From Sinorhizobium mexicanum (lineage in GTDB: Bacteria > Pseudomonadota > Alphaproteobacteria > Rhizobiales > Rhizobiaceae): DNA of 64,000 bases. The notes below the pieces were generated by a model. It searched no databases. It was given only the letters and a program-made list of their open reading frames with translations, and was not told where the DNA came from. Location of the stretch: NCBI RefSeq assembly GCF_013488225.1, contig NZ_CP041238.1:1451501-1515500 (forward strand), read 5' to 3'. The first letter of the stretch is position 1. The number at the start of each line of letters is the position of its first letter. The translations under genes and the position numbers were made by a program. Of this stretch, positions 1 to 64,000 are shown one piece after another.

Positions 1-1176
1 AAGGTCAACGCGATCATTCGCGAAGAACAGAACCGTTCGGGCGCGATCGAGCTCCTGATGCCGACGCTGCAGTCGGCTGAGTTGTGGCAGGAGAGCGGAC
101 GCTACGATGCCTACGGCAAGGAGATGCTGCGCATCAAGGACCGACAGGACCGGCCGATGCTCTACGGCCCGACGAACGAGGAGATGATCACGGACGTGTT
201 CCGCTCCTATGTGAAGTCCTATCGTGACCTGCCGCTCAATCTCTACCATATTCAGTTGAAGTTCCGTGACGAGATCCGTCCGCGATTCGGCACGATGCGC
301 TCGCGCGAGTTCCTGATGAAGGACGCCTATTCCTTCGATCTTGATCGCGAAGGGGCGGAGCACGCCTATAACCGGATGTTCGCCGCTTACTTGCGCACCT
401 TCGCCCGCATGGGCCTGCGCGCCATCCCGATGCGCGCCGATACCGGTCCGATCGGCGGCAATCTCAGCCACGAGTTCATCATTCTTGCCGACACCGGAGA
501 GTCCGAAGTCTTCTGCCACAAGGACTTCCTTGGTTTTGACATTCCGGGAGAGGATACCAATTTCGACGATGTCGCCGGCCTGAAGACGATCTTCGAGAAG
601 TGGACGTCGCGTTATGCGGCGACCTCGGAAATGCATGACGAAGCGGCCTTTAACGCTGTTCCCGAGGGAGAGCGCGTGTCGGCACGCGGCATCGAAGTCG
701 GCCACATTTTCTACTTCGGCACAAAATATTCCGAAGCGATGGGTGCGAAGGTGCTCGGGCCCGACGGCAAGGAGCACACCGTGCACATGGGCTCCTACGG
801 CATTGGCCCGACCCGTTTGGTGCCCGCGATCATCGAGGCGTCGCACGACGATAACGGCATCATCTGGCCGAAGTCGATCGCCCCGTTCGATGTCGTCGTC
901 ATCAACATGAAAGCGGGTGATGCCGCTTGCGATGCGGCCAGCGGCACGCTCTACTCGGGACTCGGGAAGGCTGGATTCGACGTGCTTCTGGACGATACCG
1001 ATGATCGCGCAGGCGCGAAGTTTGCGACCGCCGACCTTATTGGTGTTCCGGTTCAGATCATCGTCGGCCCGCGTTCGGTTGCGAACGGCGAAGTCGAGGT
1101 CAAGGACCGCAAGACCGGCGAGCGCGAGACGATGACGATCGAAGCCGCGATCAACAAGCTGGCTGCGACGAGATAA
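1..1176 (+). CDS. proS: Prolyl-tRNA synthetase, 5' end outside the window
   Basis: Class II aminoacyl-tRNA synthetase that charges tRNA-Pro with proline in the cytosol. The reading frame is open from base 1, so the true start lies upstream; 391 residues are visible and the short alphaproteobacterial form is about 440, so roughly 50 N-terminal residues are missing. Class II motif 2 is seen around [16 protein letters not shown] and motif 3 around [10 protein letters not shown], followed by a C-terminal anticodon-binding domain. The large editing insertion of the E. coli type is absent, as usual in this lineage. lolC follows after 18 bp, so the two are probably cotranscribed. Confidence 0.97.
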
Positions 1177-1194
1177 AGGACGAAGGAAGCGAAG

Positions 1195-2505
1195 ATGGCT
1201 GCGGCGACGGAAGACCAGGTGCAGGCTGCCGCTCAGTCCAGGGTGCCTTCCAGCCGTCCCTTTTCCGCGTTCGAGCGCATGGTGGCCTGGCGCTATCTGC
1301 GCTCGCGACGGAAGGAAGCCTTCATCTCGGTGATCGCTGGATTTTCCTTCATCGGCATCATGCTGGGTGTCGCGACTCTGATCATCGTCATGGCGGTGAT
1401 GAATGGATTCCGCACCGAACTCATTTCCCGCATCCTCGGCATGAACGGTCATATCATCGTGCAACCGCTCGATGGCCCGCTGACCAACTATGCCGAGCTG
1501 GCCACCAAGTTTTCGGCAGTGCCGGGTGTGACCATGGCGATCCCGATGGTCGAGGGACAGGTTCTGGCACAAGGCTACGGTGACGCCTCGACAGGGGCCC
1601 TCGTTCGAGGGGTCCGTCCCGACGACCTCTCGAAGCTGAAATCCATCTCCGAGCACATTCAGTCCGGCGATCTGGTCGGCTTTGCGTCCGGCAGCGGTGT
1701 CGCAATCGGTTCGCGCATGGCCGAACAACTGGGGATTCGTGTCGGCGGCACGATCACGCTGACCTCGCCGAATGGCGATGTGACACCCATGGGCATGAAT
1801 CCGCGTGTCAAGGCCTATACCGTTTCGGCGATCTTCGAAATCGGCATGTCGGAATATGACGCAACGATCATCTTCATGCCGCTCGAGGAGGCGCAGCTCT
1901 ACTTCAATGCTGAGGGCCTCGTCCAATCGATCGAAATATTCGCCGAGCATCCGGACGCCGTAGATGCCCTGCGCAAGCCTATTGAAGATGCGGCCGGCCG
2001 GCAGATCTTCATCACCGACTGGCGCGATCGCAACAAGACCTTCTTCTCCGCACTCGAGGTCGAGCGCAACGTGATGTTCATGATCCTGACGCTGATCGTG
2101 CTGGTGGCGGCCTTGAACATCATTTCCGGCCTCATCATGCTGGTGAAGGACAAGGGCAGCGACATTGCGATCCTCCGAACGATGGGCGCGACGTCCGGAT
2201 CGGTAATGCGCATCTTCTTCATGACCGGGGCCGCCATCGGGGTTGCCGGCACGATAGCCGGCGTGCTCCTCGGCGTCGTCGTTTGCCTCAATATCGAATC
2301 GATTCGCCAGTTCTTCTCGTGGGTCTCGGGGACGACGCTCTTCAATCCGGAGCTCTATTTCCTGAGCCAGCTTCCCGCCGATATGAATGCGGACGAAACG
2401 ATCGCCGTCGTCATCATGGCGATTGCCCTTTCCTTCCTTGCCACGATCTTCCCGGCCTGGCGTGCCTCGCGCCTCGATCCGGTGCAGGCCCTGCGGTACG
2501 AATAA
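1195..2505 (+). CDS. lolC: Lipoprotein-releasing ABC transporter permease LolC/LolE
   Basis: Inner-membrane permease (436 aa) of the Lol complex that extracts lipoproteins for transfer to the outer membrane. It has one transmembrane helix near residues 45-70 (FISVIAGFSFIGIMLGVATL), a large periplasmic domain, then three helices of the FtsX domain in the C-terminal third (MFMILTLIVLVAALNIISGL; a Gly/Ala-rich helix near 340; VVIMAIALSFLATIFPAW). It ends in the family motif PAWRASRLDPVQALRYE. A GAAGGA ribosome site precedes the ATG. Only one permease gene precedes lolD, so a homodimeric LolC/E-type protein is likely, as in many alphaproteobacteria. Confidence 0.93.
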   Translation: MAAATEDQVQAAAQSRVPSSRPFSAFERMVAWRYLRSRRKEAFISVIAGFSFIGIMLGVATLIIVMAVMNGFRTELISRILGMNGHIIVQPLDGPLTNYAELATKFSAVPGVTMAIPMVEGQVLAQGYGDASTGALVRGVRPDDLSKLKSISEHIQSGDLVGFASGSGVAIGSRMAEQLGIRVGGTITLTSPNGDVTPMGMNPRVKAYTVSAIFEIGMSEYDATIIFMPLEEAQLYFNAEGLVQSIEIFAEHPDAVDALRKPIEDAAGRQIFITDWRDRNKTFFSALEVERNVMFMILTLIVLVAALNIISGLIMLVKDKGSDIAILRTMGATSGSVMRIFFMTGAAIGVAGTIAGVLLGVVVCLNIESIRQFFSWVSGTTLFNPELYFLSQLPADMNADETIAVVIMAIALSFLATIFPAWRASRLDPVQALRYE

Positions 2506-2523
2506 CAAGGACAAGAACGCAAA

Positions 2524-3210
2524 ATGAATGCGCGTGTGGCACTGCAGCTCTCCGGCATCGAGCGGCATTACGGCGAGGGCGACACCTACCTGCCGATCCT
2601 CAAGGGGGTAGATTTCACGCTGCGAAGCGGCGAGACCGTCGCGCTCGTGGCGCCCTCCGGGACCGGCAAGTCGACGCTCCTGCATGTCGCCGGACTGCTC
2701 GAGCACCCGGACGCAGGCGAGGTCGTCGTGAACGGCTTGGCCTGCAACGGGCTCAGCGACGACCGGCGCACGGCGATCCGGCGCAAGGAGATCGGTTTCG
2801 TCTATCAGTTCCATCATCTCTTGCCGGAATTCTCCGCGCTGGAGAACATCATGATGCCGCAGCTGATTGCCGGCCTTCCGAAGGCAGAAGCAGCAGAGAG
2901 AGCGGCCGCCTTGCTCGACTATATGCGCATCGGCCACCGTGGCAGCCATCGGCCGTCCGAGCTCTCCGGCGGCGAGCAGCAGCGTGTCGCCATCGCCCGT
3001 GCCGTGGCCAATGCGCCGCTCGTTCTCCTGGCTGATGAGCCGACCGGCAATCTCGATCCCGAAACCGCCGGCTATGTGTTCGAGGCGATGGAGGCGCTGG
3101 CGCGCCAGTCGGGCCTTGCGGCACTGATTGCGACGCACAACCATGAACTCGCATCCCTCATGGATCGCCGTGTAACGATCGAGGACGGAAAGGTCGTCGA
3201 ACTGAAGTAG
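2524..3210 (+). CDS. lolD: Lipoprotein-releasing ABC transporter ATPase LolD
   Basis: Cytoplasmic ATPase (228 aa) that powers lipoprotein release by the LolC/E permease encoded 18 bp upstream. Walker A reads PSGTGKST, the ABC signature LSGGEQQR, and Walker [14 protein letters not shown], with the switch His in ATHNHEL. The Q-loop is at [21 protein letters not shown], a run typical of LolD. Length matches the family. A small GC hairpin (CCGCCGCTACGCGGCGG) follows the stop but lacks a T run. Confidence 0.95.
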
Positions 3211-3240
3211 CCTCGAGGCGCCGCCGCTACGCGGCGGATC

Positions 3241-3290
3241 GAAGTGCTATGGCGCGCTTTGCGGATCTGAAAAGATGATCGCTGCAGTAG
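3241..3290 (-). repeat. Degenerate half copy of a RIME-like element
   Basis: The order of short blocks (GAAGTGCTATGGCG, TTTGCGGATCTGA, GCTGCAGTAG) follows the first palindrome of the intact copies in this window read on the minus strand (for example 37605-37707), with many mismatches. It fills the gap between the convergent lolD and DUF5680 genes. Identification is by eye and tentative. Confidence 0.35.
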
Positions 3291-3292
3291 CG

Positions 3293-3760
3293 TCAAGGGA
3301 AGATGAGCCCGCCGCGGTAATCGAGCTCATAGGCTTCTTCGCCGTCGACGAAAATGACCTCGCGCCCGGAAAAGTGTTTGGTCCCGCCGCGGCTGCTGTC
3401 GATGTTGCAGCCATAAGCGTGCTGGTATTCCATGCCGCCGAGGAAATGGCGCTTTTCGTGGTACATCGTCTGCAATGCCGCCTTGATGACGGCGCCGGCC
3501 CGCCGCGCATCGATCAGGTCCGGACGGGTGATGCGGCCGAAATAATTCATCGCCCAGCGCGGTTTGCCATCGTGCCAAACCGCTTCCTGGCCGGCAAAAT
3601 CCGTTCCACCGAAATAGCTGTCGAGATAACGCCACGCGCCACGCTGGTGCCCAACATCGCGCGAGCCGGGTCTGTTGGCGGGAAGTGCCCCGCCGTCGCC
3701 GATATAGGTCTTCGATTTCGCCTCGACGATAAAGGCGGTGAGTTCCTCGATGCTGAACAT
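3293..3760 (-). CDS. DUF5680 domain protein, probably LexA-controlled
   Basis: A 155-residue protein of the DUF5680 family; no function is established. Family features visible are an N-terminal helix ending in KSKTYIGDG, the central AWRYLDSYFGGTDFAGQEAVWHD-type core, the FLGGMEY segment and the C-terminal GEEAYELDYRGGLI. I chose the ATG at 3760 rather than the one seven codons upstream because GGGAGG lies at the right distance before it. A GAAC-N7-GAAC box centred about 60 bp upstream of the start suggests SOS control. The gene is divergent from the small membrane peptide gene at 4045, which has its own box. It has no close neighbour on its strand. Confidence 0.8.
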   Translation of the reverse strand: MFSIEELTAFIVEAKSKTYIGDGGALPANRPGSRDVGHQRGAWRYLDSYFGGTDFAGQEAVWHDGKPRWAMNYFGRITRPDLIDARRAGAVIKAALQTMYHEKRHFLGGMEYQHAYGCNIDSSRGGTKHFSGREVIFVDGEEAYELDYRGGLIFP

Positions 3761-3812
3761 GAGCGTCCTCCCATTGCTCACGGAGGATGGCGCAACGTCG
3801 TCAGGCTGTAAA

Positions 3813-3827
3813 GAACAAAAAGGGAAC
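3813..3827 (-). promoter_or_regulatory. LexA-type operator (GTTC-N7-GTTC) upstream of the DUF5680 gene
   Basis: The plus strand reads GAACAAAAAGGGAAC, an exact GAAC-N7-GAAC direct repeat, the LexA box described for alphaproteobacteria. It lies 53 bp upstream of the start at 3760. No convincing -35/-10 pair was found around it. The dinB box at 10660-10674 in this window has the same form. Confidence 0.6.
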
Positions 3828-3996
3828 AGGCTCTTGTTGACGCCTTGGCTTGCGTCGATCCCAACGGAGGCGGTCTCGGCGCGTTCAATTCGGCCGGATC
3901 ACAGTTCACACCCGCAGTCCGCAATGCTGGCTGCCGTGGCGCATTAACCATGAGCGTTGAATTGCGGGATCTTTTATGCGGCCTTGCTTGACTATG

Positions 3997-4011
3997 GAAC
4001 AAAAAAAGAAC
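3997..4011 (+). promoter_or_regulatory. LexA-type operator upstream of the 28-aa membrane peptide gene
   Basis: The sequence GAACAAAAAAAGAAC is an exact GAAC-N7-GAAC repeat. It sits 4 bp downstream of a rhizobial-type -35 element CTTGAC (3987-3992), in the spacer and -10 region, where a repressor would block RNA polymerase. The -10 hexamer is poor (A-rich). The start codon is 33 bp downstream and an AAAGGAG ribosome site lies at 4031-4037. Confidence 0.6.
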
Positions 4012-4044
4012 AAAAGAAAAACAATAGCGGAAAGGAGCCATATT

Positions 4045-4131
4045 ATGACTGATTTCGTTCGTGATCTCGCCGCCTTCGCCTCCATGAGCCTGTTCATCGC
4101 CAGCATTTCGGTGATTGCGCTCGGATTGTGA
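4045..4131 (+). CDS. 28-aa single-pass membrane peptide, SOS-type control
   Basis: A short gene of 28 codons plus stop. It has a strong AAAGGAG ribosome site seven bases before the ATG. The peptide starts MTDFVRDLAAFAS, a short charged amphipathic N-terminus, and ends in a hydrophobic stretch (about residues 11-28, MSLFIASISVIALGL) long enough for one membrane span. A LexA-type box lies 33 bp upstream. Size, topology and control are like SidA of Caulobacter, a 29-residue LexA-regulated division inhibitor, but I see no basis for claiming homology. It lies 158 bp before dnaE, with no shared reading frame. Product unknown; a functional small protein is inferred from the ribosome site and promoter context. 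Confidence 0.65.
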   Translation: MTDFVRDLAAFASMSLFIASISVIALGL

Positions 4132-4289
4132 TCCTTCTGCGCCGGGGCGGCTTCGCAGGGCGCGGCCGCGTCGAATCTGTGCTGCCTCGGACGCAATGTT
4201 GAAAAAGAAGGCGGTCCCAGCCGTTGCGCTGGACATCAGGGACCGGAAACGGGATATCCTCTGCTCCGAACGGGAATCGGAGTGCAACG

Positions 4290-7783
<3,494 letters not shown>

Positions 7784-7784
<1 letters not shown>

Positions 7785-7886
7785 CGCATCGGCCCGAAAG
7801 CCGGAATCGATTTTCGGAAGTACGATGCGCTAATTCAAAGACTTACAGCGTCCTCTGTGCGTTCTGAAGGACACGCGGCGCTGTAG
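7784..7886 (-). repeat. Mosaic palindromic intergenic element (RIME-like)
   Basis: Two units are joined. Bases 7784-7830 form a palindrome bounded by GCGCATCG and CGATGCGC. Bases 7831-7886 match the first palindrome of the RIME copies on the minus strand (TTACAGCGTCC ... GGCGCTGTAG). The element begins inside the dnaE stop codon, so it may serve as the 3' end structure of the dnaE message. Confidence 0.6.
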
Positions 7887-7954
7887 GGCAATTTCGGGAA
7901 AAGCCTGGTTTTCCGTCCAGAGTTGCGTAGTCTCAAAAAACCCGAGCCGGGCCG

Positions 7955-9187
7955 TCAGCGCGCAGAAGAGCGTGTGACGGTGATGAAATCCGTTCCCTCG
8001 CCGGTTTCCTGTCCGCTCTCCGCATCGGAGATCGACAAGGACGATCCGTCGACGAGAAGACCTGCTATCCGTGCCCGCACGCCAGTGGGCACAGATAGCC
8101 GGTCCAGCGTCGCTTGAAGCGCATTGGACACCGAAGCATCAGCGTCGATGGAAATGCCGAGACGTTTTTTCATCGACACGGACAAGTGATTTTCCAGGGA
8201 AACGCCAAACCATTTGCCGCTGCCGCTTGCTCCGTCATGATCCTGGAACTGCAGGAAATGCGTTCCCAGTGCCGCTTCCGGCTGCTCGATGTCGACGTCG
8301 GCGGAGAAGAGCGGCTGGAACCGTTGACGCACGAGGAGGATGCCGTTCGACGGCTTTTCGCGGCCGCCTTTGCGGAACACTTTGTCGATCAGGTCCGGCG
8401 TTATTCTGCCGTCAGGTGGAAGCCCCTCGGCGGATTGGAAGGCGCGTACGGCATCAAGCGTGGCGGGACCGGTCCAGCCATCTGGGACGCCGGCATCAAA
8501 GCCGAGGCTGCTGAGCAGCATCTGTAGCTCACGGATCGTCTCGCCGGCGCTCCGCCGGGTGATCAGGATGCGGATCGGTGCCGGCGATTGGCGGGAAGCG
8601 GTCGGCACGGAAGCCGTCTTGATCATTGCCACTTCGAGTGGATTGTTTTCCTTCTGGCTCAGCGCCGGACGCAGGGGAACGTCGGAAAGAGGCGCCGGCT
8701 TTACCTCAAGCGCTTGATTCGGTTGGAACAACATGGCGCTCGAAATCTCGGCCGGAACCACCTGTCGATCCGATATCAGAACGTGCATTCCGTGCCGGGT
8801 CATCTTGAACAGATTCGCCGCAAATTTGCTGGGCAACCGCACGCAACCGTGCGAGGCCGGGTATTTCGGTACGTGGCCCGAGCCATGAAGCGCAATTCCG
8901 GACCAGGTCAGTCGTTGCATGAACGGCATCGGCGCGTTCGAATAGATGTTGGACTTGTGGTGGCGGCGCTTTTCGAGAATCGAGAAAATACCCGTCGGCG
9001 TCGAATGGCCGGCTTTGCCGGTCGATACCTTCGAAGTGGCTACGACGGCATTGCCGTCATAGACGACGATCGATTGCTGCCGCGTCGAGACGATCACCTG
9101 CAGCGGTGCATCGCTGGCGGCAATGACGGACGACGCCGACGCCAGCAGGAGGGCGAACCCGCCTCCGAGAGTGAAACGCAAAACCAT
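7955..9187 (-). CDS. Secreted L,D-transpeptidase with peptidoglycan-binding domain
   Basis: A 410-residue exported YkuD-family enzyme that probably makes 3-3 peptidoglycan crosslinks or attaches proteins to the wall. Starting at the ATG at 9187 gives a clean signal peptide (MVLRFTLGGGFALLLASASS, cleavage after VIAA); a TTG 15 codons upstream would bury it. The YkuD domain covers about residues 30-150, with LHGSGHVPKYPASHGCVRL holding the catalytic His and Cys. A PG_binding_1 domain lies near residues 215-280 (IRELQMLLSSLGFDAG ... RAFQSAEGLPPDG). The last 110 residues are not recognised. It stands alone, between a RIME copy upstream and dnaE downstream. Confidence 0.88.
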   Translation of the reverse strand: MVLRFTLGGGFALLLASASSVIAASDAPLQVIVSTRQQSIVVYDGNAVVATSKVSTGKAGHSTPTGIFSILEKRRHHKSNIYSNAPMPFMQRLTWSGIALHGSGHVPKYPASHGCVRLPSKFAANLFKMTRHGMHVLISDRQVVPAEISSAMLFQPNQALEVKPAPLSDVPLRPALSQKENNPLEVAMIKTASVPTASRQSPAPIRILITRRSAGETIRELQMLLSSLGFDAGVPDGWTGPATLDAVRAFQSAEGLPPDGRITPDLIDKVFRKGGREKPSNGILLVRQRFQPLFSADVDIEQPEAALGTHFLQFQDHDGASGSGKWFGVSLENHLSVSMKKRLGISIDADASVSNALQATLDRLSVPTGVRARIAGLLVDGSSLSISDAESGQETGEGTDFITVTRSSAR

Positions 9188-9264
9188 ACTCTCATTCCAA
9201 CGCAAGACCTGTCGAGCGAGCGTATCCGCCAATATTTAAGGAATTCAATCACTGCGAGCGGGCC

Positions 9265-9355
9265 TGCAGCGCTGTGCGTCTTTCAGACCCACAAAAGTCG
9301 CCGCAGCACCTTGAATTGCTGCGTGTTTTCGGCTCCGATTTAAGGAAACATGCGG
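9265..9355 (+). repeat. RIME-like element
   Basis: Diverged copy with the order CAGCGCTG, CCGCAGCACCTTGAATTGCT, then a second palindrome ending CGATTTAAGGAAACATGC. It sits between the 3' end of dinB and the 5' side of the L,D-transpeptidase gene. Confidence 0.65.
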
Positions 9356-9361
9356 TCCGCC

Positions 9362-10654
9362 CTATTGATCGCGACGCCGGTGGCCGAAGGTATAGCCGGT
9401 CTCGACAGTCGTCTTGCCGAACTTGTCGCGCAGCTTGTTGATGGCGTCTTCGGCGGCAGCGCGCCTCGTCGCTGCCGGATCCACCAGATCCGGCGGGTCG
9501 GCAAGTCCGGGAGCGGACAGGTCGCTGACGCCGATACCGATCAGCCTGTATCGCGTGCCGTCAACTTCCTTTTCCAGAAGCTGGAGGCCGGTGCGGAAGA
9601 TACGATCCGCCAGACGTGTCGGGCTGTCGAGTCGCCGGTTGCGCGTGCGAAGCTTGAAGTCGGCGGTCTTGAGCTTGAGGACGACGGTTTGTCCGGCAAG
9701 CTCTGATTTGCGCAGCCGCAGTGCCACCTGTTCGCTGAGCCGCCTCAGATACGGCACCAGTTCCTCGGGGCGTGAGAGGTCTTCGTTGAACGTGGTTTCC
9801 GACGACACGCTCTTGGCTTCCCCGTCGGTCTCTACGGTCCGCTCGTCCTGGCCGCGCGACAGGCGGTAGAGCCTTTGGCCCATCGTGCCGTAGCGGCGCA
9901 TCAGGTCGGCCTCCTCCATCATCTGCAACTGGCCGATCGTGCGGATGCCATCGCGTTCAAGTGTCGCGGCAAAGGCCTTGCCGACGCCCCAGATCAGCGT
10001 CACCGGACGCTCCTTCAGGAAGTCGACGGCCTCTGCCTGACCGATGACGGAAAATCCTCGCGGTTTCTGCAGGTCGGAGGCGACCTTGGCGAGGAACTTG
10101 CAATAGGACAGACCGACCGAGACGGTGATGCCGATCTCCTGCTCCACCCGCTTGGCGAATCGGGCGAGTGTTCGGGCCGGTGGATCGTGATGAAGCCGCT
10201 CGGTGCCGCTGAGATCGAGGAAGGCTTCATCGATCGACAGTGGCTGCACAAGCGGCGTCAGTTCCAGCATCAGCGACCGCACCTCACGTCCGACGCGCGA
10301 ATATTTCTCCATGTTCGGCTTGATCACGACCGCCTGCGGACAGGCTTCCAGCGCTTTGAACATCGGCATGGCGGAGCGGACACCGTGAATGCGGGCAATG
10401 TAGCAGGCGGTCGAAACGACGCCGCGTTTGCCGCCGCCAATGATCACGGGTTTGTCGGCAAGCTCCGGATCGTCACGCTTCTCGATCGACGCATAGAAGG
10501 CATCGCAGTCGATGTGCGCGAGCGTCAGCGTGTAGAGCTCTGAGTGGCGAAGAAGCCGCGGGCTGCCACACGAGGAGCACCGTCGCGCCCCGGCAGTCTG
10601 CTCCTTGAGGCAGTCTCGGCAGAAGCCAGGAATCGATGCAGCGCTGTCGGGCAT
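9362..10654 (-). CDS. dinB: DNA polymerase IV with N-terminal zinc-finger-like extension
   Basis: Y-family translesion polymerase, 430 aa. Catalytic carboxylates are in [11 protein letters not shown] and [11 protein letters not shown]; the thumb HhH motif ([12 protein letters not shown]) and little-finger domain follow. An N-terminal extension of about 45 residues carries two CxxC pairs (CRDC, CSSC) that could bind zinc; I recall this as common in rhizobial DinB. A LexA-type box and a good sigma-70 promoter lie directly upstream, so damage induction is well supported. No ribosome site precedes the ATG, since the operator occupies that place. A divergent GNAT gene starts 75 bp away. Confidence 0.93.
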
Positions 10655-10659
10655 ATCCG

Positions 10660-10709
10660 GAACAAATGTTGAACGCGGCGACTTTACCCTCTAGGCTACT
10701 GAGTCTCAA
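10660..10709 (-). promoter_or_regulatory. dinB promoter with LexA operator
   Basis: Read on the minus strand: -35 TTGAGA (10709-10704), 17-bp spacer, -10 TAAAGT (10686-10681), then GTTCAACATTTGTTC (10674-10660), an exact GTTC-N7-GTTC LexA box that would cover the transcription start. The dinB ATG follows 5 bp later. The -35 lies about 20 bp from the divergent GNAT start, so LexA binding might affect both. Confidence 0.75.
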
Positions 10710-10729
10710 GGCGGAGATCGGAGGCCGTT

Positions 10730-11317
10730 TTGGATATCACCCTTGAATTCGAACCGGTCACCGCGCGGCGCTGGCAGGACTTCGAACAGCTCTTCGGCCG
10801 CCAGGGCGCCTTCTGCGGCTGCTGGTGCGTCGCGCTGCGACTGCCGTACGCCATCCGCACTCGGATGTCCTCCGACGAGCGCAAGGGCTTCATCAAAGAT
10901 CGGATCGCAGCCGGACCACCACCCGGCATCATCGGATATAGCGAGGGCGCGCCGGTCGCCTGGGTGCAGTTGGGCCCGCGCCACGACGTTCCCCAATTCA
11001 ATTCGCCGCGCACGATCTCGCGACCGCTTGGCGATCGCGAGGCCGAGGATCCATCGGTTTGGGCGCTGAGTTGCCTGTTCCTTCTGCCGCGCCTGCGCGG
11101 CAACGGCGTGAGCCACCGCCTGCTTGGTGCAGCGATCGACCACGCGCGGGCTGGACACGCCCGCTTTCTCGACGCATGCCCGATCGACCACGCCAAGCAA
11201 TCGAAATCCGCGACTCTCTGCATTGGCTCCACGGCGATCTTTGACCGTGCCGGTTTCGAGACTGTAGCGCGGCGTAAGGACGGCAGACCACTGATGCGAT
11301 TGGATTTGAGTCGATGA
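10730..11317 (+). CDS. GNAT family N-acetyltransferase
   Basis: A 195-residue protein with the GNAT fold: a central acetyl-CoA site at LFLLPRLRGNGVSHRLLGAAIDHA (the R-x-x-G-x-G/A type loop) and a C-terminal beta strand ending FDRAGFETVARRKDGRPLMRLDL. The N-terminal FCGCWC motif with three cysteines is typical of a GNAT subgroup whose substrates are unknown. The start is TTG, chosen because CGGAGG lies 6-7 bp before it and homologous sequence begins there. It is divergent from dinB. Confidence 0.82.
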   Translation: MDITLEFEPVTARRWQDFEQLFGRQGAFCGCWCVALRLPYAIRTRMSSDERKGFIKDRIAAGPPPGIIGYSEGAPVAWVQLGPRHDVPQFNSPRTISRPLGDREAEDPSVWALSCLFLLPRLRGNGVSHRLLGAAIDHARAGHARFLDACPIDHAKQSKSATLCIGSTAIFDRAGFETVARRKDGRPLMRLDLSR

Positions 11318-11400
11318 GCATGGTCGCTGTAAATCAGCGTGCATTGGCTTCGGCGGGCGATGCAGTGACAGCGCGCCGGCAGAGCCGCTTGAAGCGCGGC

Positions 11401-12057
11401 TCAGTTGCGTGGCGCCCAGCGTCGGAAGTGACCGCGGATCAGCGGCGCGGCCTCCGCCCAATCCGCAGCCGCATGGATGCCACGACCGGGCACCGGGGCG
11501 AGAGCGCGAAATTCTGCGTTCGCCATAAGGTTTATGAGAAGACAGGAAGGTGCGTGATCTCTTACCGAGTGGAGATTGCGCAGAATGTCGTCGATGAAGA
11601 CAACAGGGAGTTCCCGACCGCCGTGCAACTGCTCGACAAGCGGGCCCTTGGGCTCCTCAGACGCGAGCAGTGGATAGGGCAGGCCGAGGGCGTCGAGCAG
11701 CGCGCGCCGTCTGGCCGCGTGCCGCGGTGGCATCGCGGTCAGAAACACGATGTCCGCCTCGGTGGAGAGTTCCGCAAGCGTCTTGACCACCTGCGCAGCC
11801 GGTGTCTGCCACTGCTCCTGCGCATCGTAGAAGGCGTCGAGCAGGGCCTTCACAGCGGCTTCGCTCGCTGCTTCGCCGTTGTTGAGATCGATGATGTTGC
11901 CGGTCAGGCGGAAGGAGCGGGGCACCAGCCTGTGCTGGCGGCTTTCGAGGAAGAGTTTGAACGGTGTCAGGAATTCAAGGGCGACTTCATCGACATCGCT
12001 GACGATCAGGGGCCTGTGCCCCAGACGAACGACGCCTTCGGGTCGGTCGGCCGCCAT
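11401..12057 (-). CDS. HAD-superfamily-like hypothetical protein
   Basis: A 218-residue protein with HAD-like motifs: motif I near the N-terminus (PLIVSDVDEVALEF, with an Asp-x-Asp), a motif II-like run (VFLTAMPPRHAARRRALLDALGLPYP), a lysine at EPKGPLVEQL and an acidic motif IV (VVFIDDILRNLHSV). A phosphatase or nucleotidase activity would fit, but no substrate can be named. The start at 12057 follows the DUF3572 stop by 2 bp, so translation is probably coupled. The longer upstream frame overlaps DUF3572 and was dismissed. Confidence 0.75.
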   Translation of the reverse strand: MAADRPEGVVRLGHRPLIVSDVDEVALEFLTPFKLFLESRQHRLVPRSFRLTGNIIDLNNGEAASEAAVKALLDAFYDAQEQWQTPAAQVVKTLAELSTEADIVFLTAMPPRHAARRRALLDALGLPYPLLASEEPKGPLVEQLHGGRELPVVFIDDILRNLHSVRDHAPSCLLINLMANAEFRALAPVPGRGIHAAADWAEAAPLIRGHFRRWAPRN

Positions 12058-12059
12058 GC

Positions 12060-12332
12060 TCAGCTGTCCTCGAAGTCCGACGCGCCGGACAGAAGGTGGT
12101 GCGCCCGGACAACCTCCTCCGGCTGCGTTTGCGTCGCAGCGCAAAAAGCCATCAGCGTCGGTTCGTGGTCCATCAGGAAAGCAATCAAGCCGCCCATGAA
12201 ACCCGGCTCGCCGATTGCCGTGCGCAGTGAATCGGGATCCGTACCGGTCAGGGCGAGGAAACGGGACAGAAGTTCCGGTTCGTTGGCGAGCCAAGCGAGG
12301 ATGGCGATTGCTGTTTCGTCAGCGCTTTTCAT
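12060..12332 (-). CDS. DUF3572 family protein
   Basis: A 90-residue protein matching the DUF3572 family known from alphaproteobacteria ([19 protein letters not shown] at the start, then [13 protein letters not shown] and a C-terminal [12 protein letters not shown]). It is acidic and mostly helical in appearance, with no signal peptide or membrane span. It is coupled to the HAD-like gene and divergent from divK, so its promoter lies in the 156 bp shared with divK. Function unknown. Confidence 0.85.
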
Positions 12333-12488
12333 GGTGTCGAATCTCTCGTCATCTTTCGCCCGAAATTACCTATTTTTCAACCAAATAGCGCTAGCCTTGC
12401 GACTGAGGAAATGGGCCGAGTCGTTGATTGTGCAACATATATGCCCTCAGTGGACTTGCAAGGCGGCGGCGGACAGCAAGGTATCGAC

Positions 12489-12860
12489 ATGCCCAAACAG
12501 GTGATGATTGTTGAGGACAACGAGCTGAATATGAAGCTCTTCCGCGACCTGATTGAGGCCTCCGGCTATCAGACGATCCAGACGCGCAATGGCATGGAGG
12601 CGCTCGAGCTTGCGCGCAAGCATCGGCCCGACCTGATCCTGATGGACATCCAGTTACCCGAGGTTTCCGGCTTGGAAGTCACGAAGTGGCTCAAGGAAGA
12701 CGATGAGCTTCACGTCATTCCGGTCATCGCCGTGACCGCATTTGCCATGAAGGGCGATGAGGAGCGTATTCGTCAGGGCGGTTGCGAAGCCTATGTCTCC
12801 AAACCGATTTCGGTTCCGAAATTCATCGAAACGATAAAGACCTATCTGGGCGATGCCTGA
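12489..12860 (+). CDS. divK: Single-domain response regulator DivK
   Basis: Essential cell-cycle response regulator (123 aa) whose phosphorylation state controls the DivJ/PleC-CckA-CtrA pathway in alphaproteobacteria. It is a lone receiver domain: acidic pair in MIVEDNELN, phosphoacceptor Asp in [13 protein letters not shown], Thr in AVTAF and Lys in YVSKPI. The ATG at 12489 gives the family start [12 protein letters not shown]; an upstream in-frame ATG adds 26 unconserved residues. pleD follows 17 bp after the stop, the order known from Caulobacter and rhizobia. Confidence 0.96.
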
Positions 12861-12877
12861 GCGCCGGGAAAATTGAG

Positions 12878-14245
12878 ATGACAGCGCGTATCCTCGTCGT
12901 CGATGACGTACCAGCCAATGTGAAGCTCCTGGAGGCGCGGCTGCTGGCTGAATATTTCGACGTCTTGACGGCCGGCGACGGGCAATCGGCCTTGGCGATC
13001 TGCGAAAAGACGCCCGTGGACCTGGTGCTACTCGATATCATGATGCCGGGCATGGATGGGTTCGAGGTCTGCGAGAGGCTGAAGGCGAACAGCCGGACTG
13101 CGCATATTCCGGTGGTGATGGTGACAGCGCTCGACCAGCCGTCCGATCGTGTGCGTGGACTGAAGGCCGGCGCCGACGACTTCCTCACCAAACCGGTCAA
13201 TGACCTGCAGCTGATGTCGCGGGTCAAAAGCCTGGTGCGATTGAAGAATGTCAGCGACGAATTGCGCCTTCGCGCGCAGACGGCACACACGATCGGCCTG
13301 CAGGACCTCGCCCGCCCGGATCGCCCGGACGAGCCTGGCAACATTCTGCTGGTCGACGCGCGCGCGTCATCGCAGGAGCGGCTTCTGCGCGCGCTGAAAC
13401 CGATCGCCGACGTCTCGGTAATATCGGATCCTCAGGCGGCCTTGTTTGAGGCGGCCGAAAGCAATTTCGACCTCGTCATCGTCAACGCGAATTTTGACGA
13501 CTACGATCCGCTGCGCCTGTGCTCGCAACTGCGTTCGCTGGAGCGCACACGCTTCATACCGATCCTGCTTGTCACCGAGCAGGGGCGCGACGAGATGGTC
13601 GTGCGCGCGCTCGAGCTTGGCGTAACGGATTATGTTATGCGGCCGGTCGATCCCAATGAGCTTGTGGCTCGCTCGCTCACTCAGATCCGACGGAAACATT
13701 GCAATGACCGGCTGCGGGCGAGCGTCCAACAGACAATCGAGCTGGCGATCACCGACGATCTCACCGGCCTGCACAATCGCCGTTATCTGGACAATCATCT
13801 GAAGGTGCTGATGGACCGTGCCGCGGCCCGCGGTCGACCGCTTTCCATCTGCATTACCGATATCGACCGCTTCAAACACATCAACGATACCTATGGTCAC
13901 GATGCGGGCGACGAGGTCTTGCGCGAGTTTGCCAACCGTGTGCGTGCGACTGTCCGGGGTGCGGACCTCGCATGCCGGTTTGGTGGTGAGGAATTCGTGA
14001 TCGTCATGCCGGACACGACCCCGGAAATGGCGGCAATCGTCGCCGAACGCCTTCGTCTGATGGTTGAGAGCCGAGCGTTCGCTATTCCTCAGGCTGATAC
14101 GGTTCATTCCGTCACGGCTTCGCTCGGCATCTCCAGCCTGAGAGCGGAGGGCGACACGCCGGAAGCGTTGTTGAAGCGTGCCGATATGGCGCTCTATCAG
14201 GCCAAAAACAACGGGCGCAACAGGGTTGTGGCGGCAGCCGCCTAA
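12878..14245 (+). CDS. pleD: Diguanylate cyclase response regulator PleD
   Basis: Two receiver domains followed by a GGDEF cyclase (455 aa), making cyclic di-GMP at the cell pole. The first receiver has its phosphoacceptor in LVLLDIMMPGMDGFEV; the second (around residues 155-270) lacks a normal phosphorylation site and probably serves dimerisation, as known for PleD. The cyclase carries RFGGEEF with an intact inhibitory I-site RGAD five residues before it. The ATG at 12878 follows a short AATTGAG leader after divK; the two genes form an operon. Confidence 0.96.
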   Translation: MTARILVVDDVPANVKLLEARLLAEYFDVLTAGDGQSALAICEKTPVDLVLLDIMMPGMDGFEVCERLKANSRTAHIPVVMVTALDQPSDRVRGLKAGADDFLTKPVNDLQLMSRVKSLVRLKNVSDELRLRAQTAHTIGLQDLARPDRPDEPGNILLVDARASSQERLLRALKPIADVSVISDPQAALFEAAESNFDLVIVNANFDDYDPLRLCSQLRSLERTRFIPILLVTEQGRDEMVVRALELGVTDYVMRPVDPNELVARSLTQIRRKHCNDRLRASVQQTIELAITDDLTGLHNRRYLDNHLKVLMDRAAARGRPLSICITDIDRFKHINDTYGHDAGDEVLREFANRVRATVRGADLACRFGGEEFVIVMPDTTPEMAAIVAERLRLMVESRAFAIPQADTVHSVTASLGISSLRAEGDTPEALLKRADMALYQAKNNGRNRVVAAAA

Positions 14246-14516
14246 CCTTGAGGGCAGCAAGTAAAGCGGCCACGCGACGGCGATTAGAATGCTCTTTGCA
14301 GGCTCTTGTTAAGTTTCTTTAAAGTTGTATTCTCCGCTGCGTCGCTGGTGCTGGGGCAAAGCATTTCCATAAGCGGCGGATTCGGCATTGTCCGAATATG
14401 AGACAGAATTAACCAAACGCCGAGCAACCTTGTTCCGGCGATTAAGAATTCGTTGATTTTTTTTTATTTTCAGGCAATGCTGATACGCATGGAAGCCTGA
14501 CTTCCATCACCAATCG
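14246..14516 (+). other. Intergenic region without recognised gene
   Basis: AT-rich DNA between pleD and the candidate small RNA. It contains TTAAGTTTCTTTAAAG (near 14312) and TTAACCAAACG (near 14411), which loosely resemble CtrA half sites but do not have the TTAA-N7-TTAA spacing. A run of nine T residues lies near 14458. No coding frame is supported. Confidence 0.4.
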
Positions 14517-14661
14517 GTTACCCCATGATGCTCAGGTCCGCCGCATCTCCTGGGTCGTGGGGTCGGTCGGCTGGTTCTCGATGCTCGCGGATTCCTCGTG
14601 CCGCAGTCGGAAGCCAGCCGACCCCCTTTCAAAACGCCGCTTCGCAAGAGGCGGCGTTTTT
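14517..14661 (+). ncRNA. Candidate structured small RNA
   Basis: Within the 656-bp pleD-rpmG gap. A long hairpin joins 14559-14574 (GGGGTCGGTCGGCTGG, with a 4-nt TCGG bulge) to 14614-14625 (CCAGCCGACCCC), enclosing an inner GCGG/CCGC stem. Six bases later a strong intrinsic terminator (AACGCCGC / GCGGCGTT plus T run) ends at 14661. Two stems, the last a terminator, is the usual shape of a trans-acting rhizobial small RNA. The 5' end is a guess and no clear promoter was found. It could instead be a processed 3' part of the pleD message, but pleD ends 270 bp earlier. Confidence 0.5.
14633..14661 (+). terminator. Rho-independent terminator of the candidate small RNA
   Basis: AACGCCGC (14633-14640) pairs with GCGGCGTT (14651-14658), followed by a T run. 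It points in the plus direction. Confidence 0.8.
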
Positions 14662-14736
14662 CGTTTCAGTTCAGCAAGATAGAGCTACTTGGCGCTGGGA
14701 CTGGCGCCCTTTTTGGAGCCGCAGTTGAAGACAACC

Positions 14737-14837
14737 ACAGCGCCGCGCGTCTTTTCAGACGCGCAAAGAACGCTGTAGCACTTTGAATTGCTGCATGTTC
14801 TTGTCCTTTAATCGGCTTCGATTAAAGGCGACATGCA
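14737..14837 (+). repeat. RIME-like element
   Basis: Near-complete copy: first palindrome ACAGCGCCGCGCGTC ... GACGCGCAAAGAACGCTGT, linker AGCACTTTGAATTGCTGC, second palindrome TGCATGTTCTTGTCC ... GGCGACATGCA. It lies just past the candidate small RNA terminator and 14 bp before the rpmG terminator. Confidence 0.8.
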
Positions 14838-14850
14838 ATAGCCCAAAGAA

Positions 14851-14880
14851 AAAGCGCCGAACCTCGCGGCCCGGCGCTTT
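14851..14880 (-). terminator. rpmG terminator
   Basis: AAAGCGCCG (14851-14859) pairs with CGGCGCTTT (14872-14880). Read on the minus strand the stem is followed by TTTTTCTTT, a proper T run, 21 bp past the rpmG stop. Confidence 0.85.
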
Positions 14881-14901
14881 AAACAGACAGAAACGCTGAT
14901 C

Positions 14902-15069
14902 TTACTTGATCTTGGTTTCCTTGAACTCGACGTGCTTCTTTGCAATCGGGTCGTACTTGGTCTTCGTCATCTTTTCCGTCATCGTACGGCTGTTCTTGGT
15001 GGTGACGTAGAAGAAACCCGTGTCGGCCGTCGACAGCAACTTGATCTTGATGGTGGTAGCTTTCGCCAT
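14902..15069 (-). CDS. rpmG: 50S ribosomal protein L33
   Basis: A 55-residue basic protein of the large ribosomal subunit. It begins [20 protein letters not shown], continues YVTTKNSR and ends [12 protein letters not shown], matching alphaproteobacterial L33, a form without the zinc-binding cysteines. It is the last gene of the minus-strand block that starts near 26.9 kb, 93 bp downstream of the MFS gene, with its own terminator. Confidence 0.96.
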
Positions 15070-15162
15070 GGTCGTCCTGCCTTTATAGAAATGAAAGCCG
15101 TGGACAACCGGTTGCGGGCCACGGTCAAGGTTGGCGCGAAACTACAAATCGCGACCGAAAAG

Positions 15163-16347
15163 TCAAGACCGTTTTGGTTTCAAAACGATCCGGACCACCG
15201 AAAGCGCAACATAAAGCCCGAAGAATGCCGCGATCGCCCAGGCAAAACCGCTGTTGCCGGTAACGTCCATGGCGGCGCCGATCACCTGCGGCCCGGCAAC
15301 GGTGCCGACGGCGTAGGAGAAAACGAACGCCGCGTTGGCTGCCGCAAGATCGGCGCCCTGAAGCCGGGAACCCAGGTGGCTTAGGCCGACGGTGTAGAGA
15401 CCCGAAACGCATCCGCCCCAGAACAACAGCACAAGGGCCATCAGGGCCCAGCTTTCGACCAGCATGGGGAGACAGAGTGCGCCGATGAGGCCGATCAGCG
15501 TCATCGCCGAGAGGAGTGTCCGGCGATCCTTCACGCGGTCGGAAAGCATCCCCAGCGGAATCTGGAAGATGAAGTTCCCGATTCCCATCACCGTCAACAG
15601 CAGCGCCGCCTGCGATTCGGTAAAGCCTGCCCGCGTGCCGAAGATCGGGAACAGCGAGAGACCGCCCGACTCGACCGCGCCGAAAATGAAGACGGCAGCT
15701 GTTGCCGTGGGCACGAGGAATACATAGCGCATGAAATGCCGCTCGGGTTTCTCGTCGAGAACCGGACTTTCGTTGCGCGCCAGATAGATCGGTATGGCCG
15801 CAAGCAGGATCACGCCGGCGCCAACCGCGAAGGGCAATATCCCCTCGCTACCGAGAATCGAAAAGAGCAGGGGACCGCTCGCGAAACCGAGCGAAAGCAC
15901 GGTGCCGTAGATACCGAGTACGAAACCCCGCCGGTTTGGAGGCGCCGTCGCGTTGATCCAGAATTCCGAGAGGATGAAAAGCACGGTGATCGCGCCGTGA
16001 AAGACGACACGCAAGGGGAACCACAGCCAGAAATTCGTAATGTAGTAAAAGCCGAGCGCGCTCGCTGCGGCAAACACTATCGCCAGGAGCATTGTTGGCG
16101 CGACGCCGTGACGGTGCGCGAACTTCGTCGTGAACGGGGCGGCCGCCATGGAAGCGAACCCGGCCATTGCCGAGTTGAACCCAATCAGCGTCGAGGGGAT
16201 TCCGCGTTTCTCCATGATGATGCTGAGCAGCGGCAGCCCAAGTCCGATGGCAATGCCGACCGCCGTGATTGCAGCAACGGCCGCAATCAGCGAAAGCCAG
16301 TGAATTTCGTCAACCGGTGCAGGCGTACCGGACGGCGGCTTTGACAT
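15163..16347 (-). CDS. MFS transporter
   Basis: A 394-residue inner-membrane transporter with about 12 hydrophobic segments and the major facilitator signature motif A in both halves (TTKFAHRHG; GMLSDRVKDRRTLL in the second). The substrate is unknown; the layout resembles the YcaD/YfcJ-type group of small-molecule exporters. The ATG at 16347 follows AAGGG; the longer frame would run back into the NUDIX gene. It starts 13 bp after that gene's stop, so it belongs to the same transcript. Confidence 0.85.
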   Translation of the reverse strand: MSKPPSGTPAPVDEIHWLSLIAAVAAITAVGIAIGLGLPLLSIIMEKRGIPSTLIGFNSAMAGFASMAAAPFTTKFAHRHGVAPTMLLAIVFAAASALGFYYITNFWLWFPLRVVFHGAITVLFILSEFWINATAPPNRRGFVLGIYGTVLSLGFASGPLLFSILGSEGILPFAVGAGVILLAAIPIYLARNESPVLDEKPERHFMRYVFLVPTATAAVFIFGAVESGGLSLFPIFGTRAGFTESQAALLLTVMGIGNFIFQIPLGMLSDRVKDRRTLLSAMTLIGLIGALCLPMLVESWALMALVLLFWGGCVSGLYTVGLSHLGSRLQGADLAAANAAFVFSYAVGTVAGPQVIGAAMDVTGNSGFAWAIAAFFGLYVALSVVRIVLKPKRS

Positions 16348-16360
16348 TCGAAAAGAACCC

Positions 16361-17077
16361 TTAGAGGAGCATGCGGACAAAGCGCCCACGGCGCATGAAG
16401 TAAAACGGCACTGACCTTTCACGAGGAAGGGAGGGATCCGATTCGAGGCTGCTCCTCAGGTCCGCAAGGATCGTGGCGGTGATCTCCGGTATTTGGAGGG
16501 GTGGAAGGTTGTTCACATCGATCCACTGCAAATCCTGAAGCTCCCGGCTTTCCAGAATCATCGAAGCGTCGACGTCGGCCTCATCCGCGAAAACGGCGAA
16601 GAAACGTGTGTCGAACCGCCTCGAGTGTCCCGGAGGGGTAATGGCCCGAGCCATATAGCGTAAGTTTGCAAGATCGGGAAGGAAGGGAAGTCCGGCACCC
16701 GGCTCGAGGCTTGGCTTGCCGACGCGGACGCCAGCCTCTTCGTAAAGCTCCCTCAAGGCGGCCAGAGCAAGCGCCCGCGCCCGTGCATCGGTCAGCGGCC
16801 GCCCTTCGACCGACTTCAGCGATTGCAGAACGACCGGATGGAGATCGCCTGCAAAAGCCAGCCGATGGTCGGATGGATCGCGCCGGCCGCCGGGGAAGAC
16901 ATAGAGGTCGGGCATGAAGGCATGGGCGCTATGGCGCTTTCCCATCAGCACGCGAACGCGCGCGTCGGACCGGTCCAGGACCATGATGGAAGCGGCGTCT
17001 CGCGGTCTTACGGGCCGGCTTCCCGGGGCGCGGGATTGCGGCGAAGCTGCGCTGCCATCGCGGCGCTCCGCCGTCAT
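16361..17077 (-). CDS. NUDIX hydrolase
   Basis: A 238-residue protein that probably hydrolyses a nucleoside diphosphate-linked substrate or CoA derivative. The core NUDIX box is ALAALRELYEEAGVRVG (RE-x2-EE-x-G); the preceding glycine of the usual box is not obvious. A characteristic YVFPGGRRDPSD precedes it. The start codon ATG at 17077 overlaps the DUF983 stop in an ATGA, so translation is coupled. The much longer upstream frame is a shadow of DUF983. Confidence 0.85.
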   Translation of the reverse strand: MTAERRDGSAASPQSRAPGSRPVRPRDAASIMVLDRSDARVRVLMGKRHSAHAFMPDLYVFPGGRRDPSDHRLAFAGDLHPVVLQSLKSVEGRPLTDARARALALAALRELYEEAGVRVGKPSLEPGAGLPFLPDLANLRYMARAITPPGHSRRFDTRFFAVFADEADVDASMILESRELQDLQWIDVNNLPPLQIPEITATILADLRSSLESDPSLPRERSVPFYFMRRGRFVRMLL

Positions 17078-17529
17078 GCCGAGGCGTCTCGCGGCGGAAG
17101 GACGTCTTCCGGAGCATCCTCCTTGCCGCCGAAACCATGCATCCTCAGGGCCCATTGCAGTCCAATGACGGCCCCCTTGACCGGCTGCAGCAGTGCAAGG
17201 GAGCTGGCAAGGGTTACCGGTGCCCAGATCGCGAGATGCTGCCAGGTGGAAAGCGGCAGCAAGAGGTCGGTCATCATATAGCCGGCGAGCACAGCGTGGC
17301 CGACGATGGTGACGACGATATAAGGCGGAAAGTCGTCGGCCCGATGGTGATCCATGCGCTCGCCGCACGCAGCACAGGCATCGACGGACTTGATGAAGGC
17401 CCGGAAAAGGCGCGCATCGCCACAGGCGGGGCAACGGCCGATCAGGCCGCGCTTGATCGAGCGCATGACGGGACGGTCTTCGTCCTTCATTCCCCCAAGA
17501 TGGAGCTCCTCGGTGGCCGCAGTCTTCAT
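17074..17529 (-). CDS. DUF983 membrane protein
   Basis: A DUF983 family protein of 151 residues. Two CxxC pairs (GRCPACGDARLF and DACAACGERMD) form a probable zinc ribbon, followed by ADDFPPYIVVTIVGHAV and a second membrane span (LAIWAPVTLASSLALLQPVKG). The family often lies near cytochrome oxidase or RNase R genes; its role is unknown. I prefer the ATG at 17529, which has AAGGA at good spacing; a GTG at 17553 is an alternative. The stop overlaps the NUDIX start. Confidence 0.85.
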   Translation of the reverse strand: MKTAATEELHLGGMKDEDRPVMRSIKRGLIGRCPACGDARLFRAFIKSVDACAACGERMDHHRADDFPPYIVVTIVGHAVLAGYMMTDLLLPLSTWQHLAIWAPVTLASSLALLQPVKGAVIGLQWALRMHGFGGKEDAPEDVLPPRDASA

Positions 17530-17570
17530 ACCGATATCCTTCACGTCCGACACTGCATCCCTGTCGGCTG

Positions 17571-19940
17571 CTATCGCCTGCCTCGCGGTGCCCGCGTTCC
17601 CGGTCGCTTGCGCGCACCGGGCCGCTCACGGCGGCCGGCCTTATGGAAAGAGCGTGTTGCGGTTGGCATCTTGCGCCCTTCGCTCAGCATCTCGAAGCGG
17701 AGCGCACCGGCAAGCGGTACGGCCTCCTCCAATTTGACGCGCACCGGATCTCCGAGACGATAGCCGAGCCCGGATTTTTCGCCCGACAGGGCCTGATGGG
17801 CCTCGTCATAGATGTAATAATCGCGTCCGAGCGTAGATATAGGGATAAAACCGTCGGCGCCATAGGCGGGGAGGGTGACAAAAAGTCCCGCCTTGGTGAC
17901 GCCCGAGACGCGCCCGTCGAATTCCTCGCCGATGCGACCGTTCAGGTGATGCGCAATCAACCGATCGACCGTATCGCGCTCGGCCGCCATCGCGCGCCGC
18001 TCGAATGTGGAAATCTCGGCGGCGATATCGTCGAGCGCACCTTCCTCTTGCGGCGTCGTGCCACCCGCGCCGAGGCCGAGCGCAGTGACCAGGGCGCGAT
18101 GCACGACCAGATCGGCGTAGCGACGTATGGGAGAGGTGAAGTGGGCATACTTCATCAGGTTCAAGCCGAAATGGCCGATATTTTCCGGGCTGTAGATCGC
18201 CTGGCTTTGCGAGCGCAGCACGATTTCGTTGACCATGGTCTCGTAGGGTTTTCCCTCGGCCGTCGACAGGACGCCGTTGAAATGGTTCGAGCGCATGTTG
18301 CCGCCCTTGACGAGGGAGATGTCGAGCGTCGCCAGGAATTCGCGAAGCGTCTCCTGCTTTGCAAGCGACGGCTGGTCGTGAACGCGATAGATCAGCGCCT
18401 GCTGCTTCTGTTCCAACGTCTCTGCCGCCGCGACATTCGCCTGGATCATCATTTCCTCGATCAGCTTGTGCGCGTCGAGGCGTTCCGGCACGAAGACGCG
18501 GTCGACGGTGCCGTCTGGCTTCAGGATGATCTTGCGCTCCGGCATGTTGAGCTCAAGCGGCTGGCGCCGGTCACGTCCGCGCGTGAGTATGCGGTAGGCC
18601 TCCCACAGCGGCTTGAGGATCGTTTCCAGGATCGGTCCGGTCTTGTCGTCCGGCGCCCCGTCGATCGCGGCCTGAGCCTGGTTGTAGGAAAGCTTGGCGG
18701 CGCTGCGCATCATGATGCGATGGAACGTGTGTCCGGCCTTGCGACCCTCTTTCGAAAACCGCATACGGACAGCGAGCGCGGGGCGGTCGACACCTTCCTT
18801 CAGCGAGCAGAGATCGTTGGAAATGCGCTCGGGCAGCATCGGCACGACACGGTCGGGAAAATAGACCGAATTCCCGCGCTTCAACGCTTCGAGGTCGAGT
18901 GCAGACTTTGGCTGGACATACCAGGAGACGTCGGCAATCGCGACAGTGACGATCATGCCGCCCGGATTGTCGGGCGAGGGATCGGGCTCCGCATAGACGG
19001 CGTCATCATGATCCTTGGCGTCGGCCGGATCGATGGTGATCAGCGGCAGCGAGCGCCAGTCCTCGCGGTGTTCCATCGTCGCCGGGCGTGCTGCCTCGGC
19101 CTCTTTCAGCACCCGCTCGGAAAAGACATAAGGAATTCCATGCGCATGAATGGCGATCATCGAGATCGCCTTCTCCGATGCAACGGAGCCGATGACGTTC
19201 TGCACCTGGGCGCGCGGCAGACCATACCGCCCGACGCGGGCAAGATGCACTTCCACAAGATCGCCGTCCTGAGCGTTATTGGTGAAATCCGGGTCGACCA
19301 GGATCTCTTCGCCGCGCTTATCGATCGGCATCAGCCGTCCACCGCCGCCAGGCGTGGGGCGAAAGACGCCGAGCACGGCATCCTTGCGCTTGTCGAGGAC
19401 CTTGATGATGCGGGCCGTATAGGCAGGGCCGCCGCGGTCCTTCGAAGGAAATATCTTCGCCAGTACCCGATCGCCGAGACCGCCGACGGGTGTCTTGCCC
19501 TTTGCCTTGCCGACAGCGGATTGCTTGATGAGAACCGCGGGCGCGACGCCGTCGTCGTCCAGCCACTCCGCCGGTCGGCCGATCAATTCGCCGTCGATGT
19601 CACGGATTGTGATGTCGAGGACCGTGACGGGCGGCAGAGCGCCGGGACGCACGAGCGATTTTCGCTTCTTCTCGACCAGCCCGTCCTCTTCCAGCGAGCG
19701 CAGCAGTGCCTTCAGTTCGACGCGTGCCTCTCCCTTCAGGCCAAAGGCCTTGGCGATTTCCCGCTTCGAGGCTTGCTGCGGGTTTTCGGCGATGAACCGC
19801 ATCAGCACATCGCGCGGCGGAACCGCGCCGTGAACGATCGTCTCCCTTTCGGCAGCAGGTGCCGGCTTGGCCGCGCGGCCGTTCTTCTTGCCTGCGCCCT
19901 TTCCGGGCCGTTCGGTCGGGTCGCGCGGAATTCTGGTCAA
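17571..19940 (-). CDS. rnr: Ribonuclease R
   Basis: A 3'-5' exoribonuclease (789 aa) that degrades structured RNA. Domain order: an N-terminal winged helix (VLMRFIAENPQQASKREIAKAFGL), two cold-shock-like OB folds, the RNB catalytic domain beginning ITIDPADAKDHDDAVYAE with its metal-binding Asp residues, an S1 domain (GRVSGVTKAGLFVTL), and a basic Arg/Lys-rich tail. The start is TTG, two bases after the topA stop, so the two genes are translationally coupled. The lysine/alanine-rich end of TopA and basic start of RNase R make the junction low in complexity. Confidence 0.95.
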   Translation of the reverse strand: MTRIPRDPTERPGKGAGKKNGRAAKPAPAAERETIVHGAVPPRDVLMRFIAENPQQASKREIAKAFGLKGEARVELKALLRSLEEDGLVEKKRKSLVRPGALPPVTVLDITIRDIDGELIGRPAEWLDDDGVAPAVLIKQSAVGKAKGKTPVGGLGDRVLAKIFPSKDRGGPAYTARIIKVLDKRKDAVLGVFRPTPGGGGRLMPIDKRGEEILVDPDFTNNAQDGDLVEVHLARVGRYGLPRAQVQNVIGSVASEKAISMIAIHAHGIPYVFSERVLKEAEAARPATMEHREDWRSLPLITIDPADAKDHDDAVYAEPDPSPDNPGGMIVTVAIADVSWYVQPKSALDLEALKRGNSVYFPDRVVPMLPERISNDLCSLKEGVDRPALAVRMRFSKEGRKAGHTFHRIMMRSAAKLSYNQAQAAIDGAPDDKTGPILETILKPLWEAYRILTRGRDRRQPLELNMPERKIILKPDGTVDRVFVPERLDAHKLIEEMMIQANVAAAETLEQKQQALIYRVHDQPSLAKQETLREFLATLDISLVKGGNMRSNHFNGVLSTAEGKPYETMVNEIVLRSQSQAIYSPENIGHFGLNLMKYAHFTSPIRRYADLVVHRALVTALGLGAGGTTPQEEGALDDIAAEISTFERRAMAAERDTVDRLIAHHLNGRIGEEFDGRVSGVTKAGLFVTLPAYGADGFIPISTLGRDYYIYDEAHQALSGEKSGLGYRLGDPVRVKLEEAVPLAGALRFEMLSEGRKMPTATRSFHKAGRRERPGARKRPGTRAPRGRR

Positions 19941-19942
19941 CG

Positions 19943-22618
19943 TCAGTCCTTCTTGGCCTTCGCGGCCGTTTTCGCTTTTGCCTTGGCGGCGGTCTTCGGC
20001 TTGGCGAGTTTTGCCGCGCCGTTCGAAGCGGTCTTGGCGGCCTTTGCCGTCGTCGACTTCGCTTTGGTCGCCTTGCCTTTTGTCGCGCCGCCCTTGGCCG
20101 CACGTTCGGCAATAAGCGCCAGCGCCTCTTCGACCGTCACGGATTGCGGATCCTTGCCCTTGGGCAGCGTGGCGTTGACCTTGCCCCAGTTGACATAGGG
20201 ACCGAACCGCCCGTCGCGCACGGTGATCGCGCCTCCGTCGGGATGTTCGCCGAGTTCCTTGAGTGCGGCCGCGGCGGTACGTCCGCGGGAGCCGTTGGCG
20301 CCCTTCGACTGCTTGTCCGCGAGCACCGAAACTGCGCGGTTAAGCCCGATCGCGAAGACATCCTCGATCGAGTCCAGGTTGGCGTAGGTGCCGTTGTGGA
20401 GCACGAAGGGTCCGTAGCGCCCGAGACCGGTGGAGATCATCTTGCCGGTTTCCGGATGCGCGCCGATGTCGCGCGGCAGCGACAGCAGCGCGATGGCCTT
20501 TTCATGGTCGATCGATGCCGGCGTCCAGCCCTTCGGCAGGCTCGAGCGCTTTGCGTCCTTACCTTCGCCGCGTTGGACATAGGGTCCGAAGCGGCCGCTG
20601 CGCAAAGTGATTTCCTCGCCAGTATGCGGATCCTTGCCGAGGCTCAGCGGCTCGTTCGATACCGACGCTTCCGCATCGCCGTTGGTTTCGGAGGAAAGCT
20701 GGCGCGTGTAGTTGCACTCCGGGTAATTGGAGCAGCCGACGAACGCACCGTATTTTCCGAGCTTCAGCGAGAGTTTCCCGGTCCCGCAGACCTGGCAGAT
20801 ACGCGGATCGCTGCCGTCCTCACGCTTCGGGAAGACGAGCGGCGCCAGTTCCTCGTTGAGGGCATCGAGCACGTTGGTGACGCGCAGTTCCTTGGTATCT
20901 TCGATCTGGGAGAAGAAGTCCTTCCAGAACTCGCGCAGGACGTCCTTCCAGTTGAGGTCGCCGGCGGAAATCTGATCGAGCTTCTCCTCCAGCGACGCCG
21001 TGAAATCATATTCCACATAACGCGTGAAGAAGCTCTCCAGGAAGGCAGTTACGAGACGGCCCTTGGCCTGGGGCACCAGCTTTCGCTTGTCGTTCGTCAC
21101 ATAGTCCCGGTCGAGGAGGGTCGTGACGGTTGCGGCATAGGTCGACGGACGGCCGATGCCGAGTTCTTCCATCTTCTTGATCAGCGTCGCTTCCGAGTAG
21201 CGCGGCGGCGGCTCGGTGAAATGCTGGGTGGCGTTGATCTTCTGCTTGGCGAGATTCTCCCGCGCGTTGATCTCCGGCAGCCGACCGCCCTCGTCACCGT
21301 CATCGGCCTGCTCACCATCTTCCTTCATGTCGGTGTAGGCGGCGATGAAGCCGTCGAAACGGATCACCGAACCGGTGGCCCTGAGGCCGGCCTTCTTGCC
21401 GCCGTTGTCGGCGATGATCTCGGCGGTCGTACGCTCGATTTCGGCCGAAGCCATCTGGCTCGCGATACCACGCTTCCAGACGAGATCGTAAAGTTTGAGC
21501 ATGTCGCCGTCGAGGAAGCGGCGAACCTGGTCGGGTGTGCGGTTGAAATCCGTCGGACGGATGGCTTCGTGTGCTTCCTGAGCGTTTTTCGCCTTGGTGG
21601 AATAGAAGCGGGGCTTTTCCGGCAGATACCGTTCGCCGAACTGGCTGCCGATCGCCCGGCGGGCGGCGTCGATTGCCTCCGGGGCCATCTGCACGCCATC
21701 GGTACGCATATAGGTGATGAGACCAACCGTCTCGCCACCGATGTCAACGCCCTCGTAAAGCTTCTGCGCCACCTGCATCGTGCGCGAGGCGGAAAACCCG
21801 AGCTTGGAAGAGGCGGCCTGCTGCAGCGTCGAGGTGGTGAAGGGCGGCGCCGGATTGCGCTTGACCGGCTTTGCTTCGACGCTCTCGACCACATAGCTCG
21901 CGCCATCGAGCAGCGCTTTCAGCCGGTTGGCCTCGTCACCATTGCCGATTGCTCTTGGTTGCAGCCGCTTGCCGTCGGCGGAGACGAGACGCGCTTCGAA
22001 TTCGTCGCCGCGCGGCGTCTTCAGAAGCGCCGAAATATTCCAGTATTCCTCCGTGACGAAACGTTCGATTTCCGCTTCGCGATCGCAGACGAGACGCAGA
22101 GCCACCGATTGCACACGGCCGGCCGAACGCGCCCCCGGCAATTTGCGCCAGAGGACGGGGGAAAGGTTGAAGCCGACGAGATAGTCGAGGGCGCGGCGGG
22201 CGAGATAGGCGTCAACCAGCGAGATATCGATATCGCGAGGCTCGGCCATTGCATCGAGCACGGCCTTTTTCGTGATCGCGTTGAAGACAACGCGCCTCAC
22301 CGGCTTGTCGCCGATGACCTTCTTCTTCTTGAGAAGGTCCAGCACATGCCAGGAGATTGCCTCGCCCTCGCGATCCGGGTCGGTTGCGAGAATCAGGCCG
22401 TCCGACGATTTTACGGCGTCGGCGATGTCCTTCATGCGTTTCGCTGAAGCGCCGTCGACCTCCCAGGACATCTCGAAGTCTTCGTCCGGGCGCACCGATC
22501 CATCCTTGGCCGGCAGGTCCCGCACGTGGCCGAACGAAGCAAGCACCTTATAGCCGGGGCCCAGGTACTTGTTGATCGTCTTGGCCTTGGAAGGCGATTC
22601 CACCACTACAACATTCAT
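19943..22618 (-). CDS. topA: DNA topoisomerase I
   Basis: Type IA topoisomerase (891 aa) that relaxes negative supercoils. The Toprim domain begins MNVVVVESPSKAKTINKYLG and includes ATDPDREGEAISWH; the active-site Tyr is in GLITYMRTDG. One four-cysteine zinc motif (CQVC ... CSNYPEC) follows, then repeated C-terminal DNA-binding units (each with a GRFGPYV-like core) and a Lys/Ala-rich tail. I use the ATG at 22618, which gives the conserved family start; a TTG and an ATG lie 6 and 2 codons upstream. A 227-bp gap before it suggests its own promoter. Confidence 0.95.
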   Translation of the reverse strand: MNVVVVESPSKAKTINKYLGPGYKVLASFGHVRDLPAKDGSVRPDEDFEMSWEVDGASAKRMKDIADAVKSSDGLILATDPDREGEAISWHVLDLLKKKKVIGDKPVRRVVFNAITKKAVLDAMAEPRDIDISLVDAYLARRALDYLVGFNLSPVLWRKLPGARSAGRVQSVALRLVCDREAEIERFVTEEYWNISALLKTPRGDEFEARLVSADGKRLQPRAIGNGDEANRLKALLDGASYVVESVEAKPVKRNPAPPFTTSTLQQAASSKLGFSASRTMQVAQKLYEGVDIGGETVGLITYMRTDGVQMAPEAIDAARRAIGSQFGERYLPEKPRFYSTKAKNAQEAHEAIRPTDFNRTPDQVRRFLDGDMLKLYDLVWKRGIASQMASAEIERTTAEIIADNGGKKAGLRATGSVIRFDGFIAAYTDMKEDGEQADDGDEGGRLPEINARENLAKQKINATQHFTEPPPRYSEATLIKKMEELGIGRPSTYAATVTTLLDRDYVTNDKRKLVPQAKGRLVTAFLESFFTRYVEYDFTASLEEKLDQISAGDLNWKDVLREFWKDFFSQIEDTKELRVTNVLDALNEELAPLVFPKREDGSDPRICQVCGTGKLSLKLGKYGAFVGCSNYPECNYTRQLSSETNGDAEASVSNEPLSLGKDPHTGEEITLRSGRFGPYVQRGEGKDAKRSSLPKGWTPASIDHEKAIALLSLPRDIGAHPETGKMISTGLGRYGPFVLHNGTYANLDSIEDVFAIGLNRAVSVLADKQSKGANGSRGRTAAAALKELGEHPDGGAITVRDGRFGPYVNWGKVNATLPKGKDPQSVTVEEALALIAERAAKGGATKGKATKAKSTTAKAAKTASNGAAKLAKPKTAAKAKAKTAAKAKKD

Positions 22619-22845
22619 CGTCATTCTCTGAGACAATCTCTTTTGGCGAAGCGCAAATGCTGCGCGCCGGATGTTGACGCCACGAAATGGACAGGGATTC
22701 GGGCGCGGTCAAGGGGTTTCATGAAAATAGCAATATCGCCACAGACCGCAACCAAACGGCAATTTCCGAGTTTCCTCAACCGAAGGTCGTTTCTTTCCGC
22801 GAGTTTGCGTGTGTTTCGACGGTGCGAGCCGCCGGTAATGACATA

Positions 22846-24000
22846 CTACTCGTTGGGGAGAAGAGACACGAGGTTTGCCCCATGCCGGCAGAGCTGGCCC
22901 GCGAGATCCAGTTCCAGAAGCACGAGGTGGACCTGCGAGGCAGAGAGCGCGGTGTGGCGAATGATATCGTCGATCTCGACCGGTGTCGGCCCGAGCGCTT
23001 CCATGATGCGGTTGCGCTCGCTGTCGTCCGGTGCCGCAGGTGCTGCCCGCGTGTTCTCAATCGTCGGCTCCTTGATGTCCAGGCGTGTCAGGAGGTCGTC
23101 TTGCGTGAGCGGAGCCAGCGCCTCCAACACGTCGGCTGAGGACGTCGTTACGGTCGCGCCCTGTTTCAAGAGATCGTTCGCGCCGTGGCAGCGCGGATCG
23201 AGCGGCGATCCGGGAACGGCGAAGACCAGCCTGCCGAAGTCGGCGGCATAGCGGGCGGTGATCAGCGACCCGGACCGATTGGCCGCCTCGACGATGGTGA
23301 CGCCAAGGCTGGCGCCGGCGATGAGCCGATTTCGCCGCGGAAAATCGCGTGCGCGGGGTTCCCAGCCGAAGGGCATTTCGCTGATCGCCAGTCCTTCGCC
23401 GGATGTGATCTCCTGCAGCAGCCCGATGTTCTCAGGCGGATAGGGCTGGTCGAGGCCGCCGGCAAGTGCGGCGATCGTGCCGGTCCGCAGGCTTGCGCGA
23501 TGGGCGGCGGTATCGATGCCGCGGGCGAGCCCCGAGGTGATGACATAGCCTGCAGCCCCGGCATCGCGCGCGATCATGGCGGCGAACTTCGCTCCGCTCA
23601 CGGACGAATTGCGCGAACCGACGATGCCGAGGGAAGGGCGCGTCGCCGCCCGGACGTTGCCCTTCACGGCAATGAGCGGCGGAGCGCCGTCGATCTCCCT
23701 CAATGCCGGAGGATAATCGGGCTCGCCGATCCCAATGAAGGCGGCGCCGAACCGGTGCGCCGTCTCGAGTTCCCGTTCCGCATCAGCGACGGTCGCAATG
23801 CGGAATGTGCGATCCGATCCGCCGCGCCGGGAAAGGTCGGGCAGCGCTTCGAGGGCCGCCTCTGCCGTGCCGAAGTGATTGATCAGGTCCCGAAAGGTGG
23901 CGGGACCTACATTGTCGCTGCGAATCAGCCGCAACCAGGCGATTTTCTGCCGTTCCGTCAGCGCGATTCCTGCTCGTTGAGCGCTGACGTTCAACGTCAT
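22846..24000 (-). CDS. dprA: DNA-processing protein DprA (Smf)
   Basis: A 384-residue RecA loader for incoming single-stranded DNA in natural transformation, conserved also in bacteria not known to be competent. The Rossmann core carries [28 protein letters not shown] and the PRRNRLIAG motif; an N-terminal SAM-like region and a C-terminal winged helix ([25 protein letters not shown]) are present. The ATG at 24000 overlaps the plsY stop (ATGA). Confidence 0.94.
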
Positions 24001-24608
24001 CCCTTTTCTCCGATCCGACTCTCGGTGCCGCTGAGCAATCGCTGGATGTTGGCGCGATGCTTGATCCAGGTGATGAGGGTCATGATTGCGAAGAGCAGCG
24101 CCACTTTTCCGTATCCGGTCGCATAAAGTGCTACAGGTGTGAAGACCGTCGCCACGAGCGCGCTCAGCGACGAGTAACGGGTGATCTTGGCGGTGGCGAG
24201 CCAGATCACACCGAAGACGAGCACCATCACCGGTGCAAGGCCCAGCAACACGCCGATATAGGTTGCGACGCCCTTGCCACCCTTGAACGAGAGCCAGACC
24301 GGATAGAGATGTCCAAGGAACGCGGCAAGGCCGGCGGCAAGGCCAGCCTCGATGCCCCAAATCGAGGCGATGGCGGCAGCGGCGGTACCCTTGAGCGCAT
24401 CGAGGAGGAGGGTCGCCGCGGCAAGCTTCTTGTTGCCGGTTCGAAGCACATTCGTTGCACCGATATTGCCAGAGCCTATCTTTCGGACATCACCGAGGCC
24501 TGCCATGCGCGTGAGAATGAGGCCGAAGGGGATCGACCCCAGAAGATAGCCGAAGACGAGACATGCGAATGTCGCGGGCAGCCCGAGCTGCCAGGATAGT
24601 AGTTCCAC
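23997..24608 (-). CDS. plsY: Acyl-phosphate:glycerol-3-phosphate acyltransferase PlsY
   Basis: Inner-membrane enzyme (203 aa) that starts phospholipid synthesis by acylating glycerol-3-phosphate from acyl-phosphate. Five hydrophobic segments are visible. Family motifs are [25 protein letters not shown] and [18 protein letters not shown]. The start is GTG with a very strong GGGGGAGGA ribosome site. It lies 30 bp after the pyrC-like gene and overlaps dprA by ATGA. Confidence 0.95.
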
Positions 24609-24638
24609 CGGTTCCTCCCCCGCCTAACAGCTCCGGTC

Positions 24639-25931
24639 TTACGCTGAATGCACCAGCTTGCCCGCAACATAAGTTTGGACGACCCGTCCGGTAAAGCGGG
24701 CATTTTCAAAAGGCGTGTTCTTCGAGCGGGAAACCAGCGCCTTTTCGTAGAGGATCCAGGGCTCTTCGAGGTCGAGAACGGTAATGTCGGCTTTCGCGCC
24801 GGGCTTTAGCGTGCCGGCGTCGAGGCCGAAGATCGCGGCTGGGCGGGTGGAGATCGCATCGATCAGCCGCATCAGCGGAACCTGTCCGCTATGGTAGAGG
24901 CGAAGCGCAGCCGCTGCCAGTGTTTCAAGGCCGATCGCGCCGTCGGCGGCATCCGAGAAGGGCAGGCGCTTGGTGTCGACATCCTGCGGATCATGCGACG
25001 ATACGATGATGTCGATCGTCCCGTTGGCAAGCGCCTCGGCCATGGCGACGCGATCGTCTTCGCCGCGCAGCGCAGGCGACAGCTTGAAGAAGGTCCGGTA
25101 TTCGCCGATGTCGTTTTCGTTCAGCGTCAGATGATTGATCGAGATGCCGCAGGTGACGTTGGTTCCGCGCTCCCGCGCGACGCGCACGGCGTCTGCCGAC
25201 TCCGGCACGGAAATCTCGGCGGCGTGATAGGCGGCCTTGGTCAATCCCGCGATGCGAAGGTCGCGTTCGAGCGGAATGATCTCCGCTTCGCGCGGCACGC
25301 CCGGAAGGCCGAGCCAGCTTGCCAGCAGGCCCTCGTTCATGACGCCATTGGCGCCAAGGTATTTGTCGCGAGCCTCCAGCGCGACGACCGCGCCGAATTC
25401 GCGCGCATAGGTCATCGCGCGGCGCAGCACCAGCGTGTCGTGAACCGGTTGCCGGCCGTTGGTGAAGCAGACGGCGCCCGCGTCGCGAAGCAACCCGATT
25501 TCCGTCATCTCTTCCCCGAGCAGCCCCTTGGTGAGGGCAGCGGCCGGATGGATGTTGACAAGCGCCTTGTCGCGCGCGGTCTTCTGCACGAACTCGACGA
25601 GGGCGATTTCGTCGATGACCGGATCTGTGTCCGGCATGGCGATGAACGAGGTGACGCCGCCTGTCGCTGCGGCCCGTGAGGCCGATTCGATCGTCTCGCG
25701 ATGCTCACTTCCCGGCTCGCCGACGAAGACGCGCGCATCGACGAGGCCCGGGACTGCCGTAAGGCCGGCGCAGTCCTTGACGAAGGCACCGTCCGGCGCA
25801 CCCTGGTTCTGGGCGTCGCTGCCGGCTGCAAGAATGCGACCGTCGCTGCCGACGATGATCGTGCCCGTTTCGTCGAGATTGCGTGAAGGATCGACGATGC
25901 GCAGGTTTTTCAGAACAAGTGGTCTGGTCAT
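24639..25931 (-). CDS. pyrC: Dihydroorotase-like protein, probably non-catalytic (PyrC')
   Basis: A 430-residue amidohydrolase-fold protein next to pyrB. True class I dihydroorotases bind zinc with an HxH after PGLVD; here that place reads [14 protein letters not shown], with no His. The Asp of the usual FSDDG is replaced (CFTNGRQP), the HHL segment is NHL, and the final ATDHAPH-type motif is SSHDPQD. It should therefore be inactive as a dihydroorotase and probably is a structural partner of aspartate transcarbamoylase, as PyrC' is in Pseudomonas. A catalytic PyrC must then be encoded elsewhere. Its start overlaps the pyrB stop (ATGA). Confidence 0.88.
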
Positions 25932-26869
25932 AGGCGCGGCCCCTGGTTCTGCGAGAGGAGAAGTGTTTCCATCACGGCCATGCGCACGGCGACGCCCATC
26001 TCCACCTGCTGTTCGATGACACTTTGCGGACCGTCGGCGATTTCGGAAGCGATCTCGACACCGCGGTTCATCGGGCCCGGGTGCATCACCAACGCGTTGT
26101 CCTTTGCGGCTTTCAGCTTTTCTGCGTCCAGACCAAAGTAGTGGAAATATTCGCGCACCGAGGGCACGAAGGAGCCGGCCATGCGCTCGCGCTGCAGCCG
26201 CAGCATCATGACGACGTCCGCGTCCTTAAGGCCCTCCGCCATGGAGTGGTAGACCTCGACACCCATCTGCGCGATCCCGGACGGAAGCAGTGTCGCCGGT
26301 GCGACGACGCGCACGCGCGCGCCCATCTGGTTGAGCAGCAGAATGTTGGACCGGGCAACGCGCGAGTGCAGGACGTCGCCGCAGATCGCGACGATGATCC
26401 GCGAGAGCTTGCCCTTGGCGCGGCGGATCGTCAGCGCGTCGAGCAGCGCCTGGGTCGGGTGCTCGTGCTGACCGTCGCCAGCGTTGACGACCGAGCAGGA
26501 GACCTTCTGGGCAAGCAGTGCCGCCGCACCCGCCGAAGAGTGGCGCACGACCAGCACGTCGGGATGCATCGCGTTCAGCGTCATCGCCGTATCGATCAGC
26601 GTCTCGCCCTTCTTTACTGAGGAGTTACCGACCGCCATGTTCATCACATCGGCGCCAAGCCGCTTGCCCGCCAGTTCGAACGAGGACTGCGTCCGGGTCG
26701 AGGCTTCGAAGAAAAGATTGATCTGCGTCAGTCCGCGCAGCGAGGAGGTTTTCTTCTCCCTCTGCCGGGAGATCTTGACGGCTTCGTCGGCGCGATCGAG
26801 CAGGAGTGTGATGTCCTGTTCCGTGAGGCCTTTGATGCCGAGCAGGTGGCGATGCGGGAAAGTGATCAT
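25928..26869 (-). CDS. pyrB: Aspartate carbamoyltransferase catalytic subunit
   Basis: Catalyses carbamoyl phosphate plus L-aspartate to N-carbamoyl-aspartate in pyrimidine synthesis (313 aa). The carbamoyl phosphate motif is [13 protein letters not shown]; the [10 protein letters not shown] block and the aspartate-binding RLQRERM and [11 protein letters not shown] are intact. The ATG at 26869 has AAGGGCGG before it; a GTG five codons upstream is less likely. No pyrI is present. It is the first gene of the long minus-strand operon, and a RIME copy lies just upstream. Confidence 0.96.
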
Positions 26870-26890
26870 GAGCCGCCCTTGCACTCTCTA

Positions 26891-26994
26891 CTGCATGTCT
26901 CCTTAAGTCGCTCTCGATTTAAGGAAAAAGGCATGCAGCAATTCAAAATGCTACAGCGACCTTTGCGGGTCTGACGAGACGCGCGGCGCTGTAG
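26891..26994 (-). repeat. RIME-like element
   Basis: Full copy in reverse orientation, from CTGCATGTCTCCTTAAG to CGCGCGGCGCTGTAG. It lies in the intergenic region between the divergent pyrB and AidB-like genes, 21 bp before the pyrB start, so it is inside the likely pyrB leader. Confidence 0.8.
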
Positions 26995-27121
26995 ATTGGC
27001 TCGCTCTATAAAGCGTGGTCAGGGGTCGGGCAAGCGGCACGCCACCCCTTCCGCAGAAAACTTGCGTGGGCCTTAGGGCGCGCCTGTTTCGCGCCTGCGA
27101 AACTTGCGCTAGAACCGGCCC

Positions 27122-28774
27122 ATGAATCAGATGAACCGGACTGAACAGAAACTCGCCGAGCTGAACCAGCCAAAACCCTGGTCCGGTGTCAACGCCTATC
27201 GCTCCGATCCTCTCGTCGTCGATATCACGTCGAGCATGCCGAAGGCGTTGCGTGACGAATTCGACGTGCTCGGACGGTATGTCACCTCGCCGGAAGCGCA
27301 GGAACTGGCGCGTATGGCCAACGAGGGCGTGCCGAAGCTGAAGACCCACGGTCCTCGCGGCGAGCGCCTCGATGTCGTCGAGTTCCATCCGGCTTGGCAC
27401 GCGCTGATGCGCCGGTCGATGACGACGGGGCTGCATGCTTCCGCCTGGGAGAACCTGGCGGATGAAAGGGGCCGGTCGCACAAGGCGAGGGCGATCCGTT
27501 TCTACCTGACGGCACAGCTCGAATGCGGCCATCTCTGCCCGCTGACAATGACGAGTGCGTCGGTTGCCGCCATCACCGCGTCTCCGGCCGTCCAAAAGGA
27601 ATGGGCGCCAAAGATCCTCTCGCGCAAATATGATTCCTCCAACCGTCCATGGATGCAGAAGAGCGCCGTCACCATCGGCATGGGCATGACGGAGAAGCAG
27701 GGCGGCACCGATGTTCGCGCCAACACCTCGACCGCGGAGCGCGTGGGGGAGGGCATCTACCGTCTGAACGGCCACAAGTGGTTCATGTCTGCGCCGATGA
27801 GCGATGCTTTTGTGATGCTCGCCCAGACGCACGACGGGCTCGGCTGCTTCCTGGTGCCGCGGCTGCTCGAGGACGGTTCCGCCAACGGGCTGCGCTTCCA
27901 GCGTCTGAAGGACAAGCTGGGCAACCGCTCCAACGCTTCGTCGGAGGTCGAGTTTTCCGACACGTTCGGCTTCGTTCTCGGAACGCCCGACGCCGGCATC
28001 CGCACTATTCTTGACATGGTCACGTTGACGCGGCTCGACTGTGCGCTCGCGTCCGCCGGCATGATGCGTGCCTCGCTCGCCGAAGCCGTGCACCACACCC
28101 GCGGCCGCAAGGTTTTTGGCAAGGCGCTGATTAGCCAGCCGATGATGACACGCGTCCTCGCCGACATGGCGCTTGACGTCGCTGCTGCGAGCGCCTTGTC
28201 GTTCCGCCTAGCCGATGCTTTCGACAAGGCCCACGGCAGTGCCGAGGATGCCGCCTATGCCCGCATCATGACGCCGGTTGCGAAATACTGGTGCTGCAAG
28301 ATCGCTCCCGGCTTGATCTACGAGGCGATGGAATGCCTCGGCGGCAACGGCTACGTCGAGGAGCGCGCGCTTGCCCGCCATTACCGCGAGGCGCCGGTCA
28401 ACGCCATCTGGGAGGGATCGGGCAACGTCATGGCGCTCGATGTGCTGCGCGTGCTCGGGCGCCGCAAGGAGTTGTTCGAACAGCTCTTCGGCATCTTCAG
28501 CCGCGATCTCGGCCCCTCCGGTCGCAAGACCATCGACGTCCTGCGCGCGGCCATGTCGCTCTGCGAACGCGACGAAGGTGCGGCCCGCATGCTGGTCGAG
28601 CAGCTTGCGCTCGCGGCCGCAGCCGCCGAGCTCTATCGGCTCGGCGCGGGACGAATCGCCGACGCATTTCTGGAGTCGCGCCTGGCGGCCGGTTGGCGCT
28701 CGACCTACGGAATGCTCGATTCGCGCTTCGATTCGGCCTACGTGGTCGATCTGCTCTATCCGGCAGCGACGTAG
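27122..28774 (+). CDS. AidB-like acyl-CoA dehydrogenase family protein
   Basis: A 550-residue flavoprotein of the acyl-CoA dehydrogenase family, AidB branch. Seen are the N-terminal extension with an HPAWHALMR segment, the FAD-binding GMGMTEKQGGTDVRANTS and KWFMSAPMSDAF, and the C-terminal ECLGGNGYVEE ... EAPVNAIWEGSGNVMALDVLR. AidB protects DNA from alkylation in E. coli; whether that holds here is unknown. No LexA box or Ada box was found upstream. It has no cotranscribed neighbour; the next gene starts about 220 bp later. Confidence 0.87.
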   Translation: MNQMNRTEQKLAELNQPKPWSGVNAYRSDPLVVDITSSMPKALRDEFDVLGRYVTSPEAQELARMANEGVPKLKTHGPRGERLDVVEFHPAWHALMRRSMTTGLHASAWENLADERGRSHKARAIRFYLTAQLECGHLCPLTMTSASVAAITASPAVQKEWAPKILSRKYDSSNRPWMQKSAVTIGMGMTEKQGGTDVRANTSTAERVGEGIYRLNGHKWFMSAPMSDAFVMLAQTHDGLGCFLVPRLLEDGSANGLRFQRLKDKLGNRSNASSEVEFSDTFGFVLGTPDAGIRTILDMVTLTRLDCALASAGMMRASLAEAVHHTRGRKVFGKALISQPMMTRVLADMALDVAAASALSFRLADAFDKAHGSAEDAAYARIMTPVAKYWCCKIAPGLIYEAMECLGGNGYVEERALARHYREAPVNAIWEGSGNVMALDVLRVLGRRKELFEQLFGIFSRDLGPSGRKTIDVLRAAMSLCERDEGAARMLVEQLALAAAAAELYRLGAGRIADAFLESRLAAGWRSTYGMLDSRFDSAYVVDLLYPAAT

Positions 28775-28991
28775 CCGGTGGCGGAAAGGACGAGCGGTAT
28801 CGTGAAGAAGAATACCGCTGTCTGTACCATCGCGACTGCGGCATAGCGTTCTGCATCTCTCTCATCTGCCTGGCAATAAGATAGCCGTAACGGCCATTGA
28901 CACGGCCGGGCCGGGCGCCACCACGCGTCACAGGGCACCGCGAAGACCGGCATCGTGATGATGGATTGCCGCTTACAACCAGCACTCGTCT

Positions 28992-29246
28992 GTGAATATT
29001 AACCTTAACAAATGGTTTACGTTGCGGGAGCGGGCCCAACGGAGGAGATTGGCTGCGCAATTCGAGCAAAATCGGGAACGGAGCGGTTCGGTGAGAACTG
29101 GCTTGTTGATCATCATGATGATGTTTTTCGCGGGACTGCCGCTCGACATCGGAAGGCTGGCGGCCGCTCTTTTGCTGTTCGTGCTGGCCGAGCGAGCGCT
29201 CTATCCGCTGTTCTGCCGCCAGATCATGGAAAGGGGGAGCGCATGA
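28992..29246 (+). CDS. Small membrane protein
   Basis: An 84-residue product from a GTG: a basic N-terminal half (RERAQRRRLAAQFEQNRER) followed by two hydrophobic stretches (GLLIIMMMFFAGLPL and LAAALLLFVLAERAL). No family is recognised. The start is uncertain; a TTG at 29047 or GTG at 29091 (with GGAG) would give only the membrane part. Its stop overlaps the start of the DUF6105 gene in an ATGA, which supports it as a real gene. Confidence 0.55.
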   Translation: MNINLNKWFTLRERAQRRRLAAQFEQNRERSGSVRTGLLIIMMMFFAGLPLDIGRLAAALLLFVLAERALYPLFCRQIMERGSA

Positions 29247-29581
29247 AGTGGCTCCTGATATTTTGGGCCGCCCCGGTCACGCTGCTGACTAGCTGGTACG
29301 GTCTTTCCTATTACGACATGAGCTTCGGTGTCTTCATGCTGACGCGTCAGGCGCATGACCTGGTTTTCGCGATCTATGGCCACGTGCTCGGAATTCCGCC
29401 CGAAACCATTCCGCCGCTCGTCGCCCGGGCGATGGTCGTCGACAGCGCCATCGTATTCGCACTCGTCGCGCTGAGGAAACGTCGCCAGATCGTCGCTTGG
29501 TACCGGCGCCGCTTCGGCGCGCCGACCGCTCAATCGCGGGAGGCGTTTGCGAGCGACGCCAATCTGTCGAGCGCTCCCTGA
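29243..29581 (+). CDS. DUF6105 family membrane protein
   Basis: A 112-residue protein matching a rhizobial DUF6105-type family: [29 protein letters not shown], then a second membrane span ([15 protein letters not shown]) and a basic tail. A strong AAGGGGGAG ribosome site precedes the ATG, which overlaps the preceding stop. The last 52 bp overlap the 3' end of ruvX on the other strand. Function unknown. Confidence 0.75.
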
Positions 29582-30012
29582 AGAATGAAGGAAGCCGCGG
29601 CGGAGTCGATCCGCTCGGCCCGCTTCTTCCGGGATACATCCATCTCGATCAGTACGCGCTCAGCGGCGACGGTCGAGAGCCGCTCGTCCCAGAGCACGAA
29701 GGGAATATCCGTTTTCTCTCCCATGTTCCTGACGAAGGCGCGCGTCGCCTGGCAGCGCGGTCCCTCGGTCCCGTCCATGTTGACGGGCAGACCGATGACA
29801 AAGGCTGCGATCTTCTCCTTCGCTGCCACGGATAGGAGCGCTTGCGCATCGACGCCGAACTTGACGCGCCGGATCACGTCGCGGGGCGTCGCGAAGCGCC
29901 GGCCGAGATCGGAGACCGACAGCCCGATCGTCTTGGTGCCAAGATCAAGACCGGCAATCGCCTGGTTCGGCGGCAAGGACGCAGCCAGTTCTTCGATTGT
30001 AAGAATTGCCAT
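29530..30012 (-). CDS. ruvX: Holliday junction resolvase-like protein RuvX (YqgF)
   Basis: A 160-residue RNase H-fold protein of the YqgF/RuvX family, linked to 16S rRNA 5' end maturation and to resolvase activity. Motifs: [16 protein letters not shown] at the start, [16 protein letters not shown], and [14 protein letters not shown] near the end. The gene faces the DUF6105 gene and the two overlap tail to tail by 52 bp. Confidence 0.93.
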
Positions 30013-30163
30013 TGGATTTCCTGATTCGATCTTTCCACTTGTGTCGTTTGATCCATATGCTTGTCCGACACAGAAATCATCTGAGCGGCCCGCCTGGCCT
30101 CTACAAATCGATCACGCATGTTCGGTCGCTCGCTCAAACTTACCGTGACCCAGGGAGAACGTC

Positions 30164-30868
30164 ATGAAGATCAAATGGCTCGGCCATTCCGCCTTCCACA
30201 TCGAGACGGCGAAGGCCAAAATCCTGATCGACCCATTTTTCACCGGGAATCCGGCGTTTCGTGACAGCGAGCGCAAGGCGGCAACCGCGGGCCTGACGCA
30301 TATCCTGCTCACGCACGGCCATGGCGACCATGTTGGCGACACCGTGGCGATCGCTAGGGAAACCGGAGCCACCGTGGTTGGCAATTTCGACCTTTGCATG
30401 TGGCTCGGACGGCAGGGCGTATCGAAGATGGATCCGGGCAACACCGGCGGGACGATCCAGCTTGGCGCTTTCTCGGTCACCTTCGTCACGGCGCTTCATT
30501 CCTCGGCGCAGATCACCGAAGACGGCGTTTCCCATTCGCTCGGAAGCGCCGGCGGTCTGGTGCTTCACTTCGATGACGAGCCGACGCTCTATCACATGGG
30601 CGACACGGATATCTTCTCGGACATGGCGCTGGTCCACGAACTGCATGAGCCGGACATCGGCATCGTGCCGATCGGCGACCGCTTCACCATGGGCGGCGCC
30701 GTGGCCGCTCTCGCATGCCAGCGCTATTTCAAATTCAACACGGCCATCCCCTGCCACTATGGCTCGTTCCCGATCATCGACCAGACGCCGCAGACCTTCG
30801 TCGCCGGCATGGACGGTGCCTCGACGCTGGTGGCAACGCCTGACGTCGGTGGCGTGGTCACTCTCTAG
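30164..30868 (+). CDS. UPF0173 metal-dependent hydrolase
   Basis: A 234-residue metallo-beta-lactamase fold protein. The metal-binding HxHxDH appears as [11 protein letters not shown]; later ligands are in [15 protein letters not shown] and CHYGSFPII. The family start [15 protein letters not shown] is at 30164 with GGGAGAAC before it. Substrate unknown. It precedes gatC by about 105 bp on the same strand. Confidence 0.9.
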
Positions 30869-30973
30869 AGGACAGCGGCCGCCTGTCGCGGAAGCGATCG
30901 GCGACATTCGCCCGTTGCACGTTGTGCAACTCGTCTTTATAGCGGGGGAAACTTTGAGATACCGGAGACGATC

Positions 30974-31261
30974 ATGTCCGTAGACCTTGCCACCGTAAAG
31001 CGCGTCGCGCGCCTTGCCCGCATCGCCGTCAGCGAAGAGGAAGCCGAACGGATGATGGGCGAGCTCAATGGCATTCTCGGCTTCGTCGAGCAGCTTTCAG
31101 AAGTGAATGTCGACGGCGTCGAGCCGATGACCTCGGTCACGCCGATGGATATGAAGAAGCGCACCGATGCCGTGGCCGACGGCGACAAGGCTGCAGACAT
31201 CGTTGCCAATGCACCGAATTCGGACCGCAATTTCTTCCTCGTCCCGAAAGTGGTCGAGTAA
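30974..31261 (+). CDS. gatC: Asp-tRNA(Asn)/Glu-tRNA(Gln) amidotransferase subunit C
   Basis: A 95-residue subunit that stabilises GatA in the tRNA-dependent amidotransferase GatCAB. Typical start [25 protein letters not shown] and C-terminal [21 protein letters not shown]. It is followed 50 bp later by gatA; gatB lies 3 kb further on, separated by other genes. Confidence 0.95.
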
Positions 31262-31311
31262 GAAACCGCCTCCCGCCCCGACGTTTCCGATTGCGAAAGC
31301 CCGATTACACC

Positions 31312-32793
31312 ATGACCGAACTTACAAGCCTGACGATCGCCGAAGCCCGTGCGAAGCTTTCCGCCAAAGAAATCACCGCGGTCGAATTGACGGATGCCTA
31401 CGTCGCTGCGATCGACGCGGCCAATGACGCGATCAACGCCTATGTAGCCGTTACGCCGGAAAAGGCGCGCGAGATGGCCAAGGCCTCCGATGCCCGTATC
31501 GCCGCCGGCAAGGCTGGTGCTTTGGAAGGCATTCCGCTCGGCATCAAGGATCTCTTCGGCACCGACGGCGTCCATACGCAGGCCTGCAGCCATATTCTCG
31601 ACGGCTTCAAGCCGCGCTACGAATCGACCGTCACCCAGAACCTTTGGGATGACGGTGCTGTCATGCTCGGCAAGCTCAACATGGATGAGTTCGCGATGGG
31701 GTCTTCCAACGAGACGTCCTATTACGGGCCGGTTAAGAACCCGTGGCGCGCCAAGAATTCCAATCTGGACCTCGTGCCCGGCGGTTCCTCCGGCGGCTCT
31801 GCAGCCGCGGTCGCGGCCCATCTCTGCGCCGGTGCTACGGCGACCGATACGGGCGGCTCCATTCGCCAGCCGGCGGCCTTCACCGGCACTGTCGGCATCA
31901 AGCCGACCTACGGCCGCTGCTCGCGTTGGGGCGTCGTCGCCTTTGCCTCTTCGCTCGACCAGGCCGGCCCGATCGCGCGCGACGTGCGTGATGCGGCGAT
32001 CCTCTTGAAGTCGATGGCCAGCGTCGACGCGAAGGATACGACCTCGGTCGACTTGCCCGTGCCGGATTATGAGGCGTCGATCGGCAAGTCGATCAAGGGC
32101 ATGAAGATCGGTATCCCGAAGGAATACCGCGTCGACGGCATGCCGGAGGAGATCGAGGCGCTCTGGCAGCAGGGTATCGCCTGGCTGAAGGATGCCGGCG
32201 CCGAGATCGTCGACATCTCGCTGCCGCACACGAAATATGCGTTGCCGGCCTACTATATCGTCGCGCCCGCCGAGGCGTCTTCGAACCTCGCGCGTTATGA
32301 CGGTGTCCGCTACGGCCTTCGCGTCGACGGCAAGGATATCGTCGACATGTATGAGAAGACGCGCGCCGCCGGCTTCGGCCAGGAAGTCAAGCGCCGCATC
32401 ATGATCGGTACCTATGTGCTCTCCGCCGGCTACTACGACGCCTATTATCTCCGCGCGCAAAAGGTCCGGACGCTGATCAAGCGCGATTTCGAGCTCGTTT
32501 TCGATGCAGGTGTCGACGCGATCCTGACGCCGGCGACGCCGTCCTCGGCCTTCGGCATTGCCGACGAGGATCTCGCAGCCGATCCGGTGAAGATGTACTT
32601 GAACGACATCTTCACCGTAACGGTGAACATGGCAGGGCTGCCGGGTATTGCCGTGCCGGGCGGCCTTGACCGCAAGGGCCTTCCGCTCGGTCTGCAACTC
32701 ATAGGCAGGCCGTTCGAGGAGGAAACGCTGTTCAAGACGGCGCATGTCATCGAACAGGCGGCGGGACGCTTGACACCGTCCAAGTGGTGGTAA
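31312..32793 (+). CDS. gatA: Glutamyl-tRNA(Gln) amidotransferase subunit A
   Basis: Amidase subunit (493 aa) that releases ammonia from glutamine for conversion of misacylated Glu-tRNA(Gln) or Asp-tRNA(Asn). The Ser-cisSer-Lys triad is visible: Lys in IPLGIKDLF, and Ser residues in the [13 protein letters not shown] and [11 protein letters not shown] segments. I start at the ATG at 31312 ([16 protein letters not shown]), which fits the family length; an in-frame TTG lies seven codons upstream. Confidence 0.95.
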
Positions 32794-32831
32794 CGCGGGC
32801 TGGGCTGGCCAGGCTGCCGAAGAAATGATGG

Positions 32832-32853
32832 CGTGGAGCGGAACCGCTCCACG
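32832..32853. terminator. Hairpin after gatA
   Basis: CGTGGAGCGG (32832-32841) pairs perfectly with CCGCTCCACG (32844-32853), 39 bp past the gatA stop. There is no T run on either side, so termination is not certain. Confidence 0.4.
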
Positions 32854-32903
32854 TCCGCGATGCCGTTAAAGCGAAGTACGATTCCTCACGAACATCGGCC
32901 TCG

Positions 32904-32999
32904 ACAGCGCCGCGCGTCTTATCAGACACGCAAAGGACCTGTAGCACTTTGAATTGCTGCATTTTCCTTAAATCGGCTCTGATTCAAGGAAACGTGCAG
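32904..32999 (+). repeat. RIME-like element
   Basis: Copy running from ACAGCGCCGCGCGTC to GGAAACGTGCAG, slightly shortened in the first palindrome. It is in the 382-bp gap between gatA and the broken cyclase gene. The rest of the gap (33000-33175) shows no recognisable feature except a GGGGGA ribosome site next to the cyclase start. Confidence 0.78.
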
Positions 33000-33175
33000 T
33001 GGTCCTTTTGATCGAGAAAGCGGCCGCGTCCGCGGCTGGGCGTCGCTCGAATCCCGCTTTCGCGTATGCTGCGTTTCCCAGATTGCACAGCTCCGGACGC
33101 CTTTATTCACACCTCGTTCACTATTCCTGAAATATTCGGGGTTATGAAATTACGTAGCGACGTGGGGGACGCTCG

Positions 33176-34633
33176 TTGCAAGCATTTGAAAATAGTATTG
33201 AGCGATTGACGTTTGTTAAGTCTTCGTTTCATCTGTTCCTGATTGTCTGTCTTGGACTGATCGTTTTCATCGCGTCTCTGCTCGGTATTTTCAGCCGACC
33301 GGTGGGAATGCTCGCTTCGATCTGGCCCGCAAACGCGATTTTGCTTGGCTTGATGCTGCGCAACCCGTCGCTGGCTTCGCCGGCGGGCTGGCTCTCGGCG
33401 GCAGCGGGTTACGTGATGGCCGACCTCGTCACGGGATCCGATTTTTGGCAGGCGATCGGTCTGAATGCCGCCAACCTGGTCCAGTGCGGGCCTCGGCTAC
33501 GGCCTCTTCACGCGCCTCCGCGAGGAGGATCGGCGTCTGCGCCGGCCGCTTTCCGTCCTTTACATGTTCGCCGTGGCTACGGCGGCTGGTGTTTGCGCGT
33601 CCGTGGTCGGCGCCTTTGCCAGCGTGTATTTTTTCGGTGAGCCCGCCTGGACTGCGTACCTTTCATGGCTGACAACGGACCTGGTCAACTACACAGTTGT
33701 GGTTCCGGTATTCCAGACCATGCCGTCTCTTGTTCGTAGATCACGAAGGGCAGCGTTTCTGAAGCACGGCCAGGCACTGGCAGCACATCCGCTGCCCCTC
33801 ATCCTTCTCGCGCTTTCCTGCGGTGCCGCTTTGATCGTCGGCGGTCCGGGCGCGATCGCCTTTCCCGTACCGGCATTAATTTGGTGCGCGCTGAGCTATG
33901 GGCTCTTCGCGACCACGACGTTGACAATGATCGTCAGCCTGTTGACACAGGTGGCCGTTGCCTCCGGCGCCTTGCGTCTTGGCGTCAGCGGCATTGCCGA
34001 AGCGACGCTGACATCGACCCGGCTTGGAATAACCCTGCTTGCCCTCGGTCCCTTGACGGTGGCGAGCATCTGATCGCCCGTCTTTCGCATGCGGTCGACT
34101 ACGATTTTCTTACGCAGTGTCTGGCGCGCGGAGCTTTCATGGCGCGGGCGAGCAGCTTGATCGCGCGGCTCGAGAAAAGCGACGAGCCTGCCTATGCCAT
34201 GATGATCGACATCGATCATTTCAAGGTGATCAACGATACCCATGGACACGCCGTCGGTGACCATGTCTTGCAGGTCGTGGCGCGGACCATCCGCGCCAAC
34301 CTGCGGATCGATGATCTCTTCGGACGGCTTGGTGGAGAGGAATTCGCGATCGTGCTCGCGCGCCAATCTCCCGAGGACGCGAGGGATGTGGCCGAGCATT
34401 TTTTGCGCGCCATACGATCGACGGCCATCGATCTTGCGCACGGCGGCAGATTGAGCGTCACAGCCAGCATCGGTATCGCAACATCGGCGCAGCCGGAGAT
34501 GGGCCTGACGCACCTGCTGTCGCAAGCCGATGTAGCCCTCTATGGCGCCAAGGCAGCGGGACGGGATCGCGTCGGCGAACCGATTTCCTCCGCGAAAAGA
34601 GGGGCCTTACTGGAGAAGGCCGCCAACATCTGA
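33176..34633 (+). pseudogene. MASE1-like/GGDEF diguanylate cyclase, two frameshifts
   Basis: Three overlapping frames together make one membrane diguanylate cyclase. The first (TTG start with GGGGGA) encodes a MASE1-like sensor N-terminus (IWPANAILLGLMLRNP ... IGLNAANLVQ); homology moves one frame forward near 33480-33500 (LGYGLFTRLREEDRRLRR) with several more membrane spans, and returns to the first frame near 34050-34075 (ARLSHAVDYDFLTQCLARGAF). The GGDEF domain itself is intact: DIDHFKVINDTHGHAVGDHVL, RLGGEEF, and I-site RIDD. The two shifts cancel each other, so only the segment between them is out of frame. It may be a true pseudogene or contain base-call errors. Confidence 0.75.
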
Positions 34634-34663
34634 AGCCGGACGCTGCATGCCGCATTCACCGAA

Positions 34664-34689
34664 ACCCCGGAGGTGGTAACCTCCGGGGT
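34664..34689. terminator. Hairpin between convergent genes
   Basis: ACCCCGGAGGT (34664-34674) and ACCTCCGGGGT (34679-34689) form a perfect 11-bp stem with a 4-nt loop. It lies between the end of the cyclase gene and the stop of yjhX. No T run follows on either strand, so it may act as an RNA end-stabilising structure. Confidence 0.5.
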
Positions 34690-34708
34690 AAACGTGCACC
34701 TCGCCCAC

Positions 34709-34963
34709 CTAGCGGTTGTTGAGTTCCGATCTGACGAGGTAGAGGCCTCGCTCGGTGATGCGGTAGGGCTTGCCGCCCGAGGACTTGATCGCTCTTTTAC
34801 GCTTCAGCTTGCGAAAAAGCTCGAGGTCGACGCCGGGAAAAACCCAGCCATCGCGCGTGAAGCAGCGGATTTCGGCGATTGCCTTGCCTTCGCGAGTAAT
34901 TTCGATGCGGCCGCCCTGGGCCAGATAATGAAGAATGCGCTGTTCGGCGCGCGAAATATCCAT
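34709..34963 (-). CDS. yjhX: YjhX family protein (UPF0386)
   Basis: An 84-residue protein of the UPF0386/YjhX family: MDISRAEQRILHYLAQGGRI, then IRCFTRDGWVFPGVD and SSGGKPYRITERGLYLVRSEL. The fold looks like a winged helix. E. coli YjhX is described as a toxin of the YjhX-YjhQ pair; here no YjhQ-like acetyltransferase is adjacent, so a toxin role is doubtful. A palindrome 21 bp upstream may be its operator. Confidence 0.88.
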   Translation of the reverse strand: MDISRAEQRILHYLAQGGRIEITREGKAIAEIRCFTRDGWVFPGVDLELFRKLKRKRAIKSSGGKPYRITERGLYLVRSELNNR

Positions 34964-34983
34964 GGTTTGAGTGTTCCGGAATG

Positions 34984-34999
34984 GCGTTCTTGAGAACGC
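34984..34999 (-). promoter_or_regulatory. Palindrome upstream of yjhX, possible operator
   Basis: GCGTTCT-TG-AGAACGC, a perfect inverted repeat of 7-bp arms, centred about 28 bp before the yjhX start. Flanking TGTTCC and GTTCCG half-repeats extend it. It could be an operator (YjhX itself looks like a winged-helix protein) or an mRNA leader hairpin. Confidence 0.4.
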
Positions 35000-35140
35000 A
35001 AGAAAACGTTCCGCAAATCGTCAGATCAGCGGGGTTGACGTTTCCGGCCCGCGCGCGCAAGTCATGGTGACTGCGGGCAGGGCCCTTACCGGGACTCAGA
35101 CTGAAAGAACATCAAGACTCCATTTTGGATGCCGATTCTT

Positions 35141-35455
35141 CTAAGAAATGGCCGCCCAGCCGTCAAGAAGCGACGGCAGCTCTGGATCTGTAAGAATAGT
35201 GGCGACAACCAGACCCACGTGGAACGTGACGATGGCGAGAAGCAAGGTCCGGAACGGTTCTTTGCGTGTCTTGTGCCGATGAACGTAACACGCGGCGAGT
35301 GCGCCGAGAGAGCCGCCGGCGACCGCAACCGTCAGCAACATGCGCTCTGACACGCGCCAATCGTTCCGCCGCGCCGCCTGTTTGTCCAGCCAGTACAAAC
35401 AGTAGGCTGCGAGGTTGATACTTGCGAGAGCGATGAGGGTCATCGGTAGCGACAT
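35141..35455 (-). CDS. DUF1294 family membrane protein
   Basis: A 104-residue DUF1294 protein: hydrophobic N-terminus (MTLIALASINLAAYCLYWLDKQAA), the family motif WRVSERMLLTVAVAGGSLGALAACYVHRHKTRKEPFR and a second membrane span. The ATG at 35455 has no clear ribosome site; an ATG four codons later is also possible. Function unknown. It is divergent from gatB. Confidence 0.78.
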   Translation of the reverse strand: MSLPMTLIALASINLAAYCLYWLDKQAARRNDWRVSERMLLTVAVAGGSLGALAACYVHRHKTRKEPFRTLLLAIVTFHVGLVVATILTDPELPSLLDGWAAIS

Positions 35456-35601
35456 GGTTGATACTAGGCACGAGGTTCCCAAAGCTTCGTTAAACGCGGC
35501 CGGCGGTCGCGGCAGCCTGCCCGGCCTCACAAGCCTTGCACCGGAGGTCCAATTGCTCTACCGAGAAACCTCGAAATTCAGGCTTCAACGAAGAGCATGA
35601 C

Positions 35602-37104
35602 ATGAGCATTGTCGACGTCCGCACTCCCGATCCGAAACGCTTCATTCCCGGCGCCACCGGCGACTGGGAAGTCATCATCGGCATGGAGGTCCATGCCCAG
35701 GTGCTCAGCAATTCGAAGCTGTTCTCCGGGGCGTCGACGGAATTTGGCAATGCGCCCAATGCCAATGTCTCGCTGGTCGATGCCGCGATGCCGGGCATGT
35801 TGCCGGTCATCAATGAGGAGTGCGTCAAGCAGGCGGTTCGCACAGGTCTCGGCCTTAAGGCCAAGATCAACAATCGCTCGATCTTCGACCGGAAGAACTA
35901 CTTTTATCCGGACCTGCCGCAGGGCTATCAGATCTCGCAGTACAAGGATCCGATCGTCGGCGAGGGCAAGATCATCATCTCCATCGGGCCGGATCGCCAG
36001 GGCCAGTTCGAGGATGTCGAGATCGGCATCGAACGCCTGCATCTGGAGCAGGACGCCGGAAAATCGATGCACGACCAGCATCCCTCCATGTCGTTTGTCG
36101 ACCTTAACCGCTCGGGCGTCGCGTTGATGGAAATCGTCTCGAAACCGGACCTGCGGTCGTCGGACGAAGCGAAAGCATATCTCACCAAGCTGCGTTCGAT
36201 CGTACGCTATCTCGGTACCTGCGACGGCAACATGGACGAAGGTTCGATGCGGGCTGACGTCAACGTCTCGGTTCGCCGTCCCGGCGAACCCTTCGGCACG
36301 CGCTGCGAGATCAAGAACGTCAACTCCATCCGCTTCGTCGGCCAGGCGATCGAATATGAAGCGCGTCGCCAGATTGCGATCCTCGAGGATGGCGGCACCA
36401 TTGATCAGGAGACGCGGCTGTTCGACGCCAACAAGGGCGAGACGCGGTCGATGCGCTCGAAGGAAGAGGCGCACGACTATCGCTATTTCCCCGACCCGGA
36501 CCTGCTGCCGCTCGAATTTGACGACGCCTTCGTCGAGGCTCTGAAAGCCGATCTTCCGGAACTGCCGGACGACAAGAAGGAACGTTTCGTCCGCGAGATG
36601 GGCCTTTCGGTCTACGATGCCTCGGTTCTCGTCTCGGAGAAGGCGATCGCCGACTATTTCGAGGCCGTAGCCGAAGGTCGAGATGGCAAGCTGGCTGCGA
36701 ACTGGGTGATCAACGACCTGTTGGGTGCCTTGAACAAAGCCGGTAAAACCATTGAAGAGACTCCGGTTTCGCCCGCTCAGCTCGGCGGCATCATCGACCT
36801 CATCAAGGCCGAGACCATCTCCGGCAAGATCGCCAAGGACCTTTTCGAAATCATCTGGAACGAGGGTGGCGATCCGGCCGAAATCGTCGAGACGCGGGGC
36901 ATGAAGCAGGTCACCGACACTGGTGCCATCGAAAAGGCAGTCGATGAAATCATCGCGGCCAATCCGGACCAGGTGGAAAAGGCCAAGGCAAAGCCCTCGC
37001 TCGCCGGCTGGTTTGTCGGCCAGGTGATGAAGGTGACCGGCGGCAAGGCCAACCCGCAAGCCGTCCAGGCCCTCGTTAAGGCCAAGCTCGGCATCGAGGA
37101 ATAA
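35602..37104 (+). CDS. gatB: Aspartyl/glutamyl-tRNA amidotransferase subunit B
   Basis: tRNA-binding and kinase-like subunit (500 aa) of GatCAB. The start [11 protein letters not shown] precedes the conserved [23 protein letters not shown]; the [24 protein letters not shown] and [13 protein letters not shown] blocks are intact, and a C-terminal tail domain ends [12 protein letters not shown]. An in-frame upstream start (35536) was rejected because it adds unconserved residues. A GNAT gene follows 2 bp after the stop. Confidence 0.96.
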
Positions 37105-37106
37105 CG

Positions 37107-37604
37107 ATGTTCTTCGTCCGCACGGCCAGCGAGCGCGACCTGGAAAAGGTCCGCGTTCTGCTGGCCGAGACGTGGCACGCGACCTACGACACGTTTTACG
37201 GCATTGACAAGGTCAATGAACTCACCGCCAGATGGCATTCGGTCGATGCGCTGAAAAAGCGCCTGCAACGAAAGAATGCCGAATTCGTCGTTGCCGACAA
37301 TGGCAGCGAGCTTGCCGGCATGGGGTATGCGGCGATGTCGGACACGCTGGTGAAAACGGTCGTCCTTCACCAGCTTTACGTCCTCCCGAAATATCAGAGG
37401 CAGGGCATCGGCCGCGACATGTTCGCCGAACTCGAAACCTGTTTTCCCGATGCGGAGCGCATGCGGCTGGAAGTCGAGCCGCAGAACCTTCACGCTCTCG
37501 CGTTCTATCGGGCGCATGGCTTTGCCGAAGTCGGAAAGACGGCGAATTGCGGAGACGAGGAATCGGGCGTGCCAGCGCTGATCCTTGAGAAGAGGCTTTC
37601 CTAG
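37107..37604 (+). CDS. GNAT family N-acetyltransferase
   Basis: A 165-residue acetyltransferase of RimI-like layout. The acetyl-CoA loop is LYVLPKYQRQGIGRDMFAEL (Q/R-x-x-G-x-G), followed by LEVEPQNLHALAFYRAHGFAEVG, the usual final strand and helix. It begins 2 bp after gatB and so is probably translated from the same message. The substrate is unknown; an N-terminal RTASERDLEKVRVLLAETW matches small-molecule GNATs. Confidence 0.88.
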   Translation: MFFVRTASERDLEKVRVLLAETWHATYDTFYGIDKVNELTARWHSVDALKKRLQRKNAEFVVADNGSELAGMGYAAMSDTLVKTVVLHQLYVLPKYQRQGIGRDMFAELETCFPDAERMRLEVEPQNLHALAFYRAHGFAEVGKTANCGDEESGVPALILEKRLS

Positions 37605-37707
37605 TGCACGTTTCCTTAAATCGTGGACGATTTAAGGATAAAAACGTGCAGCAATTCAAAGTGCTACAGCGTCCTTTGCGCGTCTGTTAAGACGCGCGGC
37701 GCTGTAG
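37605..37707 (-). repeat. RIME-like element
   Basis: Intact copy on the minus strand (TGCACGTTTCCTTAAATC to GGCGCTGTAG), beginning at the base after the stop codon of the GNAT gene, so it forms the 3' end of the gatB-GNAT transcript. Confidence 0.82.
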
Positions 37708-37802
37708 CCCATGCGATCTATCGAGATGCGATGCACGGCGATTGTCATGAAACTGTTGCCTCCTGCTGATTGTTGCGCGGCAGGACGCACAGGAAACCAG
37801 AA

Positions 37803-38266
37803 ATGACGATCGATTTTGAAATCCGACAAGCCGAGCGCGGCGACCTGCCTGCGATCATTGCCCTTTTGCGAACGACCGGTTGGGCGGGCACGGTGACACG
37901 ACCGAGCCGGAAGCCTTTGGCGATTATCTTGCCGCGTTCGAGGAGATCGGTCGATCGCCCCATCAGACGTTGTATGTGGCCCACCTCGATGGCGAGGTCG
38001 TCGGGACCTTTCAGACTGCGCTTCTGACATCGCTTCCCGGGCGTGGCAGCTCGAGCCTGGTTATCGAGGCCGTGCAAACGCGCGAAGACATGCGTGGCCG
38101 CGGCATCGGCGAACGCATGGTTCGCCACGCGATTGCCGAGCCGCGAGCGCGGGGAGCAGAAAAGGTCCAACTGACCTCGAACGCCCTGCGCGTCGACGCT
38201 CATCGCTTCTACGAGCGCCTTGGTTTCGAGCGCAGTCATTTCGGCTTCAAGATGCAGGTGAAATGA
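37803..38266 (+). pseudogene. GNAT acetyltransferase with a single-base frameshift
   Basis: The first frame starts MTIDFEIRQAERGDLPAIIALL at 37803 and the second continues DRLGGHGDTTEPEAFGDYLAAFEEI to the stop at 38266. Adding one G after TTTTG at 37868 restores a continuous protein reading LLANDRLGG, the motif expected in this GNAT subgroup. The acetyl-CoA loop EDMRGRGIGERMVRHAI and C-terminal FYERLGFERSHFGFKM are intact. A one-base deletion or a base-call error are both possible. The restored product would be about 154 aa. Confidence 0.7.
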
Positions 38267-38374
38267 CCGGCGGCAAAGCGGAATCACTGGACAAGGCAGG
38301 AGTGGCGGGGCATAAGCGGGAGCATGATATTGATGTCCGGCTGCCTTCCCAACGGCCGGTGAAGGAAGACACCC

Positions 38375-38770
38375 ATGAAGCTTCTGCTGCAGATTTTCAC
38401 CTGGTGGAACGAACAGACGATCGGTACGCGTTTTCATACGTGGCGCTTTGGCAAGCGCGTGGGTGAGGACGAATTCGGCAACGTCTACTATCAGGGCGGC
38501 ACCGACTCCGAAGGCCGTACGCGGCGCTGGGTGATCTATAACGGCCCTGCCGAGGCGTCAGCCATCCCGGCTGGCTGGCACGGCTGGATGCATCACCGCA
38601 CGGACGTTTCCCCTGCCGACGAGAAATACGCGCCGAGGGCGTGGCAGAAGCCGCACCGTGCGAACCCGACCGGCACGGCGCAGGCCTATCGCCCGAAGGG
38701 ATCGATCGCCGGCGCGGGCGAGCGCCCACGGGTGACTGGCGACTACGACGCCTGGACGCCGCGCTCCTGA
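38375..38770 (+). CDS. NDUFA12-type Complex I accessory protein
   Basis: A 131-residue protein of the NDUFA12/B17.2 family, an accessory subunit of respiratory Complex I shared by alphaproteobacteria and mitochondria. Typical residues: FTWWNEQTIGTRFHTWRFGK, VGEDEFGNVYYQ, RRWVIYNGPAEASAIPAGWHGWMHH. It is encoded outside any nuo operon here. A GAAGGA ribosome site precedes the ATG. Confidence 0.9.
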   Translation: MKLLLQIFTWWNEQTIGTRFHTWRFGKRVGEDEFGNVYYQGGTDSEGRTRRWVIYNGPAEASAIPAGWHGWMHHRTDVSPADEKYAPRAWQKPHRANPTGTAQAYRPKGSIAGAGERPRVTGDYDAWTPRS

Positions 38771-38977
38771 GTTACGGTTTCACCCGCGCAGGATGTGAAC
38801 GAACCCCGTCGATCACGGCGCAGCCACATTTCCGGTTTAGCGCCTGAGCCTGGAGCAGTTCCGGGGGAATCGGTTCGCCATCCGGAAAGGCGGAAAACGA
38901 AGAGTTCGAGTTGGTTGGTGTTTCAATCGGAAACGAACCGCTCCAAGAACGAATAGGAAGCGCGGGGGACTGGCGGA

Positions 38978-39430
38978 ATGGCAGGTTTCTGTCTGCAGAA
39001 TTTGATCGGCCTGGCGGCCCGTCGAACAGGCCTTGCGCTCCTGATGGCGCTGCCGTTGATGTCCTTCACCGACCTTGCGCGGGCAACGCGTCTTGACAAT
39101 TCCGTTGCGGTCTTTTCCGGTATCGACAAGATCACCGGCCGCATCACCACGTTCGATGTCTATATCGGCGAAACCGTGCAGTTCGGCGCGCTGCAGGTTA
39201 CCCCACGCGTCTGCTACAGCCGCGACGACACCGAGGCCCCGAAGACGACGACCTTCGTGGAGGTTGACGAGATCACGCTTGACCGCAAGATCAGGCGCAT
39301 CTTCACGGGCTGGATGTTCGCTGACAGCCCAGGCCTGAATGCGGTCGAGCACCCCGTCTATGACGTCTGGCTGCAGTCCTGCAAGGCGACCTCCGACCTG
39401 CCGCCGCCGGACACGGCAGCGAAGCAATAA
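38978..39430 (+). CDS. DUF2155 family exported protein
   Basis: A 150-residue protein with an N-terminal signal peptide (GLALLMALPLMSFTDLARA) and the DUF2155 core: AVFSGIDKITGRITTFDVYIGETVQFGALQV, RVCYSRDDTEAPKTTTFVEVDE and GWMFADSPGLNAVEHPVYDVWLQSC. Two cysteines could form a disulfide. Function unknown; the family is restricted mainly to alphaproteobacteria. It lies 207 bp after the NDUFA12 gene. Confidence 0.85.
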   Translation: MAGFCLQNLIGLAARRTGLALLMALPLMSFTDLARATRLDNSVAVFSGIDKITGRITTFDVYIGETVQFGALQVTPRVCYSRDDTEAPKTTTFVEVDEITLDRKIRRIFTGWMFADSPGLNAVEHPVYDVWLQSCKATSDLPPPDTAAKQ

Positions 39431-39442
39431 TCTATCGCTCGT

Positions 39443-39544
39443 CTACAGAGCCGTGCGCCTTATGAGACGCGCAAAGGACGCTGGAGCACTTTGAATTGCT
39501 GCATGTTTTCGTCTAAATCGGCTACGATTTAAGGACACATGCAG
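39443..39544 (+). repeat. RIME-like element
   Basis: Full copy from CTACAGAGCCGTGCG to GGACACATGCAG, in the gap between the convergent DUF2155 and aat genes, 12 bp after the DUF2155 stop. Confidence 0.8.
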
Positions 39545-39598
39545 TAGCGCCGCATCCTATCAGACCGGTAAGGATCGCTGCCCGCCGATTGAGCGCGG

Positions 39599-40213
39599 TT
39601 AAAAGGCCAGGTCCCGCGAGGCCATCGCCTTTGCCAGCAAAATCTCGTACTCGGCTTTGGGCACATCGATTGCACCGAAGGATTTCAGGTGTTCCGTCGT
39701 GAACTGCGTGTCGAGGAGTTGAAATCCCTTCGCCCTCAGCCGTTCGACAAGATGGACAAGGCAAATCTTCGAGGCATCGCTGCGCAGCGAGAACATGCTC
39801 TCGCCGAAGAAGGCGGCGCCGAGCGAGACGCCATAGAGACCGCCGACGAGGGCGTTATCCTGCCAAGCTTCGACGCTGTGGGCGTAACCCATTCGGTGAA
39901 GGGCGGCGTAGAGCGAACGGATCTTGTCGTTGATCCAGGTCGTCGGCCGGTCCGGCGCGGGCTTCGCGCATCCATCGATCACCGCTTCGAAAGCGGTGTT
40001 GTAGCGGATCTCGAACGGGCGCCGACGGATCGTCTTCGCCAGGCTCCGTGAAATGTGGAAGGCGTCGAGCGGTATGATCCCGCGTATTTCCGGCTCGACC
40101 CAGAAGAGTTCCGGGTCGTCGGCCGAGTCGGCCATCGGGAAGAGGCCGATCGAATAGGCGCGCAGCAACATGTCCGGCGTTATGTCCGGTTGTTTGCTGC
40201 GCGTCCCTTTCAA
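39599..40213 (-). CDS. aat: Leucyl/phenylalanyl-tRNA-protein transferase
   Basis: N-end rule enzyme (204 aa) that adds Leu or Phe to proteins with N-terminal Lys or Arg. Motifs: [70 protein letters not shown], and [16 protein letters not shown]. The start is TTG at 40213, ten bases after the accC stop; no better start exists upstream. Confidence 0.94.
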
Positions 40214-40222
40214 TTCTTTGTC

Positions 40223-41566
40223 CTATGCGGATGTTGCGGCCAGATGATGCTCCAGCCAGTGGATGTCGTAGTCACCGTTGGCGATGTCCTGATTGTTGAT
40301 CAGGTCCTGGAACAGCGGCAGGGTCGTCTTGATGCCGTCAATAACGAACTCATCGAGCACGCGGCGAAGCCGCATCATGCACTCGACACGCGTTCGGCCG
40401 TGGACGATCAGCTTGCCGATCAGACTGTCGTAATAGGGCGGAATGCGGTAGCCCTGATAGGCGCCGCTGTCGACGCGCACGCCGAGGCCGCCCGGTGCGT
40501 GGAAATGCGTGATTGTGCCCGGGGAGGGCACAAAGGTGCGCGGGTCCTCCGCATTGATCCGGCACTCGATTGCGTGGCCCGAGAAGACGACATCTTCCTG
40601 CTTGACGGAGAGACCGGCGCCGGAGGCGACGCGAATCTGCTCGTGCACGAGATCGATGCCCGTGATCGCTTCGGTAATCGGGTGCTCCACCTGCAGGCGC
40701 GTGTTCATTTCGATGAAATAGAACTCGCCATTCTCGTAGAGGAACTCGATCGTGCCGGCGCCGCGATATTTCATCTTCTTCATCGCATCGGCGCAGACCT
40801 GGCCGATCTTCATGCGCTGGTCGACGTTGAGGGCAGGGGAGTTGGCTTCTTCCCAGACCTTCTGGTGACGGCGCTGCAGCGAGCAGTCGCGCTCGCCGAG
40901 ATGGATCGCATTGCCTTCGCCGTCGCCGACGACCTGAACCTCGATATGACGCGGCTTGCCGAGAAACTTTTCCATATAGACGGCGTCGTTGCCGAACGCT
41001 GCTGCCGCTTCGGAGCGCGCCGTCGCGACGGCATGCTCGAGGTCGGCTTCGGTTCTTGCGACCTTCATGCCGCGCCCGCCGCCGCCCGCCGTCGCCTTGA
41101 TCAGCACCGGGAAGCCGATCTTGCGGGCGACTTCAAGCGCATTCTCAGGCTTCACTTCGCCATCGGAACCGGGAACGACCGGAATGCCAAGCGCCTGCGC
41201 CGTCTTCTTGGCGGTGATCTTGTCGCCCATCAGGCGGATGTGCTCGGCCGTCGGACCAATGAAGGTGATATCATGCGCGTCGAGGATATCCGCGAACTTG
41301 GCGTTCTCCGAGAGAAAGCCGTAGCCGGGATGCACTGCATCCGCGCCGGTGATTTCACAGGCGGCGACGATCTGATGGATATTCAGATAGCTCTCGCGTG
41401 ACGGCGGCGGTCCGATGCAGACGCTTTCGTCCGCGAGCCGAACATGCATCGCATCGCTGTCAGCCGTCGAGTGCACGGCAACGGTTGCGATGCCGAGCTC
41501 CTTGCAGGCACGCAGCACCCGCAGGGCGATTTCGCCGCGATTGGCAATGAGGATTTTCGAGATCAT
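40223..41566 (-). CDS. accC: Acetyl-CoA carboxylase, biotin carboxylase subunit
   Basis: ATP-grasp enzyme (447 aa) that carboxylates the biotin carried by AccB, first step of fatty-acid synthesis. It starts [20 protein letters not shown]; the ATP-binding glycine loop is [12 protein letters not shown], followed by [17 protein letters not shown] and [18 protein letters not shown]. The ATG at 41566 is preferred over a GTG two codons upstream because of the family start. It follows accB by 12 bp. Confidence 0.96.
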
Positions 41567-41578
41567 CGCCACCGTGCC

Positions 41579-42055
41579 TTACTCGATCACGATCAGGGGT
41601 TCGCCATATTCGACCGGGGCCGCATCCTGAACGAGAATTTCGGTGACCTTGCCGGCGCGTGGTGCCGGAATCTGGTTCATCGTCTTCATCGCCTCGATGA
41701 TCAGGATCGTCTGGCCTTCCTTGACCATTGCGCCGACTTCGATGAACGGGCGAGCGCCCGGGGCCGGAGCCAGATACGCCGTCCCGACCATGGGGGCGGT
41801 TACGGCATTCTTGGAACTGCGGCCGCTCTCGGCAGCCGGCTGCGATGCCACGCCGGGCTGTGCGACGGCGACCGGGGGCGGCGCTTGATAAGTGGGCATT
41901 GCCGGCATCGGCATCGCGACGGGCGTTCCGTTGCGCGAAACGCGGATGCGCAAGTCTTCCTGCTCCACCTCGATCTCGGTCAGGTCGGTATCCTTGAGGA
42001 TATTGGCGAGATCGCGGATCAGCGCCTGGTCGATACCCGGTTTCTTTTCAGCCAT
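41579..42055 (-). CDS. accB: Acetyl-CoA carboxylase, biotin carboxyl carrier protein
   Basis: A 158-residue carrier. The N-terminal helix (IDQALIRDLANILKDTDLTEIEVEQ) is joined by a Pro/Ala-rich linker to the biotinyl domain, whose lysine is in IIEAMKTMNQI. The more usual EAMKMM is changed to KTM, as seen in other rhizobia. It lies between aroQ (24 bp upstream) and accC, the usual aroQ-accB-accC order. Confidence 0.96.
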   Translation of the reverse strand: MAEKKPGIDQALIRDLANILKDTDLTEIEVEQEDLRIRVSRNGTPVAMPMPAMPTYQAPPPVAVAQPGVASQPAAESGRSSKNAVTAPMVGTAYLAPAPGARPFIEVGAMVKEGQTILIIEAMKTMNQIPAPRAGKVTEILVQDAAPVEYGEPLIVIE

Positions 42056-42079
42056 GGGAATATGAGCCTCGTGTTCTTC

Positions 42080-42526
42080 TTATTTCGACTTGTCCGTCAG
42101 GTTCTTTAGCGCATGCAGCGCCAGAATGTAACTCTGTGCGCCGAAGCCGCAGATCACGCCCTTGACGGCTGGCGCGATCATCGACTTGTGGCGGAATTCC
42201 TCGCGCGCATGGATATTGGAAAGATGCAGTTCCACCACGGGAACCGTAATCGCACGAATTGCGTCATGCATTGCAATCGACGTGTGGCCATAGGCGCCGG
42301 GGTTGATCGCAACGCCGGCGGCCTTGTCGCCGGCTTCGTGCAGCCAGTCGACAAGGGTGCCTTCGTGGTTCGACTGTCGGAAGTCGACGTCGAAGCCCAC
42401 CAACTTTCCCTCGGACCTGCACATGGCCTCGATATCGGAGAGCGTTTGGCCGCCATAAATGCCCGGTTCGCGCTTGCCGAGCGCGTTCAGGTTGGGGCCG
42501 TTCAGCACAAAAATCGTCGAGGGCAT
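42080..42526 (-). CDS. aroQ: Type II 3-dehydroquinate dehydratase
   Basis: Shikimate-pathway enzyme (148 aa) converting 3-dehydroquinate to 3-dehydroshikimate. Type II features: VLNGPNLNALGKREPGIYG with the catalytic Tyr, QSNHEGTLVDWLHEA, and INPGAYGHTSIAMHDAI, then ELHLSNIHAREEFRHKS. Start ATG at 42526; it heads the aroQ-accB-accC-aat transcript. Confidence 0.96.
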   Translation of the reverse strand: MPSTIFVLNGPNLNALGKREPGIYGGQTLSDIEAMCRSEGKLVGFDVDFRQSNHEGTLVDWLHEAGDKAAGVAINPGAYGHTSIAMHDAIRAITVPVVELHLSNIHAREEFRHKSMIAPAVKGVICGFGAQSYILALHALKNLTDKSK

Positions 42527-42682
42527 AAGGGATTCCGGTCCGATGATGGAGGGTTACCTATAGACTGATGACCCCGCGAGGGAAAGCCCCTTGGGTCCCC
42601 GGGGATTTTGTCCACAAGTGATGGCGTTTGAGGGGAGCGCGACCTGAGGAAGGTCCTTCACATTTTGCGGAGTTTCGCGGGC

Positions 42683-43447
42683 TCAGCAGACGGTTTTGCC
42701 GCAGCTGCGCATGTTTTCCACCTTCGTGGCGATCTCGTCGGCCCCGACGGCCCCGAAGACGGCTTCGTTGCCGACTACATAGGACGGTGTACCGGTGATG
42801 CCGAGTTCATTTGCGAGCGAATAGGACTCGCGCACGGCCGAGTCCTGCGGCTCCTTTTCCATTTTCGCTCGCAGCTGCTCCTCGGTGACGCCGAGTTTTG
42901 CCGCAACGGCAATCGCCGTTTCCTCCGTCGCCCGCTCCTCGCCGCCGAGCAGGGCGCGGTGGAAGTCGCCGTATTTCTCGGGAGCGATCAGGCGGAAAGC
43001 GGCACTGACCTTGTGGGCGGCAAGGGAGTCCGGTCCAAGGATCGGCAATTCCTTCAGTACGAAACGGACATTCTTGTCCGTCTTCAGGATTTGATCCATG
43101 TCGGAGAGCGCCCGTTTGCAATAGCCGCAGTTGTAATCGTAGAACTCGACGATCGTTACATCACCGTCGGGATTGCCGAGGGTGACGTCGTACTTGGATT
43201 GGAAGATCGCCTTCTTGTTCGCGGCGATCGCCGCTTCGGCCGCTTCTTGTTGCTTGGCGCGCTGTTTGGCCGAAAGCGCCTCCTGCACTTCGAGCATGAC
43301 CTCCGGATTGGCGAGCAGATATTCCTTGATGAAGGCGCCGAACTCTTCTTTCTGCTTTGCATCGAGCGCAGCGGCTGTCTGCGGCAAGGCTACGCTGGCA
43401 CCAAGGGCAAGCAGCGTTCCGGCGGCGATCATCGTCTTGAAGGTCAT
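42683..43447 (-). CDS. DsbA family thiol:disulfide oxidoreductase
   Basis: A 254-residue exported thioredoxin-fold protein. The signal peptide is MTFKTMIAAGTLLALGASVALPQTAAA; a charged helical region (KQKEEFGAFIKEYLLANPEVMLEVQEALSAKQ) precedes the redox site YDYNCGYCK and the cis-Pro loop GITGTPSYVVG. The N-terminal region resembles ScsC/BdbD-type proteins, so it may be a disulfide isomerase or oxidase. Two extra cysteines lie at the C-terminus (SCGKTVC). No partner membrane gene lies beside it. Confidence 0.88.
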   Translation of the reverse strand: MTFKTMIAAGTLLALGASVALPQTAAALDAKQKEEFGAFIKEYLLANPEVMLEVQEALSAKQRAKQQEAAEAAIAANKKAIFQSKYDVTLGNPDGDVTIVEFYDYNCGYCKRALSDMDQILKTDKNVRFVLKELPILGPDSLAAHKVSAAFRLIAPEKYGDFHRALLGGEERATEETAIAVAAKLGVTEEQLRAKMEKEPQDSAVRESYSLANELGITGTPSYVVGNEAVFGAVGADEIATKVENMRSCGKTVC

Positions 43448-43671
43448 TCTTTCCTCGTTGTCTTTCCGTACTCTGTCTGTCGTTCATTTCGCACGGTTGC
43501 GTCAATGTGCGTCTTTGAAAGACAACAATTTTCCAAAATTCGCGCAGTCTCTTGATGCGAGCATAGGATGCGCCGCGGCGAAACGAAACGGCAAAATCGG
43601 CGGAAATGCGGCACTCTCGCACTTGTGAAGGGCGAAATGATCAGGCAAAGGGGCGCTGATACGGTCCCGCT

Positions 43672-43775
43672 CTACAGCGCCGCGCGTCTTACGGACGCGC
43701 AGAGGACGCTGTAGCACTTTGAATGGCTGCATGTTCTTATCCTTAAATCGACTAGGATTTAAGGAAGCCATGCAG
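43672..43775 (+). repeat. RIME-like element in the aminotransferase leader
   Basis: Full copy from CTACAGCGCCGCGCG to GCCATGCAG, in the 341-bp gap between the DsbA-like gene and the aminotransferase gene. It ends 13 bp before the aminotransferase start, and the GAGGA ribosome site follows directly. The rest of the gap shows no other feature. Confidence 0.82.
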
Positions 43776-43788
43776 CAGAGGATTTGCA

Positions 43789-44946
43789 TTGACACAGATG
43801 TCGAAACGCAGTGCCGTCGAGCCCTTTCATGCCATGGATGTGCTGGCGGAAGCCACGCGGCGGCGCGATGCCGGCCATCCAGTCATCTCGATGGCGGTGG
43901 GGCAACCGGTCCATCCGGCCCCGAAGGCGGCACTTGAAGCAGCGAGGCGCGCCCTCGAGCATGGGCGTCTGGGCTACACGGACGCACTTGGCACGCTATC
44001 CTTGAAGACCGCGATTGCCCGCCACTATCACAGCCGCCATGGCATCACCCTCGATCCGCAGCGGATTGCAGTCACGACGGGCTCGTCGGCCGGCTTCAAT
44101 CTGGCGTTCCTCGCGCTCTTCGATCCGGGCGATTGCGTCGCCATCGCGCGTCCGGGATATCCAGCCTACCGCAACATCTTGCAGGCGTTGGGCATAACCG
44201 TGGTCGAGGTCGAGGCGGGCAGGGAGACCGGCTTCACCCTGACGCCGGAAAGTCTCGCGCGCGCAGCGGAGCGCATCGGCAAACCGATCAAGGGCGTGCT
44301 TCTTGCAAGCCCCGCCAACCCCACGGGAACCGTGACGGGCCGAGCCGGTCTCAAGGCGCTCGCGGACTATTGCCGGGCCGAGCGGATCGCCTTCATTTCC
44401 GACGAGATCTACCACGGTCTGACGTTCGTCGGCGAAGAGGCCACCGCGCTCGATGTGACCGACGACGTGGTCGTGATCAACTCCTTCTCGAAATACTACT
44501 GCATGACCGGCTGGCGGATCGGCTGGATGGTGTTGCCCGAGGCGCAGGTGCGCGGCTTCGAGCGCCTGGCGCAGAGCCTCTATATTTCGCCGCCGGAGCT
44601 CTCCCAGATCGCCGCCGAGGCGGCGCTCGACGCGCGTGAAGAACTGGACGGCTACAAGGCAGCCTATGCCGCCAACCGGGAGCTGCTGATGAAACGCCTG
44701 CCGCAAATCGGCCTTGCGATCGCCTCGCCGATGGATGGCGCCTTCTATGCCTATGTCGACGTCAGCCGCTTCACCAATGACAGCATGGCCTTTGCGCGGC
44801 GGATGCTGGCCGAGATCAATGTGGCGGCGACACCCGGTTTCGATTTCGATCCGGTGGAAGGGCACCGAACAATGCGGTTCTCCTATGCCGGATCCGCAGC
44901 CGAGATGTCGGAGGCAATGGACCGCGTCGCCCGCTGGCTGGCCTGA
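43789..44946 (+). CDS. Class I/II pyridoxal-phosphate aminotransferase
   Basis: A 385-residue PLP enzyme of the aspartate aminotransferase fold. The PLP-binding Lys is in NSFSKYYCMTGWRIGW; other motifs are TTGSSAGFNLAFLALFDPGD, ASPANPTGT and ISDEIYHGL, with the substrate-carboxylate Arg near MRFSYAGS. The exact substrate is unknown. The start is TTG (GAGGA six bases before); an ATG three codons later is possible. A strong bidirectional terminator lies past the stop. Confidence 0.88.
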   Translation: MTQMSKRSAVEPFHAMDVLAEATRRRDAGHPVISMAVGQPVHPAPKAALEAARRALEHGRLGYTDALGTLSLKTAIARHYHSRHGITLDPQRIAVTTGSSAGFNLAFLALFDPGDCVAIARPGYPAYRNILQALGITVVEVEAGRETGFTLTPESLARAAERIGKPIKGVLLASPANPTGTVTGRAGLKALADYCRAERIAFISDEIYHGLTFVGEEATALDVTDDVVVINSFSKYYCMTGWRIGWMVLPEAQVRGFERLAQSLYISPPELSQIAAEAALDAREELDGYKAAYAANRELLMKRLPQIGLAIASPMDGAFYAYVDVSRFTNDSMAFARRMLAEINVAATPGFDFDPVEGHRTMRFSYAGSAAEMSEAMDRVARWLA

Positions 44947-45067
44947 TTGAGTGCCGCTCCAAGTGTTGTGGCCGTCTTTGGAATCTTCGCTCCAAGAGCA
45001 CGATGCGGCGTCGCCGCGATCGCGCCACTGCGATGAACGACATGCGTCAGTAGCCGTAGCAGGCAAA

Positions 45068-45100
45068 GAAAAAGGCCCGGAGCGAAGCCGGGCCTTTTTC
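45068..45100. terminator. Bidirectional terminator between the aminotransferase and rne
   Basis: GAAAAAGGCCCGG (45068-45080) and CCGGGCCTTTTTC (45088-45100) form a perfect 13-bp stem with a 7-nt loop and T runs on both strands. Confidence 0.88.
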
Positions 45101-45118
45101 GTATCGGTTACTCGATCC

Positions 45119-45222
45119 CTACAGCGCCGCGCGTCTTATCAGACGCGCAAACGACGCTGTAGCACCTTGAATTACTGCATGTTTTTAGCCTTAAGTCGGT
45201 GACGATTTAAGGAAACATGCAG
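45119..45222 (+). repeat. RIME-like element
   Basis: Full copy from CTACAGCGCCGCGCG to AAACATGCAG, ending 4 bp before the rne stop codon (45227), so it lies in the rne 3' UTR and partly inside the convergent intergenic gap. Confidence 0.82.
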
Positions 45223-45226
45223 AGGC

Positions 45227-48010
45227 TCAGAAGAACCCGCGACGTTGCCACCAGCCGCCCTTTTTCGGCTTCGGAGGCTCCTCTTCGTTGTTCTCCGTCT
45301 TGCTCGAAACATTCGAAGTGATGACCGGTTCGGACGCGATCGTCGCCAGATCACGATTGGCCCTCGCGGGCTTCACGCCTTCGAGATCGGCTTCGGCTTC
45401 CTCGACAGCCTCCGTTGCAGGATCTACCGGCTCCGGTTTCTCCTCGACTGCTGTCTGTGCCGCCTCGTCGACCTTGGCATCGGCCTTGGCGGCCTTCTTG
45501 CGAGTACGCTTCGGCTTGGCCGGCTTCGCTTCTTCCGACACAATCTCCACGGATGCAGCCTCGGCCGAAATCGTGTCTGCGGCTACGGGTTCCGCTTCTG
45601 CAGCTCCTTCCGCGGCGGCGTCTTCGCCGGCACCCTCCGCAGCGAGATCGCCGGTGGTTTCGCCTTCGGCCGTTTCCAGCTTGTTGCGGCGGCCGCCACG
45701 CTTGCCGCGGCGCCGACGCTTGCGCTTGTCGCCATCCTCTGCTGCTTCGGTAGCCTCCGGAGCGTGTTCCTCGTCCTCGGCCTCTTCGGCTTCACCGGCG
45801 ATGCTCTCCAGCGTCTCGTCAGCTTCAGCTGCGACCGCTTCCGGCGTCTGGCCGCCGCCCTTGCCGCGGCGGCGACGACGGCGCTTGCGCTTGCGGCCGC
45901 CTTGTTCGTCGGCTTGCTGCGCCTTTGCCTGCTCCGGACGCTCGGCCGCGGTCTCTTCCGCTTCCTCCTCGTCCAGATCGTCCTCGATCACGACGTCTTC
46001 TTCTTCCGGTTCCGGTTCGAAATGCAGAAGCTGCTCGATCTTGACCGGATTCTCGACCGGCTCGCCCCGGTCGATCGCGAAATGCTGCGCACCGACGTGA
46101 GCATCGGCCTCGATGATGATCGAGACGCCGAAGCGCTGCTCGTAATCCATGATCGTGCCGCGCTTCTGGTTGAGCAGGTACAGCGCGATTTCGGGGATCG
46201 TGCGCACGGTGATGTCGTGTGTCGTGTTCTTGAGCAGATACTCCTCGATGCCGCGCAACACATGCAGTGCGACGGACGACTGCGAGCGGACGTGACCGGT
46301 GCCGTTGCAGTGCGGGCAGGTCTGCATCGTGCTCTCAAGAACCGAGGCACGGATGCGCTGGCGCGACATTTCGAGCAGGCCGAAATGCGAGATCCGGCCG
46401 ACCTGGATGCGCGCCCGATCGTTCTTGAGGCAGTCCTTGAGCTTCTTCTCGACCGCGCGGTTGTTGCGCTTCTCCTCCATGTCGATGAAGTCGATGACGA
46501 CAAGCCCGGCAAGGTCGCGCAGACGCAATTGCCGCGCCACTTCCTCGGCAGCCTCCAGGTTCGTCTGGAGGGCAGTATCCTCGATCGAGTGCTCGCGGGT
46601 CGACCGGCCGGAGTTGACGTCGATCGAAACGAGCGCTTCGGTCTGGTTGATGATAATATAGCCGCCCGACTTCAGCGTTACCTGCGGCTGCAGCATGCGA
46701 TCGAGCTGCGCCTCGATGCCGGAGCGCGAGAAGATCGGATGCACGTCGCGATAGGGCTGCACGACCTTCGCATGGCTCGGCATCAGCATCTTCATGAAGC
46801 CCTTGGCTTCCTTGTAGCCTTCCTCGCCGGAAACGATGATCTCGCTGATGTCTTTGTTGTACAGATCGCGGATCGAACGCTTGATCAGGCTGCCTTCCTC
46901 GTAGACGAGGCAGGGTGCGGTCGAATTCAGCGTCAGCGTGCGGACGTTTTCCCACAGGCGCATCAGATATTCGAAGTCGCGCTTGATCTCGACCTTGGTG
47001 CGGTTCGCACCGGCCGTGCGCAGGATCACGCCCATGCCCTGCGGCACTTCGAGGCCGCGGGCGATTTCCTTGAGCCGCTTGCGGTCCTGGAGGTTGGTGA
47101 TCTTACGGGAAATGCCACCGCCACGCGCTGTGTTCGGCATCAGAACCGAGTAGCGACCCGCAAGCGAGAGATAGGTGGTGAGTGCAGCACCCTTGTTGCC
47201 GCGTTCTTCCTTGGCAACCTGAACCAGCAGGATCTGCCGGCGCTTGATCACTTCCTGAATGCGATATTGCTTCCGGGGCTTGCGGATGTGACGGTCAGGC
47301 ACCTCTTCCATGGCGTCTTCGGCGCCGACGGATTCGATGATTTCCTTTTCGCCGTCATGAGTGTCGTCGTCATCATCATCGTCGTCACGGCGACGGCGCG
47401 TGTCGACGTCTTCGGAAATCGAATCGGTGTCGACCATGGCGGCCATCTCGCCGCTGCCACCCTCTTCGCCGGCGTCCTGGCTCTCGGCCGCCTCAGAAGC
47501 TTCTTCGGCAGCCTTCGCCTTGGTGCGACGGGCGCGCTTCGGCTTTGCCTTCGCCTTCGGCTTCTCGACGACGGCTTCGGCTTCCTCCGGCGCCTCGGAG
47601 GTTGCCTCGACAACCTCGGACACTTCGGCAACCTCTGCAACGGTTTCCGGCTCGGCTTCGACCGGTGACGGCTTCTGCTCGGTTGCCGTCTCGACCGGCT
47701 CGACATCGTCGTCGCGGCGAGCCTCTTCGGCCTCAGCCTTCAAAAGCGCCTGACGATCGGCGAGGGGGATTTGATAATAGTCCGGATGGATTTCGGCGAA
47801 AGCCAGAAACCCGTGGCGGTTGCCGCCGTAGTCAACGAAGGCGGCCTGGAGCGAAGGCTCCACCCTGGTCACTTTGGCCAGGTAAATATTGCCGCGGATC
47901 TGCTTCTTATGTTCCGATTCGAAGTCGAATTCTTCTATGCGGTTCCCGCGAACGACAACGACGCGCGTCTCCTCTGCGTGAGACGCATCGATAAGCATTT
48001 TCTCTGCCAT
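45227..48010 (-). CDS. rne: Ribonuclease E/G with an interrupted S1 domain
   Basis: Endoribonuclease (927 aa) that starts mRNA decay and stable RNA processing and scaffolds the degradosome. The N-terminal S1 domain is split: after YYQIPLADRQALL a highly acidic insertion (about residues 85-235, with a run of eight Asp) precedes IQEVIKRRQILLVQVAKEERGNKGAALTTY. Catalytic Asp residues are in LVSIDVNSGR and LVVIDFID; the Zn-link is CPHCNGTG. The C-terminal third is disordered, with Arg/Lys patches and Glu-rich stretches, ending GGWWQRRGFF. The S1 interruption is known from alphaproteobacterial RNase E. A long leader precedes it. Confidence 0.95.
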   Translation of the reverse strand: MAEKMLIDASHAEETRVVVVRGNRIEEFDFESEHKKQIRGNIYLAKVTRVEPSLQAAFVDYGGNRHGFLAFAEIHPDYYQIPLADRQALLKAEAEEARRDDDVEPVETATEQKPSPVEAEPETVAEVAEVSEVVEATSEAPEEAEAVVEKPKAKAKPKRARRTKAKAAEEASEAAESQDAGEEGGSGEMAAMVDTDSISEDVDTRRRRDDDDDDDDTHDGEKEIIESVGAEDAMEEVPDRHIRKPRKQYRIQEVIKRRQILLVQVAKEERGNKGAALTTYLSLAGRYSVLMPNTARGGGISRKITNLQDRKRLKEIARGLEVPQGMGVILRTAGANRTKVEIKRDFEYLMRLWENVRTLTLNSTAPCLVYEEGSLIKRSIRDLYNKDISEIIVSGEEGYKEAKGFMKMLMPSHAKVVQPYRDVHPIFSRSGIEAQLDRMLQPQVTLKSGGYIIINQTEALVSIDVNSGRSTREHSIEDTALQTNLEAAEEVARQLRLRDLAGLVVIDFIDMEEKRNNRAVEKKLKDCLKNDRARIQVGRISHFGLLEMSRQRIRASVLESTMQTCPHCNGTGHVRSQSSVALHVLRGIEEYLLKNTTHDITVRTIPEIALYLLNQKRGTIMDYEQRFGVSIIIEADAHVGAQHFAIDRGEPVENPVKIEQLLHFEPEPEEEDVVIEDDLDEEEAEETAAERPEQAKAQQADEQGGRKRKRRRRRRGKGGGQTPEAVAAEADETLESIAGEAEEAEDEEHAPEATEAAEDGDKRKRRRRGKRGGRRNKLETAEGETTGDLAAEGAGEDAAAEGAAEAEPVAADTISAEAASVEIVSEEAKPAKPKRTRKKAAKADAKVDEAAQTAVEEKPEPVDPATEAVEEAEADLEGVKPARANRDLATIASEPVITSNVSSKTENNEEEPPKPKKGGWWQRRGFF

Positions 48011-48748
48011 CTAAGCTGTGCTCCTCGGCGCAACAGTGAAACGGCAAACAGGCCTGCTTCCTTGGGAGGGCTGTCAAACACGTCAAAAGCTGCGCCGGAT
48101 GTGAAAGGTCCTGTTTGGTGCAGGCGATGGTGCAGCAGCCAGACGACAGCCGGAACGGTGACGTCCCGGGGCCTCTTTACTTCTGACCGATACTGCTGAG
48201 TCACATCAAAGACCAAACAAGAATGCCAATGTCCTGGACCTCCAGGGGGAGGCCCGATGAATGCGCCCGCTTGCGGGCATCTGGTGAAAAAACACCGTCA
48301 AGAACTCCGGCCACCGCCGGAAATTTGCGATCCAGTATACGGGGAGGAAATGCAGCGACGGCGGATGAATACCTGCGGCCGCGTAAGGTATGATACGTTT
48401 GCAACCGGCACTTCCGGCTCGATCATTCCTGGCGCCAAGCTCTGGAAAAGCTCCGGCTGCCCGGCCGACGATTCTATCCCGTCAACACTTTCTCCTTGTG
48501 ACGCTTTTATGGTTTCTATGTCACATTGGCAAGGGAAAAGCCTTTGCCGCCACAATATTGATCGATTCGCTTGCCCCGGTGAAATTGATCGATAAGGAAC
48601 GCCTTCGCGCCAGCGAGTCGCGTTGCGCGCGGCCATCAAGAGGATTTTGTCAAGATTTGGTTAACCATGAGGGTTCATTGGTTGAGGGGTTGATGGTTTT
48701 GCCGGAAGGCAGGCCGCGTTATCTGAGGAAATTTATGGGGAGCCCGGA
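48011..48748. other. Long divergent region between rne and amiC
   Basis: A 738-bp stretch without a supported coding frame. About 490 bp may be the rne 5' UTR if the promoter near 48504-48532 is used; E. coli rne has a long leader for autoregulation. TTAACCAT at 48661-48668 matches the half site reported for rhizobial CtrA and lies 80 bp before amiC. Confidence 0.4.
48504..48532 (-). promoter_or_regulatory. Possible rne promoter
   Basis: Minus strand -35 TTGCCA (48532-48527), 17-bp spacer, -10 TAAAAG (48509-48504). The predicted transcript start is near 48497, giving a leader of roughly 490 nt. Confidence 0.4.
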
Positions 48749-49987
48749 GTGATGCCTTCGGCGAAACGTTTGCGATCTGTGACGTTGTGGCGTCGCTCTC
48801 TGCGCGCAGTCGCCTTTGCATTTGCTGCGATGACCGCCAGCGCGGCTGACATGCGGGCCGCTGAACCGCTGCTGGTCTTCGGTGCCCGGATCGCTGGCGA
48901 TGATGCCCGAACGCGCATCGTGGTCGAATTCGACCGCAAGCCGGAATTCTCCATCCATTATGTCGCAAATCCGGTCCGCGTCATCGTCGACCTGCCGGAG
49001 ACGTCCTTCGGACTGAAGCCGGAGAGCCTCGAACCACGCGGGCTTTTCGACGCCATCCGCTATGGGGGAATGGGGGTCGGCACGTCGCGGCTGGTCTTGT
49101 CCGCTAAGGGGCCGGTGGAAGTCAGCCATGCGGAGGTGAAGCCTGAAGAAGACGGCAAGAGCTTTCGGCTCATCCTTGATGCCGAGAAGATCGACCAGGC
49201 CCGTTTCGACGAACTTCTCGGCGGCCAGCAATGGACGGGAATGACGCGTGCGGCAAAGACCGATCGGCCGGTTACCGCGGTGAAGGATCCCGGCGCCTTT
49301 GTCATTGCCGTCGATGCCGGCCATGGTGGCATCGATACGGGCGCAATCGGCAACGTCACGAAGACTGAGGAAAAGCATGTGACGCTCGCCTTCGCGGAGG
49401 AACTGGTCGCGACGCTGAAGCGCGAGGCCGGTATCGAGGCATTCCTGACCCGCGACCAGGACGAGTTTCTGTCGCTGCCGCAGCGTGTGCAGATCGCACG
49501 GCAGAAAGGCGCCAACCTGTTCATCTCCGTGCACGCCGACACGCTGAAACAGAAGGATATTCGCGGCGCCACGGTCTATACCATCTCCGACAAGGCATCC
49601 GATCATCTCGCAGCCAGTTTGGCCGAGCGCGAAAACCTGTCCGACGAGATCGCCGGCGTACCGCTGCAAAGCGAACCGGCGGAAGTGGCGGACATCCTGA
49701 TCGATCTCACGCGACGCGAAACCCAGGCCTTCTCGGTGAATCTCGCGCGCACCGTCGTTTCGTCATTCGAGGGGCAGATCAAGCTGATCAACAATCCCCA
49801 TCGTCACGCGGGTTTCCGTGTCCTGCAGGCGCCGGACGTGCCGTCCATCCTGCTCGAGCTCGGCTTCCTTTCGAATAAGGACGATGAGAAGCAACTGCTC
49901 GATCCGGAATGGCGCAAGAAGGTGTCGGCTCTGCTTGCGGTGGCCGTTCGACGCTATCGCGAGACGGCGGTCGCGAACGGCGGCTAG
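48749..49987 (+). CDS. amiC: N-acetylmuramoyl-L-alanine amidase (AmiC type)
   Basis: Periplasmic cell-separation amidase of 412 aa. A signal region (SLRAVAFAFAAMTASAADMRAAEP) is followed by an AMIN domain (TRIVVEFDRKPEFSIHYVANPVRVIVDLPETSF) and a zinc-dependent Amidase_3 domain with VIAVDAGHGGIDTGAIG, FISVHADTL and ILLELGFLSNKDDE (metal and catalytic residues present). The GTG at 48749 has GGGGAG at six bases; an ATG directly after it is the alternative. It precedes the PBP1A gene on the same strand. Confidence 0.93.
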   Translation: MMPSAKRLRSVTLWRRSLRAVAFAFAAMTASAADMRAAEPLLVFGARIAGDDARTRIVVEFDRKPEFSIHYVANPVRVIVDLPETSFGLKPESLEPRGLFDAIRYGGMGVGTSRLVLSAKGPVEVSHAEVKPEEDGKSFRLILDAEKIDQARFDELLGGQQWTGMTRAAKTDRPVTAVKDPGAFVIAVDAGHGGIDTGAIGNVTKTEEKHVTLAFAEELVATLKREAGIEAFLTRDQDEFLSLPQRVQIARQKGANLFISVHADTLKQKDIRGATVYTISDKASDHLAASLAERENLSDEIAGVPLQSEPAEVADILIDLTRRETQAFSVNLARTVVSSFEGQIKLINNPHRHAGFRVLQAPDVPSILLELGFLSNKDDEKQLLDPEWRKKVSALLAVAVRRYRETAVANGG

Positions 49988-50356
49988 TTAATTCCGGGTT
50001 CCGCACAATCGGCGGGAGCCCCCGCGGCGTATGGGAAGTGATTTGTGTCGCCCGGGTAACAGCGATATGCTTTTCAACAGGATGCGCACGGGATAATCGG
50101 AAACCAGCCCTATTTTACTCACATTCCGGGCACTTAGGAAAAAGGTGCCCGGATTTGTTGGGGAACAGTGTTGATGCTTGACCTTCCTCGCCATATGAGG
50201 GAGCGACAGAAACGCGTAGCCGCAATACCAGACGATTTCTGACGAAGAGTTTTGGCGGGGTCGATTTCGTTTGCGAGAACACGAGGTCTTCGGGCCTTCG
50301 CATCATCCGACGACGACCTGGCAATGGGACGATAATTAGGTACCGGTATCTGACTG
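49988..50356 (+). other. amiC-PBP1A intergenic region with hairpin
   Basis: A 369-bp gap without a coding frame. TCCGGGCAC (50125-50133) pairs with GTGCCCGGA (50145-50153), a perfect 9-bp stem with an 11-nt loop but only a short T stretch, so it may terminate amiC weakly. The rest is unremarkable. Confidence 0.45.
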
Positions 50357-52810
50357 ATGATCAGACTGATTGGATATTTTTTCGGCATTGGTGCGTTTCT
50401 GCTGCTTGGCGTTGCTGCGGCCGTCGCGATCTACCTTGGCGCCATCACCAGGGATCTGCCGGACTACGAGGTATTGGCGAAGTACGCGCCGCCGGTAACC
50501 ACGCGCTTCCACGCCGGCAATGGCGCTTTGATGGCCGAATATGCCCGCGAGCGGCGCCTCTATCTGCCGATCCAGGCGATTCCGGACCGCGTCAAGGCGG
50601 CCTTCATTTCCGCCGAAGACAAGAATTTCTACCAGCATCCCGGTGTTGACATCACCGGTCTTTTCCGCGCCATCGCCGTCAACGTGCAGAACTTCGGCTC
50701 CGGCCGGCGCCCGGTCGGCGCTTCGACGATCACCCAGCAGGTCGCGAAGAACTTCCTGCTGACCTCCGACCAGACCATCGATCGCAAGATCAAGGAAGCG
50801 ATCCTCTCCTTCCGCATCGAGCAGGCGTACAGCAAGGATCGAATCCTCGAGCTCTATCTCAACGAGATCTTCTTCGGCCTGAACTCCTACGGGATTGCCG
50901 GCGCCGCGCTGACCTATTTCGACAAGTCGGTGACCGAGTTGACCGTCGCCGAAACTGCCTATCTCGCTGCATTGCCGAAGGGGCCGGCCAACTATCATCC
51001 CTTCCGCAAGACGGAAGCCGCGATCGAGCGCCGGAACTGGGTGATCGACCGGATGGTGGAAAACGGCTACGTGACCAAGGCGGATGGCGAAGATTCGAAG
51101 AAGCAGCCGCTTGGGGTCACCCCGCGTCGCGGTGGCGCTCACCTGTTCGCATCCGACTTCTTCGCTGAGGAAGTGCGCCGCCAGATCATCCAGAAGTATG
51201 GCGACAACGCTCTTTACGAGGGCGGTCTTTCGGTGCGCACGTCGCTTGATCCGCATCTGCAGATCGTGGCGCGCAAGGCGCTGCAGGACGGGCTCTTGAA
51301 CTACGATGAACGCCGCGGTTTCCATGGCCCGGTCAAGACCATCGAGATCGGCGGCGACTGGGGCGAACCGCTGGGCAAGATAGTGGCACTCAGCGATGTG
51401 CCGGAATGGAAGCTGGCGGTTGTCCTTTCGGTCGATACGGAAGGCGCAGAGATCGGCATCCAGCCGGAGAAGGAAGCATCCGGCAAGATCGTTCCGGAGC
51501 GGGCGACCGGGCACATCTCGGCAAAGAATATGCAGTGGGCCTACCGTTCCGCCGGTGGCCAGCGCAAGACAGCCAAGTCGCCGGAAGGCGTGCTCGGCCC
51601 GGGTGATGTCGTCTATGTAGAACCAATCGGCCAGGAAGGCGAATATCGGCTGCGCCAGCCGCCGAAGGTGCAGGGCGGGCTGGTTGCGATGGATCCGCAT
51701 ACCGGCCGCGTGCTGGCGATGGTCGGCGGTTTCTCCTACGGCCAGTCCGAGTTCAACCGCGCGACGCAAGCGATGCGCCAGCCCGGTTCGTCGTTCAAGC
51801 CCTTCGTCTACGCGGCCGCGCTCGACAACGGCTATACGCCGGCCTCGGTCATCCTCGATGCGCCCATCGAGATCGTTGCCGGCGGCCAGGTCTGGCGCCC
51901 TGAAAACTACGGCGGCGGCTCTGCCGGTCCTTCGACCCTGCGTCTCGGCATCGAGAAGTCGCGCAACCTGATGACCGTGCGCCTTGCCAACGACATGGGC
52001 ATGAACATCGTTGCCGAATATGCCGAACGTTTCGGAATTTATGACAAGATGGCGCCGCTGCTTTCGATGTCGCTTGGCTCGGGCGAGACCACAGTGCTGC
52101 GGCTGGTTTCGGCCTATGCGGTCATCGCCAATGGCGGCAAGCAGATCAAGCCGTCACTGATCGACCGGATCCAGGACCGTTATGGCAAGACCATCTTCCG
52201 CCACGAGGATCGGACTTGTGACAACTGCAACGCCGACGACTGGGACAGTCAGGAAGAGCCGGTGCTGACGGACAACCGCGAGCAGGTCCTCGATCCGATG
52301 ACGTCCTATCAGATCACATCGATGATGGAAGGCGTCATCGCGCGCGGCACTGCAGCTGGCAAGATCAAGCTCGATCGTCCGATTGCCGGCAAGACCGGCA
52401 CGACCAACGACGAGAAGGATGCCTGGTTCGTGGGTTTTACGCCCGATCTGGTGGCCGGCCTCTATCTCGGTTTCGATGACCCGGCGCCGCTCGGTCGCGG
52501 GGCGACCGGGGGCAGTCTTTCGGCGCCGATCTTCAACGCCTTCATCCAGGAGGCGGTCAAGGGCACGCGTCCCAGCAAGTTCGTGGTGCCGGAAGGCATG
52601 AGCCTCATTCCTGTCAACCGAAAGACAGGCATGGCCGCTGTCGAAGGCGAGCCGGATACGATCATCGAAGCCTTCAAGCCGGGCACTGGCCCTGCCGATT
52701 CCTTCTCGGTCATCGGCGGTCTCGACCAATATGTGCCGCCGGAGGAGATCCTGAGGAACTCGCCGCAGGCCAACCAGGCGGTGACCTCCGGTTCGAACGG
52801 CCTGTTCTGA
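50357..52810 (+). CDS. mrcA: Bifunctional penicillin-binding protein 1A
   Basis: Peptidoglycan glycosyltransferase/transpeptidase (817 aa), anchored by an N-terminal helix (GYFFGIGAFLLLGVAAAVAIYLG). The GT51 domain has AFISAEDKNFYQHPGVD with the catalytic Glu, and GASTITQQVAKNFLL. The transpeptidase domain has the SxxK box in RQPGSSFKPFVYAAALDNG, the SxN region near MSLGSGETTVL and KTGTTNDEKDAWFVG. A PBP-OB (PCB) region lies between. The C-terminus is Ala/Ser/Gly rich. A 153-bp gap with a palindrome precedes prfB. Confidence 0.95.
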   Translation: MIRLIGYFFGIGAFLLLGVAAAVAIYLGAITRDLPDYEVLAKYAPPVTTRFHAGNGALMAEYARERRLYLPIQAIPDRVKAAFISAEDKNFYQHPGVDITGLFRAIAVNVQNFGSGRRPVGASTITQQVAKNFLLTSDQTIDRKIKEAILSFRIEQAYSKDRILELYLNEIFFGLNSYGIAGAALTYFDKSVTELTVAETAYLAALPKGPANYHPFRKTEAAIERRNWVIDRMVENGYVTKADGEDSKKQPLGVTPRRGGAHLFASDFFAEEVRRQIIQKYGDNALYEGGLSVRTSLDPHLQIVARKALQDGLLNYDERRGFHGPVKTIEIGGDWGEPLGKIVALSDVPEWKLAVVLSVDTEGAEIGIQPEKEASGKIVPERATGHISAKNMQWAYRSAGGQRKTAKSPEGVLGPGDVVYVEPIGQEGEYRLRQPPKVQGGLVAMDPHTGRVLAMVGGFSYGQSEFNRATQAMRQPGSSFKPFVYAAALDNGYTPASVILDAPIEIVAGGQVWRPENYGGGSAGPSTLRLGIEKSRNLMTVRLANDMGMNIVAEYAERFGIYDKMAPLLSMSLGSGETTVLRLVSAYAVIANGGKQIKPSLIDRIQDRYGKTIFRHEDRTCDNCNADDWDSQEEPVLTDNREQVLDPMTSYQITSMMEGVIARGTAAGKIKLDRPIAGKTGTTNDEKDAWFVGFTPDLVAGLYLGFDDPAPLGRGATGGSLSAPIFNAFIQEAVKGTRPSKFVVPEGMSLIPVNRKTGMAAVEGEPDTIIEAFKPGTGPADSFSVIGGLDQYVPPEEILRNSPQANQAVTSGSNGLF

Positions 52811-52824
52811 CCCTTTCCTTCCGA

Positions 52825-52871
52825 TGCATGTGGCCCAAAAGCGTGCAGCGGTTTTGGGATAACGACATGCA
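52825..52871. repeat. Palindromic intergenic repeat
   Basis: TGCATGT, CCCAAAA, a 10-nt centre, TTTTGGG and ACATGCA form a nested inverted repeat. It has the look of a short rhizobial repeat family distinct from the RIME copies in this window. It lies 14 bp past the PBP1A stop and may end that message. Confidence 0.6.
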
Positions 52872-52963
52872 CAGACAAGATGCGCCGCCCGTCGCCTTTA
52901 CATCGGCGGCGGGCGTCGCTATTTGACCCTCACGTTTTTTACGGGTTCACAAGAAGCAGGATC

Positions 52964-54095
52964 ATGCGAAGCGAAATCGAGAATATTGTCGACGAAATCA
53001 AGCAGGCCATAAGCCTGCTGAGGAGGCATCTTTGACTGGGATCAGGCGGTAAGACGACTGGACTGGTTGAACAACAAGGCGGAGGATCCGTCGCTCTGGA
53101 ACGATGCCGCCGAGGCGCAGAAGCTGATGCGCGAGCGCCAGCAGCTCGACGATGGCATAAACGGTCTGCGCCGGTTCGAGCAGCAGCTTAGCGACAATAT
53201 CGAGCTGATCGAACTCGGCGAGGAAGAAGGCGACGCAGCCATCGTTACGGACGCCGAGGAAGCCCTGAGACAACTGCGCAACGAGGCCGCGAAGAAGCAG
53301 GTCGAGGCCATGCTGTCCGGCGAGGCGGATCGGAACGATAGCTATCTCGAAGTCCATTCGGGTGCCGGCGGCACGGAAAGCCAGGACTGGGCGAACATGC
53401 TGCTGCGCATGTACACCCGCTGGGCCGAGCGCCAGGGCTATAAGGTCGAGCTCATGGAAATCCAGGACGGGGAAGAGGCCGGCATCAAGTCCGCCACGCT
53501 CCTCGTCAAGGGCCAAAATGCCTATGGCTGGCTGAAGACGGAGTCGGGCGTGCACCGGCTTGTCCGTATCTCGCCCTATGACAGCAATGCCCGGCGGCAT
53601 ACGTCGTTCTCGTCCATCTGGGTCTACCCAGTCGTCGACGATTCGATTCAGATCGATATCAACGAAGGCGACTGCCGGATCGATACGTACCGTTCCTCGG
53701 GTGCCGGTGGCCAGCACGTCAACACGACCGATTCCGCCGTGCGTATCACGCACATGCCGAGCGGTATCGTGGTGCAGTGCCAGCAGGAGCGCTCGCAGCA
53801 CAAGAACCGGGCCAAGGCCTGGGACATGCTGCGCGCGCGGCTTTACGAGGCCGAGCTCAAGAAACGCGAGGAAGCGGCGAACGCCGAGGCGGCCTCCAAG
53901 ACCGATATCGGTTGGGGTCACCAGATCCGTTCCTATGTCCTCCAGCCCTACCAGTTGGTGAAGGATTTGCGGACAGGCGTCGAGAGCACGAGCCCCGGCG
54001 ATGTGCTCGACGGCGAATTGAACGACTTCATGGAGGCGGCTTTGGCCCACCGTGTACAGGGTGGTGCGGATGCCGTTGTCGAAGACCTGAACTAA
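52964..54095 (+). CDS. prfB: Peptide chain release factor 2 (programmed +1 frameshift)
   Basis: RF2 recognises UGA and UAA and releases the finished chain. The gene starts [21 protein letters not shown] and meets an in-frame TGA at 53033-53035; reading +1 from there (GAC at 53034) gives [19 protein letters not shown] and a 376-aa protein. The peptidyl release motif GGQ is in [14 protein letters not shown]. The codon-recognition SPF of E. coli is SPY here ([14 protein letters not shown]). The shift site is described separately. The long ORF starting 53067 alone lacks the first 34 residues. Confidence 0.95.
53021..53036 (+). promoter_or_regulatory. prfB programmed +1 frameshift signal
   Basis: AGGAGG (53021-53026), a 3-nt CAT spacer, then CTTTGAC (53030-53036) with TGA in frame at 53033-53035. 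This is the Shine-Dalgarno-like stimulator plus CUUUGAC slip site known from E. coli prfB, where slow reading of TGA when RF2 is scarce promotes the shift. Confidence 0.93.
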
Positions 54096-54123
54096 AGCAA
54101 TTCCAGGTGACTGGAACCATTGG

Positions 54124-54152
54124 AGGCCGGGTGCTTGCGCCCGGCCTTCTTT
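54124..54152 (+). terminator. prfB terminator
   Basis: AGGCCGGG (54124-54131) pairs with CCCGGCCT (54140-54147), followed by TCTTTA. It lies 28 bp past the prfB stop. Confidence 0.75.
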
Positions 54153-54175
54153 ATTATGGCGGTATTATGGCGGTG

Positions 54176-54685
54176 TCAGTTTGTTGCACGCTCGATCTTG
54201 ATGTCGCCGACGTCGTCGATCACCACCGTCCAGGACTCCGGTTCCTTGGCCGAAGGGTCCGTCTTCAGATAGACGGTTGCGAACATCCCCGGCTGCGGAG
54301 TGATGCCGGTCGATGTTTCCGGCCGAATGTCGGTGACATAGGGTTTCAATGCGGTGAATTCTTCCAGCTCGGCCGACGAAACCACTTCGGGGCCGGCGGG
54401 TGTCGAGGCGATTTGCTGAAGATGCACCTGAGCGGTGCCGTCGCTTTGGCGGACAGCAACGAGCTTGTAATAGCCACGCTTCCCGCCCGAGCTTCCCTGT
54501 GAACCGGAGGGAGCGCCACCGGTATTTTCCTCCGCACCATCCTGCGAAAGCGCGGCACCGCTTTCCTCCCAATAACCGGTGCTGGTCACGAAGGTAATGT
54601 CCGAGGGAAGGAGGGCGGATTCTTGCGCCCGCAAGTTGCTTGCGGGAAGGGCGAGGTAAAGCGCGAGAAGCAGGGTCTTATACAT
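54176..54685 (-). CDS. Exported hypothetical protein
   Basis: A 169-residue protein, not recognised. Signal peptide MYKTLLLALYLALPASNLRAQ; a Gly/Ser-rich stretch near residues 45-60 (GGAPSGSQGSSGGKRGYY); then a region with KLVAVRQSDGTAQVHLQQIA and the C-terminal PESWTVVIDDVGDIKIERA. It seems to be a periplasmic or outer-membrane small protein. The GGAGG ribosome site touches an ATG four codons upstream (54697), so I use the ATG at 54685 where spacing is better. Downstream lies the prfB terminator. Confidence 0.7.
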   Translation of the reverse strand: MYKTLLLALYLALPASNLRAQESALLPSDITFVTSTGYWEESGAALSQDGAEENTGGAPSGSQGSSGGKRGYYKLVAVRQSDGTAQVHLQQIASTPAGPEVVSSAELEEFTALKPYVTDIRPETSTGITPQPGMFATVYLKTDPSAKEPESWTVVIDDVGDIKIERATN

Positions 54686-54764
54686 CGGTCGACGCATCCT
54701 CCAGAAATGCCTGATCAGCGGGGGGACCAGCGGCTACCGTTTTGGACCATATCACATCCGTCTT

Positions 54765-54806
54765 GCAACGTGTGATTTCAATTGGGCAACGTGTGATTTC
54801 AATTGG
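54765..54806 (+). repeat. 21-bp perfect tandem duplication at the nadK stop
   Basis: Bases 54765-54785 and 54786-54806 are identical, each with GCAACGTGTG and TTTCAATTGG. The second copy covers the nadK stop codon; the first lies beyond it, so the duplication did not change the protein. Confidence 0.9.
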
Positions 54807-55572
54807 AGAATTGCTCGGCCAGAATGCGGTCGGACCAGGAATGATCCGGGTCGGAGAGGATGCGGGCGGTCAGTTTTTCCGATTCGGCAATTCGAACCTT
54901 GACGACCGACTTTACTTCCTGGTGATCGGCGACCGCGTTGACCGGGCGCTTGTCCGCTTCGAGGATCTCGATCTCGACGGTGACGTGATTGGGCAGGAGC
55001 GCGCCGCGCCAGCGCCGCGGGCGGAACGGGCTCACGGGCGTGAGTGCCAGCAGCGGCGCTTCCAGCGGCAGGATCGGCCCGTGCGCGGAGAGGTTGTAAG
55101 CCGTCGAGCCGGCCGGCGTCGCCAGGAGAAGGCCGTCGCAGGTCAGTTCCTCGAGCCGCGTCTTGCCATCGATGATGACCTTCAGTTTGGCGGCCTGGTA
55201 GGATTGGCGGAACAGGTAGACTTCGTTGATCGCCAATGCCGTGAATACGTTGCCGTTGACATCGGTTGTCCGCATCTCCAGTGGGTGAAAGGCATTCTCG
55301 ACAGCCCTTTCGATGCGCCGATGCAGGTCTTCGGTGCTGTAGCGGTTCATCAGAAAGCCGACCGAGCCACGGTTCATGCCATAGACGAGCTTGCCTGTGT
55401 TCATCGTCCTGTGCAGCGTGTGCAGCATGAAGCCATCACCGCCGAGTGCGACGATCACGTCGGCTTCGTCCGCTTCGTGATTACCATAAATGGCCTTGAG
55501 ATCCTTGGCCGCCTTTTGCGCCTCTTCTGCCGAAGAGGCGAGGAAGGCGAGTGTGTTGAACTTGCGGGCCAT
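54799..55572 (-). CDS. nadK: NAD kinase
   Basis: Makes NADP from NAD and ATP (257 aa). The family GGDG motif is in VIVALGGDGFMLHTLH; NRGSVGFLMN and CDGLLLATPAGSTAYNLSAHGPI follow. ATG at 55572. The stop lies in a 21-bp tandem repeat. Confidence 0.95.
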   Translation of the reverse strand: MARKFNTLAFLASSAEEAQKAAKDLKAIYGNHEADEADVIVALGGDGFMLHTLHRTMNTGKLVYGMNRGSVGFLMNRYSTEDLHRRIERAVENAFHPLEMRTTDVNGNVFTALAINEVYLFRQSYQAAKLKVIIDGKTRLEELTCDGLLLATPAGSTAYNLSAHGPILPLEAPLLALTPVSPFRPRRWRGALLPNHVTVEIEILEADKRPVNAVADHQEVKSVVKVRIAESEKLTARILSDPDHSWSDRILAEQFSN

Positions 55573-55725
55573 GAAACTCAGTCCGTCGTCTTGAAGGGCA
55601 GGGCGGTTGTATTGCTAACCCCATTTTCTGGCACGGCCTTGCCGCGAACGCACCCGAAAAATTGGGAGAAGTCGCATTTTTGCTTTACACGGATTCAGAA
55701 TATGATAACTCCCAGCGCGGAAAGG

Positions 55726-55801
55726 GCCCTTATAGCTCAGTTGGTAGAGCGGCTGATTTGTAATCAGTAGGTCGGGAGTTCGAGTCTCTCTGGGGGCACC
55801 A
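55726..55801 (+). tRNA. tRNA-Thr (TGT)
   Basis: Cloverleaf with acceptor GCCCTTA pairing TGGGGGC, D-loop AGTTGGTAGA, anticodon arm GCTGA-TTTGTAA-TCAGT (anticodon TGT), T-arm with GTTCGAGTC and encoded CCA. A TATGAT -10-like element lies about 20 bp upstream. It lies between the divergent nadK and the convergent LysR gene. Confidence 0.97.
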
Positions 55802-55844
55802 TTTTTCAACGGCTTAGCTGCATTCCCTTTCATTCAGTTTCTGA

Positions 55845-56786
55845 TCAGATGTCGAACGATGCCGCCGGTCTCGGGTCGAACTCGACACAGCGTGCCATGG
55901 CAGTGAGCAGGTTCTCGGCGAGATAGTCGATCAGGGCGCGCGTTGCGGGGAGCAGGCCGCGGCGGGACGGGAAGACGAGATGGACCATGACATCGCCGGA
56001 TGTCCATTCCTGCAGGACCGGAGCGAGGACGCCGGTGCGGAAGGCGCGTTCGCAGATGTGGTCCGGCAATAGCGCTATTCCCATGCCCTCGATCGCGGCG
56101 CGCTCCAAAATGAGGAAATCGCTGCAGCCGATGATCGGCCGGTGGGCGATTTCGATTGCGGTTCCATCGGTATGCAACAGTCGCCAGGTGTCGTTGGTAT
56201 GTTGCTCGTTCGTCGAAAGCGTTGGCATCTGGGCGAGATTGTCGACGGTGATGCCGTTGAGACGGGCGAGAAGCGTCGGGCTTGCCGCAAGCCGCTGGCG
56301 CACGGTGCCGAACTGGCGCGCGATCAATTGGTTGTCGGTGTCAAGCTGTTCACGAGCGCGAAGAGCGACGTCGATTCGCTCTTCGACCAGATCAAGGCGC
56401 CTGTTGGTCGTCGTGATCAGCAAGCGAACGCCGGGATATCGGCGATGGAAGCCCGGCAGGATATCAGCCAGCATCGGCGTGAAGCCAAACGGGCAGCCAA
56501 GCCGTACGATTCCTGTCGGTTCGGCGCGCACCGCCGCGATTTCTGCCTCGGCCGCCTCGACGCCTTCCAGCAATCCCTGGCAATGCTCGTAGAAGACGGT
56601 TCCGATTTCGGTCATGCGCAGCTTGCGCGTGGAGCGCTCGAGCAGACGGACGCCAAGCTGTTCTTCCAGGCGCGAGACATGCTTGCTGAGCTTCGACTTT
56701 GGCATGTTGAGGTCTCGCGCTGCAGCGCTGAAGCCGTTGTTTCTTACGACGGCCGCGAAGAGAGCGATGTCATTAAGGTCCTGCAT
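55845..56786 (-). CDS. LysR family transcriptional regulator
   Basis: A 313-residue regulator: winged helix at the N-terminus (DIALFAAVVRNNGFSAAARDLNMPKSKLSKHVSRLEEQLGVRLLERSTRKL) and a substrate-binding domain that begins near IVRLGCPFGFTPML. It is divergent from azoR with 134 bp between the starts, the usual arrangement for a LysR gene and its target. An imperfect TTTCT ... AGAA repeat in that gap could be its site. The effector is unknown. Confidence 0.9.
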   Translation of the reverse strand: MQDLNDIALFAAVVRNNGFSAAARDLNMPKSKLSKHVSRLEEQLGVRLLERSTRKLRMTEIGTVFYEHCQGLLEGVEAAEAEIAAVRAEPTGIVRLGCPFGFTPMLADILPGFHRRYPGVRLLITTTNRRLDLVEERIDVALRAREQLDTDNQLIARQFGTVRQRLAASPTLLARLNGITVDNLAQMPTLSTNEQHTNDTWRLLHTDGTAIEIAHRPIIGCSDFLILERAAIEGMGIALLPDHICERAFRTGVLAPVLQEWTSGDVMVHLVFPSRRGLLPATRALIDYLAENLLTAMARCVEFDPRPAASFDI

Positions 56787-56920
56787 TCCTGCCTCCAGAG
56801 GCCTTCTTACCCATGGATTGTTTCTATCAGGAAACAGAATGTCAAATATCTGCGTACTTATCCCGCGATTGTTTTCCGATCATATGAGGGACACCGCAAC
56901 GCAACATAAAGGTGCCTCCC

Positions 56921-57541
56921 ATGAAAGTCCTTCATATCGACTCCGGCATTCTCGGAGAACATTCGGTTTCCCGCCGCCTGACAGCGGCGATCGTCTCGCA
57001 GATCAAGGCCGACCGGCCGGATGCCGAGATCACCTATCGCGACCTCGTCGCCGACGGTGTACAGCACCTCACCGGTTCGCAGATCATGGCTCCGGCGGAT
57101 CTTGGTGGCGTCGAGCCGGCTCTCGCCGCCGACGTTCAGAGCGGTCGCCGCATGCTCGAAGAATTCCTGGCCGCTGACACGGTCGTCATCGGTGCGCCGA
57201 TGTACAACTTCTCCATTCCAAGCCAACTGAAGGCCTGGATCGATCGCCTCGCCGTCGCCGGCAAGACCTTCCGCTACACCGAAGCTGGCCCGGAAGGGCT
57301 CGCAAAGGGCAAGAAGCTCATCATCGCCTCGACCCGCGGCGGACATTATTCCGCTGGCCCGGCTGCAGCCATGGACCATCAGGAGAGCTACCTGAGAACG
57401 GTCTTCGGCTTCTTCGGTATCACCGACGTGGAATTCGTGCGCGCCGAGGGCCTCAATCTCGGTGACGATTCGAAGCAGTTCGCGATTGCCGAGGCCGAAA
57501 AGGTGATCACGGCCGGCAACGTCCTTCGCCTGGCGAGCTAA
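56921..57541 (+). CDS. azoR: FMN-dependent NADH-azoreductase
   Basis: Flavodoxin-like quinone and azo reductase (206 aa). N-terminal MKVLHIDSGILGEHSVSRRL binds FMN; further motifs are GAPMYNFSIPSQLKAWIDRLAVAGKTF and ASTRGGHYSAGPAAAMDHQESYLRTVFGFFGI. The ATG at 56921 is preferred over an in-frame GTG three codons upstream because it begins the family motif. Control by the divergent LysR protein is likely. Confidence 0.93.
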   Translation: MKVLHIDSGILGEHSVSRRLTAAIVSQIKADRPDAEITYRDLVADGVQHLTGSQIMAPADLGGVEPALAADVQSGRRMLEEFLAADTVVIGAPMYNFSIPSQLKAWIDRLAVAGKTFRYTEAGPEGLAKGKKLIIASTRGGHYSAGPAAAMDHQESYLRTVFGFFGITDVEFVRAEGLNLGDDSKQFAIAEAEKVITAGNVLRLAS

Positions 57542-57577
57542 GACACTTATCTGGACCGTGAAATATCGGTTCGTTGC

Positions 57578-57619
57578 GGAGAATGCCGGCTGCGAAAGCA
57601 GCCGGCATTCTCCGTTTTT
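57578..57619 (+). terminator. azoR terminator
   Basis: GGAGAATGCCGGCTGC pairs perfectly with GCAGCCGGCATTCTCC (16-bp stem, GAAA tetraloop), followed by CGTTTTT. Confidence 0.95.
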
Positions 57620-57650
57620 ACTGGTCGTCATTTCGCGCTAATATCCGCCC

Positions 57651-57923
57651 ATGAAACGTCTGCGCGCGATGCCGGTTGCAACGCTGTCGCTGGCGGCGAT
57701 CTTGGCCGCCGGAGGCGTTCTTGCGGCCCCGCCCGACGCGCGCTGCACTTGTCGCAATCGTGACGGGTCGAAATACGAGCTCGGGCAAACCGCCTGCATC
57801 AGGGTGGGCGGCATCTCCTATCTGGCGCGCTGCGAAATGAATCTCAACGTGAGTACCTGGAAGAAGTTGCGTGACGGATGCCCGACCGCCCAGATCGGAA
57901 CGGCGGATATGTTTCTTGACTGA
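57651..57923 (+). CDS. Small exported cysteine-containing protein
   Basis: A 90-residue protein, family not named. Signal peptide MKRLRAMPVATLSLAAILAAGGVLA; mature part with five cysteines (CTCRNRDGSKYELGQTACI, ARCEMNLNVSTW, DGCPTAQ), which suggests disulfides. It starts 30 bp after the azoR terminator and ends 12 bp before the convergent rlmB stop. Similar short secreted proteins occur in rhizobia, but I cannot give a function. Confidence 0.7.
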   Translation: MKRLRAMPVATLSLAAILAAGGVLAAPPDARCTCRNRDGSKYELGQTACIRVGGISYLARCEMNLNVSTWKKLRDGCPTAQIGTADMFLD

Positions 57924-57935
57924 AGCCGGTGCCGT

Positions 57936-58811
57936 CTAAATGTTCAGGAACTGTCTTGCCGCATACATGGCGATCGCCGCAGCGTTCGAGACGTTCAGCG
58001 ATTTGATTGCTCCCGGCATGTCGAGCCGGGCAAGCGCCCTTACCGTCTGACGCGTCTTCTGCCGCAATCCCTTGCCCTCCGATCCCAATACGAGGGCGAT
58101 CCTGTCGCCGGCGAAGGTACCCTCAAGTGGCTCTGGGCCTTCCGAATCGAGACCGATCGTCAGAAAGCCGAGCTTGTGCAGTTCGTCTATCGTGTCGGCG
58201 AGGTTGGTGATCTGGATATAAGGGATCAGTTCCAGCGCGCCGGAAGCGGATTTTGCCAGGACACCCGACTCGGTGGGGCTGTGGCGCATCGTGGTGATGA
58301 GTGCGCCGGCATCGAAGGCGACCGCGGAGCGCATGATTGCACCGACATTGTGAGGATCGGTCACCTGGTCGAGCACCAGAATCAGCGGGCAGTCGCGCAG
58401 CGCTTCGAGTCTGCGGTGCGGCAACGCCCGTGTCTCCAGCATCACGCCCTGGTGGATGGCGTCCGGGCCGAGAATCTTGTCCAGATCCTGCGGCGTGACG
58501 ACCTCGGTCGGAAAGGGAAGCGCGGACAGGTCGCCGAGTTCCAGCCGCGCAGCCGCGTTCTGGGTTACAGAGAGACGGACGATTTTCCGCTCCGGATTGT
58601 CGAGGGCGGCGCGAACCGTATGCAGACCATAAAGAAGCACCTGCTCGGGCGCCAGCGCCGGAGGCTTCCAGTCGGCAGGCATCTTCTTGCGCTTGTCCTG
58701 CCTGGGCGTGGGGATTTCGCCACGCTCGCGCCGGGCGTCGCGGTGGGCGCGCCGGAGATTGGCATAATGGGTGTCCCTGGCGCTCTTGTCGCCGCTCTTG
58801 TCCTTGCTCAT
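57936..58811 (-). CDS. rlmB: 23S rRNA (guanosine-2'-O)-methyltransferase RlmB (TrmH family)
   Basis: SPOUT-fold methyltransferase (291 aa) for 23S rRNA Gm2251. An N-terminal basic extension (RRAHRDARRERGEIPTPRQDKRKK) is followed by the substrate-binding domain (VLLYGLHTVRAALDNPERKI) and knot motifs LVLDQVTDPHNVGAIMRSA, LVLGSEGKGLR and SLNVSNAAAIAMYAARQF. The ATG at 58811 gives a sensible start; the longer frame upstream has no support. Confidence 0.92.
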   Translation of the reverse strand: MSKDKSGDKSARDTHYANLRRAHRDARRERGEIPTPRQDKRKKMPADWKPPALAPEQVLLYGLHTVRAALDNPERKIVRLSVTQNAAARLELGDLSALPFPTEVVTPQDLDKILGPDAIHQGVMLETRALPHRRLEALRDCPLILVLDQVTDPHNVGAIMRSAVAFDAGALITTMRHSPTESGVLAKSASGALELIPYIQITNLADTIDELHKLGFLTIGLDSEGPEPLEGTFAGDRIALVLGSEGKGLRQKTRQTVRALARLDMPGAIKSLNVSNAAAIAMYAARQFLNI

Positions 58812-59025
58812 GTGCGTCTTATAGTGACGTTCGATCGCCGTTGGAAACGCTTTCGGCAATCTTCGCCAGCACCGCTGTGGAGAAATTCTGAAATTTTGCG
58901 TTTCGCCGTGTTGACAGGACGGAGGAGGGCGGTCATATACCCGGCGCAGATCGCGAGGCGGCAGCAAACGTCGCCGCTTCCTTTACGATCTCAAATGCTT
59001 GGTCGATTGATCCCGACAGAATAAT

Positions 59026-59110
59026 GGAGGGATGCCCGAGTGGTTAAAGGGGACGGACTGTAAATCCGTTGGCTCAGCCTACGTTGGTTCAAATCCAACT
59101 CCCTCCACCA
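59026..59110 (+). tRNA. tRNA-Tyr (GTA)
   Basis: Class II tRNA of 85 nt with CCA: acceptor GGAGGGA / TCCCTCC, anticodon arm ACGGA-CTGTAAA-TCCGT (GTA), long variable arm (GGCTCAGCCTAC) and GTTCAAATCC T-loop. Confidence 0.97.
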
Positions 59111-59133
59111 TTCTGCTTCTGGATCGAAGGCCC

Positions 59134-59207
59134 GCGGGTATAGCTCAATGGTAGAGCAGCAGCCTTCCAAGCTGAATACGCGGGTTCGATTCCCGCTACC
59201 CGCTCCA
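59134..59207 (+). tRNA. tRNA-Gly (TCC)
   Basis: Acceptor GCGGGTA / TACCCGC, D-arm AGCTCAATGGTAGAGCA, anticodon arm CAGC-CTTCCAA-GCTG (TCC), T-arm GGGTTCGATTCCC and encoded CCA. It is 23 bp after tRNA-Tyr, so the two are probably cotranscribed, ahead of tuf. Confidence 0.97.
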
Positions 59208-59470
59208 GCTTTATTCCAGCAGCGCAAAGACAGTTCAGGAAGTACTTCAAGCAAGCGTCGCATGTCGATGATTGTGCTTGTGTTCACGCGTCTGAAGGGC
59301 CGCCGCGCTGACATCCGGCGCGTCGTTCGATCCCGAGGCGCTGAACGGCTGTGCAGCACCATCCCGGCGCACACAATTAAGTCTTGCGCAAATCCCGCGA
59401 AACCCTTAAACGGCTCGACAAACCGGCCCCGCCGGCTGATCCATCTTATTTGACCACAGGAAACGTACCC

Positions 59471-60646
<1,176 letters not shown>

Positions 60647-60985
60647 TGATCGCAAAGACGATGCCGTAGCTGCCGACGGCAGTGAGAAAGGTGCAAATGG
60701 CGCGTAAGCGCGATTTGCACGCGGCGCCGGCATCGTCGCCTCGATCATCAAGTAATCCCGGCTAGTCCGGATTTCGGGAGCCCCGCAGGCAACTGCGGGG
60801 CTTTCTGTTTTGGGTGATGAACGCCAAATCCGCATCCGCGTTTGCCCCAATGTGCGCAACAGCGCTGGCGGCATCCGCGGTGCGCGGTCGGCGATGAGCA
60901 TAAGGTCGTCACAGATCTGCATTATCTTTCGAACCTGACGATTTTGCCGGAATGGCAACGGTTGTGACCGAGGATCGGAATTCCG
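60647..60985 (+). other. tuf downstream region
   Basis: 339 bp without a supported gene. It holds the repeat described above, a hairpin at 60691-60720 (GTGCAAAT ... ATTTGCAC with inner GCGC pairs), and a terminator at 60779-60811. The last 170 bp show nothing further. Confidence 0.6.
60779..60811 (+). terminator. tuf terminator
   Basis: AGCCCCGCAG (60779-60788) and CTGCGGGGCT (60793-60802) form a perfect 10-bp stem with a GCAA tetraloop, followed by TTCTGTTTT. Confidence 0.88.
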
Positions 60986-61648
60986 ATGAAAAGACGCATT
61001 GCTACGCGCCTCGCCGCAGTCGGCATCGCTTTTGTTTGTGTCGGGCCTCATCCGCAAGCAGCATCAGCCGCCGACGACGATCCGCTTATATGGGCGCCCG
61101 CAAAGACCGGGATTAATGCCTACAGGCTGCGGCTTGGCGTGCGTTTCCCCTGGCGCTGGAATACGACTGCAGGGGCCGAGTTCTCGATGGGGGCGGCGCA
61201 GTCGGGGAAGATCACTCCGCCGGCCGCGCCGGTGCGGCTCTGGGGTGCGCTTTCGCACAAGAGCGGGCGCGCGGCTACGCGCTCCTCGCAAGTCAGCTTG
61301 GACTTCAACGCGCTGAGCGGCGCCGGCAACGTGGGAGCCGCCACCGCGCGCACATGGATGGTTACGCCGGCCGTCGATGCGGAGGTCCACCGCAGCATTG
61401 CACTCCAGTGCAATGCCTATGAGAACCGTTGCGTCAAGCCGCGGTTGACGCAAACCGCCAGGCTGACTTCTCCGGCGACCCGGACGTCAGTTGTCGCGCA
61501 GGGGGAGCTTTCCGCCGACGGCATCAACAGCGTGAGCCGCATTGGTTTCGAACAGAAGTTCGGCAATCTGCAGCTCGGCGCAGCTGTCGTCGATCCGTTG
61601 CTGGCGCCACGCAGTGTTTTCGACATTCGCTATAGCCTGAGATGGTGA
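60986..61648 (+). CDS. Exported hypothetical protein, possible beta-barrel
   Basis: A 220-residue protein, not recognised. Signal peptide MKRRIATRLAAVGIAFVCVG with likely cleavage at AASA. The mature part has alternating patterns (AYRLRLGVRFPWRWNTTAGAEFSM, VSLDFNALSGAG, FDIRYSLRW at the end) that suit a small outer-membrane beta-barrel; the final aromatic residue fits the outer-membrane signature. Two cysteines are near residues 150-160. It sits between tuf and the tRNA-Trp-secE-nusG block and may be an insertion into a conserved locus. Confidence 0.6.
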   Translation: MKRRIATRLAAVGIAFVCVGPHPQAASAADDDPLIWAPAKTGINAYRLRLGVRFPWRWNTTAGAEFSMGAAQSGKITPPAAPVRLWGALSHKSGRAATRSSQVSLDFNALSGAGNVGAATARTWMVTPAVDAEVHRSIALQCNAYENRCVKPRLTQTARLTSPATRTSVVAQGELSADGINSVSRIGFEQKFGNLQLGAAVVDPLLAPRSVFDIRYSLRW

Positions 61649-61763
61649 GGTAGCGAACGCCGGCCACAGTGTGGTGCTTGGTGTCAGGAGCATTGCGCAA
61701 CGTGGGCGCATCTTGTGCAAAGGCACAAAGCGCCTAACTATTACTCTTTTGCGGGGAGGAGTT

Positions 61764-62657
61764 ATGAAGAAGCGGATTCTCTTTACGGGTGGCGCAGGCA
61801 AGGCCGGACGGCATGCCGTCCCTTATCTCGTCGAAGCCGGTTACGAGGTGCACAATGTCGACCTTGTTCCGCTCGAAAGCCCCGGTGTCACCAACCTGAT
61901 CGCCGACATCACCGACAGCGGCGAGATGTTCAATGCGCTCTCGATGCATCGGGACTTTCCCGATCTCGATCAAGGGCCGCGGCCCTTCGATGCGGTCGTG
62001 CACTTTGCCGCCATTCCGCGCATTCTCATCAAGCCGGATAACGAGACCTTCCGGGTCAACGTGATGGGCACCTACAACGTGATCGAAGCCGCGGTGAAAC
62101 TCGGTATCCGCAAGATCATCGTTGCCTCGAGCGAGACGACCTACGGCGTCTGCTTTGCGGAAGGCCATCGCGATTTCCACCATTTCCCGCTCGAGGAGGA
62201 CTACGACGTCAACCCGATGGACTCCTACGGTCTTTCTAAGGTGGTGAACGAGAAGACGGCCCGCGCCTTTGCGGAGCGCTCGGGGTTCGACATCTATGCG
62301 ATGCGCATTGGCAATGTGATCGAGCCGCATGAATATGCGAACTTCCCGCACTACTTCGCCAATCCTGAAATCCGGAAAAGGATTGCCTGGAGCTATATCG
62401 ACGCACGTGACCTCGGCCAGATCGTCAAGCTCTGCGTAGAGAAGGACGGCCTCGGCTTTGCGATATTCAACGCTGCGAACGACACCGTCTCGGCCAATAC
62501 GCCTTCCCGTGAACTCGCGAAGCGGTTTTATCCGAATGTTCCCTTCAAAAGAGAGATCGGTGAGTTCGAAGGCCTTCTTTCGAACAGGAAGATCCGCGAG
62601 GTCCTCGGCTTCAAGGAAGAGCATGACTGGCGGAGATACGTCCAGGTGGAGAACTGA
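61764..62657 (+). CDS. NAD(P)-dependent epimerase/dehydratase (SDR)
   Basis: Extended short-chain dehydrogenase of 297 aa. The nucleotide-binding loop is GGAGKAGRHAVPYL; the catalytic Tyr-Lys is in DSYGLSKVVNEK with the Ser in ASSETTYG. It resembles nucleotide-sugar or uronate epimerase-type enzymes, but the substrate cannot be told. The ATG at 61764 has a very strong GGGGAGGAG site; an upstream in-frame start is a shadow. It follows the exported protein by 115 bp. Confidence 0.88.
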   Translation: MKKRILFTGGAGKAGRHAVPYLVEAGYEVHNVDLVPLESPGVTNLIADITDSGEMFNALSMHRDFPDLDQGPRPFDAVVHFAAIPRILIKPDNETFRVNVMGTYNVIEAAVKLGIRKIIVASSETTYGVCFAEGHRDFHHFPLEEDYDVNPMDSYGLSKVVNEKTARAFAERSGFDIYAMRIGNVIEPHEYANFPHYFANPEIRKRIAWSYIDARDLGQIVKLCVEKDGLGFAIFNAANDTVSANTPSRELAKRFYPNVPFKREIGEFEGLLSNRKIREVLGFKEEHDWRRYVQVEN

Positions 62658-62827
62658 AGCGTCGCGGACCGTCCGCGGCGTCGACAACCTCCCAGGCGGT
62701 CTGCGAAATTTTCTAGGAACTTTTTTCCCTTTTGTCGCAAATGCGCTTGAAAGCGTCCGGCAAACTGAATAAGAAGCCGCAGACTTGAGACGCGCGCGGG
62801 CCTTTTGGCCGGTCGGTATCTCGGTCT

Positions 62828-62903
<76 letters not shown>

Positions 62904-63102
62904 GTTTCGTCATTCCTGCCTCGTCGTCGGAATTGGGCCGGAATGAAAAGAGTAGGGCGGCGCGGCCGTCTTTTTATATTCACAAAAAAGACTGATTGGC
63001 TCTTGTGGTTTTCGGAATCGGTCTTTATGTAGGGTCCAAACAGACACGCGGTGCGTGGGGCTGAATCATCGGCTTTACGCGCCGTAATGGCGTGAGCATT
63101 TT

Positions 63103-63303
63103 ATGGCATCCAAAACGAATCCGTTCATGTTTCTGCAGCAGGTTCGCTCTGAAACGTCAAAAGTGACTTGGCCTTCACGGCGCGAGACGATGATCTCGAC
63201 GCTGATGGTCTTCGTCATGGTCTCTTTTGCCGCCGCCTTTTTCTTTGGTGCGGACCAGTTGATGGGCTGGCTGATGAGCCTCGTCCTCAACGTTGGCGCT
63301 TGA
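63103..63303 (+). CDS. secE: Protein translocase subunit SecE
   Basis: A 66-residue membrane subunit of the SecYEG translocon: MASKTNPFMFLQQVRSETSKVTWPSRRETMISTL, then one transmembrane helix (VFVMVSFAAAFFFGADQLMGWLM). The short one-span form is usual in alphaproteobacteria. It is followed by nusG at 16 bp. Confidence 0.95.
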   Translation: MASKTNPFMFLQQVRSETSKVTWPSRRETMISTLMVFVMVSFAAAFFFGADQLMGWLMSLVLNVGA

Positions 63304-63319
63304 TTGGGTGGAGAGTAGC

Positions 63320-63850
63320 ATGGCTGCGCGCTGGTATATCGTTCACGCCTATTCGAATTTCGAAAAGAAGGTCGCCGAGTCGATCGAGGAGAAGGCCAAG
63401 CAGAAGGGTCTGGATCACCTTTTCGAGAAGATTCTCGTTCCGACCGAGAAGGTCGTCGAGATTCGCCGTGGCCGCAAGGTCGACTCGGAGCGTAAGTTCT
63501 TTCCGGGTTACGTGCTTGTTCGCGCCAATCTGACCGATGAGGCCTACCACCTCATCAAGAATACGCCGAAGGTCACGGGGTTCCTCGGGACCGACAGCAA
63601 GCCCGTTCCGATCCCGGATCATGAGGCCGAGCGGATTCTTGGGCAGGTCCAGGAAGGCGTTGATCGTCCGAAGCCGTCGGTTTCGTTCGAGATCGGCGAA
63701 CAGGTCCGGGTATCGGATGGTCCGTTCGCATCCTTCAACGGCATCGTTCAGGATGTTGATGAAGAGCGGTCGCGTTTGAAGGTCGAGGTTTCGATCTTTG
63801 GTCGCGCGACCCCTGTCGAGCTGGAATATGGCCAGGTCGAAAAGGTCTGA
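63320..63850 (+). CDS. nusG: Transcription termination/antitermination protein NusG
   Basis: A 176-residue factor that binds RNA polymerase and Rho. N-terminal NGN domain (MAARWYIVHAYSNFEKKVAESIEEKAKQ ... ERKFFPGYVLVRANL) and a C-terminal KOW domain (VRVSDGPFASFNGIVQDVDEERSRLKVEVSIFGRATPVELEYGQVEKV). ATG at 63320 with GGAGAG; a start nine codons upstream is a shadow overlapping the secE stop. Confidence 0.97.
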   Translation: MAARWYIVHAYSNFEKKVAESIEEKAKQKGLDHLFEKILVPTEKVVEIRRGRKVDSERKFFPGYVLVRANLTDEAYHLIKNTPKVTGFLGTDSKPVPIPDHEAERILGQVQEGVDRPKPSVSFEIGEQVRVSDGPFASFNGIVQDVDEERSRLKVEVSIFGRATPVELEYGQVEKV

Positions 63851-64000
63851 AAAACGCAGGTTTTAAAAGGATGGAGCGGGTCGATTGGCTTGTTCCGGCG
63901 GAGTGATCCGCATGCGCGTGGGAGGTGTCCGGTCTTAGCCGGGTCGGTTTATCCGCACCACGCAACCGCAGCCGCCGGTCGAAGGGCCGGCAAACAGCCG
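63851..64000 (+). promoter_or_regulatory. Leader of the next gene (probably rplK)
   Basis: The last 150 bases after nusG have no coding frame. Short GC hairpins are visible (GTCCGGTC...GCCGGGTC near 63930; CCGGTCGAAGGGCCGG near 63975). In this lineage rplK follows nusG and the L11-L1 messenger is autoregulated by L1, so this could be its leader; rplK itself lies past the window end. Confidence 0.4.

Follow-up and report, generated by a model that had tools for sequence, protein, structure and literature searches.

A 28-codon open reading frame (ORF) upstream of dnaE1 in Sinorhizobium mexicanum is probably the rhizobial orthologue of Caulobacter sidA, predicted to be controlled by LexA and to encode a peptide that would hold the septal wall-synthesis complex inactive after DNA damage; we give this reading a probability of about 0.8. 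The ORF lies in a 64,000-nt stretch of contig NZ_CP041238.1, here called the window, to which coordinates refer unless another record is named. The original prediction suggested that a SidA-like SOS checkpoint might exist in rhizobia but saw no proof of homology. Genome comparison now supplies that homology, through synteny and a profile score above 300 of 300 shuffles, and the proposed checkpoint gains support from the gene's slot beside dnaE1, its box, the box-to-start distance, the length and single span of the peptide, the profile match and the selection on the frame.

A boxed 28-codon gene ahead of dnaE1

The elements first reported at this site were confirmed: a CTTGAC beginning at 3987, a perfect GAAC-N7-GAAC box (GAACAAAAAAAGAAC) at 3997-4011, an AAAGGAG ribosome-binding site at 4031-4037, and a 28-codon gene for a single-span peptide, MTDFVRDLAAFASMSLFIASISVIALGL, with its ATG at 4045 and its stop at 4129-4131. 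All are on the plus strand. The TTGAC (3988-3992), a -35-like element, ends 4 nt ahead of the predicted LexA box, which was assigned from direct reading and conservation, and the ribosome site stands 7 nt ahead of the ATG of the sidA-like gene (4045-4131), assigned from pN/pS and from genus and family matches. The Kyte-Doolittle maximum over 19 residues is 2.23, sufficient for one span, and that of the Caulobacter-form peptide is 1.93. The ORF ends 158 nt before the first ATG (4290) of dnaE1, the replicative DNA polymerase III alpha gene (4290-7784, plus strand, named from S. meliloti annotation), with which a TTG at 4224 is in frame. Neither a consensus sigma-70 promoter, with no convincing -10, nor an intrinsic terminator was found in 3780-4320, and RNA from 4012-4300 folded no better than shuffles (z -0.68). 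The two genes are possibly co-transcribed, and since no terminator was seen ahead of dnaE, the SOS promoter may, less certainly, also raise dnaE1.

Upstream of the ORF are a lipoprotein-release-type permease (Pfam MacB_PCD/FtsX) and an ATPase of the same type (Pfam ABC_tran), both so named in S. meliloti, and a minus-strand DUF5680 gene (PF18931; 3293-3781), which has its own GAAC-N7-GAAC box upstream at 3813-3827. A DUF5680 gene was found in 24 of 50 loci searched (two were partial matches), and in 22 of the 24 an exact box lies no more than about 55 nt from the match, which makes this gene a candidate for a second SOS gene, as yet uncharacterised.

Taken alone, the box does not exceed chance expectation here. 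The window has three GAAC-N7-GAAC sites where 2.06 are expected, at least three occurred in 36 of 100 shuffles, and GAACN7GAACA occurs 51 times genome-wide versus 34 for a reversed control pattern; the case therefore rests on comparison among relatives. Eleven of the 51 genome boxes were read, and the gene behind the box could be named for four, namely lexA, ssb and two ImuA-like genes (the ssb call is above its NCBIfam cut-off, the two ImuA matches below theirs). The 16-mer GAACAAAAAAAGAACA upstream of ssb in the same genome is identical to the sidA-like box over 16 bases. In many relatives a third half-site follows after another 11-nt step; its counterpart in this genome is degenerate.

A dN/dS below one and a conserved ribosome site had been suggested as checks on the gene, and loss of the frame or the box in close relatives as evidence against it. 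Over 27 distinct sequences of the genus, pN/pS was 0.127, while the same stretch gave 2.3 and 11.6 in the other two frames; third codon positions varied at 22 of 28 codons and second positions at 2 of 28. This ratio and the third-position variation indicate a coding sequence under purifying selection. The ORF was matched at E<=10 in 51 of 100 relatives; within the genus, 32 of 33 genomes have it, its own counted. Loci upstream of dnaE could be read in 32 of the 33 (G023 had neither a peptide nor a dnaE match), and all 32 kept the ORF, the box and an equally spaced TTGAC; similar purine-rich ribosome sites were present in the relatives read. Conservation of box and ORF, together with the pN/pS of 0.127, rules out a chance ORF. 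One congener (G030:C55:163371-164245) has dnaE in two overlapping pieces, one with an internal TGA, from a sequencing error or frameshift.

Sinorhizobium meliloti Ak57 (CP090106.1, L354) carries the ORF at 92.9% identity, with box and TTGAC, in the gene order proS, permease, ATPase, ORF, dnaE; no CDS is listed over it in a gene table that is incomplete by its own account. This 3.7 Mb record is labelled pSymB, carries proS and dnaE, and is probably a mislabelled chromosome. The ORF was also found at 92.9% in three further Sinorhizobium records and at 64.3% in a Shinella record. In S. meliloti 2011, sORF25 lies in the dnaE1 5'-UTR, is translated according to Ribo-seq, and was suggested to be a uORF (PMC10117765). 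Judged by its position, in the slot that the Ak57 ORF occupies, sORF25 is very probably the 28-codon sidA-like ORF, although it was published as a possible uORF.

Most of what a class-level search with a rhizobial profile returned was noise (matches at E<=1 in 125 of 385 genomes, only two of them besides the source genome below 0.01), and anchoring on dnaE was used instead; Pfam and NCBIfam held no family for four of the peptides. An exact box stood within 700 nt of dnaE in 37 of 64 other relatives (mean 0.82, largest 4, in 40 shuffles), and a box plus a single-span ORF in 34 of the 64 (none in shuffles). Half-sites with gaps other than seven occurred in just 0-5 of the 64, indicating that the seven-base gap is specific. 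In further alphaproteobacterial families the box was present in 10 of 40 genomes and box plus ORF in 9 (shuffles gave none of the latter), and among named genomes in 20 and 18 of 30, respectively. The box-to-ATG distance had a median of 48-49 nt in all five sets. A TTGAC no more than 12 nt ahead of the box was common, not general: 32/32 in the genus, 22/34 in other relatives, 8/9 in the class, 5/18 among named genomes and 19/26 at boxed copies unlinked to dnaE. The box-plus-ORF test failed in 30 of the 64 non-genus relatives, in 31 of the 40 class genomes and in 12 of the 30 that are named, which suggests that the gene was lost, moved or diverged in many lineages.

These samples comprised 64 of 67 non-genus relatives (G065 had no dnaE match, G075 a partial one, and G090 lay at a contig end), 40 of 117 further genomes of the class in which dnaE was matched (L101 and L111 shortened by contig ends), and 30 of 80 named-genome loci, found via a CtrA search. 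One locus (L233, G036) was anchored wrongly on a partial dnaE match and scored as a miss, though the profile matches that stretch. In another (L048, G069) the matching stretch is inside a longer open frame without a box.

Likeness to Caulobacter SidA

SidA is a 29-residue inner-membrane peptide, SOS-induced and a LexA target, that interacts with FtsW and FtsN and stops division through FtsW/FtsI/FtsN while leaving the Z-ring in place (PMC4211646). Deleting lexA in Caulobacter produces filaments, through sidA (PMC12700426), and AlphaFold 3 models by others, of low confidence, place SidA on TM7 of FtsW (PMC13396833). By inspection, 28 of the 30 named genomes had a hydrophobic ORF of 28-36 residues upstream of dnaE, which was absent from Hyphomicrobium NDB2Meth4 and Brevundimonas bacteroides. 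In the six named genomes of Caulobacter the ORFs have 29-30 residues, and five of them start MVRIARESLAL.

To place the published gene, we compared locus numbers: sidA is CCNA_02004 (PMC10769358), dnaE1 is CC1926 and recN is CC1983 (PMC1839093), and recN is also CCNA_02062 (PMC12700426). The offset of 79 at recN puts CCNA_02004 at about CC1925-1927, beside dnaE1. From locus numbers, length and LexA box, we conclude that the published SidA should be the Caulobacter ORF upstream of dnaE; C. crescentus was absent from the named loci, and fragments of the Caulobacter peptides had no match in the literature text searched.

Two profiles were compared, A1 (19 sequences, with outlying members picked by similarity to the window peptide) and A2 (13 Caulobacteraceae forms, picked by position upstream of dnaE). 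They aligned without gaps over 20 columns with an hhalign score of 22.2, against maxima of 13.5 in 150 full column shuffles and 15.0 in 150 shuffles that kept the N-terminal and membrane blocks apart. A2 matched 41 of 41 Caulobacter-genus genomes searched (42 match rows), some of which had supplied A2; because the profiles include sequences from some genomes later searched, hits of A1 and A2 are not independent. In all 30 Caulobacter loci read, dnaE was downstream of an ORF of 29-30 residues, and the box had no more than one mismatch. The box is exact in the rhizobial gene, whereas 13 of these loci have an exact box and 17 only a one-mismatch box. Most of the sidA promoters (L356-L385) have two boxes 17-18 nt apart, often with one mismatch each, unlike the rhizobial tandem half-sites spaced 11 nt apart.

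The rhizobial and Caulobacter peptides are alike in their 28-30 residues, single span, GAAC-type LexA boxes and position upstream of dnaE1, and have a colinear core, R-D/E-x-x-A-x-x-S-x-x-x-F, in their N-terminal and central stretch; the likeness can be seen between MSRIVHDALSLVSV... from the genus Caulobacter (L381) and MSEIIHDVISFISV... from the Rhizobiaceae (L335). The rhizobial peptide differs in having 28 rather than 29 residues, in lacking a W after the conserved F, and in its C-terminal third, and in some Rhizobiaceae the gene is no longer beside dnaE.

That C-terminal third is also the most variable part of the rhizobial peptide, which may allow for a changed partner. Rhizobiales are polar growers that lack the canonical Rod complex (PMC8546619), and a true SidA orthologue might there act on a wall-synthesis or membrane partner other than FtsW/FtsN. 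We consider this unlikely, as the stretch held in common with Caulobacter is the N-terminal and central part.

A peptide of the TisB/DinQ kind, which would depolarise the membrane and slow the cell without blocking the divisome, is a less likely reading again. SOS peptides of this type have a structured leader and antisense RNA control. The homology and common position with a Caulobacter division inhibitor argue for a sidA orthologue, as may, less firmly, the leader RNA here, which is without unusual structure. The predicted form, a single-span SOS peptide, would suit either; E. coli DinQ is a toxic example (PMC3567139).

Copies away from dnaE

Within the Rhizobiaceae, a profile match at E<=0.01 was found in 123 of 151 genomes. 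At E<=1e-3 there were 114 matches, of which 72 lay on the dnaE strand no more than 2 kb upstream of that gene, 37 were elsewhere (in 36 genomes, five of them also with a linked copy), and 5 were in genomes without a dnaE row. An exact box was present at 27 of the 37 unlinked copies: 26 of 35 that were read together, plus L043 of the remaining two, which were read separately (L047 is unboxed). By eye, the neighbours of unlinked copies resemble carB, gamma-glutamyltransferase, lipB and RNase R genes, among others, and are often convergent. In two genomes of one genus (L043 and L318; G058 and G610) the boxed gene has left dnaE and stands before a carB-like gene.

The gene thus moves together with its box, indicating that it is its own SOS unit and not a dnaE leader. 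The least likely of the readings we weighed, that dnaE1 is tuned by translation of the ORF as a leader peptide or uORF, draws on the ORF's place in the dnaE1 5'-UTR, on the uORF role that the authors of the S. meliloti small proteome suggested for 5'-UTR sORFs including sORF25 (PMC10117765), and on the 72 linked matches, but a leader should stay with dnaE, and the 37 copies beside different genes, the shuffle-like folding of the leader RNA and the selection on the amino-acid sequence all speak against it.

Unboxed SidA-like ORFs, which may be phage-borne versions, also occur in stretches that by eye resemble phage DNA (L047, at 3438-3536 of that locus, L323, L322 and L349). The L047 stretch has a RecT-like ORF as well; a tblastn search of 50,697 phage records with one phage-like copy gave no match.

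A candidate SOS division brake

If the peptide works as SidA does, LexA bound to the GAAC-N7-GAAC box would keep the sidA-like gene off until DNA damage activates RecA; LexA would then be cleaved and the peptide made, inserting in the inner membrane and keeping the septal wall-synthesis complex of FtsW/FtsI/FtsN inactive until repair is complete. For rhizobia, we infer LexA binding, damage induction, membrane insertion and the FtsW/FtsN target from homology with Caulobacter.

Other damage-induced membrane division inhibitors are known, including DidA of Caulobacter, YneA of Bacillus, SosA of Staphylococcus and ChiZ of Mycobacterium, and several of these are linked, as SidA is, to the septal wall-synthesis complex. 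They differ in other respects: DidA is SOS-independent (PMC4211646) and YneA has an extracellular LysM domain (PMC13396833). The Caulobacter authors describe yneA, divS, chiZ and sidA as unrelated genes, and sulA as not widely conserved outside the gamma-proteobacteria (PMC4211646). Among the matches listed in the literature searched, none named an SOS division inhibitor for rhizobia or Agrobacterium, and none reported SidA outside Caulobacter or named the rhizobial gene; the 2011 SidA paper, which lay outside that coverage, may mention homologues. The range of the sidA-like gene is wider than we found described in the literature searched.

More tentatively, and at somewhat less than even odds, SidA could be the ancestral SOS division brake of Alphaproteobacteria, sitting before the replicative polymerase gene to let a single SOS promoter halt division while raising DnaE1, and missed by gene callers because it is shorter than 36 codons; unboxed versions, carried by phage-like loci, could block division of the host. 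For the Rhizobiales, the sidA-like ORF is a syntenic, directly testable candidate for an SOS division inhibitor. It ties rhizobia to the best-studied alphaproteobacterial checkpoint, and it offers a candidate function for a translated S. meliloti sORF earlier proposed to be a uORF.
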